Counted from the stretch's first letter, positions 1 to 45,180 are shown. The stretch: DNA of 45,180 nt from an uncultured Clostridia bacterium (GCA_947627945.1 CANQYC010000002.1:1-45180), one strand, 5' to 3'. The notes: generated from the letters alone by a model not told the origin. Program-made: numbers and translations.

Positions 1-1
1 C

Positions 2-130
2 AGTGTGGCGAAAGCGTATCTGGCGCAGGGCATGTCCGCTGCCGCCGCTGCCAGACTTGCCGCCAAGGATACCGGCATCCCGAAGCAGGAGATCTACCGG
101 ATGCTGCATGAGGAGACACAGGACGGCTGA
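2..130 (+). CDS. rsmI: 16S rRNA (cytidine-2'-O)-methyltransferase RsmI, C-terminal fragment (5' truncated by window edge)
   Basis: Frame 2 reads SVAKAYLAQGMSAAAAARLAAKDTGIPKQEIYRMLHEETQDG*, resembling the RsmI C-terminal helical tail; not in the supplied ORF list because it has no start in the window. Confidence 0.6.
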   Translation, partial: SVAKAYLAQGMSAAAAARLAAKDTGIPKQEIYRMLHEETQDG

Positions 131-185
131 ATGCGTGACCGGGGCAGGGGAATACCCCCTGCCCCGGTTGTCATATGCGGGAAAA

Positions 186-1196
186 TTATTTTTCTTTGTC
201 GATGAACAAATTGCAGAGACAGGCGACAGCGACGAACGATACCCCGGCAACAGGCCAGACCGCCCATGTTATTTCCCATGAATTGGACAAAAAGCTCCAT
301 CCGAGATAGATCGCTGTGGCTGCCATCCAGTAGATGACGACGATGTTCCGCTTTATGCGTTTCCTTTGCCGTTCCCTGCCGTCGCTGCAGGGGGCATAGT
401 CGCCCTCTTTCAGAAGTTCCTGCATACTTTCCCAGCGGGTGTCCGCCGCAGAAAAGAGCATGACACCGATCCCTATCAGAAACAGCGTGACACACAGCAT
501 TACCGTCGTGAAAAGGTCATTGTTTGTAAAACTGCCGATCATCAGCGGGATGGGCGAAAGGACGCACAGACAGGTCGCTGTGATCTTTGATGTGACATAG
601 GTCGGTCTGTATGCTTTCTGCTTCTCCCGCACCATGCCGTCAACGCCGTATTCCGTTTCAAATGGCTCATATTGCGTCTCAAACGGCTTCTTCTCAAGGA
701 ATTCAAATGGCGCATTTTTGAAATGGCAGAACAGGAACAATGCGACAGCGGGCGTGATCATGAGGAGCAGGATAACAACGCCGACCGATGCGGCGGCATT
801 TTCAGAAAGTCCGAAACCGGGCACTTCCGATGCGGCAGCCAGCAAAAGGAGCGGTATCGCAGCGATGACACACAGGAATTTCGCCGCAGCCGTGCGCTTG
901 GCTGTCCATTTTTTCAGATCAAGGAATTCATTTGCCTGTGCCAGTGAGATACGCTTTACAGGTGTATGGTCATCATCGTCCGTAAACTCCTCGCTCTCGA
1001 TCTCGTCTTTGAGAAGATAATCGGTCGTCACACCAAACAGCTCACTGAGTTTCAGGATCTTTTCCAGATCCGGCACCGTCTGCGCACCCTCCCACTTGGA
1101 AACAGCCTGCCGGGACACCTGCATTTGTTCAGCAAGCTCCTCCTGTGACCAACCGTTCTTCTTTCTCAGATTGATAATTTTGTCTGCTAAGATCAT
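186..1196 (-). CDS. XRE-family HTH transcriptional regulator with C-terminal membrane domain
   Basis: N-terminal HTH (LRKKNGWSQEELAEQMQVSRQAVSKWEGAQTVPDLEKILKLSELFGVTTDYLL) followed by several hydrophobic segments. Confidence 0.9.
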   Translation of the reverse strand: MILADKIINLRKKNGWSQEELAEQMQVSRQAVSKWEGAQTVPDLEKILKLSELFGVTTDYLLKDEIESEEFTDDDDHTPVKRISLAQANEFLDLKKWTAKRTAAAKFLCVIAAIPLLLLAAASEVPGFGLSENAAASVGVVILLLMITPAVALFLFCHFKNAPFEFLEKKPFETQYEPFETEYGVDGMVREKQKAYRPTYVTSKITATCLCVLSPIPLMIGSFTNNDLFTTVMLCVTLFLIGIGVMLFSAADTRWESMQELLKEGDYAPCSDGRERQRKRIKRNIVVIYWMAATAIYLGWSFLSNSWEITWAVWPVAGVSFVAVACLCNLFIDKEK

Positions 1197-1373
1197 GTTT
1201 CTTTCCTCCGTATGTATATCGTCGGCGGCTTTCTTGCCCCGCAGTTATAGCATAGCATATTTTGCGGTTGCATGCCACCAAACGGCGGCTGGAAATCTGT
1301 CAACCGGCGGTTGCATCACAAAGAAAAAACGCCTGTCAGGGCATTTTTTCGTACTTTATGTCCCAGACGGCAT

Positions 1374-1811
1374 TCAAAGCAGTTTCTCCATCGGGATACA
1401 GGTAAATGTCTCCCCGTGGATGCATTCTCCTGCCGTCACGGTGTAACCGAGCTTCTGGTAAAATCCGACTTTGTTGTCCCGGCTCTCAAGCACTGCCCGC
1501 CGGAAGCCGAGTTCCGCTGCCCATTCCTCCGCCGCCGTGACGGACAGTCTGCCAAGTCCCTGCCCCCGGTACTCCGGCAGCACGACCACCCGTCCGAGCA
1601 GGATGGTCTCCGCATCCTTCGGACAGAGCCGGCAGGTCGCCACGGGCAGCACATCATCCAGAATGACGATGTACTTTGTATCCTCTGTGTCATAGGCATC
1701 GAATTCCTGTGTCAGCGTGATATGATGCTTGCGTGCCATCGCCTGGATGCGCACATAGTATGCCCCTGCCCGTTCCGCAAGGGTCTGCGCCCGTATCACC
1801 TGCATGCTCAT
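1374..1811 (-). CDS. GNAT family N-acetyltransferase
   Basis: Acetyl-CoA loop-like [17 protein letters not shown]-terminal [15 protein letters not shown]. Confidence 0.88.
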
Positions 1812-2287
1812 TCCGCACGGCAGAGCAGGCAGACGCAGTGCGCCGAGATGCCCTCCTCCTGTCCGGTGAAGCCAAGGCGTTCCTCCGTGGTCGCCTTGAC
1901 GGAAACGGCAGAAAGTTCCGCACCGCAGGCATCCGCAATATTCTGCCGCATCTGCGGGATATAGGGGGCAAGTTTCGGTTTCTGGGCAATGACGATGGCA
2001 TCGAGGTTGCCGAGCCGGTAGCCCTGTTCCCGCACCAGCTCTGTCACATGCCGCAGCAGCATCAGGCTGTCTGCGCCCTCATAGGCGGGGTCGGTGTCCG
2101 GAAAATGCATCCCGATGTCCCCGAGTGCCAGCGCACCGAGCATGGCATCGGCGACCGCATGGAGCAGCACATCCGCATCCGAATGTCCGAGAAGTCCGAG
2201 CGTATGGGGGATCTTCACCCCGCCGATGATCAGGTCACGCCCCTCTGTGAGCCGATGGACGTCATAGCCGTGTCCGATCCGTATCAT
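1808..2287 (-). CDS. ispF: 2-C-methyl-D-erythritol 2,4-cyclodiphosphate synthase
   Basis: [13 protein letters not shown]...[36 protein letters not shown], canonical IspF motifs. Confidence 0.97.
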
Positions 2288-2970
2288 AGCAGCACCTCCG
2301 CAATTGCCCTGTCCTCGGGCGTTGTGATCTTGAGATTGGTATAGTCGCCGGTGGTCATAAAGACCTTCCCCCCGATGGCTTCCACGAGCTGACAGTCATC
2401 GGTGAAGTCCAGTCCATGCTCTGCGGCAAAGTCTGCCGCTTCAAAATACAGGCGTTTCCGGAACACCTGCGGCGTCTGTGTCAGGTAGAGGGACGGGCGG
2501 TAGGGCGTGTCGATGATCAGTCCGTCATCCACGACCTTGACGGTGTCCTTGACCGGTACGCCGAGTGTGGCAGCACCAAAGACACGGGCATCCCGGATCA
2601 CCTTTGTGATGTGTTCCGGCTTGACGAGGGGACGGGCACCGTCATGGACGGCGATGTATTCCGATGTCTTTGCCGTCAGGCGCAGACCGTTCATGACAGA
2701 CTGCTGACGGGTCTCGCCGCCGGGCGTGATGTGGGTCAGCTTGGTGATGCCAAGCTCCTGTGCCGTCCGGCGGATCTCGTCTTCGGCTTCGGGTTTGGCA
2801 ACGACGATGATCTCGGCGATGTCCGGGCATGCCTGCATGGCAAGCATGGCATATCCGACCACATTGGACTTTCCGAGCGGCATCAGGATCTTGTTGACCC
2901 CGCCCATCCGTGTGGCATTTCCCGCACAGACGAGAATGGCGGTGGTGTCTGGTGTGAACTGTTCTGACAT
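2284..2970 (-). CDS. ispD: 2-C-methyl-D-erythritol 4-phosphate cytidylyltransferase
   Basis: [22 protein letters not shown]... and VHDGARPLV motifs; overlaps ispF by 4 bp. Confidence 0.95.
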
Positions 2971-3234
2971 GTCGTACCTCCATGAGCGACCGTCCGGAGA
3001 GCATATTTTCAGCCTCCGGATCCCTGTTCTGTATCGTGATTATCATATCATAAAATGCGCAGATTGTCAATGAATGCACATCCATTTCAAACATTTGCAC
3101 AAAGTGAAATATCCTTTTTTGTACACAATTATGTTACTGCGCTTCTTTCTGAAAAAATTTCCGTGATGACTTGCAAAATGGGCAGCAGATATGGTATAAT
3201 AAATCATATAGAAACCACTATGGAGGGATGTACC

Positions 3235-3837
3235 ATGATGAACCAGTTGATCGTTTCCATCAGCCGTGAATATGCAAGCGGCGGCAGGGTGATCGCACAG
3301 GAACTTGCCAAGCGGCTCAACATCAGCTACTATGACCGCAATCTTCTTGATGAGATCGCCGCCGAAAAGCTCGGCAGTGCCGAAAAGCTGCGGAAATTTG
3401 ACGAGGTGCCGAGGCGGTGGCTCTCCCGGACGGTCCGTGGCATGACAAGCTCTGCGGAGGAAAATGTGGCACATATCCAGTTTGATTATCTCCTGAAAAA
3501 GGCGGAGTCCGGCGAGGCATTCGTCATTGTCGGACGCTGTGCGGAGGAAGTGCTTTCGGAATTTCCGGGACTGGTGAAGATCTTTATCCTTGCGGATGAG
3601 AAATATAAGATCGAACGGGTCTGCGATCTGCGTGACGTGAATGTGGACGAGGCACGGGGCATCATGCTGCGGCATGACAAAAAGCGAAAGGCATACCATA
3701 ACTACTACTGCGACATCAAGTGGGGCGACTCCCGGGGATATGATCTCTGCATCAATTCCAGCCGTCTGGGACTGGAGCGGACAACGGATCTGCTCGAGAG
3801 CTATATCCGCTCACGGATCATCAAGCCCATAAAGTGA
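3235..3837 (+). CDS. Cytidylate kinase-like family protein
   Basis: MMNQLIVSISREYASGGRVIAQELAKRLNISYYDRNLLDEIA; start moved from ORF start 3055 to the ATG after the GGAGGG ribosome-binding site and the TATAAT at about 3196. Confidence 0.85.
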   Translation: MMNQLIVSISREYASGGRVIAQELAKRLNISYYDRNLLDEIAAEKLGSAEKLRKFDEVPRRWLSRTVRGMTSSAEENVAHIQFDYLLKKAESGEAFVIVGRCAEEVLSEFPGLVKIFILADEKYKIERVCDLRDVNVDEARGIMLRHDKKRKAYHNYYCDIKWGDSRGYDLCINSSRLGLERTTDLLESYIRSRIIKPIK

Positions 3838-3931
3838 CGGCATGCCCGTAAAAACACTTGCAGGATCCGGCAGGATGTGGTATAATAAAAAAGCCGGCTG
3901 CCGGCAAATGAAAAAATAAGGAGAGATCAGT

Positions 3932-4255
3932 ATGACATTTGACGCACTTCTGACAAAGGTAAGGAACATGGCACAGGGCTATGATGCCACAGGCAGGGAC
4001 TTTCTTGCCGTACAGCTCAACATCACCGGCAACGATGGCGGCGTGTTCTATGTGGAGGTCAAGGACGGCAGGATCAACATCGAACCGTATGAGTACATTG
4101 ACCGGAACTGTGCCATCACCATCAGCATGACCAACTTCAACAAGCTCCTTGACGGGAAACTTGATGCCGTTGCTGCCTATTCCATCGGAAAACTCAAGGT
4201 GGACGGCGACCTCGGCAAGGCACTGGAATTTTCGGAGCTGATCAAGAAAAAGTGA
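3932..4255 (+). CDS. SCP2 sterol-binding domain-containing protein
   Basis: 107-aa SCP2-like sequence (VQLNITGNDGGVFYVEVKDGRINIEPY...LLDGKLDAVAAYSIGKLKVDGDLGKALEF); RBS AAGGAGAG. Confidence 0.8.
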   Translation: MTFDALLTKVRNMAQGYDATGRDFLAVQLNITGNDGGVFYVEVKDGRINIEPYEYIDRNCAITISMTNFNKLLDGKLDAVAAYSIGKLKVDGDLGKALEFSELIKKK

Positions 4256-4288
4256 TCTGTGGAAGCACTGGGGACGGATCTGAAAAAA

Positions 4289-4333
4289 TCCGGAAAAATG
4301 ATTGACAATCCTGCACAAACGTAGTATAATAAG
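4289..4333 (+). promoter_or_regulatory. Consensus sigma-A type promoter for leuB (TTGACA-17-TATAAT)
   Basis: attgacaatcctgcacaaacgtagtataataagg upstream of leuB; range is approximate. Confidence 0.7.
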
Positions 4334-4384
4334 GATTGAGACCAGAAACGGTTCCGAAATTCATTGCGATAAGGATGATTACAT

Positions 4385-5473
4385 ATGATTCAGAAGATCG
4401 CTGTCATCAAGGGTGACGGCATCGGTCCCGAGATCGTGACAGAGGCTGTCAAGGTGCTGGAAAAGGTTGCCGCTGCGGGCGGTCATTCTTTCCTGTTTAC
4501 CGATCTGCTCATGGGCGGATGCTCCATTGATGCATATGGTGAGCCGCTGACAGAGGAGACCATCAGCGTCTGTCAGGACAGCCACGCCGTCCTGATGGGT
4601 TCCATCGGCGGGGATACGACCATTTCCCCGTGGTACCGGCTGCCGGCGCATCTGCGTCCGGAGGCAGGGCTGCTCCGTCTCCGCAAGTCGCTCGGGCTGT
4701 TTGCCAATCTGCGCCCCTGTGTACTGTACCCGGAGCTGCGTGGTGCCTGCACACTGCGGGAGGACATCAGCAGCAAGGGCTTCGACATGCTCATCATGCG
4801 TGAGCTGACGGGCGGACTGTACTTCGGAGAACGCCGCACAGAGGAAGTGGACGGCGTGATGACTGCCGTCGATACCCTCACCTACAACGAGGAGGAGATC
4901 CGGCGCATCGCCGTCAAGGCTTTTGAAGTCGCCATGAAACGGCGCAAGAAAGTAACGAGCGTGGACAAGGCAAATGTCCTCGATTCTTCCCGTCTTTGGC
5001 GGAAAGTCGTCACGGAGGTCGCCAAGTCGTATCCGGAAGTGACGCTTGAGCATGCACTGGTGGACAGCACGGCGATGCAGCTCGTAAAAGATCCCGCACA
5101 GTTCGATGTCATGGTGACGGAGAACATGTTCGGCGACATCCTCTCCGATGAGGCGGCAATGGTGACCGGCAGCATCGGGATGCTGCCAAGTGCTTCCCTC
5201 AATGAGACGAAATTCGGTCTGTATGAGCCGAGCGGCGGGTCGGCACCGGACATTGCCGGACGGGATATTGCGAACCCGATCGCAGCGATCCTGTCAGCAG
5301 CGATGATGCTGCGCTATTCCTTCGATCTGCAAAAAGAGGCGGACGCTGTCGAGCAGGCAGTGAAGCAGGTGCTGGCAGAGGGCTTCCGTACTGCGGATAT
5401 TATGAGTGAGGGCTGTCAGAAGGTCGGCTGTTCACAGATGGGCAGCCTGATCGCAGAACGCATCACCCTGTAA
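4385..5473 (+). CDS. leuB: 3-isopropylmalate dehydrogenase
   Basis: [26 protein letters not shown]...[32 protein letters not shown]...[21 protein letters not shown]. Confidence 0.96.
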
Positions 5474-5480
5474 TAGACAT

Positions 5481-5526
5481 CTGCGGAAACTGATGCTTCG
5501 GATATCTCCGCAGAGATCCGATTTTT
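5481..5526 (+). terminator. Terminator-like hairpin with an overlapping competing hairpin between leuB and ilvE (candidate attenuator)
   Basis: TCGGAT(5498-5503)/ATCCGA(5516-5521), inner CTC/GAG, then TTTTT; alternative CTGCGGA(5481-5487)/TCCGCAG(5507-5513). Confidence 0.55.
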
Positions 5527-5551
5527 AATAACTGGAAAGAAGGCATTTACA

Positions 5552-6577
5552 ATGGAAAAGAAAAACATTGACTGGAGCAACCTGGGCTTTAGCTACATCC
5601 AGACAGAAATGCGCTATGTCTCCAATTACAAGGACGGCGCATGGGATGCAGGGACGCTGACGGAAAATGCCAATGTCACGATCAGTGAGTGCGCCTGCGT
5701 ATTGCAGTATGCACAGACCGTCTTTGAGGGACTGAAGGCATACACCACCAAGGACGGGCGCATTGTGACATTCCGCCCGGATCTGAATGCGGAGCGCATG
5801 GAGGCGTCCGCTGCCAGACTGGAGATGCCAGCCTTCCCGAAGGATCGCTTCATTGATGCCGTAGAGCAGGTCGTCCGTGCCAATGCAGCCTATGTTCCCC
5901 CCTATGGCAGCGGTGCTACCCTCTATCTGCGCCCCTACATGTTCGGCAGCAATGCCGTGATCGGTGTCAAGCCTGCGGATGAGTATCAGTTCCGTCTGTT
6001 TGCCACCCCGGTAGGACCCTATTTCAAGGGCGGTGCCAAGCCCATTACCATCCGTGTCAGCGACCTCGACAGAGCCGCACCGCACGGCACTGGCAATATC
6101 AAGGCAGGTCTGAACTATGCCATGAGCCTGCATACGCTGATGGATGCACACCGTCAGGGATTTGACGAGAATATGTTCCTCGATCCGGCAACGCATACCA
6201 AGGTCGAGGAGACCGGCGGTGCCAACTTCCTGTTTGTCACAAAGGACGGCAAGATCGTCACACCGAAGTCCGACAGCATCCTGCCCTCCATCACCAGACG
6301 TTCCCTCGTACATGTCGCAAAGACCTATCTGGGTCTTGAAGTCGAGGAGCGTCCGGTACTGTTTGAAGAAGTCAAGGAGTTTACAGAATGCGGACTCTGC
6401 GGCACGGCAGCAGTCATTTCCCCCGTCGGCAGGATCGTGGATCACGGCAAGGAGTTCACATTCCCGTCCGGTATGGAGGAGATGGGACCGACCATCCGCA
6501 AGCTGTATGATACACTGACCGGCATCCAGATGGGTACCATCGAAGCCCCGGATGGCTGGATCCATGTGATCGACTGA
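5552..6577 (+). CDS. ilvE: Branched-chain amino acid aminotransferase
   Basis: Class IV aminotransferase: MEKKNIDWSNLGFSYIQTEMRYVSNYKDG...HGTGNIKAGLNYA...ECGLCGTAAVISPVG. Confidence 0.95.
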   Translation: MEKKNIDWSNLGFSYIQTEMRYVSNYKDGAWDAGTLTENANVTISECACVLQYAQTVFEGLKAYTTKDGRIVTFRPDLNAERMEASAARLEMPAFPKDRFIDAVEQVVRANAAYVPPYGSGATLYLRPYMFGSNAVIGVKPADEYQFRLFATPVGPYFKGGAKPITIRVSDLDRAAPHGTGNIKAGLNYAMSLHTLMDAHRQGFDENMFLDPATHTKVEETGGANFLFVTKDGKIVTPKSDSILPSITRRSLVHVAKTYLGLEVEERPVLFEEVKEFTECGLCGTAAVISPVGRIVDHGKEFTFPSGMEEMGPTIRKLYDTLTGIQMGTIEAPDGWIHVID

Positions 6578-6620
6578 GAACGTCAGTTTTTTCAGGAAAG
6601 ATCTGGCGGAAAAACCTGAT

Positions 6621-6664
6621 CTGTCTCCCGGTGCGCCTGTGGTGCTAAGGGAGACAGACTTTTT
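6621..6664 (+). terminator. Intrinsic terminator after ilvE
   Basis: CTGTCTCCC (6621-6629) / GGGAGACAG (6649-6657) followed by ACTTTTT. Confidence 0.75.
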
Positions 6665-6704
6665 GGCAGACAACCGGTCTGAGCCGGAGAGGAGGCAGCA
6701 GGAT

Positions 6705-7487
6705 ATGCAGGAGAAGATACAGCAGGAGATACAGAAACAGCTCGACAGGATCGAGGCGGAGGAACATGTCCGGATCCTCCACTGTGTGGAATCAGGCAGC
6801 CGGGCATGGGGCTTTGCCTCACCGGACAGCGACTATGATGTGCGGTTCGTCTATCTGCGGCGTGGGGAGGATTATCTGCGCCTTGACCAGAAAAGGGATG
6901 TGATCGAGTGGAAACTCGATGAAGTCTATGACATCAGCGGATGGGATCTGCAAAAGGCACTGCGCCTGCTGCACCGCTCCAATCCGACCGTGTTTGAATG
7001 GGATGCCTCGCCCGTGGTCTACTGTACCACCCCGGAATGGGAACAGGTGCGGGCACTGCTGCCGGACTATTTTCAGCGGCGCACCGGGATGCATCACTAT
7101 CTGAATACTGCAAAGCATACCGCAAAAGCCTATCTGCGGACGGAACAGGTGCGCCTGAAAAAGTATTTTTATGTGCTGCGTCCATTGCTTGCCTGCCGCT
7201 ATATCACGGAGTATCAGAGTGCGCCGCCTGTGGCATTTTCCGCACTTGCCGAGGCAGTGCTCGCCCCGGAGATGCGTCCGCTCGTGGAAGATCTGGTCGC
7301 ACGCAAAATGCAGACGCCAGAGGTGGGGACAGGGGAACATATCCCCGCACTGGATGCCTATTTGCAGACACTGACGGCACAGGCGGAACAGGACGTCGCC
7401 GCACTCCCCGCAGGACCCGGACGGGACTGGGCTCCGCTCAATGCACTGTTCATACGCCTGCTAAAAGGGGAGGATCCGCTTGTATAA
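6705..7487 (+). CDS. RlaP/YcgL-type nucleotidyltransferase domain protein
   Basis: HVRILHCVESGSRAWGFASPDSDYDVRFVYLR...SNPTVFEWDASPVVY, typical of the predicted RNA-repair nucleotidyltransferase family (PF10127-like); start taken at MQEKIQQEIQ after a GGAGAGGAGG ribosome-binding site. Confidence 0.82.
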   Translation: MQEKIQQEIQKQLDRIEAEEHVRILHCVESGSRAWGFASPDSDYDVRFVYLRRGEDYLRLDQKRDVIEWKLDEVYDISGWDLQKALRLLHRSNPTVFEWDASPVVYCTTPEWEQVRALLPDYFQRRTGMHHYLNTAKHTAKAYLRTEQVRLKKYFYVLRPLLACRYITEYQSAPPVAFSALAEAVLAPEMRPLVEDLVARKMQTPEVGTGEHIPALDAYLQTLTAQAEQDVAALPAGPGRDWAPLNALFIRLLKGEDPLV

Positions 7488-8787
7488 CCGTCTGCGCCAT
7501 AAAAGCGCAACAGAATTCTACCGGCTGCGGGGAAACCTGCTGCACCTGATGATCCATTCGCTGCTGCATTTCCGGCTGCTGCTGCGGTGGGTCGTGCTGG
7601 CGGTGGCGGTCGGGCTGCTGCTCGGCGTCATCGGTGCCGCATTTGTGGCGGCGATCTCCTTCGGGACGGAATACCGCAAGGCACATCCCTGGTGTCTGCT
7701 GCTGCTGCCGGTGGGCGGCATGTTCATCGTGTGGCTCTACCGTGTCACACATGACAAGCACGATAAAGGCACCAATATGGTCATTGCCTCCCTGCGTTCA
7801 GAGGCACAGCTCCCCGCACAGATGGCACCGCTGATCTTCATTTCCACAGTCATTACGCACTTTGTCGGCGGCAGTGCCGGCAGAGAGGGTGCTGCGCTCC
7901 AGCTTGGCGGAAGTCTGGCAGATCTGCTCGGCAGGGGACTGCATCTGCGGGAAAAGGACAGGCGCACGCTGATCATGACGGGCATGAGTGCCGCATTTTC
8001 GGCAATTTTCCGCACGCCTGCCGCTGCGGCAGTGTTTGCAATGGAGGTCAGCACCGTTGGCACCATGCAGTATGCCGCACTGGTGCCGGCGGTCGTCTCC
8101 TCACTGACGGCATCGTTCGTTGCCGACAGGCTCGGCTTTCCGCTGGTGCATTATGAAGTGACCTCCGTGCCGGAGCTTGCACCGGGGAATGCATGGAAAC
8201 TGCTGCTGCTGGGGATGCTCTGCGCAGCACTGAGCATTTTGTTCTGTGTGCTGCTGCACCGCACAGAACATGGCATGAAGAAATTGCTGCCAGATCCCTA
8301 TCTGCGTGCGGCAGCGGCAGGTGCGGCACTCTTGCTGCTTGGCGCACTGTGCCGCAGCACGGACTATTACGGCATCGGCGGCGAGGGCATCGTTGCTGCG
8401 GTCGGGGGAAAAACGGTCTGGTATGCCTTTCTGCTGAAAATGCTGTTTACGGCAGTGACGCTCGGCGGCGGGTTCCGGGGCGGCGAGATCGTCCCTTCGT
8501 TCTTTGTGGGCGCAAGTTTCGGATGCCTGTTCGGTCATATCATGGGGCTGTCCCCGTCACTGTGTGCCGCAGCGGGCATGGTGGCACTGTTCTGCGGCGT
8601 GACGAACTGTCCGCTGGCATCTGTCCTCATTGCGGCAGAGCTGTTCGGGATGGCATGTCTGCCCGGCTGTCTGCTGGTGATCGCCGTGAGCTATCTGCTG
8701 TCAGGGTACTATGGTCTGTACCGGGAACAGCGGTTCCATAGCTCCAAATTCGCAGATGAACCCATCCACCACGGCACACGGAAATAG
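7480..8787 (+). CDS. ClC-family chloride channel / H+-Cl- antiporter
   Basis: GGSAGREGAALQLGGSLADLLGRG and GGGFRGGEIVPSFFVGASFG motifs; TTG start overlapping the previous gene. Confidence 0.93.
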   Translation: MYNRLRHKSATEFYRLRGNLLHLMIHSLLHFRLLLRWVVLAVAVGLLLGVIGAAFVAAISFGTEYRKAHPWCLLLLPVGGMFIVWLYRVTHDKHDKGTNMVIASLRSEAQLPAQMAPLIFISTVITHFVGGSAGREGAALQLGGSLADLLGRGLHLREKDRRTLIMTGMSAAFSAIFRTPAAAAVFAMEVSTVGTMQYAALVPAVVSSLTASFVADRLGFPLVHYEVTSVPELAPGNAWKLLLLGMLCAALSILFCVLLHRTEHGMKKLLPDPYLRAAAAGAALLLLGALCRSTDYYGIGGEGIVAAVGGKTVWYAFLLKMLFTAVTLGGGFRGGEIVPSFFVGASFGCLFGHIMGLSPSLCAAAGMVALFCGVTNCPLASVLIAAELFGMACLPGCLLVIAVSYLLSGYYGLYREQRFHSSKFADEPIHHGTRK

Positions 8788-8850
8788 CTGTGATGCGGAA
8801 TGGGGGCAGGAAACCGCCATCTTTTCCACAGTTTGAAAAATTCAGCCTTA

Positions 8851-8924
8851 CAGGGGGTGCAGGGGGTGGAACCCCCTGCGATATCGCCCCCTTCCCTTCA
8901 GGGAAGGGGGTCGGGGGGTAGGGC
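8851..8924 (-). repeat. Dispersed structured intergenic repeat, copy R1 (element orientation minus)
   Basis: Palindromes GCAGGGGGT-GGA-ACCCCCTGC (8859-8879) and CCCCCTTCCC-TTCA-GGGAAGGGGG (8887-8910), then GGGGGGTAGGG; the reverse complement matches the start of copy R2. Confidence 0.85.
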
Positions 8925-8966
8925 AAAATATCCGAAACTCCCCTACCAGTACAAAGGAGGTCCTCC

Positions 8967-9638
8967 ATGCTCCAAGCCATCATTTTCGATATGGACGGTG
9001 TCATCCTCGACACGGAAAAACTGCTTTCAAAATACTGGATACAGGCAGCACAGGAGGCAGGCTTCCCCATGACACAGGAGGATGTGCTGGGTATCCGGAG
9101 TCTGGCGGCGGTCTATGCAAAGCCGAAGCTACAGGAAAAATTCGGCAGGGAATTTGACTATGAGACCATCCGTGCCCGCCGCCGTGAACTGACAGCGGCA
9201 CATCTGGAACGATACGGCATCCCGGTCAAGCCCGGACTGCGGGAACTGCTGAACTTCCTGCATGACAGCGGACTGCGCACGGCAGTTGCCACGGCAACGG
9301 ACAGGACACGCACCGCTGCCTATCTCGAAAAGATCGGTGTGCTGCGTGATTTCGATGTTTTGGTCTGCGGGGACATGGTCACCAAGGGCAAGCCCGACCC
9401 GGAGATCTATCTCACGGCATGCTGGGTGCTGGGGCTGGCTCCGGCAGATTGTATGGCACTGGAGGACTCCCCGAATGGGATCCGTTCTGCGGCGGCAGCA
9501 GGCTGTCAGACGGTCATGATACCGGATCTGAGCGGACCGGAGACGTCGCTGCTGCCGCTGCTGACGGCATGTGTGGCAGGACTGCGGGACGTCATCCCGC
9601 TGCTGAAAGGAGCATTGCATGAAACCGAATCCGTTTGA
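8967..9638 (+). CDS. HAD family hydrolase (beta-phosphoglucomutase-like)
   Basis: MLQAIIFDMDGVILDTEKL...KGKPDPEIYLTA...ALEDSPNGIRSAAAAGC. Confidence 0.93.
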   Translation: MLQAIIFDMDGVILDTEKLLSKYWIQAAQEAGFPMTQEDVLGIRSLAAVYAKPKLQEKFGREFDYETIRARRRELTAAHLERYGIPVKPGLRELLNFLHDSGLRTAVATATDRTRTAAYLEKIGVLRDFDVLVCGDMVTKGKPDPEIYLTACWVLGLAPADCMALEDSPNGIRSAAAAGCQTVMIPDLSGPETSLLPLLTACVAGLRDVIPLLKGALHETESV

Positions 9639-9852
9639 CATTCCGCCGATCTATTATTTTACATGCGGCAACCCGTTTACAGGGAGCAAAAAAGACCTGA
9701 ATTACCGCATCGACCCGCAGCAGGAAACACTGCATGCGGCTGTCTGGCATGGCTTTATTTCTTCGGAGCTTGCCGCACCGGAGCAGGAGAGGGATTTTCC
9801 CATGAATGAGGAGGGGCATGCCGCCCTGCTGCAATGGCTGGGGGAGATGTGA
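9619..9852 (+). CDS. Small conserved-looking protein of unknown function (77 aa)
   Basis: Overlaps the HAD gene 3' end; starts after GAAAGGAGCATTGC; MKPNPFDIPPIYYFTCGNPFTGSKKDLNYRIDPQQETLHAAVWHG. Confidence 0.6.
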   Translation: MKPNPFDIPPIYYFTCGNPFTGSKKDLNYRIDPQQETLHAAVWHGFISSELAAPEQERDFPMNEEGHAALLQWLGEM

Positions 9853-9853
9853 G

Positions 9854-10186
9854 ATGCTGTTCCATACCACAGAAAGCTATTTTGAGGAAGTCCTCGCAGA
9901 GAGCAGATGTCATCCGGTGCTGCTGGATTTTTATGCGGGATGGTGCGCCCCCTGCCGTGAACTGGCACCGGAGCTGGATGCCCTCAGCGACCGGTATGCG
10001 GACTGGCTCACCGCCTACAGCATCAACACAGATACCGATGCGGCACTCGCAGAACGCTATGCCGTCGACAAGCTGCCTGCCGTGCTGCTGCTCCGGGACG
10101 GGCAGACCGTCCTCCGGTGGGAGGCGCATGTCACCGCAGAGCAGATCGCCGGGGATCTTGAAAAATACCGGGAGGAGGATCCCTGA
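9854..10186 (+). CDS. Thioredoxin family protein
   Basis: LLDFYAGWCAPCRELAPELDALS active site (WCAPC); start moved from 9806 to MLFHTTESYFEEVL. Confidence 0.92.
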   Translation: MLFHTTESYFEEVLAESRCHPVLLDFYAGWCAPCRELAPELDALSDRYADWLTAYSINTDTDAALAERYAVDKLPAVLLLRDGQTVLRWEAHVTAEQIAGDLEKYREEDP

Positions 10187-10232
10187 TGATCTCTGCCGGT
10201 CTGCAAATTTTCGGAGAATTCTCCCCAGACTC

Positions 10233-10261
10233 TTGACAGATCCGGCGGAATATGTTATAAT
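10233..10261 (+). promoter_or_regulatory. Perfect-consensus promoter of the polyamine operon
   Basis: TTGACA (10233-10238), 17-bp spacer, TATAAT (10256-10261). Confidence 0.85.
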
Positions 10262-10317
10262 ATCACTGTTCCATCATTGCACTTTCCCGCAGGGATCGTG
10301 TTTCCGGAATGGTTTTT

Positions 10318-10350
10318 GCAGATGGCACCTTTACCATCTGCTATTTTTAT
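10318..10350 (+). terminator. Terminator-like hairpin in the speA 5' leader
   Basis: GCAGATGG (10318-10325) / CCATCTGC (10334-10341) followed by TATTTTTAT, upstream of the speA ATG. Confidence 0.6.
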
Positions 10351-10370
10351 CACGAACGGAACGAATGCCA

Positions 10371-11819
10371 ATGAATATTGAAATGCAAAAGTCTGCGCCG
10401 CTTTATGAGGCGTTGGAACGTTTCCGGCGGCAAAGGGTCGTTCCCTTTGATGTGCCCGGACATAAACGGGGCAGGGGCAATCCGGAACTTGTCCGCCTAC
10501 TCGGAGAACAGTGCGTCAGTCTGGATGTCAATTCCATGAAGCCCCTCGATAACCTCTGCCACCCGGTCTCCGTCATCGCAGAGGCAGAGGCACTGGCAGC
10601 CGATGCCTTCGGCGCAGCCCATGCCTATTTTATGGTGGGCGGTACCACCTCCGCCGTGCAGAGCATGGTGCTGACCGCCTGCAAGACCGGCGACAAGATC
10701 ATCATGCCCCGCAATGTCCACCGCAGTGCCATCAATGCGCTCGTGCTGTGCGGCGCAGAGCCTGTCTATGTCAATCCGGATGTGGACGGGCATATCGGCA
10801 TTGCCCTCGGAATGGAGCTTGCAGATGTGGAAAAGGCAATCTTGGCGCATCCGGATGCCACAGCGGTCTTTGTGAACAACCCCACCTACTATGGCATCTG
10901 CTCCGATCTGCGGGGCATCGTGGAGATCGCCCATGCCCATGGGCTGATGGTGCTTGTGGACGAGGCACATGGCACGCATCTGTCCTTCCATGAGTCACTG
11001 CCGGTCTCGGCAATGCAGGCAGGTGCGGATATGGCAGCCATTTCCATGCACAAATCCGGCGGCAGCCTTACGCAAAGCTCTTTGCTGCTGACGGGTGCCT
11101 CGGTGAACACAAGGTATGTCGAGCAGATCATCAACCTGACACAGACGACCAGTGCATCCTATCTTCTGCTGTCCAGTCTCGATGTTTCCCGCAGAAATCT
11201 TGCACTGCGGGGACACGAGAGCTTTGCCAGAGTGACGGCAATGGCGGAGTATGCACGGGAGGAGATCAACTCCATCGGCGGCTACTATGCCTATGGGAAA
11301 GATCTTGTGAACGGCGGGAGCATTTTTGATTTTGATGTGACAAAGCTGTCCGTCTATACCCGTGACATGGGACTGACCGGCATCGAGGTCTATGATCTGC
11401 TGCGGGATGAGTACGACATCCAGATCGAATTCGGCGACATCGGCAATATTTTGGCATACATTTCCATCGGCGACCGCATTCAGGATATCGAACGGCTCGT
11501 GGGTGCGCTCGAGGACATCAAGCGGCTCTATTCCCGGGAAGTCACCCGCATGCACAATGCAGAATACATCACGCCCTTGGTGGCAGCGACGCCCCAGAAA
11601 GCATTTTATGCGGAAAAGGAGGCAGTCCCCCTCCGGCAGACGCCGGGACGCATCTGCGGGGAATTTGTGATGTGCTATCCGCCGGGCATCCCCATCCTTG
11701 CGCCCGGTGAGATGGTGACAGAGGAGATCGTGGATTATATCCTCTACGCCAAGGAAAAGGGCTGCTCCATGCAGGGCTTCGAGGATATGACGCTCGAACG
11801 GCTGAACGTGCTGAAATAG
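10371..11819 (+). CDS. speA: Arginine decarboxylase (Orn/Lys/Arg decarboxylase, fold type I, SpeA of Bacillus type)
   Basis: VPFDVPGHKRGRGNPEL...FMVGGTTSAVQSM...VLVDEAHGTHLSFH...AAISMHKSGGSLTQSSLLL; ORF start 9834 is an upstream frame extension; 10365 is an alternative ATG. Confidence 0.88.
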   Translation: MNIEMQKSAPLYEALERFRRQRVVPFDVPGHKRGRGNPELVRLLGEQCVSLDVNSMKPLDNLCHPVSVIAEAEALAADAFGAAHAYFMVGGTTSAVQSMVLTACKTGDKIIMPRNVHRSAINALVLCGAEPVYVNPDVDGHIGIALGMELADVEKAILAHPDATAVFVNNPTYYGICSDLRGIVEIAHAHGLMVLVDEAHGTHLSFHESLPVSAMQAGADMAAISMHKSGGSLTQSSLLLTGASVNTRYVEQIINLTQTTSASYLLLSSLDVSRRNLALRGHESFARVTAMAEYAREEINSIGGYYAYGKDLVNGGSIFDFDVTKLSVYTRDMGLTGIEVYDLLRDEYDIQIEFGDIGNILAYISIGDRIQDIERLVGALEDIKRLYSREVTRMHNAEYITPLVAATPQKAFYAEKEAVPLRQTPGRICGEFVMCYPPGIPILAPGEMVTEEIVDYILYAKEKGCSMQGFEDMTLERLNVLK

Positions 11820-11872
11820 GGCAGTGCAGCGGGGAGAACAGATGCGCACTTCTGGAAAGGAAAATTGAAATT

Positions 11873-12733
11873 ATGGATTTCTGGTTTTCTGAATATCATA
11901 CAAACGGCGTGAAAATATCCATCCGGGTGGAAAAGCAGCTATTCTCCGGCGAGAGCGATTTTCAGCGCATAGATGTGTTTGAATCGGAGGAATTCGGGCG
12001 TTTCGTGACCTCGGACGGTTCCGTGATCTTCTCCGAAAAGGACGAATTCACATATGATGAAATGATCGTCCATGTCCCGATGGCGGTGCATCCGCATGTC
12101 CGGAAAGTGCTGGTCATCGGCGGGGGAGACGGCGGCGTTGCCCGTGAACTCTCTTACTATGCGGAGATCGAGGAGATCGACGTAGTCGAGCCGGATGAGA
12201 TGTTCGTCCGGGTCTGCCGGGAATTCTTTCCCGATAATGCACGGGGACTCGATGACCCCCGTGTCAAGGTCTACTACCGGGACGGGCTGCGGTTCCTCCG
12301 GCGCAAGCAGGATGAATATGACCTGATCATCAACGACAGCACCGACCCGCTCGGACATACGGCAGGGCTGTTTACAAAGGAATTCTACGGCAGCTGCTAC
12401 CGGGCACTGCACGACGACGGCATTATGGTCTACCAGCACGGCAGCCCCTTCTTTGATGAGGATGAGGAAGCGTGCCGGGCGATGCACCGGAAAGCATTCC
12501 GGAGCTTCCCCATCAGCCGTGTCTATCAGGCACATATCCCGACTTGCCCCTCCGGTTACTGGCTGTTCGGGTTTGCGTCAAAAAAATATCATCCGCTTCA
12601 GGATCTCGATGCCAACCGCTGGCGTTCACGTGGTTTGAAAACATGGTACTACACCACCAATCTGCACATGGGTGCCTTCATGCTCCCGAAATATGTGGAA
12701 GATCTTCTTGAGGAAGAAGAACACAGGACCTGA
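11873..12733 (+). CDS. speE: Spermidine synthase family aminopropyltransferase
   Basis: DEFTYDEMIVHVPM...VLVIGGGDGGVARELSYY...DLIINDSTDPLGHTAGLFTKEFY. Confidence 0.85.
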   Translation: MDFWFSEYHTNGVKISIRVEKQLFSGESDFQRIDVFESEEFGRFVTSDGSVIFSEKDEFTYDEMIVHVPMAVHPHVRKVLVIGGGDGGVARELSYYAEIEEIDVVEPDEMFVRVCREFFPDNARGLDDPRVKVYYRDGLRFLRRKQDEYDLIINDSTDPLGHTAGLFTKEFYGSCYRALHDDGIMVYQHGSPFFDEDEEACRAMHRKAFRSFPISRVYQAHIPTCPSGYWLFGFASKKYHPLQDLDANRWRSRGLKTWYYTTNLHMGAFMLPKYVEDLLEEEEHRT

Positions 12734-12751
12734 CGGAAAAGGAGAACGAAT

Positions 12752-14005
12752 ATGAAGATTTTAGTCATTGGCTGCGGCGGCGTGGCGACGGTCGCCATCC
12801 ACAAATGCTGCCAGAATCCCCTCTTTACAGAGATCTGCATTGCCAGCCGCACTGTCTCGAAGTGTGAGGCACTTGCGGCAAAGCTTGCCCCCACGACATC
12901 CGCAAAGCTCACCACGGCGGCTGTGGATGCGGACAGCTTCGATTCCCTGACCGCCCTCATGCGGGAATTTCAGCCGCACACTGTCCTGAATGTGGCACTG
13001 CCGTATCAGGATCTGACGATCATGGATGCCTGTCTTGCCTGTGGGGCAAATTATGTGGATACTGCCAATTACGAGGCAGAGGACACGGACGACCCGGCAT
13101 GGCGTGCGGTCTATGAGAAAAGGTGCAGGGAAAAGGGCTTTACGGCTTACTTTGACTATTCGTGGCAATGGGCATATCAGGAGAGATTTCAGGCAGCCGG
13201 ACTGACTGCCCTGCTCGGCACCGGCTTCGACCCCGGTGTGACGTCTGTCTTTACGGCATATGCGCTGAAACATTATTTTGACGAGATCCACAATATCGAC
13301 ATTCTGGACTGTAACGGCGGCGATCACGGCTATCCGTTTGCCACGAATTTCAACCCGGAGATCAATCTGCGGGAAGTCTCTGCCAATGGCTCGTACTGGG
13401 AGAATGGGCACTGGATCGAGACGAAGCCCATGGAGATCAAGCGGGAATATGACTTCGCCGGTGTCGGGAAAAAGGATATGTACCTGCTGCACCATGAGGA
13501 GATCGAGTCGCTGGCGAAGAACATCCCCGGCGTCAGACGCATCCGGTTCTTCATGACGTTCGGGCAGAGCTATCTCACGCACATGCAGTGCCTGCAAAAT
13601 GTCGGCATGCTCGGCACGACGCCTGTCGAATTCGAGGGACATGAGATCGTCCCCATCAAATTCCTCAAGGCACTGCTCCCGGATCCTGCGTCCCTCGGTC
13701 CCCGCACGGTCGGCAAGACCAATATCGGCTGCATCTTCACGGGTCTCAAAGACGGCAAGGAGCGCAGCATCTATATTTACAATGTCTGTGATCATCAGGC
13801 ATGCTACCGGGAGACCGGCGCACAGGCAGTTTCCTATACGACCGGCGTACCTGCCATGATCGGCACCGCACTGGTCGCCGGGGGCATCTGGCACGGACAG
13901 GGCGTGTTCAATGTGGAAGAATTTGACCCCGACCCCTATATGGAGATGCTGAACCAGTACGGTCTGCCTTGGACGGTGGATGAGCATCCCGTACTGGTGG
14001 ACTGA
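12752..14005 (+). CDS. Carboxy(nor)spermidine dehydrogenase (saccharopine dehydrogenase family)
   Basis: MKILVIGCGGVATVAIHKCCQNP...NVALPYQDLTIMDACLACGANYVDTANYE; adjacent to the carboxynorspermidine decarboxylase gene. Confidence 0.9.
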   Translation: MKILVIGCGGVATVAIHKCCQNPLFTEICIASRTVSKCEALAAKLAPTTSAKLTTAAVDADSFDSLTALMREFQPHTVLNVALPYQDLTIMDACLACGANYVDTANYEAEDTDDPAWRAVYEKRCREKGFTAYFDYSWQWAYQERFQAAGLTALLGTGFDPGVTSVFTAYALKHYFDEIHNIDILDCNGGDHGYPFATNFNPEINLREVSANGSYWENGHWIETKPMEIKREYDFAGVGKKDMYLLHHEEIESLAKNIPGVRRIRFFMTFGQSYLTHMQCLQNVGMLGTTPVEFEGHEIVPIKFLKALLPDPASLGPRTVGKTNIGCIFTGLKDGKERSIYIYNVCDHQACYRETGAQAVSYTTGVPAMIGTALVAGGIWHGQGVFNVEEFDPDPYMEMLNQYGLPWTVDEHPVLVD

Positions 14006-14006
14006 G

Positions 14007-15125
14007 ATGTACCCGCTTCCTGACGGGATCGCCACACCTGCCTATGTACTCGATGAGGCAGCTTTGCTGCATGATCTGGAGATCCTCAGAGGGGTGCAGG
14101 CACGCACGGGTGCGAAGATCCTGCTGGCACAGAAGGCATTTTCGATGTACGCCGTCTATCCGCTGCTCTCACAGTATCTTGCCGGCACGACGGCAAGCGG
14201 ACTGTACGAAGCACGCCTTGGACGGGAGACATTCCCCGGCGAGGTGCATGTCTATTCCCCCGCCTACACAGAGGCGGAATTCGGGGAGATCCTGCAATAT
14301 GCCGATCACATCGTTTTCAATTCTCTGCGGCAGTTGGCGCAGTTCCGTGACAGATGTACCGGCAGGAGCATCGGACTGCGCATCAATCCGGAATGCTCCA
14401 CACAGGAGACGGCACTTTATGATCCCTGTGCGCCCGGCTCCCGGCTGGGGGTGCGTGCCTGTGATCTGACGGCATTCCCGGAGGTGGACGGACTGCATTT
14501 CCACACGCTCTGTGAGCAGAATGCAGATGCGCTCGCAGAGACCCTCTCCGCCGTGGAAGAACGCTTCGGGGCATATCTGCACCGGTGCCGCTGGGTGAAT
14601 TTCGGCGGCGGCCATCATATCACCCGTCCGGATTATGACCTGAAACGCCTCGAACAGCTCATCACGGCGTTTTCTGAGAAGTATGGCGTGCAGGTCTACC
14701 TTGAGCCGGGGGAGGCAGTCGCTTTGCGTGCGGGCTATCTGGTGACACAGGTACTCGACATCGTGCATAACGGCATGGATATCGCCATACTGGACACCTC
14801 TGCCGCCTGTCATATGCCGGATGTGCTGGAGATGCCCTATCGTCCGCCGCTCTGCGGCAGCGGTCAGCCGGGGGAGAAGGTGCATACCTATCGCCTGTCC
14901 TCCCGTACCTGTCTCGCAGGGGACATCATCGGGGACTACAGCTTCGATCAGCCGCTTTCCATCGGCGACAGGCTGTGCTTTGAGGATATGGCGATCTATT
15001 CCATGGTCAAGAACAATACCTTCAACGGCATGCCCCTCCCGGACATCGGCATCCTGCATACAGATGGGCGGTATGAACTGGTGAAACGGTTCGGATATGC
15101 AGATTTCAAGGAGAGATTGTCATGA
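14007..15125 (+). CDS. nspC: Carboxynorspermidine/carboxyspermidine decarboxylase
   Basis: TPAYVLDEAALLHDLEIL...LLAQKAFSMYAVYPLLSQYLAGTTASGLYEARLG...GLHFHTLCEQ...WVNFGGGHHITR. Confidence 0.93.
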   Translation: MYPLPDGIATPAYVLDEAALLHDLEILRGVQARTGAKILLAQKAFSMYAVYPLLSQYLAGTTASGLYEARLGRETFPGEVHVYSPAYTEAEFGEILQYADHIVFNSLRQLAQFRDRCTGRSIGLRINPECSTQETALYDPCAPGSRLGVRACDLTAFPEVDGLHFHTLCEQNADALAETLSAVEERFGAYLHRCRWVNFGGGHHITRPDYDLKRLEQLITAFSEKYGVQVYLEPGEAVALRAGYLVTQVLDIVHNGMDIAILDTSAACHMPDVLEMPYRPPLCGSGQPGEKVHTYRLSSRTCLAGDIIGDYSFDQPLSIGDRLCFEDMAIYSMVKNNTFNGMPLPDIGILHTDGRYELVKRFGYADFKERLS

Positions 15126-16243
15126 ACAGACTGCACAGTCTGCCCGGTGCGGATGGGTTCTGGATGCCGGGCGAATTTGAACCGCATGACGGCACCATCA
15201 TGATCTTTCCGGAACGTCCCGGTTCGTGGCACCACGGTGCCGAGCCGGCACTTCCGGCATTTTTGCAGCTCTTTCGCACGATCGCCGCAGAGGAACCGTT
15301 ATATCTCCTTGTCAGCCCAAGGACAAGGGAAAAGGCGGTGCGTCTCCTGCAGGACGTCCCGAATGTCCACATTCTTGAGATCCCGCAGAACGATGCATGG
15401 GCGAGAGACACCGCACCGACCTTTGTCCGGAATGCCGCCGGGGAAGTGCGTGGCATCGACTGGCAGTTCAATGCATGGGGCGGCACGGTGGACGGACTGT
15501 ATGCCGACTGGGCAGCGGACAATGCACTGGCAGGACGCTTCTGCGATAGGATGGGCTATCCCTGCTATGATGCACAGCATTTTGTTTTGGAGGGCGGCAG
15601 CATCCATGCAGACGGGCAGGGGACGATCCTCACGACAGAACGCTGCCTGCTGAGTCCCGGACGCAATCCGCAGTACAGCCGGGAGGAGATCGGCAGGATG
15701 CTCTGCGGCTATCTGGGGGCGAAGAAAGTCATCTGGCTGCCGAGGGGCATCTATCAGGACGAAACGAATGAGCATGTGGACAATGTCTGCGCCTTTCTGC
15801 GCCCCGGCGAAGTCGTGCTGGCATGGTCGGACGAGGAGAACGATCCGCAGTATGCGCTGTCCCGTGCCTCCTGTGCGGTACTGGAACGGGAGACCGATGC
15901 CTGCGGCAGACAGTTCACCATACGAAAGCTCCCCGTCCCGGCGCATCCGGTGTGCATCACAGAGGAGGATCTCGAGGGGTTCGACTTTGCGCCCGGAGAG
16001 GATGTCCGGGAGGCAGGGGAACGGCTGGCGGCTTCTTATGTCAATTTCTATTTTACCGGGCATTCCGTGCTGCTGCCGCAGTTCGGCGGGGAAAATGCGC
16101 AGAGCGATGCGCTGGCGGCAGAGCTGATGCAGACATGGTGTCCGGATCGCCGTATCGTCCCCGTGCCTGCCCGTGAGCTGCTCACCGGCGGGGGGAATAT
16201 CCATTGTCTGACACAGCAGATACCAAAGGGAGGCAAGGTATGA
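15122..16243 (+). CDS. aguA: Agmatine deiminase
   Basis: GFWMPGEFEPHDGTIMIFPERPGSW...NDAWARDTAPTF...FVLEGGSIHADGQGTILTTE...DETNEHVDNVC; 4-bp overlap with the upstream gene. Confidence 0.96.
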   Translation: MNRLHSLPGADGFWMPGEFEPHDGTIMIFPERPGSWHHGAEPALPAFLQLFRTIAAEEPLYLLVSPRTREKAVRLLQDVPNVHILEIPQNDAWARDTAPTFVRNAAGEVRGIDWQFNAWGGTVDGLYADWAADNALAGRFCDRMGYPCYDAQHFVLEGGSIHADGQGTILTTERCLLSPGRNPQYSREEIGRMLCGYLGAKKVIWLPRGIYQDETNEHVDNVCAFLRPGEVVLAWSDEENDPQYALSRASCAVLERETDACGRQFTIRKLPVPAHPVCITEEDLEGFDFAPGEDVREAGERLAASYVNFYFTGHSVLLPQFGGENAQSDALAAELMQTWCPDRRIVPVPARELLTGGGNIHCLTQQIPKGGKV

Positions 16244-17115
16244 GAAACATCACAGCCGCCGCCGTCCAGATGCATTGCAGCCGGGACGTGCAGGAGAATC
16301 TGGCAAGGGCAGAGCAGCTCGTCCGCACTGCCGCCGCAGAGGGTGCGGATATCATTTTGCTGCCGGAGCTGTTTGAACGGCAGTATTTCTGTCAGGAGCG
16401 CAGGTATGACTACTATGCCTATGCGCAGCCCGTCGGGGAAAATGCCGCCGTAGCACATTTCCGGCGGATCGCAGCGGAGCTTGGTGTCGTGCTGCCGGTG
16501 AGCTTCTATGAGCGTGACGGCGTAAGACTGTTCAATTCTGCTGCGGTGATCGATGCGGATGGGACGGTGCTTGGCGTGTACCGGAAAACGCACATCCCAG
16601 ACGATCATTACTATCAGGAAAAATTCTACTTCACCCCCGGCGATACCGGGTTCCGGGTATGGGAGACACGTTTCGGGCGGCTCGGCATCGGGATCTGCTG
16701 GGATCAGTGGTTCCCGGAAACGGCACGGGCATTTGCCGTGAATGGTGCGGAGCTGCTCCTTTATCCGACCGCCATCGGCTCGGAGCCGATCCTGCAATGT
16801 GACAGTATGCCGCACTGGCAGCGCACCATGCAGGGACATGCGGCAGCCAATGTGATGCCCGTGATCGCCGCAAACCGCTGGGGCATGGAGGAGGTCACGC
16901 CGTGTGAAGAAAACGGCGGACAGCAGTCGTCACTGCGGTTCTACGGTTCCTCTTTCCTGACGGATGAGACCGGTGCTGTCATAAAACAGGCAGACAGGGA
17001 GGGGGATGCCGTCCTCATGGCGGCATATGACCTCGATGCCATCGCACAGGCACGTCTGGAGTGGGGGATCTTCCGTGACAGACGTCCGGCGTGTTATGGG
17101 GATCTGATAAGGTAA
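16240..17115 (+). CDS. aguB: N-carbamoylputrescine amidase
   Basis: Nitrilase fold: ILLPELFERQYFCQERRYDYY...YRKTHIPDDHYYQEKFYFTPGDTGF...GIGICWDQWFPETARAFAVNGAELLLYPTAIG; start at MRNITAAAVQMHCS. Confidence 0.95.
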   Translation: MRNITAAAVQMHCSRDVQENLARAEQLVRTAAAEGADIILLPELFERQYFCQERRYDYYAYAQPVGENAAVAHFRRIAAELGVVLPVSFYERDGVRLFNSAAVIDADGTVLGVYRKTHIPDDHYYQEKFYFTPGDTGFRVWETRFGRLGIGICWDQWFPETARAFAVNGAELLLYPTAIGSEPILQCDSMPHWQRTMQGHAAANVMPVIAANRWGMEEVTPCEENGGQQSSLRFYGSSFLTDETGAVIKQADREGDAVLMAAYDLDAIAQARLEWGIFRDRRPACYGDLIR

Positions 17116-17137
17116 AAGGGGGGCTTTTTTGAGGATC

Positions 17138-17471
17138 GCCCTACCCCCCGACCCCCTCCCCTGAAGGGGAGGGGGAGATATTGCGGGGGCTTCGCCCCCT
17201 GCACCCCCATTTCGCATCAGAGGGGTAATTATTGCGGGACTTTGCCCCTGCACCCCCGTTTCGTATCAAAGGGGAGGTTATTGCGGGGGTTCCACCCCTT
17301 GCCCCCCTGTTTTACATCAAAGGGGTAATTATTACGGGGGGTCGCTCCCGCACCCTCGTTTCGTATCAAAGGGGAGATTATTGCGGGGCTTCGCCCCTGC
17401 ACCCCTGTTTCGTATCAAAGGGGAGGTTATTGTGGGGGTTCCACCCTCTGTACCCCCTGTTTTACATCAAA
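17138..17471 (+). repeat. Dispersed structured intergenic repeat, copy R2: palindrome head plus six tandem units of about 49-52 bp
   Basis: Head CCCCCTCCCC-TGAA-GGGGAGGGGG (17152-17175), then units near 17171-17221, 17222-17270, 17271-17321, 17322-17370, 17371-17419 and 17420-17471, each roughly GGGGAGGTTATTGCGGGG-TTCG-CCCCTGCACCCCTGTTTCGTATCAAA. Confidence 0.92.
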
Positions 17472-17476
17472 AATCT

Positions 17477-17505
17477 GGCTCCGTACAGTAACCCTGTACG
17501 GAGCC
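17477..17505 (-). terminator. Bidirectional intrinsic terminator
   Basis: GGCTCCGTACAG-TAACC-CTGTACGGAGCC, 12-bp perfect stem flanked by A-rich and T-rich tracts. Confidence 0.85.
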
Positions 17506-17510
17506 GGATT

Positions 17511-18257
17511 TTATTTTTTCTCCCTGTATCTGTGCAATGCCTCCCGCAGTTCTGCGAGCAGCTCATCGTGGTGATGCAGCTGCATCCGGGGAAAGGCGAG
17601 GATGATGCGCCGCTGCTGCCAGTTGAGATGGCGGAGGATCTGCTCCCGCTGCATGGTGAAGATCTCACGCAGTGACAGGTGCTTGCGATGCTTTTTGTGA
17701 AGCTGCTCGGCGGCATGGTCGAGATAGCCGAATATTTTCTCCAGATGCTGGTGGAAGTTGAGAAGTGCGCTGACTGTCACGATGCAGTCCACCACGAACA
17801 AGACCCCCAGCACGCCCGCTGTGATGTAGATGGCGAGATCCGGCAGCTGCTCCAGCATACCGGACACTGCCGGATGGATCAGATACACGAGCAGTATGGC
17901 GAACGTTCCGAACGTCACTGCGCCCAGCAGACAGATACGCCCGTTGAGGTTGAATTTCATTTCGGAATAGTCCCACCATCGTGCATGAAAGAGCTTTTCC
18001 ATGATGTAGGAAGTCAGATATTCCAGCGTACAGGCAGCCACGGCACTTGACAGAAAGATGCCGAGCGGATTCTGCATATTGCCGAACAGCAGCCAGATCA
18101 TGATGCCGCCCGAACCGTAGACCGGGCAGTAGGGACCATTGAGAAAGCCACGGTTGACAAATTTTTTGTCCCGTATCAGGTACAGCGTGACTTCAAATGC
18201 CCAGCCCACAATGCTGTAAAACAAAAAACAAAGCAGATAGATGCAGGTCTCTTTCAT
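17511..18257 (-). CDS. Putative ABC-transporter type IV / CmpB-like membrane protein
   Basis: MKETCIYLLCFLFYSIVGWAFEVTLYLIRDKKFVNRGFLNGPYCPVYGSGGIMIW, characteristic of the PF06541-like family; start trimmed from ORF start 18380. Confidence 0.8.
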   Translation of the reverse strand: MKETCIYLLCFLFYSIVGWAFEVTLYLIRDKKFVNRGFLNGPYCPVYGSGGIMIWLLFGNMQNPLGIFLSSAVAACTLEYLTSYIMEKLFHARWWDYSEMKFNLNGRICLLGAVTFGTFAILLVYLIHPAVSGMLEQLPDLAIYITAGVLGVLFVVDCIVTVSALLNFHQHLEKIFGYLDHAAEQLHKKHRKHLSLREIFTMQREQILRHLNWQQRRIILAFPRMQLHHHDELLAELREALHRYREKK

Positions 18258-18356
18258 CAGATATGCCTCCGGTTTTCGATATAATACTGGTAACATATAC
18301 AGTATAACACAAGTTTTTCCGTTTGTCAAGGTGGCGGGAAACAGGGGCATAAAACA

Positions 18357-18388
18357 TTCCCCCAATGCCGCCTGCGGCATCGGGGGAA
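18357..18388 (-). terminator. Likely clpB terminator
   Basis: TTCCCCCAATGCCGC / GCGGCATCGGGGGAA hairpin downstream of clpB. Confidence 0.6.
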
Positions 18389-18442
18389 ATCAGGTTTCCT
18401 GTGCGGTTTTTCAAAAAGCCCGCAGGCGGCGGAACATGCCGC

Positions 18443-21037
18443 TCATATCAGCACAAAGCTGCCATTCTGATAATCGACCCGCAGCACGGTACCCGGTGCG
18501 GGATCGCCTGCTACGATGTGCTTTGCCAGCAGAGTTTCCACTTTCTGCTGGAGATAGCGGCGCATCGGTCTTGCCCCGAAGCTGACATCATAGCTGTTGT
18601 CCACGACTGCCTGTCTTGCTGTGTCTGTGAGTTCGAGCTGAAGCTGACGCTCCGCCAGACGATGGCGCAGATCGCCGAGCATCAGGTCAACAATGCGCAG
18701 CATTTCCGTCTGCTGCAGCGGCTTGTAGAAGACGATCTCGTCGAGACGGTTGAGAAATTCCGGACGGAATGTCGCATGCAGCAGGCTGTCCACCTGCTTT
18801 CTGGCATCTGCGGAGATCTCCCCGTCCGCCTGCATGCCGTCCAGAATATACGGCGAACCAAGATTGGATGTCAGGATCAGGATGGTGTTCCGGAAATCGA
18901 CCGTCCGTCCCTGAGAATCCGTGATCCGTCCGTCATCGAGTACCTGCAGCAGCAGATTGAACACATCCGGATGTGCCTTTTCCACCTCGTCAAGCAGCAC
19001 AACGCTGTACGGCTTGCGGCGGACGGCTTCGGTCAGCTGACCGCCCTCCTCATAGCCAACATATCCGGGAGGCGCACCGATCAGGCGGCTGACACTGAAT
19101 TTCTCCATATACTCGCTCATGTCGATGCGCACCATGCTGCTCTCATCATCGAACAGTGCCTCTGCCAGTGCCTTGGCAAGTTCCGTCTTTCCGACGCCGG
19201 TAGGACCCAGAAACAGGAAAGAACCGATCGGGCGGTCCGGATCTTGAATACCCGCACGGGAGCGGAGGATCGCTTCGCTCACCTTCGATACGGCTTCATC
19301 CTGTCCGATCACACGTTCATGCAAAATGTCCTCGAGACGCAGCAGCTTTTCACGCTCGCCCTCCATCAGGCGGGATACCGGGATACCCGTCCAGCGGCAG
19401 ATGATCCTTGCGATCTCCTCCGCCGTCACCTCATCCCGGAGCAGTGTATCGGATGTCTTCTGCGCACCCTCCTCCTGCTGAGCGGCAAGCTCTTTCTGCA
19501 ATGCGGGCAGTTTGCCGTATTTCAGCTCTGCCGCCTTGTTCAGGTCATACTCCCGCTCCGCCTTTTCGATGTCGGCACTGACCTGCTCGATCTCCTCACG
19601 CAGACGCTGCACCTTGCTGATGCCGGTGCGCTCGTTTTCCCATTGTGCTTTCTTCGCTGAGAACTGTTCCCGCAGCGTGGCAAGCTCCTTCTGAATCTCC
19701 TGCAAATGCTCCTGCGAGAGCTTGTCTGTCTCCTTTTTCAGGGCAGTTTCTTCGATCTCCAGCCGGATCATCTGGCGGGAGATGTCATCCAGCTCCTGCG
19801 GCATGGAGTCCATTTCCGTCCGGATGAGGGCGCATGCCTCATCCACCAGATCAATTGCCTTGTCGGGCAGGAACCGGTCGGAGATATACCTGTCCGAAAG
19901 GGTAGCCGCTGCGAGCAGGGCGGCATCGTGGATGCGCACCCCATGGAACACTTCATACCGTTCTTTCAGACCACGCAGGATGGAGACGGTATCTTCCACG
20001 GTCGGCTCATTGACCATGACGGGCTGGAAACGCCGTTCCAGTGCCTGATCCTTTTCGATATACTGGCGGTATTCGTTGAGGGTGGTCGCACCGATGCAGT
20101 GCAGTTCTCCCCGTGCCAGCATGGGTTTGAGCAGATTGCCCGCATCCATGGCACCGTCTGTCCTGCCGGCACCGACAATGGTATGCAGCTCGTCGATAAA
20201 GAGCAGAATGCCGCCCTCGCTTTTCTTGATCTCTGCCAGCACCGCTTTCAGCCGTTCCTCAAATTCTCCCCGGTACTTGGCACCTGCGATCAGCGCACCA
20301 AGGTCGAGCGAGAAGATACGCCTGTCTTTCAGGCTGTCCGGGACATCGCCCCGCACGATACGGAGTGCAAGCCCCTCCGCAATGGCAGTCTTGCCGACAC
20401 CCGGCTCACCGATGAGGACGGGGTTGTTCTTCGATTTCCGGGACAGGATGCGGATGACGTTCCGGATCTCGCTGTCACGTCCGATGACAGGGTCAAGCTT
20501 GTTCTGGCGGGCAAGCTCTGTCAGATCCTGACCGTATTTTGCAAGCACGTCATACGTTTCCTCCGGATTCTCACCCGTCACACGGGCACTTCCCCGCACC
20601 TGCATCAGCACACGGAGGAACGCATCCTTTTCGATGTGATACTGCCGCAGGAGCTTTTGCAGGTCACTGTCCGGCTTGTCGAGCAGTCCCAGAAACAGAT
20701 GCTCTACGGAGACATATTCGTCCTTCATCCGGGTTGCCTCATCCTCTGCCGCATTCAGTGCCGCATCGGCTTCCCGGGACACATAGACCGTCCCCGGTTC
20801 TCTGCCGCTGCCGGTAATGGCGGGCATCCTGCCGATCAGTTCCCGCAGGCTCTGCCGCAGGGCATCTGCATCAATTTCCATTTTTTGCAGCAGCTGTCCG
20901 ATCAGTCCCTGTTCCTGCTCGGCAAGTGCGAGCAGCAGATGCGGCTGACAGATCTGCTGGTTCTGTGCATTGACGGCAATATGCTGTGCCGCCTGGATCG
21001 CTTCCATAGATTTTTGTGTCAATTTCTGTGCATTCAT
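18443..21037 (-). CDS. clpB: ATP-dependent chaperone ClpB
   Basis: Two Walker A motifs ([31 protein letters not shown]), coiled-coil middle domain, Clp N domain. Confidence 0.96.
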
Positions 21038-21094
21038 CGTGACCCCTCCTTATACTGCGCCCTGAACGCCCGCACCGGACGTTCAGGAACGGCA

Positions 21095-21736
21095 TCAGAT
21101 GACCTGTTCCATCGTATCCGCCTCCTGGCGGAAAGTTTCCTCGAGCTGGCTGCTCGTCCGTCCGGGAGAATCCCCGCCGGCAAACCATGCTTTCAGGTAG
21201 CGGTCAAACCGGCTGACATAATCCCGCAGCAGCATGCCGAATATTTCCTCATCCACACCGGGATCCCGGATCGAGCGTATCAGCTTTCCCGGTGCCAGTT
21301 GGTAGACAACGGTATGGGTGCCGGGGAGATATTTTTTTTCGAGCAGCATCCAGAGTTTGAAAAATGCATCGGTCGCTGCCAGCAGACCGGCATTCTGGGT
21401 ACGGAGCTGCACCCGGAGACGTCCGGCATCACCGTCCTGCGGGGTACGGTACAGCTCCACAAAATACCGGACAGTGGGGTTATACTTATACTCCAGCCTG
21501 CTCTGGAGCGTGAGCAGATGTGCCGAGGTCTGTTCCAGCACACGGAACTGCTGCTCCAGTGTCTCCATACCGGAGAAGACCGCCCGCATCCGCATTTCCG
21601 GCGTTGTGCAGGAGAGGCGTTCGGCAAGGAGCTGGTTGATGAGATTGGAACGGCTGGTGTGCATCTCATATGCCATACGATCCACGGCTGCCACGACCTC
21701 ATCGGCAAGCACCAGACTGTAAATACTCTTTTTCAT
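21095..21736 (-). CDS. Hypothetical protein with ribbon-helix-helix-like N-terminus, co-oriented upstream of clpB
   Basis: MKKSIYSLVLADEVVAAVDRMAYEMHTSRSNLINQLLAERLS resembles an RHH/CopG fold; the remainder is unrecognised. Confidence 0.7.
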   Translation of the reverse strand: MKKSIYSLVLADEVVAAVDRMAYEMHTSRSNLINQLLAERLSCTTPEMRMRAVFSGMETLEQQFRVLEQTSAHLLTLQSRLEYKYNPTVRYFVELYRTPQDGDAGRLRVQLRTQNAGLLAATDAFFKLWMLLEKKYLPGTHTVVYQLAPGKLIRSIRDPGVDEEIFGMLLRDYVSRFDRYLKAWFAGGDSPGRTSSQLEETFRQEADTMEQVI

Positions 21737-21987
21737 CTGCCATCCCTCCTGTTATTTAGTATAGCACACTTCTGATAATTTGTCAAGTGTTTTAATAACT
21801 TTTTCTTCAAATTATTTTTTGAGATGAAAATTTGATGCGCAAATTGCCATATTGATCCACATTTCGCATTTCTGTCCGCTCTTACGGCAGCATTCGTATA
21901 AATGACAGGATCCGGGATATCCTAATACTGATCCCTGAACGGGCAGCCGTTTCAGGATCCGCATTTACTACAGAAAGGAGCTTCGCC

Positions 21988-22179
21988 ATGCAGGAACGGC
22001 CTATTGAGCTGTATCCCGAGGAGAATGACCCGGAGCAGCCCGAAGAGACGATGTTTACCAGTGCCAGCACAGAAATGACAGGACTGATCCCCTCCGGACG
22101 TCCGGACAAGCGGGGACGTGACAGCTTTCAGGATGTATTCCCCTGGCTGCCTCCCTATGCTGAACCGCAGCAGATCTGA
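21988..22179 (+). CDS. Small hypothetical protein (63 aa)
   Basis: ATG preceded by AGAAAGGAGCTTCGCC; followed directly by a terminator; MQERPIELYPEENDPEQPEETMFTSAS...DSFQDVFPWLPPYAEPQQI. Confidence 0.6.
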   Translation: MQERPIELYPEENDPEQPEETMFTSASTEMTGLIPSGRPDKRGRDSFQDVFPWLPPYAEPQQI

Positions 22180-22185
22180 CAGAAA

Positions 22186-22218
22186 AAGCCCCCGATGTGT
22201 GCATCGGGGGCTTTTGGG
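22186..22218. terminator. Bidirectional terminator
   Basis: AAAAAGCCCCCGATG-TGTG-CATCGGGGGCTTTTGG between convergent genes. Confidence 0.8.
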
Positions 22219-22225
22219 GTGTCAC

Positions 22226-23011
22226 TTACTTCTCATAGAACGGCTCTGCATCCTTCATGGCAGCCGTGCCGAAGCTGTTGGATGCCGGGACGATCGCCAG
22301 CTCTACGCCACGCAGATGGGACTTTGCCGCAGCGGCAATGCCGTCAAACAATGTCCGGAGCGCAGCATCCTCTTGGAGCGCAGCGTCGATCACGAGCAGG
22401 AAATTGGGATTCTTCTTATCCTCACGCTTCATGACACGCAGGAAAGCCCTGTTGATCTCCTCATGCTCGGCAAAATAGGTCTTGAGTACATCGACCAGCT
22501 CGGTTGGTTCCTCTTTCAGAGTACCGATCTGGATCTTGGTACCGGGAGCCATTGCCTCGGTATGCATCATGCGCAGCAGGCTCTCCACGGGGACCAGCAC
22601 ATTCTGTCCGTAGGGATTGACGACCACGCCGGTCACTTCACCATTGGGATTGTTCTCAAAAAACTGGCAAAGATCACGGAAACCAATGGCGGCACGCTGA
22701 TACTTGCTGCGGTCGCTCCACTTCTCATACTCTGCCGCATCCGTGAACAGCGGGAAAAATTTCTGACCGTCCTTATTATTGAACAGAAGAAACTGGATCT
22801 GCGGCTGTTCTTTCAGCTCAACGGTCCCGTCAGCATTTGCCTGTGCCTGCTGTACCTTATTGATATTTGCAGGTACAAGGAAACGGCCGTCCTTCATGGA
22901 ATTGATGAAAGCGATCTCCGTCCTCTGGTTGCGCTCCTGCTTCATGGCATCCATAGCTCTTGTCAGCTCCGGATTGGTGATCGGAGCCTGTGTTCTTTTG
23001 ATCTCTGCCAA
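22226..23011 (-). CDS. SseB family protein
   Basis: SseB-like organisation (FLVPANINK...IQFLLFNNKDGQKFFPLFTDAAEYEKW...VVNPYGQNVLVPVESLLRM); TTG start at LAEIKRTQ after GAGGTGAG. Confidence 0.75.
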   Translation of the reverse strand: MAEIKRTQAPITNPELTRAMDAMKQERNQRTEIAFINSMKDGRFLVPANINKVQQAQANADGTVELKEQPQIQFLLFNNKDGQKFFPLFTDAAEYEKWSDRSKYQRAAIGFRDLCQFFENNPNGEVTGVVVNPYGQNVLVPVESLLRMMHTEAMAPGTKIQIGTLKEEPTELVDVLKTYFAEHEEINRAFLRVMKREDKKNPNFLLVIDAALQEDAALRTLFDGIAAAAKSHLRGVELAIVPASNSFGTAAMKDAEPFYEK

Positions 23012-23147
23012 AATTCTCACCTCATTAAGTAATTCATTGCACCGGGCACCTCTTGCCCGTTCGGAACATGCTGTTCCTATTATACCATAAACGAGAGATA
23101 AAGTCAACAGTTTTTATGACAGGAAAATCAATTTTGTCAGATAAAAT

Positions 23148-23176
23148 GCCCGCAGGGCGCCTTACACCCTGCGGGC
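23148..23176 (-). terminator. Intrinsic terminator of the NhaD/ArsB-type transporter gene
   Basis: GCCCGCAGGG-CGCCTTACA-CCCTGCGGGC; ATTTTAT follows on the minus strand. Confidence 0.75.
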
Positions 23177-23224
23177 AGCTTGCCAGAAAGGGCAGAAACA
23201 GGGGATGCAGCCCCGTACTCCCGG

Positions 23225-24586
23225 TCAGATCTGCGTGGTATACCGCAGACAGATATATATCGTACTGATGAGCAGGACGATGATCGTAGCCGGAGCCATC
23301 TTCTTGCAATACTCGCCCCAGCCGATGGGATGCCCTGCCTTTGCGGCTGCCGAAGTACCGACCACATTCGCCGATGCACCGATGGGCGTTGCCGAGCCGC
23401 CGACATCGGTACCCATTGCCAGAGACCATGCCAGCATGGACAGGATGGAGGCATTGCCGCCGGACAGTTCCTTGATGATGGGCACCATCGTGGCAGCGAA
23501 CGGGATATTGTCGATAAACGCACTCGCAATGCCGGAGACCCAGATAATGATCGCTACCATCAGATAGTAATTGCTGCCGCAGACCTTGCTGATGAGGTTG
23601 GCGATCAGCTCCAGCACGCCGGTCTCCTCCAGTCCGCCGACGACAATAAACAGCCCCGTAAAGAAGAGCAGCGTCTTGTAATCCACGCCCTTGAGGACTT
23701 CCAGTACATGCTTTCCGGAGGTGATGAGCGTGATCACAGCGATCAGCACGCCGATGAATGCGACAGTGAGTTTGGTGGTGCTGTGGGTGACGAGCAGCGT
23801 CACGGCACACAGGAAGATCACGCAGCTGACGGCGAAGCCCGCCTTATCGGTGATGAAGCTCTCCGGGGACGGCATGTTGCTGAAATCCGTGCTGCCGGAA
23901 GTGCCGGAAAGCTCCTTGCGCATGACCAGATAAAAATATGCCAGGATGAGTACAAAGGAGAGCAGCGCAGCCACACCGGTATTCATCACGAAGTCCATGA
24001 AAGAATAGTGCAGATTGGAGCCGATGATGATGTTCGGCGGGTCGCCGCACATGGTGGCAGAACCGCCCAGATTGGCACAGAAGATCTCCGACATGATCAT
24101 GGGCACGGGATTGAACTTGAGCAGCCGTGACAGCTCAATGGTAACAGATGCAAGGAACAGAATGACAGTGATGGAGTCAATGAACATTGCTAAGACGAAG
24201 GCCATGGTCATGAACGCAAGGAAGATCGGTATCGTCTTGTAATGCACAAGTTTGGCGATCCGCCGGCACAGCCAGTTGAAGAAGCCGACACGTGCCATTC
24301 CCTCGACCATGATCATCATACCGCCGAGGAAAAGGATGGTCGCCCAGTCGATCCCCGCAGACTCAGCACCTTCGCCGGTCGCACGCCAGAACTCCGCTGT
24401 AAAAATGTTCTGGAGGTTGATGATCTTCCAGATCGACCCCGGACTCCGCATACAGATACCGAACACGGCGATGAGCGTCAGCGCACCGCAGCTCAGTGTC
24501 ACAATATGCTTTTCGATCTTGTCCATGATAATGAGAATGAACATCGCCACAAAGATAACGATCGCAACGATCTGTGCAGCATTCAT
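23225..24586 (-). CDS. ArsB/NhaD-family (SLC13-type) ion transporter
   Basis: Multiple TM helices; MIMVEGMARVGFFNWLCRRIAKL...CANLGGSATMCGDPPNIIIGS...SAFIDNIPFAATMVPIIKEL...GTDVGGSATPIGASANVVG. Confidence 0.9.
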   Translation of the reverse strand: MNAAQIVAIVIFVAMFILIIMDKIEKHIVTLSCGALTLIAVFGICMRSPGSIWKIINLQNIFTAEFWRATGEGAESAGIDWATILFLGGMMIMVEGMARVGFFNWLCRRIAKLVHYKTIPIFLAFMTMAFVLAMFIDSITVILFLASVTIELSRLLKFNPVPMIMSEIFCANLGGSATMCGDPPNIIIGSNLHYSFMDFVMNTGVAALLSFVLILAYFYLVMRKELSGTSGSTDFSNMPSPESFITDKAGFAVSCVIFLCAVTLLVTHSTTKLTVAFIGVLIAVITLITSGKHVLEVLKGVDYKTLLFFTGLFIVVGGLEETGVLELIANLISKVCGSNYYLMVAIIIWVSGIASAFIDNIPFAATMVPIIKELSGGNASILSMLAWSLAMGTDVGGSATPIGASANVVGTSAAAKAGHPIGWGEYCKKMAPATIIVLLISTIYICLRYTTQI

Positions 24587-24875
24587 GGTTCAGACTCCTT
24601 TCTGGTGGCTTTCCCTATGGGGATGCAGCCTGCATCCGTACCTGAACGGGTGCCTCTCGAACCATTTTATATTATACATTCACCCATTCCAAAAGTCAAT
24701 GCCGGAACGAATGTTTTTTGGATTTTTGTAGAATTGCACATTTTTATCAGGCTTTTGTGGCGGAAAATCATGCTTATCTACGCTTTGGACAGGGGAGATC
24801 CCCGCCGGGATGCAGAGAGATCAGGGCATTTCTGCGGCGGCGGCACAGGGTCTCAGAATTTTTTTGAAAAAACAC

Positions 24876-24904
24876 TTGACAAACCCCTCGGATTGTGATA
24901 TAAT
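24876..24904 (+). promoter_or_regulatory. Consensus promoter of tRNA-Gln
   Basis: TTGACA (24876-24881), 17-bp spacer, TATAAT (24899-24904). Confidence 0.85.
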
Positions 24905-24926
24905 ATAAAAGCTGACCCAAGCAGAA

Positions 24927-24998
24927 TGGGGTGTCGCCAAGCGGTAAGGCAACGGACTCTGACTCCGTCAGTCGGGGGTTCAAATCCCTCCACCCCAA
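24927..24998 (+). tRNA. tRNA-Gln (anticodon CTG)
   Basis: Acceptor TGGGGTG/CACCCCA, anticodon arm ACGGA-CTCTGAC-TCCGT, T arm GGGGG-TTCAAAT-CCCTC; CCA not encoded. Confidence 0.95.
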
Positions 24999-25003
24999 TC
25001 CCA

Positions 25004-25036
25004 AAGCCCTCCTGTCGTGATACGGGAGGGCTTTTT
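25004..25036 (+). terminator. Intrinsic terminator after tRNA-Gln
   Basis: AAGCCCTCCTGTCGTGATACGGGAGGGCTTTTT. Confidence 0.8.
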
Positions 25037-25174
25037 CGTGATATGGGAGGTTTTTCAGTGGCATAAGATGGCTTTTCAGTGGCATGGCGTTTCCGACACA
25101 GGCATTTTGATGCAGCCCTCCCCGGTTTCCGGGGAGGGCTGTTCAGATCAGGTACAGGGGGAATGCCCTGTCAT

Positions 25175-26044
25175 TTACTTGCACCGTTTCAGCACATCGC
25201 TGTTCTCATCCTCATCGGTCACGGTGAGAGTGTCTCCCTCGACGGTATACTGCATCTCCTCCGACTCGTCGTCTAACATGAGCGTCAGTGTGCCGTCCTT
25301 CGCCTGATAGGTCGCCTCTGTCCCCAGATAGCATTTCTGTTTCTCCAGTGCAAACAGCTGATCCCTTTCTGAATATATTACATAATCTTGGAAAAGCAGA
25401 CAGTCCTCTTTCAGGACATACCATCCGTCCAACCCGGCTGCGTCTGTTCCGGGGCGTGCCTGCAGATCGAGCAGCAGCCCGTCTTCGGATGTTGCTGTCA
25501 CCCGGTCACCGCTTACCTTGAGCGGTGCGCTGACGGTATCCCCGTCTGATGTCACATAATAAAACTGATCGTCTCCATCGAGCCATGCAATGAAGGGGAT
25601 GCCAAGCTGTGAAATGACCGTCCCGTTTTCCTGAAATTCTATGTAGGCGTTCCAATCTGTGAAATCACCCGCAAATTGCCAGCGTCCGACCACGGAGGAG
25701 CTGTCCGCTGCGGCGGTCTCTTTCACTGTGCTTTCCGTCTCCGCCGGTATGGAAGCCGTCTGTGTCGTCTCTGCGGATGTTTCCGATGTGCCGGGAGCGT
25801 CTGTGGTTTCCGCAGATTCGGCGGAGGCAGCTGTCTCTGTCGTTTCTGGTTCCGTGGTCTCCGGTTCTGTAGTCTCTGCTGCGGCGGTCTCTGTCTCCGT
25901 GGTTTCCGCTGCGGCGGTGTCTTTCGTCGGCGCAGGAATGACGATCTTGATCTGGCTGTCATCGCCGGAGCTGTCGCCCCGGGCGGCACATGCCGTACAG
26001 GATGCTGCCAGAAGCAGACAGAGCAGTATGCTAATTTTTCTCAT
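25175..26044 (-). CDS. Putative lipoprotein with Thr/Glu/Ala-rich linker and C-terminal beta-rich domain
   Basis: Signal peptide with lipobox-like LLLAASC; linker AAETTETETAAAETTEPETTEPETTETAAS; C-terminal VVGRWQF...YIEFQENGTVISQ repeats. Confidence 0.75.
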   Translation of the reverse strand: MRKISILLCLLLAASCTACAARGDSSGDDSQIKIVIPAPTKDTAAAETTETETAAAETTEPETTEPETTETAASAESAETTDAPGTSETSAETTQTASIPAETESTVKETAAADSSSVVGRWQFAGDFTDWNAYIEFQENGTVISQLGIPFIAWLDGDDQFYYVTSDGDTVSAPLKVSGDRVTATSEDGLLLDLQARPGTDAAGLDGWYVLKEDCLLFQDYVIYSERDQLFALEKQKCYLGTEATYQAKDGTLTLMLDDESEEMQYTVEGDTLTVTDEDENSDVLKRCK

Positions 26045-26054
26045 AGGATCCTCC

Positions 26055-26984
26055 TCATGTGTTCAGGAAACAATTTCCGTTGTAGGTACGTGGCACAAGC
26101 ATGGTGACTGCCTGCTTGTGGTTGATGATGTGGAAGCTCGATGCATTCTGCATGTATTCGCCGTCCACCGTCCACGGCACATCCGCATCTTCTAAAAGCT
26201 CGATGGTGATGTCCGATGCCCGCAGGCAGATGAGCTTGTCATTTTCACCGATCTCGTGGATGTCCCGCAGGAACGAGAGCGTGCGCTGCAGGTCGAGCAG
26301 CGTGTCCTGCTGTTTGATGAGGGTGATCTCAAAGGCACCGTCATCGAACAGGAAATCCGGAATGTCCAGCACGCCGCCCACGGAGGCAGAATTCGTGATC
26401 ATCCCGAAGATGAAACTCCCCTGAAACACCTGCCCGTCACAGGTGATGCGCATCGGATAGGGGCGGATATTGGTGATCTTGGTCGCAGCATTCAGGATGT
26501 AGGCGACCGGACCGAACACATTCTTGACCGACTGCGGCGTCTCATAGGTCACATTGGTAAATGCCCCGAAAGCGGCGATATAATTGAAACTGCGGTTGTT
26601 GACTGTCCCGGTGTCAAAGCTGCGGGGCGTACCGTCCAGCACCAGCTCGGCGGCTTTCGGAATGTCCCGGGGGATCCCGATGCTGCGGGCGAAATCGTTT
26701 ACGGAACCGCAGGGGATGTAGCCGAGCGGGATCTTCTTTTTGGCATGCATCAGTCCTGTCATGACCTCGTTGAGCGTGCCGTCACCGCCGGAGCAGAACA
26801 GATAGTCATAGCGTCCGGAATCCGATGCCGCCGCCGCCATGCGTGCGGCATCGAGCGGGGCTTGCGTGGGACGGACAGTGACCTCATATCCCGCCTTTGT
26901 CATCTTGTCCAGTACAGTGCCGAGGTGTGAGGAGAGTTCTGCCTTTCCTGCCTGTAAATTGCAGAGGTAATAAATATGCTTCAT
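26055..26984 (-). CDS. Diacylglycerol kinase family / YegS-type lipid kinase
   Basis: YLFCSGGDGTLNEVMTGLM...LGYIPCGSVNDFARSIGIPRDIPKAAELVLDG. Confidence 0.93.
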   Translation of the reverse strand: MKHIYYLCNLQAGKAELSSHLGTVLDKMTKAGYEVTVRPTQAPLDAARMAAAASDSGRYDYLFCSGGDGTLNEVMTGLMHAKKKIPLGYIPCGSVNDFARSIGIPRDIPKAAELVLDGTPRSFDTGTVNNRSFNYIAAFGAFTNVTYETPQSVKNVFGPVAYILNAATKITNIRPYPMRITCDGQVFQGSFIFGMITNSASVGGVLDIPDFLFDDGAFEITLIKQQDTLLDLQRTLSFLRDIHEIGENDKLICLRASDITIELLEDADVPWTVDGEYMQNASSFHIINHKQAVTMLVPRTYNGNCFLNT

Positions 26985-27670
26985 GATGCATCATGCTCCT
27001 TCATCACATAATTCTTGACCTGATACCCTACAAAGACTGCAACGGCAGCAATGACGCAAATGACGATGCACATGGTATACCTGCCCTCATAAAAGCTGTC
27101 GCCGACCATTACCGAAGCAGCCAGTGCGGGGAACCGTCCGAGCGTGGACAGCAGCACGAATTGACTGCCCCGCATCTTTGTCAGGGGGACGATGTATGTC
27201 AGCAGATCTTTCGGGATGCCCGGTATCAGGAACAGCAGAAAGACCCAGAAAGAAAGTTTCCGCTCATCCTGTAGGATCTTGAACTGTGCCATTTTTTCCT
27301 CAGAGACGAAGAAATGCACCAGAGGTCTGCCGAAGCGTTTGACGAGGCAGTACACCAGCAGTGTCCCGCACAGGGAACCGGCTACGGTATAGACCGTCCC
27401 CCAGATCCCGCCGAACAGCATCCCGCCGACAAGCTCGAGCGGACCGCCGGGGACAAATGCAATGATGATCTGGACAGCCATCAGGGCAATGAATACCGCA
27501 GGTGCCCAGACACCGAAGGACTTCACCCGCAGACAGAATGCCTCCCTGCCTTCCTGCGTTGCCAGCATTTTGCAAAGCGGCACAAGATATTTTACACACA
27601 GCACTGCCAGACCGGCAAACAACAGCAGCAGGATGCTCCATTTCAGGATCTTTTGATATTTTTTCTGCAT
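26981..27670 (-). CDS. VTT (DedA/TVP38-TMEM64 family) membrane protein
   Basis: FVPGGPLELVGGMLFGGIWGTVYTVAGSLCGTLLVY...FLLFLIPGIPKDLLTYIVPLTKM; start at MQKKYQKILKW after GGAGGGAACACC. Confidence 0.9.
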   Translation of the reverse strand: MQKKYQKILKWSILLLLFAGLAVLCVKYLVPLCKMLATQEGREAFCLRVKSFGVWAPAVFIALMAVQIIIAFVPGGPLELVGGMLFGGIWGTVYTVAGSLCGTLLVYCLVKRFGRPLVHFFVSEEKMAQFKILQDERKLSFWVFLLFLIPGIPKDLLTYIVPLTKMRGSQFVLLSTLGRFPALAASVMVGDSFYEGRYTMCIVICVIAAVAVFVGYQVKNYVMKEHDAS

Positions 27671-27792
27671 GGTGTTCCCTCCTTCCGGTACAGGATTATT
27701 ATACCACAGATCGCAGAGAAAATCAATGCATTTTTCCGCCCAACTTCTTAATTTTTTATTATTTTTAAGTATGCACCCCCGCAGGGAGTGCC

Positions 27793-27821
27793 TTGACAAG
27801 AGCCATGCTGCGATGTATAAT
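27793..27821 (+). promoter_or_regulatory. Consensus promoter of the pyrimidine-nucleoside phosphorylase gene
   Basis: TTGACA-17-TATAAT. Confidence 0.8.
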
Positions 27822-27868
27822 AAAGAAAAGATCATCCCGGTGAGCAGACCGGGGGAAAGGAGCGAACC

Positions 27869-29170
27869 ATGCAGATGTATGACCTGATCCGGAAGACCCG
27901 GCACCGGGAAGCACTGACCGGGGAGGAGATCTCCTGGCTTGTCAGTGCATTTACGGATGGCAGGATCCCGGACTACATGATGTCCGCCTGGCTTATGGCG
28001 GTCTGCTGTCAGGGGCTGACAGAGGAGGAAACTGCCGCACTGACGATCGCTATGCGGGATTCCGGAGACCGCCTTGACCTGTCACCTGTCGGGGCGGTGA
28101 CGGTGGACAAACACAGCACCGGCGGCATCGGGGACAAGACCACCCTTGTCATTGCGCCGCTCGTGGCAGCCTGCGGCGGCTATGTGCCGAAAATGTCCGG
28201 GAGGGGACTGGGCTTCACAGGGGGCACGATCGACAAGCTCGAAAGCATCCCCGGCTTTTCCACGAGCCTGACCGTGCCGCAGTTTCTCCGGAATACCAGA
28301 GAGATCGGCTGCTGCGTCATTGCACAGAGCGGCGACCTCACTCCGGCGGATAAGAAAATGTATGCATTGCGGAATCTCACTGCGGCAGTGGACAGCATCC
28401 CCCTGATCGCAGCGAGCATCATGAGCAAGAAGCTCGCCCTTGGAGCAGACTGCATTTTGCTCGATGTCAAATACGGCAGCGGTGCTTTCATGAAAACGCC
28501 GGAGGATGCCGCCGTACTTGCCCGCCTGATGGTGCATATCGGAAAGACCGCCGGGAAGCAATGCCGTGCCGTCATCACGGATATGAACACGCCGCTCGGG
28601 GACTGTGTCGGCAATGCCCTTGAGGTGGAAGAAGCGATCGCCATTCTCCGGGGCAGACGCAGCGACCGACTGACAGCACTCTGCCTGTCATTGGCGGCGC
28701 AGATGCTCACACTTGCCGGCAGGGGCACAGAGGATGCATGCCTGAAAATGGCAGAAGATGCCATTCATTCCGGTGCGGCAGCTGAAAAGCTCCGGCAGAT
28801 GATCGCCGCACAGGGCGGTGACCCGGCAGTGGTGGACGACCCTGCACGCTTGCCGCAGGCGGCTGTGCAGAAAACGGTCACTGCCGCAGAAGACGGCTAT
28901 ATCGCCTCCATCCAGAGTGAGGAAGTCGGACTTGCCTGTCTGGAGCTTGGCGCAGGCAGAACGGCTGACCATGCGGAGATCGACCCGGCAGCGGGTGTGC
29001 GATTCCATGGCACTGTCGGAGATCACCTCCGGCAGGGGGAGCCGGTCTTTACGGTATACGGACGCAGTGGGGCACTCTGTGAGACTGCTGCTGCACGCCT
29101 GGCGGCAGCGATCACATGGACACAGTCCCCCGTGACGCCGGGCATATTGATCCATACGGTTATAAAGTGA
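27869..29170 (+). CDS. Pyrimidine-nucleoside / thymidine phosphorylase
   Basis: DKHSTGGIGDKTTLVIAPLVAACGGYVPKMSGRGLGFTGGTIDKLESIPGF. Confidence 0.96.
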   Translation: MQMYDLIRKTRHREALTGEEISWLVSAFTDGRIPDYMMSAWLMAVCCQGLTEEETAALTIAMRDSGDRLDLSPVGAVTVDKHSTGGIGDKTTLVIAPLVAACGGYVPKMSGRGLGFTGGTIDKLESIPGFSTSLTVPQFLRNTREIGCCVIAQSGDLTPADKKMYALRNLTAAVDSIPLIAASIMSKKLALGADCILLDVKYGSGAFMKTPEDAAVLARLMVHIGKTAGKQCRAVITDMNTPLGDCVGNALEVEEAIAILRGRRSDRLTALCLSLAAQMLTLAGRGTEDACLKMAEDAIHSGAAAEKLRQMIAAQGGDPAVVDDPARLPQAAVQKTVTAAEDGYIASIQSEEVGLACLELGAGRTADHAEIDPAAGVRFHGTVGDHLRQGEPVFTVYGRSGALCETAAARLAAAITWTQSPVTPGILIHTVIK

Positions 29171-29242
29171 GGGGGGTGCCCCCCTGCAAAATAGCCCCCT
29201 CCCCGCTTGCGGGGAGGGGGTTAGGGGAGGGGTACCCCCCTC
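29171..29242 (-). repeat. Dispersed structured intergenic repeat, copy R3 (element orientation minus)
   Basis: CCCCCTCCCCGC-TT-GCGGGGAGGGGG (29195-29220), flanking GGGGGGTGCCCCCC, then TTAGGGGAGGGG. Confidence 0.85.
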
Positions 29243-29244
29243 CT

Positions 29245-31083
29245 TCATATTGCGATCTTCACCTGATACTTCTCCATCCAGTAGTCCATCTGCAAAAAAT
29301 ACGCAATGGTCTGCGGTCTGGTCATGAGCTGTCCGTACCACTGGACATTGTCATCACCATACAGAAGCTGCTCCAGAGCATCCCGCCGGATAAATTGCAG
29401 GATGGGGGCATCCGGATCTTTCAGACGTTCTGCAAGCAGCTCCGTGACGGCAGTGAGGTAATTCGGGTTGTGGGTCTTGGGGTAGGGGCTTTTCTTGCGC
29501 CAGAGGATCTCCTCCGGCAGATAGTCCCGCATGGCTTCCCGCAGCAGCCCCTTTTCATAGCCCTTGTATTCCTTGAATTCCCATGGCACATTGTAAAGAT
29601 ACTGGGCAATGCGGTAGTCGCAGAACGGCACCCGCACCTCCAGTGCGCTGTACATGCTCATGCGGTCTTTACGGTCAAGCAGTGTCTGCATGAACCAGTC
29701 AAGATTCAGGCGCATCATCTCCCGCATCCGGTGTTCGGCAGCCGACTCGCCCGGAAGATATGCCGTCCGCTGCAACGTCGCCTGATATTCCCTGTCCACA
29801 TCGTTCCGCTGTGTCAGCAGCTCGGCGATCTCCGGTCTGGCAAACTGCATCCGGTATGCCGTGCTTTGCGACCATGGGAAACCGTAGGCAGCCCGGATCT
29901 CCGGATCCCGGTACCAAGGATAGCCGCCGAACAGCTCATCTGCACATTCCCCCGAAAGTGCCACCGTCACATGTGACCGGATCTCCCGGCAGAACAGGAG
30001 CAGCGAGGCATCCACATCCACCATACCCGGCAGATCCCGTGCGTCCACCGCCTCATACAGTGCCGCTGCCAGCGCAGGCGTATCAATGACTGTCCAATGA
30101 TGCTGTGCCTGTAGATATGCCTGCATCTGGCGGATGTATGCGGGGTCGCTGTTGGGCTGGAACTTGCTTTTCCGGAAATATTTGTCATTGTCTGTATAAT
30201 CCACAGAAAATGTGTGGAGCGTGCGCCCCTCTGCGGCAAACTTCCTTGCCGCCACGGAGGAGATCAGGCTCGAATCCAGTCCGCCGGAGAGGAATGTGCC
30301 GATCGGCACATCCGACACGAGCTGCCGCCGGATGGCATCCGTCAGCAGAAAACGGACATGCTCCGCCGTCTGTGCAAAATTCTCCGTATGTTCCCTTGCC
30401 TCCAGTTTCCAGTAGCAGCGGACATCCAGTCCGTCCTGCTCGGTATAGTAGGCGCAGTGCGCCGCCGGCAGCTCCCGCATGTTCCGGAACACCCCGCAGC
30501 CCGGTGTCCTGCCGGGGCCAAAGAGCAGCAGCTGGCTGATGCCCTCAATATCGACCTCATGCGGCACATCGGGATCGGCAAGGATGGCTTTCATCTCCGA
30601 CCCGAACAGCAGCCGCTCCGGCGTCAGCATGTAGAACAGCGGCTTGACGCCCATCCTGTCCCTTGCCAGAAAAAGCCGCTGCCGCTTCTGTTCCCAGACG
30701 GCAAAGGCGAAGATCCCGTTGCACCGCTGCACACATGCTTCCCCCCAGACGGCATACGCCTTGAGAAGTACTTCCGTATCGGCATGTGTCTCAAAGGTGC
30801 ATCCCTCCGCCCGGAGCGCATCCCGCAATTCCCCGGTATTGTACAGTTCCCCGTTGTACACGATGGTATAGATCTCCCTGCCATCAGAATAGTGCATCGG
30901 CTGGGCACCGTGTTCCGGATCAATGACCGCCAGCCGTGTGTGCAGCAGTGCGGCATGTTCTGATAGGAATATCCCTTTCTGGTCGGGTCCCCGCCGTTCG
31001 AGTGTCTCCTGCATCCGGGTGAGGTACCGCTGCCTGTCACGCAGACTGCTTGTAAATGAAATGACTCCTGCGATTCCGCACAT
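29245..31083 (-). CDS. asnB: Asparagine synthase (glutamine-hydrolysing)
   Basis: Mature start MCGIAGVISF (Cys2 nucleophile), FLSGGLDSSLISS pyrophosphate loop; the supplied ORF start 31392 lies within repeat R4 and is rejected. Confidence 0.95.
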   Translation of the reverse strand: MCGIAGVISFTSSLRDRQRYLTRMQETLERRGPDQKGIFLSEHAALLHTRLAVIDPEHGAQPMHYSDGREIYTIVYNGELYNTGELRDALRAEGCTFETHADTEVLLKAYAVWGEACVQRCNGIFAFAVWEQKRQRLFLARDRMGVKPLFYMLTPERLLFGSEMKAILADPDVPHEVDIEGISQLLLFGPGRTPGCGVFRNMRELPAAHCAYYTEQDGLDVRCYWKLEAREHTENFAQTAEHVRFLLTDAIRRQLVSDVPIGTFLSGGLDSSLISSVAARKFAAEGRTLHTFSVDYTDNDKYFRKSKFQPNSDPAYIRQMQAYLQAQHHWTVIDTPALAAALYEAVDARDLPGMVDVDASLLLFCREIRSHVTVALSGECADELFGGYPWYRDPEIRAAYGFPWSQSTAYRMQFARPEIAELLTQRNDVDREYQATLQRTAYLPGESAAEHRMREMMRLNLDWFMQTLLDRKDRMSMYSALEVRVPFCDYRIAQYLYNVPWEFKEYKGYEKGLLREAMRDYLPEEILWRKKSPYPKTHNPNYLTAVTELLAERLKDPDAPILQFIRRDALEQLLYGDDNVQWYGQLMTRPQTIAYFLQMDYWMEKYQVKIAI

Positions 31084-31159
31084 CATCATCCGCTCCTTTC
31101 CTGCTGGCATTCTATGCAGGAATGAGGGGAAATGTGAAAAGGGGGCAGTTTTCAATAGC

Positions 31160-31403
31160 TGCCCCACCCCCAACCCCCTCCCCTGAAGGGGAGGGGGCTT
31201 CTTTGCAGGGGGCTTCGCCCCCTGCAACCCCCATTTTGCAAAAGGGGAAGGGCTATTTTGCGGCGACTTTGTCCCCTGCACCCCCCATTTCGCAGAAGGA
31301 GAGAGACTATTTTGCGGAAACTTCGCCCCCTGCCCCCCATTTCGCAGAAAGGGAGAGACTATTTTTGCGGAGACTTTTTCCCCTGCTCCCACATTTCACC
31401 CTA
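31160..31403 (+). repeat. Dispersed structured intergenic repeat, copy R4: palindrome head plus about four tandem units of about 53-54 bp
   Basis: CCCCCTCCCC-TGAA-GGGGAGGGGG (31174-31197), TGCAGGGGGC-TTC-GCCCCCTGCA, then degenerating units ...CCCCTGCACCCCCCATTTCGCAGAAGGAGAGAGACTATTTTGCGG... Confidence 0.9.
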
Positions 31404-31416
31404 AAAATACAAAAAC

Positions 31417-31441
31417 ACCCCCGCTCTGCTCAGAGCGGGGG
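31417..31441 (-). terminator. pyrG intrinsic terminator
   Basis: CCCCCGCTCTG-CT-CAGAGCGGGGG with GTGTTTTTGTATTTTT downstream on the minus strand. Confidence 0.85.
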
Positions 31442-31452
31442 TCTCTGATAGA

Positions 31453-33096
<1,644 letters not shown>

Positions 33097-33186
33097 TCAT
33101 CTTACTTGCGGGCATAGACCCCGAAAAGTGTATACGCCCCACCGCCCCCTCCGCAGAAGGGTCGATGAAGCGTCCTTGCTCCCGTA

Positions 33187-34422
33187 TTACTGCGGCTCCA
33201 TATCCGAAAGACCGCCATTGAGATAAAAATTCTTCATCAGCACGAGAGAACAGCCGGCAAGGAAATCCGTCCTGCTCTCCACCGTACTGCATACGATGCG
33301 CTCGGCGATGTCGTCGCCGACAAATTCCCGGACATAGCTGCGGAACTCTGTGAAACCCCGCTCACTCAGTCCGAAGTGATGCAGCACCACCCGCTGACAC
33401 TGATAGCTGCATACCAGATTGTGCAGCAGCACGCTCCAGTCCTGCATGATCTCCCGGACGACACCCTCACAGCGTGCATCCCCTGCGGAGATCGCACGGT
33501 ACATCTGTTCGAGCGTGACATGTTCGATATACCCCTCTGTGGCGTTGTAGAGGAACGGCGTGCGCTCCCGGCTGTAGATCTCAGCGATCCTTGCCTGCAT
33601 CGCCTGTGTGGAAAGCTGTGCCCGCACAGAGCCAGCCGGATAGCCGTCCTGCTGCCTGCCGCCCGGATGGATGATACAACGCTCCGTCAGGTAACTGTAG
33701 GTCAGATAATCTGTCTCCTGCTTTTCCGGACGCAGCACGGAGATATGGATACGGCTGCCCAGATGCAGATAGACGGTGTTGCCTGTCGGTACGCCGCTCC
33801 GCTGGAGATCGGCATTGGCGAGCGACAAAAGCCATACGGCATTGCCGCAGAACACCTGCGGCATCTGCGGGGTGGACAGTGCCTGTGTCAGATCCTTGAA
33901 ATCGAGCATACCATCCTTGTAGTAAACACGCATCCTGCCGATCATGACGGGCATCACGCCCACGCCCAGACCCAGTACATCCGCTTTGTTCAGACAGGCA
34001 TTGCTCATTATCTGAGAAGCGGCGGAGAGGATGAACTGTAAGATCTCCTTGCGGGTGGTATGGTCGGTGCAGGGCAGGCTCATCTTGTCGAGGATCTCCA
34101 TGTGCATGGTACACAGACCGGCCGAGATCTCCCGTTCCCCGATCACCGCACCGAGAACGAATTTATAATTGGCATTGATGTCCAGCAGGATCTTGCGGCG
34201 TCCCTTGGGGAGACGGCTTTCCTGCTGATAGGGGGCTTCCCCGATCTCACACAGCAGCCCCTCTGCGATCATGGAATTGGTGATCTGCGTAATGGAGGCA
34301 CGTGTGATCTGGAGCATCTGTGCCAGATCGACTCTCGAAAGCGGACCTGCTTCCCAGACGGTGCGCAGCACCTGCATCCGGTTGATCCGTTTCAGGTCAA
34401 GCTTACTGATGCCGCTGAGCAT
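33187..34422 (-). CDS. ROK-family-like transcriptional regulator (winged helix plus ROK-type domain)
   Basis: RMQVLRTVWEAGPLSRVDLAQMLQITRASITQITNSMIAEGLLCEIG wHTH followed by a ROK-like region. Confidence 0.78.
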   Translation of the reverse strand: MLSGISKLDLKRINRMQVLRTVWEAGPLSRVDLAQMLQITRASITQITNSMIAEGLLCEIGEAPYQQESRLPKGRRKILLDINANYKFVLGAVIGEREISAGLCTMHMEILDKMSLPCTDHTTRKEILQFILSAASQIMSNACLNKADVLGLGVGVMPVMIGRMRVYYKDGMLDFKDLTQALSTPQMPQVFCGNAVWLLSLANADLQRSGVPTGNTVYLHLGSRIHISVLRPEKQETDYLTYSYLTERCIIHPGGRQQDGYPAGSVRAQLSTQAMQARIAEIYSRERTPFLYNATEGYIEHVTLEQMYRAISAGDARCEGVVREIMQDWSVLLHNLVCSYQCQRVVLHHFGLSERGFTEFRSYVREFVGDDIAERIVCSTVESRTDFLAGCSLVLMKNFYLNGGLSDMEPQ

Positions 34423-34579
34423 ACAATACCCCCTTTTTCCCTAAGTATACCGGCGATAGATGCCGATGTCATTTCTATTATAGCATATTTCTGTCAGAAA
34501 AGCAAATCCTTCCCGGCATTTCCGTCACTTTGGATAATTTCAGGGGAAAAGAGTTGAAATTCATGGGCATTCGGCTGCC

Positions 34580-35938
34580 TCAGTTTTTGATGCTGTGCAT
34601 GGGTGCGGGGATCCTGCCGCCCCGGGAGATGAACTTTGCAGCGGACTTGCGCCCGATGGGCATTACCGGGCCGGAGCCGAGCAGACCGCCGAACTCCAGC
34701 ATGTCGCCCTCTTTTTTCCCGATGGCAGGGATCAGCCGGACGGCGGTGGTCTTGTTGTTGACCATGCCGATGGCAGCTTCATCCGCCAGAATGGCGGAGA
34801 CCGTTTCGGGCGTGATGTCGCCGGGCACCACGATCATGTCCAGTCCGACCGAGCAGACTGCCGTCATGGCTTCGAGCTTCTCGAGACACAGCGTGCCCGC
34901 CTGTGCAGCAGCGATCATGCCCGCATCCTCCGAAACGGGGATAAAGGCACCCGAAAGCCCGCCGACATTGGAAGATGCCATGACACCGCCCTTTTTGACG
35001 GCATCGTTGAGGAGTGCCAGTGCGGCGGTCGTTCCATGGGTACCGCACTGCTCCAGTCCCATCCCCTCTAAGATATGCGCCACGCTGTCGCCGACAGCGG
35101 GTGTCGGTGCCAGAGACAGATCGACGATACCGAACGGCACACCCAGCATCCGGGAGGCACGTGCGCCGACCAGCTGTCCCATGCGGGTGATCTTGAAAGC
35201 GGTCTTTTTGATGACATCCGCCAGCTCATCGAGCGGCGCATCGGGATATTTTTCAATGGCAGCACGCACGACGCCCGGTCCGGACACGCCCACATGGATC
35301 TCGCAGTCCGGTTCACCGACACCGTGAAAGGCACCTGCCATAAAGGGATTGTCCTCTACCGCATTGCAGAATACCACCAGTTTGGCGGGACCGATGCACT
35401 GCCGGTCGGCAGTGGCTTGCGCAGCTTCGCAGACGATCTGTCCCATGAGTGCGGCGGCGTCCATGTTGATGCCGCTGCGGGTGGAACCGATGTTGACAGA
35501 GGCACAGACATTGCCCGTCTCTGCCAGTGCCTGCGGGATGGAACGGATCAAAGCAAGATCGCCTGCACTGAAGCCCTTGTGGACGAGGGCGGAATAGCCG
35601 CCGAGGAAATTCACGCCGCAGGTATCCGCTGCACGCTGGAGCGCATGGGCGAGTTTGACCGGATCCCCCTGCGGACAGGCGGCGGCGAGCATGGCTGCGG
35701 GGGTGACGGAAATGCGCTTGTGTACGATGGGGATGCCGTATTCCTTTTCGATCTGCTCCCCGGTACGGACAAGATGCTCCGCACGGGAGGTGATCTTGTC
35801 ATAGACCTTCCGGCATGCGCTGTCGATATCGGGGTCGATGCAGTCGAGCAGAGAGATCCCCATGGTGATGGTGCGGATGTCCAGACACTCGTCCTGGATC
35901 ATGTGGATGGTTTCAAGAATATCAACTGTATTGAGCAT
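34580..35938 (-). CDS. PFL family protein (UPF0210/DUF711)
   Basis: [37 protein letters not shown]...[13 protein letters not shown]...[13 protein letters not shown]. Confidence 0.93.
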
Positions 35939-35950
35939 GGCGGCACCTCG

Positions 35951-36220
35951 TCATATCCTGTGCATGGAGTTGAAAATATCCTCATGCATACAGTGGATGG
36001 CAAGCCCCTCCGCATTGCCGAGTGCTGCCATTTCGTCGGACAGGGCGGTAAAATCCGAGTCAATGGAGGAAATATCCACCATCATGATCATGGCAAACAT
36101 ATCCTGTAACACGCTTTGCGTCACTTCAATGACATTGGCATTATGGCTGGCACAGATGCCGCTGACCTTGTGCAGGATGCCGATGGCATCCTTGCCGATA
36201 ACTGTGATCACTGCTCTCAT
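35951..36220 (-). CDS. ACT domain-containing protein (UPF0237)
   Basis: MRAVITVIGKDAIGILHKVSGICASHNANVIEVTQSVLQDMFAMIMMVD; immediately upstream of the PFL gene. Confidence 0.95.
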   Translation of the reverse strand: MRAVITVIGKDAIGILHKVSGICASHNANVIEVTQSVLQDMFAMIMMVDISSIDSDFTALSDEMAALGNAEGLAIHCMHEDIFNSMHRI

Positions 36221-36268
36221 AGGTGAGAACCTCCTTATGTAATATGTGAAAATCCGGGAAAGGGCGGC

Positions 36269-37486
36269 TCATCCGTTCTGTGCCGCATCCGCCAGCCAGC
36301 GGAGGGCAGTTTCTGCATAGGCGGCACTGCCGCAGTACAGGACTGAGTCGTCAAATCTGACTTCCGGATGGTGCTGACCGAACTGGTATCCGTCCCGGCT
36401 GCTGCCGGCAGTCAGGAACATGCTGACCGTGGGTACCTCATGGCTGACAAAGGCGAAATCCTCGCTGCCGCCGCCTGCCTTGCCGCCGGAGATCAGAGAC
36501 AGATCCATTGCCTGTTCTCCGAACATTTCCTGCATGTAGCGCAGCACAGCGGATGCCAGTGCGCCGTCGATCTTCATACATGGGCAGAAATCAAAGAATT
36601 CCACACGCACCTTGCAGCGCATGGCAGCACCGATCCCCTCGCAGATCTGCTGCATCCGGGTGCGGATGAGTGCGCCGACCGCATTGTCGGGATCCGTCGT
36701 GCGGATGGTGCCCCACATCTCCGCCGTGTCGGGGATGACATTGGAGGACTTTCCGGCTTCAAAGCGTCCCGTGGTGAAGATCCCGAACTGATTGCCCTCC
36801 AGCTCCCGGCTGTTGATCTCCTGCAATGCGATGTGGATGTGGGCGGCCGCCGTGATGGGGTCGATCGCCTCATGGGGCGTGGAACCGTGTCCGCCCTTGC
36901 CCTGTACGGTGATATGGTACTGTTCACAGGAGGTGGAGGCAATACCGCCGCCGGAGACCATGAGCGTGCCGGAGGGCAGCGGCATCCCGGCGGTGACATG
37001 CAGCATCACAGCCGCATCGACATGCGGATCTTCGAGCAGTCCGGCACGGAGCATGTCCGGGGAACCCTGAAAGATCTCCTCGGCGGGCTGGAATTCGAGC
37101 TTGACTGTCCCCTCGATCTCATCTTCATGGGCTTTGAGCAGGCGTGCGGCACCGAGCAGCATGGCGGTGTGCATATCATGACCGCAGCCATGCATTTTGC
37201 CGGGGATCTCGCTGCGGTAGGGTACATCCGCCTTTTCGTCCATTGCGAGCGCATCCATATCCGCCCGCAGGAGGATCGTTTTGCCGGGCTTTTTGCCGCC
37301 CGCAAGGGCGATCACGCCAGCCTTGCCCATATCCTGCGGTGTATAGCCCATTTCGGTGAGCTTTTCACGGACGAGGGCACGGGTCTTCGGGACATCGAAT
37401 CCGACTTCAGGGCAGCGGTGGATGGTACGCCGGATCTCCGTCAGCTCCGGCTGGAGCCGGCGTGCTTCCTCCAAAATCACAGACAT
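36269..37486 (-). CDS. M20-family amidohydrolase / metallopeptidase
   Basis: ILLRADMDALAMDEKADVPYRSEIPGKMHGCGHDMHTAMLLGAA...GKGGHGSTPHEAIDP. Confidence 0.95.
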   Translation of the reverse strand: MSVILEEARRLQPELTEIRRTIHRCPEVGFDVPKTRALVREKLTEMGYTPQDMGKAGVIALAGGKKPGKTILLRADMDALAMDEKADVPYRSEIPGKMHGCGHDMHTAMLLGAARLLKAHEDEIEGTVKLEFQPAEEIFQGSPDMLRAGLLEDPHVDAAVMLHVTAGMPLPSGTLMVSGGGIASTSCEQYHITVQGKGGHGSTPHEAIDPITAAAHIHIALQEINSRELEGNQFGIFTTGRFEAGKSSNVIPDTAEMWGTIRTTDPDNAVGALIRTRMQQICEGIGAAMRCKVRVEFFDFCPCMKIDGALASAVLRYMQEMFGEQAMDLSLISGGKAGGGSEDFAFVSHEVPTVSMFLTAGSSRDGYQFGQHHPEVRFDDSVLYCGSAAYAETALRWLADAAQNG

Positions 37487-37589
37487 TTCAGTAACCCCTT
37501 TCTATGATCATTTTTATGGAACGTTTCCAATATTTCCCCGGATGCCGGGGAACCTATTCTATTCTAACATAATTCAGGGCAGATGTCAA

Positions 37590-37622
37590 GGCAGCACCGC
37601 ACAAAGATCGTGCGGTGCTGCC
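37590..37622. other. 13-bp perfect inverted repeat next to the M20-gene promoter
   Basis: GGCAGCACCGCAC-AAAGATC-GTGCGGTGCTGCC; TTGACA-17-TAGAAT of the M20 gene follows directly on the minus strand. Confidence 0.8.
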
Positions 37623-37663
37623 ACAGATGATAAGAATGGTGTTGCAAGGGGGCAGGGCAGCTC

Positions 37664-38236
37664 TCAGAGACTGCCCTCTTTGCTGCCTTTCCTGTCCATG
37701 CCACGGATCAGCGGCAGCAGCCGCCTGCTGAGCAATGCCATGAAGATGCACAGGACAATGTCCTTTGGCAGCGGCAGGAATACACAGCTCACCAGCATTG
37801 CCCACACACCGACATCGCTGCCCAGATAGTAATGGCTGATGCACCAGTAGTAAACCGTACCGATGGCATAGATCACAATTAGCCCTGCCAGTGCCGCCGG
37901 GATGAGCCGGCGGAGCTTCGGTTCCCCGCTTTCGGCGATCATGCCAGCTAAAAAGGCACCGCCGACAAAGGCGAGGATGAAGCCGAAAGTGGGTTTCAGT
38001 ACATAGGTGAGCCCGCCGCCGCCTGAGAATATCGGTACGCCGGCAAGTCCGATCGCCAGGAAACACAGCGCACTTCCGGCACCTCGCTTGCTGCCGAGCA
38101 GCAGTCCGCTGAGAACTGCGAACGGCAGCTGGAGCGTGATCGGACACAGCGGGAACGGGATGCGGACATAGGAACCGACGGCAAGCAGTGCCGCAAACAT
38201 TGCCATCAGCAGCATGGAATAGAGTTTTTTGTGCAT
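37664..38236 (-). CDS. bioY: Biotin transporter BioY
   Basis: MHKKLYSMLLMAMFAALLAVGSYVRIPFPLCPITLQLPFAVLSGLLLGSKRGAGSALCFLAIGLAGVPIFSGGGGL; start trimmed from 38269. Confidence 0.95.
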   Translation of the reverse strand: MHKKLYSMLLMAMFAALLAVGSYVRIPFPLCPITLQLPFAVLSGLLLGSKRGAGSALCFLAIGLAGVPIFSGGGGLTYVLKPTFGFILAFVGGAFLAGMIAESGEPKLRRLIPAALAGLIVIYAIGTVYYWCISHYYLGSDVGVWAMLVSCVFLPLPKDIVLCIFMALLSRRLLPLIRGMDRKGSKEGSL

Positions 38237-38258
38237 GGGAAATGCCTCCTCAGATAAA

Positions 38259-38321
38259 TTGTAAACCATAAAACAAATTTGGTTGCTAATCCATTATAGC
38301 ACATCGAAGTCCAATTGTCAA
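38259..38321 (-). promoter_or_regulatory. bioY promoter with BirA-like operator
   Basis: Minus-strand TTGACA-17-TATAAT (38321-38293) and TTGTAAACC-N13-GGTTGCTAA (38259-38289). Confidence 0.7.
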
Positions 38322-38390
38322 CCCCGTTTTTATACATGTTGACAAGCTGCAATTTTTATGGAGAATTTCTTGCGGGGCGACATTTTTTGC

Positions 38391-38419
38391 TTGACAAATT
38401 TTATCCAACGTGATATAAT
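38391..38419 (+). promoter_or_regulatory. Consensus promoter of the xylanase gene
   Basis: TTGACA (38391-38396), 17 bp, TATAAT (38414-38419). Confidence 0.8.
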
Positions 38420-38474
38420 GGGTGTAGTATAGATGGTTTGGTGGGAAAAATCTATCATTCTAAGGAGGGCTTTT

Positions 38475-40430
38475 ATGAAACACACATTCCGCCGCACCGT
38501 TGCGGTACTTGCAGCAATGGCGTGTGCATCTCTGGGTCTGCCGGTGGCAGCAAATGCGGAGTTCACCTTGCAGGACGGGGAGACGCTCATCTATGGCACG
38601 GACTTTGAGGACGGCGATGTCTCTGCATTCTCCAAGCGTGGGGATACCGATACATCGGTCATTTCCGCCGGCACGGATGAGACGGCACCGGACGGAGCAG
38701 GCGTCATGCTCGTCACAGACCGTTCCAGCAGCTGGAATGGTCCGCAGATCGCCGTAGAAGACTACTGCGATCCCGGTGTCAAGTATGCTGTCTCTGTCTG
38801 GGTCAAGGCACCGTGGTACAACACCTGCACCCTCAGCATGCAGTACACCGATGCAGAGGGCACTGACCACTACAGCAACCTCGGTTCTGCGGTGAGCCAG
38901 GGAGACTGGGTGCAGATCCCCGAGGTGCAGTTCAGCTATTCCGAGGACATGAAGAATGTCTACATCTACGTGGAAAGCAGTGACACCACAGATCTCTATG
39001 TGGACAGCTTCTGCCTCAAGGCTGCCAAGGTCTATGAGCCGGAGGATGACATCCCCGGACTGAAAGATGTCTATGCAGACTATTTCAAGATCGGCGGTGC
39101 CGTGACGGCTGCCGAGCTTGCGCCGAATGCTACGAAGCAGCTGATCCTGAAACATTACAACAGCATCACGCTTGGCAATGAGCTGAAACCGGAAAATATG
39201 CTCGATCAGGCAGGTTGTCAGGCAAATGCTGCCGCAGGCAATCCCGGTGAAGTCGCTGTTTCCCTCAACGGGCAGGCACGCACCATCCTCAATTTCTGCC
39301 GTGACAATGACATCCCCGTGCGTGGGCATGTGCTGGTATGGCACTCGCAGACGCCCGGCTGGTTCTTCAAGGATGACTACACCAAGGAGGGCGAATGGGT
39401 CGATAAGGAGACCATGCTTGCCCGTATGGAAAGCTACATCAAGGGCGTCATGGAGGTACTTGCCGAGGAGTATTCCGATGTGGACTTCTACGCATGGGAT
39501 GTCGTAAACGAGGCATGGCTGGATGACGGCAGCTACCGTACCGGCGGCATGTATGACGACAATGCGAACGCTTCCGGATGGGTACAGGTATTCGGCGACA
39601 ATTCCTTTATCCCCTATGCCTTTGAGTATGCCCGGAAGTATGCGCCCGAGGGATGCAAGCTGTACTACAATGACTACAACGAGTATTCTGACGGCAAAAT
39701 GAAGGCGATCGTCCAGATGGCGACCGAGCTGAAAGAAAAGGGACTCATCGACGGCATCGGCATGCAGTCGCATCTCGATGTACGCACAGGTCCGGATGCC
39801 TATCCCTCTGTCAATGCCTATATCAAGGCACTGGATACCTACACCGCACTTGGTCTGGATGTACAGATCACAGAGCTGGATGCGACCGTACCGGAAAATT
39901 CCGGCGATCAGTACTTTGAGCAGCAGGCACAGTATTACAGTGACCTGATGGATGCCATCGTTGCCCATAAGGACAGCATTTCCGCAGTGGTATTCTGGGG
40001 TACGACAGATGATACGAGCTGGCGCAGCACCAAGTCTCCGCTGCTGTTCAACGGCGACTATACCGCAAAGCCCGCTTACTATGCCATCATTGACGGACTG
40101 GCAGAGGTCGTTCCGACAGAGCCGGGCGGGGAGACCACCGAGGCTCCTGAGACCACAGAAGCACCGGATACCACCGACGAACCGACCGACGAACCCACCG
40201 AGACCACACCGCTTGCAGGCAAGCTGGGAGACACCAATGTTGACGGAGACATCACCATTCTCGATGTGATCCAGCTCAACAAGTACCTGCTTGGCGATAC
40301 TTCCGCAGTCGGAGATGAGGGTCTGGCAAATGCCAATGTAGATGGCAACGGGACGATCGATGCGACGGATTCCCTGTGGATCCTGAAATACTGCGTTCAG
40401 CTGATCAGCGATTTCAGCGAGCAGGGCTGA
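38475..40430 (+). CDS. Endo-1,4-beta-xylanase: signal peptide, CBM22-like module, GH10 catalytic domain, Thr/Pro/Glu linker, type I dockerin
   Basis: GH10 motifs HVLVWHSQTPGWFF, WDVVNEAW, ITELDA; dockerin repeats GDTNVDGDITILDVIQLNKYLLG and ANVDGNGTIDATDSLWILKYCV. Confidence 0.94.
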   Translation: MKHTFRRTVAVLAAMACASLGLPVAANAEFTLQDGETLIYGTDFEDGDVSAFSKRGDTDTSVISAGTDETAPDGAGVMLVTDRSSSWNGPQIAVEDYCDPGVKYAVSVWVKAPWYNTCTLSMQYTDAEGTDHYSNLGSAVSQGDWVQIPEVQFSYSEDMKNVYIYVESSDTTDLYVDSFCLKAAKVYEPEDDIPGLKDVYADYFKIGGAVTAAELAPNATKQLILKHYNSITLGNELKPENMLDQAGCQANAAAGNPGEVAVSLNGQARTILNFCRDNDIPVRGHVLVWHSQTPGWFFKDDYTKEGEWVDKETMLARMESYIKGVMEVLAEEYSDVDFYAWDVVNEAWLDDGSYRTGGMYDDNANASGWVQVFGDNSFIPYAFEYARKYAPEGCKLYYNDYNEYSDGKMKAIVQMATELKEKGLIDGIGMQSHLDVRTGPDAYPSVNAYIKALDTYTALGLDVQITELDATVPENSGDQYFEQQAQYYSDLMDAIVAHKDSISAVVFWGTTDDTSWRSTKSPLLFNGDYTAKPAYYAIIDGLAEVVPTEPGGETTEAPETTEAPDTTDEPTDEPTETTPLAGKLGDTNVDGDITILDVIQLNKYLLGDTSAVGDEGLANANVDGNGTIDATDSLWILKYCVQLISDFSEQG

Positions 40431-40477
40431 GTCTGGCATTTTTGTCAGATCTATGAACACAGGACATGCAAAAACAG

Positions 40478-40514
40478 ATACAGGCTGTGCCATATGGTGC
40501 AGCCTGTATTTTTC
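40478..40514 (+). terminator. Intrinsic terminator after the xylanase gene
   Basis: ATACAGGCTG...CAGCCTGTATTTTT. Confidence 0.75.
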
Positions 40515-40598
40515 TGAAAAAAGTAGTGACAAACCGGAGAAAATATGATATAATAAAAACAGATCACTCTGCCTGCGGCAAAAGGAGGACGGGACAAC

Positions 40599-43553
40599 AT
40601 GAAAAATTGGGCAGGAAAGCTCCTGCTGTCATGCCTGATGTGTGCTATTGGCATTGCTGCGGTGCTGACCGGCATCGTGTACTTCAATTACATGTCCGAA
40701 CAGATCAACCAAGACAGCACCGTCCATCTCGAGGAGATCTACGGACAAGTCAATCGCTCCTTTGGCGCGTTTGTGGAGGAGAACTGGGGACTTCTTGACA
40801 GCTGGGGCGAGAATATCAGTATGATGCAGGAGGATGACAGCGTTCCTGCGTATATTTCCGAAAAGAAAGAAACATGGGGCTTCTCCGACTTCTACTTCCT
40901 TTCCTCGGAGATGGACTGCATGACCCCGGACGGGGCACAGAGCAGCATCGTCATGGACAGCGACTGGGATCGCCTGCTGACGGAGCGGCAGCCGGTCATG
41001 GCAGGGGAACGCCTGCCGGACGGAAAGGATGTCACGGTCTTTGCCGTCCCTGTGGCGCACCGGGAATATCAGGGCTTTGGCTATGATGCCATCGCCGTCA
41101 GCTATACGAATGCCGATCTGGCAGCGTCCCTTGATGTCACTGCATTTTCGGGAAAGTCCCGCTGCTTTGTCATCCACGAGGACGGGAGCGTGCTGCTGTC
41201 TACCCAGAACGGCGGGAATGTGTTCGACAACTATCTGACCTATCTCGATGCGGCTTCCGATCTGGAGGAGGAGCAGTTTTCACAGATGAAGCGTGACTGG
41301 CACGAGGGAACATCCGGACTGATCCGGTGTCATTTCCAGTCGGTCAGCTACTGCATCCTCTATCAGCCGCTCGGCTATCAGGACTATATCATGCTCTGTA
41401 TCGTGCCGCAAAGTGCGGTCAGTGCGGGATTCCTCTCCGTCCAGAAAACGACCGCCAATGTCCTGCTCGTGGTCTTTCTTGCCGTCGGCATCTCTGCGCT
41501 GGCACTGTTCCTGATACGCAGCAGCAGCCAGTCGAGAAGGAGCCGTCTCGAGCTGCAATACCGGGAGCGCATGTTCGATGTCCTTTCGGGCAGCGTGGAT
41601 GACATCTTCATCATGCTGGGCGATGCGTACCGCAGTGTGGACTATGTCAGCCCGAACATCGAACGCCTGCTCGGCATCCCGGTGGAAGAAGCCCGCAGGG
41701 ATATCCGTGTCATGGAAAAGTGCGCAGTGGGCGACAATGTCCTGATCCCCAAGGAAGAACTGGATGCGATCCCCCTGCACGGCAGCTCTGTCCACGAATA
41801 TGAGTATATGCATCAGCATACCGGGGAACGCCGCTGGTACCGGATGACGGTGTATCATATGCAGATACAGGAAATGACAAAATACATCATCGTCCTGTCC
41901 GACCGCACGCAGGAGCGGCAGATGAACCAGAAACTGCAGGAGGCACTGACTGCCGCCAGAAGTGCCAATGAGGCAAAGAGCAACTTCCTTTCCAATATGT
42001 CCCACGATATCCGCACGCCGATGAATGCTATCGTCGGGTTTTCCGTCCTGCTCGAAAAGGATGCAGACAAGCCGGATAAGGTGCGGGAATACACCCGCAA
42101 GATCACTGCTTCGAGCCATCATCTGCTCAGTCTCATCAACGATGTGCTTGACATGAGCAAGATCGAAAGCGGCAAGACTTCGCTCAATGTCGAGCCGTTC
42201 TGTCTGCCGGAGCTGCTTGAGGAGCTGCATATTATCCTCCTGCCGCAGGCAAAGGCAAAGCATCAGGATCTTCGCATCCATGTACAGGGTGCGCCCCCGG
42301 AGCAGCTCGTGGGCGACAAGCTCCGCCTCAACCAGATCCTGCTCAATCTGCTGTCCAACGCCATCAAGTATACACCGGAGGACGGGCATATTGATTTCCT
42401 CATCAGTGAACTGTCCCAGAAAACGCCGCAGTATGCAAGGCTACGGTTTGTCGTGAAAGATGACGGCATTGGTATCAGCGAGGAATTCCAGAAGCATATC
42501 TTCTCGCCGTTCAGCCGGGAGATCAATTCCGTGACCAATAAGATACAGGGCACAGGTCTCGGCATGGCGATCACCAAGAATCTGGTCGATCTCATGGGCG
42601 GTATCATCCGGGTGGAGAGCGAGCCGGGGAAGGGGAGTACCTTCACCGTGGAGATGTCCTTCCTGCTCGCCGAACAGGACGATACCGAGCAATGGTTCCG
42701 CCAGAAGATCCACCGGGTGCTGGTCGCAGATGATGAAAAGGACATCTGCACGGACATCCAGCGGCTGCTGGGAGAGGCAGGCGTGGAGGTCGTGTATGAG
42801 ACGGACGGTGCTGCCGCCGTCGAAACGGCAGTGCATGCCCATGAGACCGGTGCGGATTTTGATGTCATTCTGCTCGACTGGAAAATGCCGGGTCTGGACG
42901 GTGTCCAGACTGCACGCAGCATACGGGAACAGATCAAAAGGCATGTGCCCATTCTGGTGCTGACTTCCCACGACTGGAGCGACATCGAGGACGAGGCACG
43001 CCGGGCAGGCATCAATGCGTTCCTGTCCAAGCCGTTTTTTGCCTCCAGTTTCTGGCTGACGCTCAAACCGATGTTTGAGGCAGAGGAGACCGCAGCACCG
43101 GAAAGCCCTGAGGAGAACATCATGCAGGGCAAGCTGTTCCTTGTGGCAGAGGATAATGAGCTGAACGCCGAGATCCTCACGGAAATGCTGCATATCGAGG
43201 GTGCCGAGTGTGAAGTCGCCGTCAACGGGCAGGAGGCTGTGGAACGGTTCCTGCATGCAGAGCCGGGGCATTTTGACATGATCCTGATGGATGTCCAGAT
43301 GCCTGTGATGAACGGCTATGATGCCACACGGCAGATCCGCAGCAGCTCTCACCCGGAGGCACGCACCATCCCCATTGCCGCCATGACTGCCAATACCTTT
43401 GCCGAAGATGTGCGCAACGCCATAGATGCCGGCATGGACGGACATCTCGCAAAGCCCATTGATATGGCAGCGGTCAGGGAGCTGACCGCAAAGCTGCTGC
43501 GCCGGCAGGGCGCAGAGACGCCGGCGCAAGACAACAAAGGAGGGTCTCCATGA
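40599..43553 (+). CDS. Hybrid sensor histidine kinase with extracytoplasmic (Cache-like) sensor, PAS, HisKA, HATPase_c and two C-terminal REC domains
   Basis: SNMSHDIRTPMNAIVGF (H box), DDGIGISEEF/GTGLGMAITKNLV (N/G boxes), VLVADDEKD...VILLDWKMPGLDG and FLVAEDNELN...MILMDVQMPVMNG. Confidence 0.93.
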   Translation: MKNWAGKLLLSCLMCAIGIAAVLTGIVYFNYMSEQINQDSTVHLEEIYGQVNRSFGAFVEENWGLLDSWGENISMMQEDDSVPAYISEKKETWGFSDFYFLSSEMDCMTPDGAQSSIVMDSDWDRLLTERQPVMAGERLPDGKDVTVFAVPVAHREYQGFGYDAIAVSYTNADLAASLDVTAFSGKSRCFVIHEDGSVLLSTQNGGNVFDNYLTYLDAASDLEEEQFSQMKRDWHEGTSGLIRCHFQSVSYCILYQPLGYQDYIMLCIVPQSAVSAGFLSVQKTTANVLLVVFLAVGISALALFLIRSSSQSRRSRLELQYRERMFDVLSGSVDDIFIMLGDAYRSVDYVSPNIERLLGIPVEEARRDIRVMEKCAVGDNVLIPKEELDAIPLHGSSVHEYEYMHQHTGERRWYRMTVYHMQIQEMTKYIIVLSDRTQERQMNQKLQEALTAARSANEAKSNFLSNMSHDIRTPMNAIVGFSVLLEKDADKPDKVREYTRKITASSHHLLSLINDVLDMSKIESGKTSLNVEPFCLPELLEELHIILLPQAKAKHQDLRIHVQGAPPEQLVGDKLRLNQILLNLLSNAIKYTPEDGHIDFLISELSQKTPQYARLRFVVKDDGIGISEEFQKHIFSPFSREINSVTNKIQGTGLGMAITKNLVDLMGGIIRVESEPGKGSTFTVEMSFLLAEQDDTEQWFRQKIHRVLVADDEKDICTDIQRLLGEAGVEVVYETDGAAAVETAVHAHETGADFDVILLDWKMPGLDGVQTARSIREQIKRHVPILVLTSHDWSDIEDEARRAGINAFLSKPFFASSFWLTLKPMFEAEETAAPESPEENIMQGKLFLVAEDNELNAEILTEMLHIEGAECEVAVNGQEAVERFLHAEPGHFDMILMDVQMPVMNGYDATRQIRSSSHPEARTIPIAAMTANTFAEDVRNAIDAGMDGHLAKPIDMAAVRELTAKLLRRQGAETPAQDNKGGSP

Positions 43554-44797
43554 AAGGGAAATTGATATGGCTGCTGTCCGCCGTGACCGCAGCTTCCTGC
43601 CTGACTGCCTGTGTTCCCAGCAGTGAAACAAATGGCATTACACTGACGCTCATGGGAAAAAAGAGCGATCTGAACAAGAGCTACATGACCAGTATATTTG
43701 AGCAGTATGAGACCGAGACCGGCAACAAGCTGAACATCATCGCCTATGAGGATGCCGAGTTTGAATCCGCCGCCATGGAGCAGATGGAAACCAAAAATGC
43801 GCCGGACATCCTCCTGCATTTCCACAATGCAGATCTGGCGCAGTTCGACGTGGAGAACCGTTTTGTCGCCCTGAATGACCAGAGCTGGACAGCAGATCTC
43901 ACAGACAGTGCCCGTGCCTACTGCACGGACAAGGACGGCGATCTGCTCGGGCTCCCTTTCTGGGAAAGCTCCGTGTCCGGCTGTTATTACAACAAGACGA
44001 TCTTAGATGACCTCGGACTGAGACCCGCCACAGCGCAGGCGGAGTTCGATGTACTGTGCGAGGCACTGAGCGAGACCGGCTATACACCCATCTGCTGGCC
44101 AGCCAATGGCTGCTCGTGGATGATGCAGTTCGGGCTGGATCCGCTGTTTGCGGATGATCCCGCCCGGCTGGAGCAGCTCAACAGCGGTGCCATCAACTAT
44201 GCGGACATCCCCGAAGTGACCGGCATGGTGCAGTGGGTCTCGGATGCGGCTTCCAAGGGATGGTTCGGGCAGAACTATCTCATGACCGGATGGGATGACA
44301 TCAGCCCGGCACTGGCGTCCGGCGATGCGGTGATGACATTTATCTGGGACACGTGGTTCTACACGGATTTTGAGAAGGACGGCACCTATACCATTGATGA
44401 TTTTGCCCTGATGCCGGTCTTTCTGAATACCGTGGACAGCGGTACCTATGAGGGCGGCAACCTGAATATGATGATGGTGACCAAGAGCAGCAAGCACCCG
44501 AAAGAAGCACTGGATTTCCTGGCATTCTGTGCGACGCCGGAGCATTACAATGCTGCCTTTGCGGGCGTTTCGACCATGAGCTGCTTCCGGGGACAGACCA
44601 CCAATATCCAGTCGAAGATGGTAACAGATGCCAGTGCGTCCATCGCTGCCAACGAGCGTGTTTCCACGGCATCCTCCCAGATCATCGGCTACAGCGCAGA
44701 GGATGTGGCAGAATCTTTCAATGAGATGTTCCGTGGGAACATCACCGTGGCAGAGTGCGTCGCAGAGATGGATGCCAAACGGCATGCGGCGTCCTGA
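43550..44797 (+). CDS. Extracellular solute-binding protein (family 1-like lipoprotein)
   Basis: Lipobox-like TAASCLTAC, SBP signatures (FEQYETETGNKLNI, GLPFWESSVSGCYYNKTILDDLGL); ATGA overlap with the kinase gene. Confidence 0.88.
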   Translation: MKGKLIWLLSAVTAASCLTACVPSSETNGITLTLMGKKSDLNKSYMTSIFEQYETETGNKLNIIAYEDAEFESAAMEQMETKNAPDILLHFHNADLAQFDVENRFVALNDQSWTADLTDSARAYCTDKDGDLLGLPFWESSVSGCYYNKTILDDLGLRPATAQAEFDVLCEALSETGYTPICWPANGCSWMMQFGLDPLFADDPARLEQLNSGAINYADIPEVTGMVQWVSDAASKGWFGQNYLMTGWDDISPALASGDAVMTFIWDTWFYTDFEKDGTYTIDDFALMPVFLNTVDSGTYEGGNLNMMMVTKSSKHPKEALDFLAFCATPEHYNAAFAGVSTMSCFRGQTTNIQSKMVTDASASIAANERVSTASSQIIGYSAEDVAESFNEMFRGNITVAECVAEMDAKRHAAS

Positions 44798-44854
44798 AGC
44801 GGAACTTGGCGTTTCCGCCCAAGGGCGGAAAGGATAGCGCAAGAAAAGGAAAGG

Positions 44855-45057
44855 AGGGGGCACTTTTTTGCCAAAAGTGCCCTCTCCCCATGCAGGGAAG
44901 TGGGTCGTAGTAAAGGGGGTGCGGGGGTGGACCCCCGTAATAAACGCCCCCTCCCCATGCAGGGGAGAGGGTTGATCTTGTAGCAAAAGGGGGTACGGGG
45001 GTGGAACCCCCGTAATAAACTCCCCCTCCCCTTCAGGGGAGGGGGCGGGGGGAGGGG
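44855..45057 (-). repeat. Dispersed structured intergenic repeat, copy R5: about three compound units of about 72 bp (element orientation minus)
   Basis: CCCCCTCCCC-TTCA-GGGGAGGGGG (45022-45045), ACGGGGGT-GGA-ACCCCCGT, diverged repeats CTCCCCATGCAGGGGAG and CTCCCCATGCAGGGAAG, and GGGCACTTTT-TTGCC-AAAAGTGCCC. Confidence 0.88.
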
Positions 45058-45180
45058 TCACACCTTTATCTTTTTCGTCAGTCTTGTGGACTCCTTATAC
45101 GGACGCACCAGCATCCAGATCATCAATGCGATCAACGCCAAGGCAACGACCACACCGACCACATTGACATTCCCGGTGAA
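45058..45180 (-). CDS. C-terminal fragment of a membrane protein (truncated by window edge)
   Basis: Minus frame reads FTGNVNVVGVVVALALIALMIWMLVRPYKESTRLTKKIKV*, a single hydrophobic helix plus basic tail; family not determinable. Confidence 0.55.
   Translation of the reverse strand, partial: FTGNVNVVGVVVALALIALMIWMLVRPYKESTRLTKKIKV

Follow-up and report, generated by a model that had tools for sequence, protein, structure and literature searches.

A hybrid histidine kinase and a solute-binding lipoprotein (SBP) encoded by overlapping genes of an uncultured Clostridia bacterium probably form one receptor encoded by two genes, with the SBP acting as the receptor component of the kinase rather than as part of a nutrient pump. 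This reading is preferred because, as judged from sequence comparison, the pair is inherited, lost and moved together without a transporter. The window, that is, the whole stretch of DNA analysed, is an entire contig of 45,180 nucleotides, which stops 383 nt past the SBP stop codon; its final reading frame (45058-45180, minus strand) is convergent to the SBP gene. The locus contains the following features.

40476..40511, plus strand: hairpin with a 16 bp stem and a loop of 4 nt that leads into T-rich sequence; probable bidirectional terminator separating the xylanase gene from the kinase gene
40526..40554, plus strand: predicted promoter for the operon of kinase and SBP, GTGACA-17-TATAAT, the second hexamer being preceded by TG (11/12 consensus matches)
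40580..40589, plus strand: kinase ribosome-binding site AAAAGGAGGA, strong as read from the sequence
40599..43553, plus strand: hybrid sensor histidine kinase, 984 aa (reading frame and Pfam; orthologs at all 80 loci)
40686..41444, plus strand: extracytoplasmic dCache-type sensor, approximately residues 30-282 (AlphaFold2 model and Foldseek)
41973..42656, plus strand: HisKA (H469) and HATPase_c catalytic core (Pfam)
42717..43040, plus strand: receiver domain 1, phospho-acceptor D760 (PF00072)
43140..43481, plus strand: receiver domain 2 (REC2), phospho-acceptor D898 (PF00072)
43536..43544, plus strand: SBP ribosome-binding site AAAGGAGGG, within the 3' end of the kinase gene, strong as read from the sequence
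43550..43553, plus strand: ATGA, 4-nt overlap of kinase stop and SBP start
43550..44797, plus strand: family-1 solute-binding lipoprotein (SBP), 415 aa, lipobox LTAC with Cys21 (PF13416/PF01547)

Both reading frames lay where the initial annotation had placed them, and the overlap of the SBP ATG with the kinase stop codon was borne out; the identical 4-nt overlap was found in 39 of 85 kinase-SBP pairs. The upstream gene, a GH10 xylanase, ends at 40430. The hairpin downstream of it had a folding energy of -25.6 kcal/mol (z = -6.15), which none of 200 shuffles equalled. It was absent from the output of a simple terminator scan, probably because the 16-pair stem runs into the T run. The consensus matches of the promoter compare with 0.2 expected in shuffles, and homology among the relocated copies in relatives begins at the equivalent promoter. 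Since the hairpin and the promoter lie between the xylanase stop and the kinase start, the kinase and SBP genes are probably transcribed as an operon of their own, separate from the xylanase.

The conservation of the pair was evaluated among 220 SBP relatives from a scan of GTDB r220 genomes. The best 80 of the 220 were 62-71% identical and came from records named 'Lapin-...', annotated as Clostridia, Lachnospiraceae, Oscillospiraceae, Monoglobus and others. The name, French for rabbit, apparently points to a rabbit host, and no paper describing these MAGs was found in the literature; the query is probably of like origin, so the top ranks are biased. A kinase ortholog was located directly upstream on the same strand at 80/80 loci, a few of which were cut by contig ends, and the flanking genes around the pair differed at almost every one of these loci. 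Overall, the kinase was adjacent to 85 of the 91 SBP copies analysed. A plasmid origin of the pair was also considered and rejected (plasmid matches of 22-26% among the best rows).

Co-occurrence was further examined in 391 genomes drawn evenly from the class, with thresholds of E<1e-160 for the SBP and E<1e-100 for the kinase sensor. Both were found in the same 14 genomes (Fisher p about 6e-26, with phylogeny left uncorrected). The genes were adjacent in 12 of these carriers, and in the other two (G434 and G246) the kinase and the SBP were on different contigs. A fifteenth genome (G470) gave no SBP match but contained a fragment of the kinase gene where a contig ends. Five solitary SBP copies, which share 58-61% identity with the query, formed one clade with no kinase or permease neighbour, and all five came from genomes that also have the kinase. 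These patterns indicate that the pair is inherited, lost and moved as a stand-alone unit in many gut Clostridia, and that selection appears to maintain it even after separation of the two genes. Among more distant kinases of this sensor family, those with sensors 28-37% identical (G139, G107 and G389) adjoin SBP-like lipoproteins of 617-635 aa, some of which give weak 5_nucleotid_C matches. The genome of the window also contains a second sensor-SBP pair, in which the stop of the gene for a GGDEF protein overlaps the start of the SBP gene (L155:8582-11280).

The kinase has two transmembrane helices (approximately residues 7-29 and 283-306) that flank the sensor. The AlphaFold2 model of the sensor (pLDDT 76) matched dCache domains of histidine kinases and chemoreceptors in Foldseek, with E-values down to 1e-11, and the outer sensor is thus modelled as a dCache-type fold. 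Pfam placed HisKA at residues 459-525, HATPase_c at 572-686 and two intact Response_reg domains behind them. H469 was kept in 80/80 aligned kinases and the REC2 aspartate D898 in 80/80 orthologs, and receiver domain 1 was absent from 9/80. Of the architecture claimed by the initial annotation, the sensor, the catalytic core and the two receivers were thereby recovered, but the PAS domain is likely yet weak: PAS_9 scored E=0.055 here and 8e-5 in one ortholog, both under the gathering cut-offs. No DNA-binding domain was found in the kinase, in agreement with the claim that it lacks such an output.

No regulator was consistently adjacent to the pair among the neighbours examined. The output regulator, which had been described as not visible, can be narrowed to a putative module elsewhere in the genome. 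The genome of the window (G000) has one HPt match, a stand-alone gene beside a hybrid kinase gene and a REC-HD-GYP gene. A REC-HD-GYP ortholog was detected in 16 of the 17 carrier genomes searched, with an HPt of 116-146 aa alongside. In the exception, G149, both were missing; this may be an assembly gap, because a comparison with G203, a near relative, puts the region immediately past a G149 contig end. Moreover, the HPt/REC-HD-GYP genes lay within about 5 kb of the pair at five loci (L059, L061, L072, L099 and L102). HPt matches, many of them CheA-sized, were moderately enriched in carriers (13/14 vs. 189/377 other genomes, p=0.001). We tentatively propose that phosphate would pass from the conserved REC2 to the stand-alone HPt and from there to the REC-HD-GYP regulator encoded next to it. 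In this way the external ligand would alter cyclic-di-GMP breakdown; the HPt/REC-HD-GYP genes would probably constitute a shared hub. Provided that the HPt step is correct, the pair ties cyclic-di-GMP to the sensing of an external ligand, probably a sugar. There is a substantial chance that the same receptor instead passes its REC2 phosphate to a different regulator. The 26 receiver-domain matches in G000 offer many such partners, and the receiver domain was the commonest family among downstream neighbours (9/73, with one winged-helix regulator in L025). Such an output is opposed by the absence of a consistently adjacent regulator, and by the presence of HPt/REC-HD-GYP in nearly all carriers searched and near the pair at the five loci.

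The pair has also changed its genomic position. In some sets of close relatives, homology is confined to the stretch from the kinase promoter to about the SBP stop codon, and the flanks are unrelated. In L025, L026 and L030 the moved unit was 86-90% identical over about 4.3 kb, in L089 and L099 it was 98% identical, and L040, L057 and L060 had the same promoter-to-SBP homology limits; other close-relative sets were fully syntenic around the pair. L057 has an intact gene that is disrupted in L040 by a segment carrying both the unit and a large serine recombinase of 539 aa. A recombinase remnant was found just upstream of the pair in L086, and a NikA-like mobilisation gene near it in L102. These comparisons indicate that the unit of promoter, kinase and SBP has moved alone in some lineages, and misassembly may lie behind single relocation cases. 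A more speculative and rather doubtful extension is that promoter, kinase and SBP make up a mobile, self-contained receptor cassette, which plugs into a resident HPt/REC-HD-GYP hub across gut Clostridia. If true, such a cassette would give a new host an added environmental sense; confirmation of the mobile form would reveal the unusual situation of a receptor that spreads on its own and leaves its output behind.

Because the contig end leaves the absence of a permease within the window with little weight, this absence was evaluated in the relatives. The flanks of every SBP copy, as far as 8 kb in both directions, were searched with a profile built from local permeases. Permeases were found within 8 kb at 6/80 scan loci, and an operon just upstream in L066 and L091 alone. 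Neither a permease nor an ABC-ATPase was among the 25 families listed for the immediate neighbours (71 upstream, 73 downstream), and the commonest upstream families occurred three times each. The claim that no permease follows the SBP gene, for which the window itself is a weak test, therefore holds in relatives. The synteny check suggested in the initial annotation, namely whether relatives keep the pair without permeases, gave a linked pair at 80/80 loci with few permeases, and the consistently adjacent ABC permease that it had named as contrary evidence was not found across the 80 loci.

It is nevertheless conceivable, though improbable, that the SBP is an ordinary importer component serving a permease elsewhere and that its pairing with the kinase reflects co-regulation of uptake. 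Family-1 SBPs commonly work with permeases and ATPases that are unlinked or shared. The CuaABC importer, for example, relies on an ATPase encoded elsewhere (PMC10384115). In addition, CUT1-type permeases occur in G000 and many carriers, and in L066 and L091 the operon just upstream of the pair is an ABC operon with a GH35 gene. However, the inspected permease genes had binding proteins of their own. In G149 and G203 (each 99% complete), the paired protein is the sole PF13416 SBP of the genome, and the permease genes inspected each lay beside another SBP-like lipoprotein gene; in G000 (81% complete) they were also beside other SBP-like genes, these neighbours being called from position and sequence and not all by Pfam. 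No orphan permease was seen in these three genomes. A CUT1 importer SBP is linked to, or shares, a MalFG-type permease without its own SBP, and no such relation was found at the loci and in the genomes inspected; the SBP may share a permease that already has its own. Furthermore, most SBP copies have no nearby permease, the solitary SBP paralogs likewise lack permease neighbours, and the perfect co-occurrence is with the kinase, not with a transporter.

The SBP matched SBP_bac_8 (1e-24) and SBP_bac_1 (8e-20) in Pfam and no other SBP family. Of its 14 profile matches in the PDB, most bear the name of a sugar-binding protein; its structure model, which is of middling quality (pLDDT 69), gave oligosaccharide SBPs as the best matches in fold. 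From the profile and fold matches, a ligand of the oligosaccharide type is probable, as a reasonable inference and no more. The initial annotation had suggested a xylan-derived sugar on account of the adjacent xylanase. This suggestion was not supported, because the strong hairpin and the new promoter place the GH10 gene in a separate transcription unit, and because the xylanase is the upstream neighbour in this genome alone (1/71). Other neighbours were also considered: a GH35 beta-galactosidase gene lies next to the pair in L066, L068, L091 and L164, and four loci are too few to conclude on a ligand class.

The relation between the SBP and the kinase was assessed by distance correlations over 78 kinase-SBP pairs. 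SBP distances correlated with those of the sensor (r=0.75), the kinase core (0.49) and REC2 (0.31), and the sensor correlated with its own kinase core at r=0.57. The partial correlation of SBP and sensor given the kinase core was 0.66 (0/500 permutations), and it was still 0.53 once close pairs were left out and the whole cytoplasmic part was controlled for. Faster evolution of the SBP and the sensor than of the cytoplasmic domains partly explains the correlation, and the co-variation is therefore support for contact rather than proof of it. A reading in which the dCache domain senses directly, with the SBP as an accessory that captures or concentrates the ligand at the surface without docking, is improbable: the dCache domains of the closest solved structures do bind small molecules directly, and CuaSR without CuaD still responds to cellobiose, less efficiently, but the SBP co-varies with the sensor more strongly than the sensor does with its own kinase core, and no sugar binding was seen for the purified outer domain of CuaS whereas CuaD bound CuaS (PMC10384115).

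Adjacency of an sbp gene and a kinase gene is not in itself proof of a functional link, as is illustrated by AgtS and AruS of P. aeruginosa, for which no interaction was observed (PMC11113362). The fixed pairing, the co-occurrence of the two genes even when unlinked, the co-variation with the sensor, the lack of a consistent permease and the finding that permeases have SBPs of their own together make SBP-presented sensing, in the style of LuxPQ and CuaDSR, the best reading, and the proposal that the SBP serves the kinase rather than a transporter gained support. We infer physical contact between SBP and sensor, the ligand class and the direction of the signal: the tethered, probably oligosaccharide-type lipoprotein would load its ligand and dock on the dCache-type outer domain, and docking of the loaded SBP would change autophosphorylation at H469 and transfer to the receivers of the kinase.

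Several known systems resemble this receptor in part. In LuxP-LuxQ of Vibrio, a hybrid kinase whose outer domain is of the double-PAS type is paired with a dedicated SBP, without a transporter, and relays through LuxU and LuxO. The pair described here shares the hybrid kinase with an outer domain of this kind, the dedicated SBP and the lack of a transporter, and a stand-alone HPt relay is proposed for it; genes for the hybrid kinase and a stand-alone HPt are both present in G000. In contrast, LuxP is a ribose-binding-type SBP whereas the present SBP belongs to family 1 (PF13416/PF01547), and the LuxPQ regulator is a sigma-54 activator whereas the proposed regulator here is of the HD-GYP type. 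Membership in LuxQ was rejected on a model score of 314 bits against a cut-off of 1200. TorT-TorS likewise combines a hybrid kinase with a dedicated binding protein, but differs in SBP family and regulator, and TorS membership was rejected on an equivalog score of 342 bits against 676.5. Presentation of a Gram-positive SBP to a histidine kinase is represented by XylFII-LytS(-YesN) of Clostridium beijerinckii and AraPST of Geobacillus. Unlike the present pair, these have non-hybrid kinases and a separate DNA-binding regulator, and are linked to the sugar transporter that they control.

CuaD-CuaS-CuaR of Ruminiclostridium cellulolyticum, also a member of the Clostridia, has a family-1 SBP lipoprotein of ~410 aa that is not the importer's own SBP, encoded alongside a class-I kinase that has two TM helices and an outer domain; in this system CuaD interacts with CuaS and enhances the sensing of cellobiose (PMC10384115). 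However, CuaS is non-hybrid, the gene order is SBP-kinase-regulator rather than kinase then SBP, and the YesN/AraC regulator in the operon and the target importer next door have no adjacent counterpart here (PMC10384115). As in systems of the CuaDSR or XylFII-LytS type, the SBP gene is fixed beside the kinase gene (80/80) and is not the sole SBP of an adjacent importer; the DNA-binding response regulator of their operons has no equivalent, as no conserved regulator neighbour was found. No description of a hybrid-kinase/SBP pair in Lachnospiraceae or Clostridia was found in the literature, with subscription journals mostly outside the search. By analogy, the pair most likely resembles LuxPQ and CuaDSR in its working while conforming to neither in full, and would represent a form of SBP-assisted kinase sensing in gut Clostridia that consists of two genes under their own promoter and includes neither a transporter nor a regulator.

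Conserved cysteines were found in both the hybrid sensor histidine kinase and the family-1 solute-binding lipoprotein (SBP), and the SBP gene is followed by a repeat:

40599-43553, plus strand: kinase gene, with cysteines C189, C244 and C252 in the sensor domain
43550-44797, plus strand: SBP gene, with conserved cysteines C125, C145, C170, C182, C188, C327, C345 and C403
44860-45045: repeated G+C-rich hairpin units between the SBP gene and a partial gene at the contig end

Conservation of the eight SBP cysteines was 95–100% across 91 sequences; in the kinase sensor, two to three cysteines were conserved. The partial gene at the contig end is convergent to the SBP gene.

In the relatives' loci L089 and L099 (both 4914-9242), the kinase–SBP units share 98% identity between the promoter and the final SBP codons, and their flanks are unrelated. 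A gene intact in L057 (around 4139) is interrupted in L040 by segment 2774-9348, which carries the kinase–SBP unit together with a small ORF and the gene for a large serine recombinase of 539 aa. A GH35 beta-galactosidase gene immediately adjoins the pair in L066, L068, L091 and L164 (upstream in three of the four, downstream in one).

Solitary SBP paralogs (L196, L197, L198, L199 and L200) form a single clade, with neither kinase nor permease among their neighbours; every genome carrying them also contains the kinase. SBP-like lipoproteins of 617–635 aa adjoin distant kinase homologs in L229, L230 and L231, and some of these lipoproteins weakly match a 5'-nucleotidase C-terminal domain.

The window's own genome contains a second sensor–SBP pair (G000:C12):

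L155:8582-11280, minus strand: pair made up of a gene for a GGDEF-domain membrane protein and a family-1 SBP gene, whose start it overlaps by 4 nt

Homologs of this GGDEF–SBP pair are present in congeners, for example at L168.
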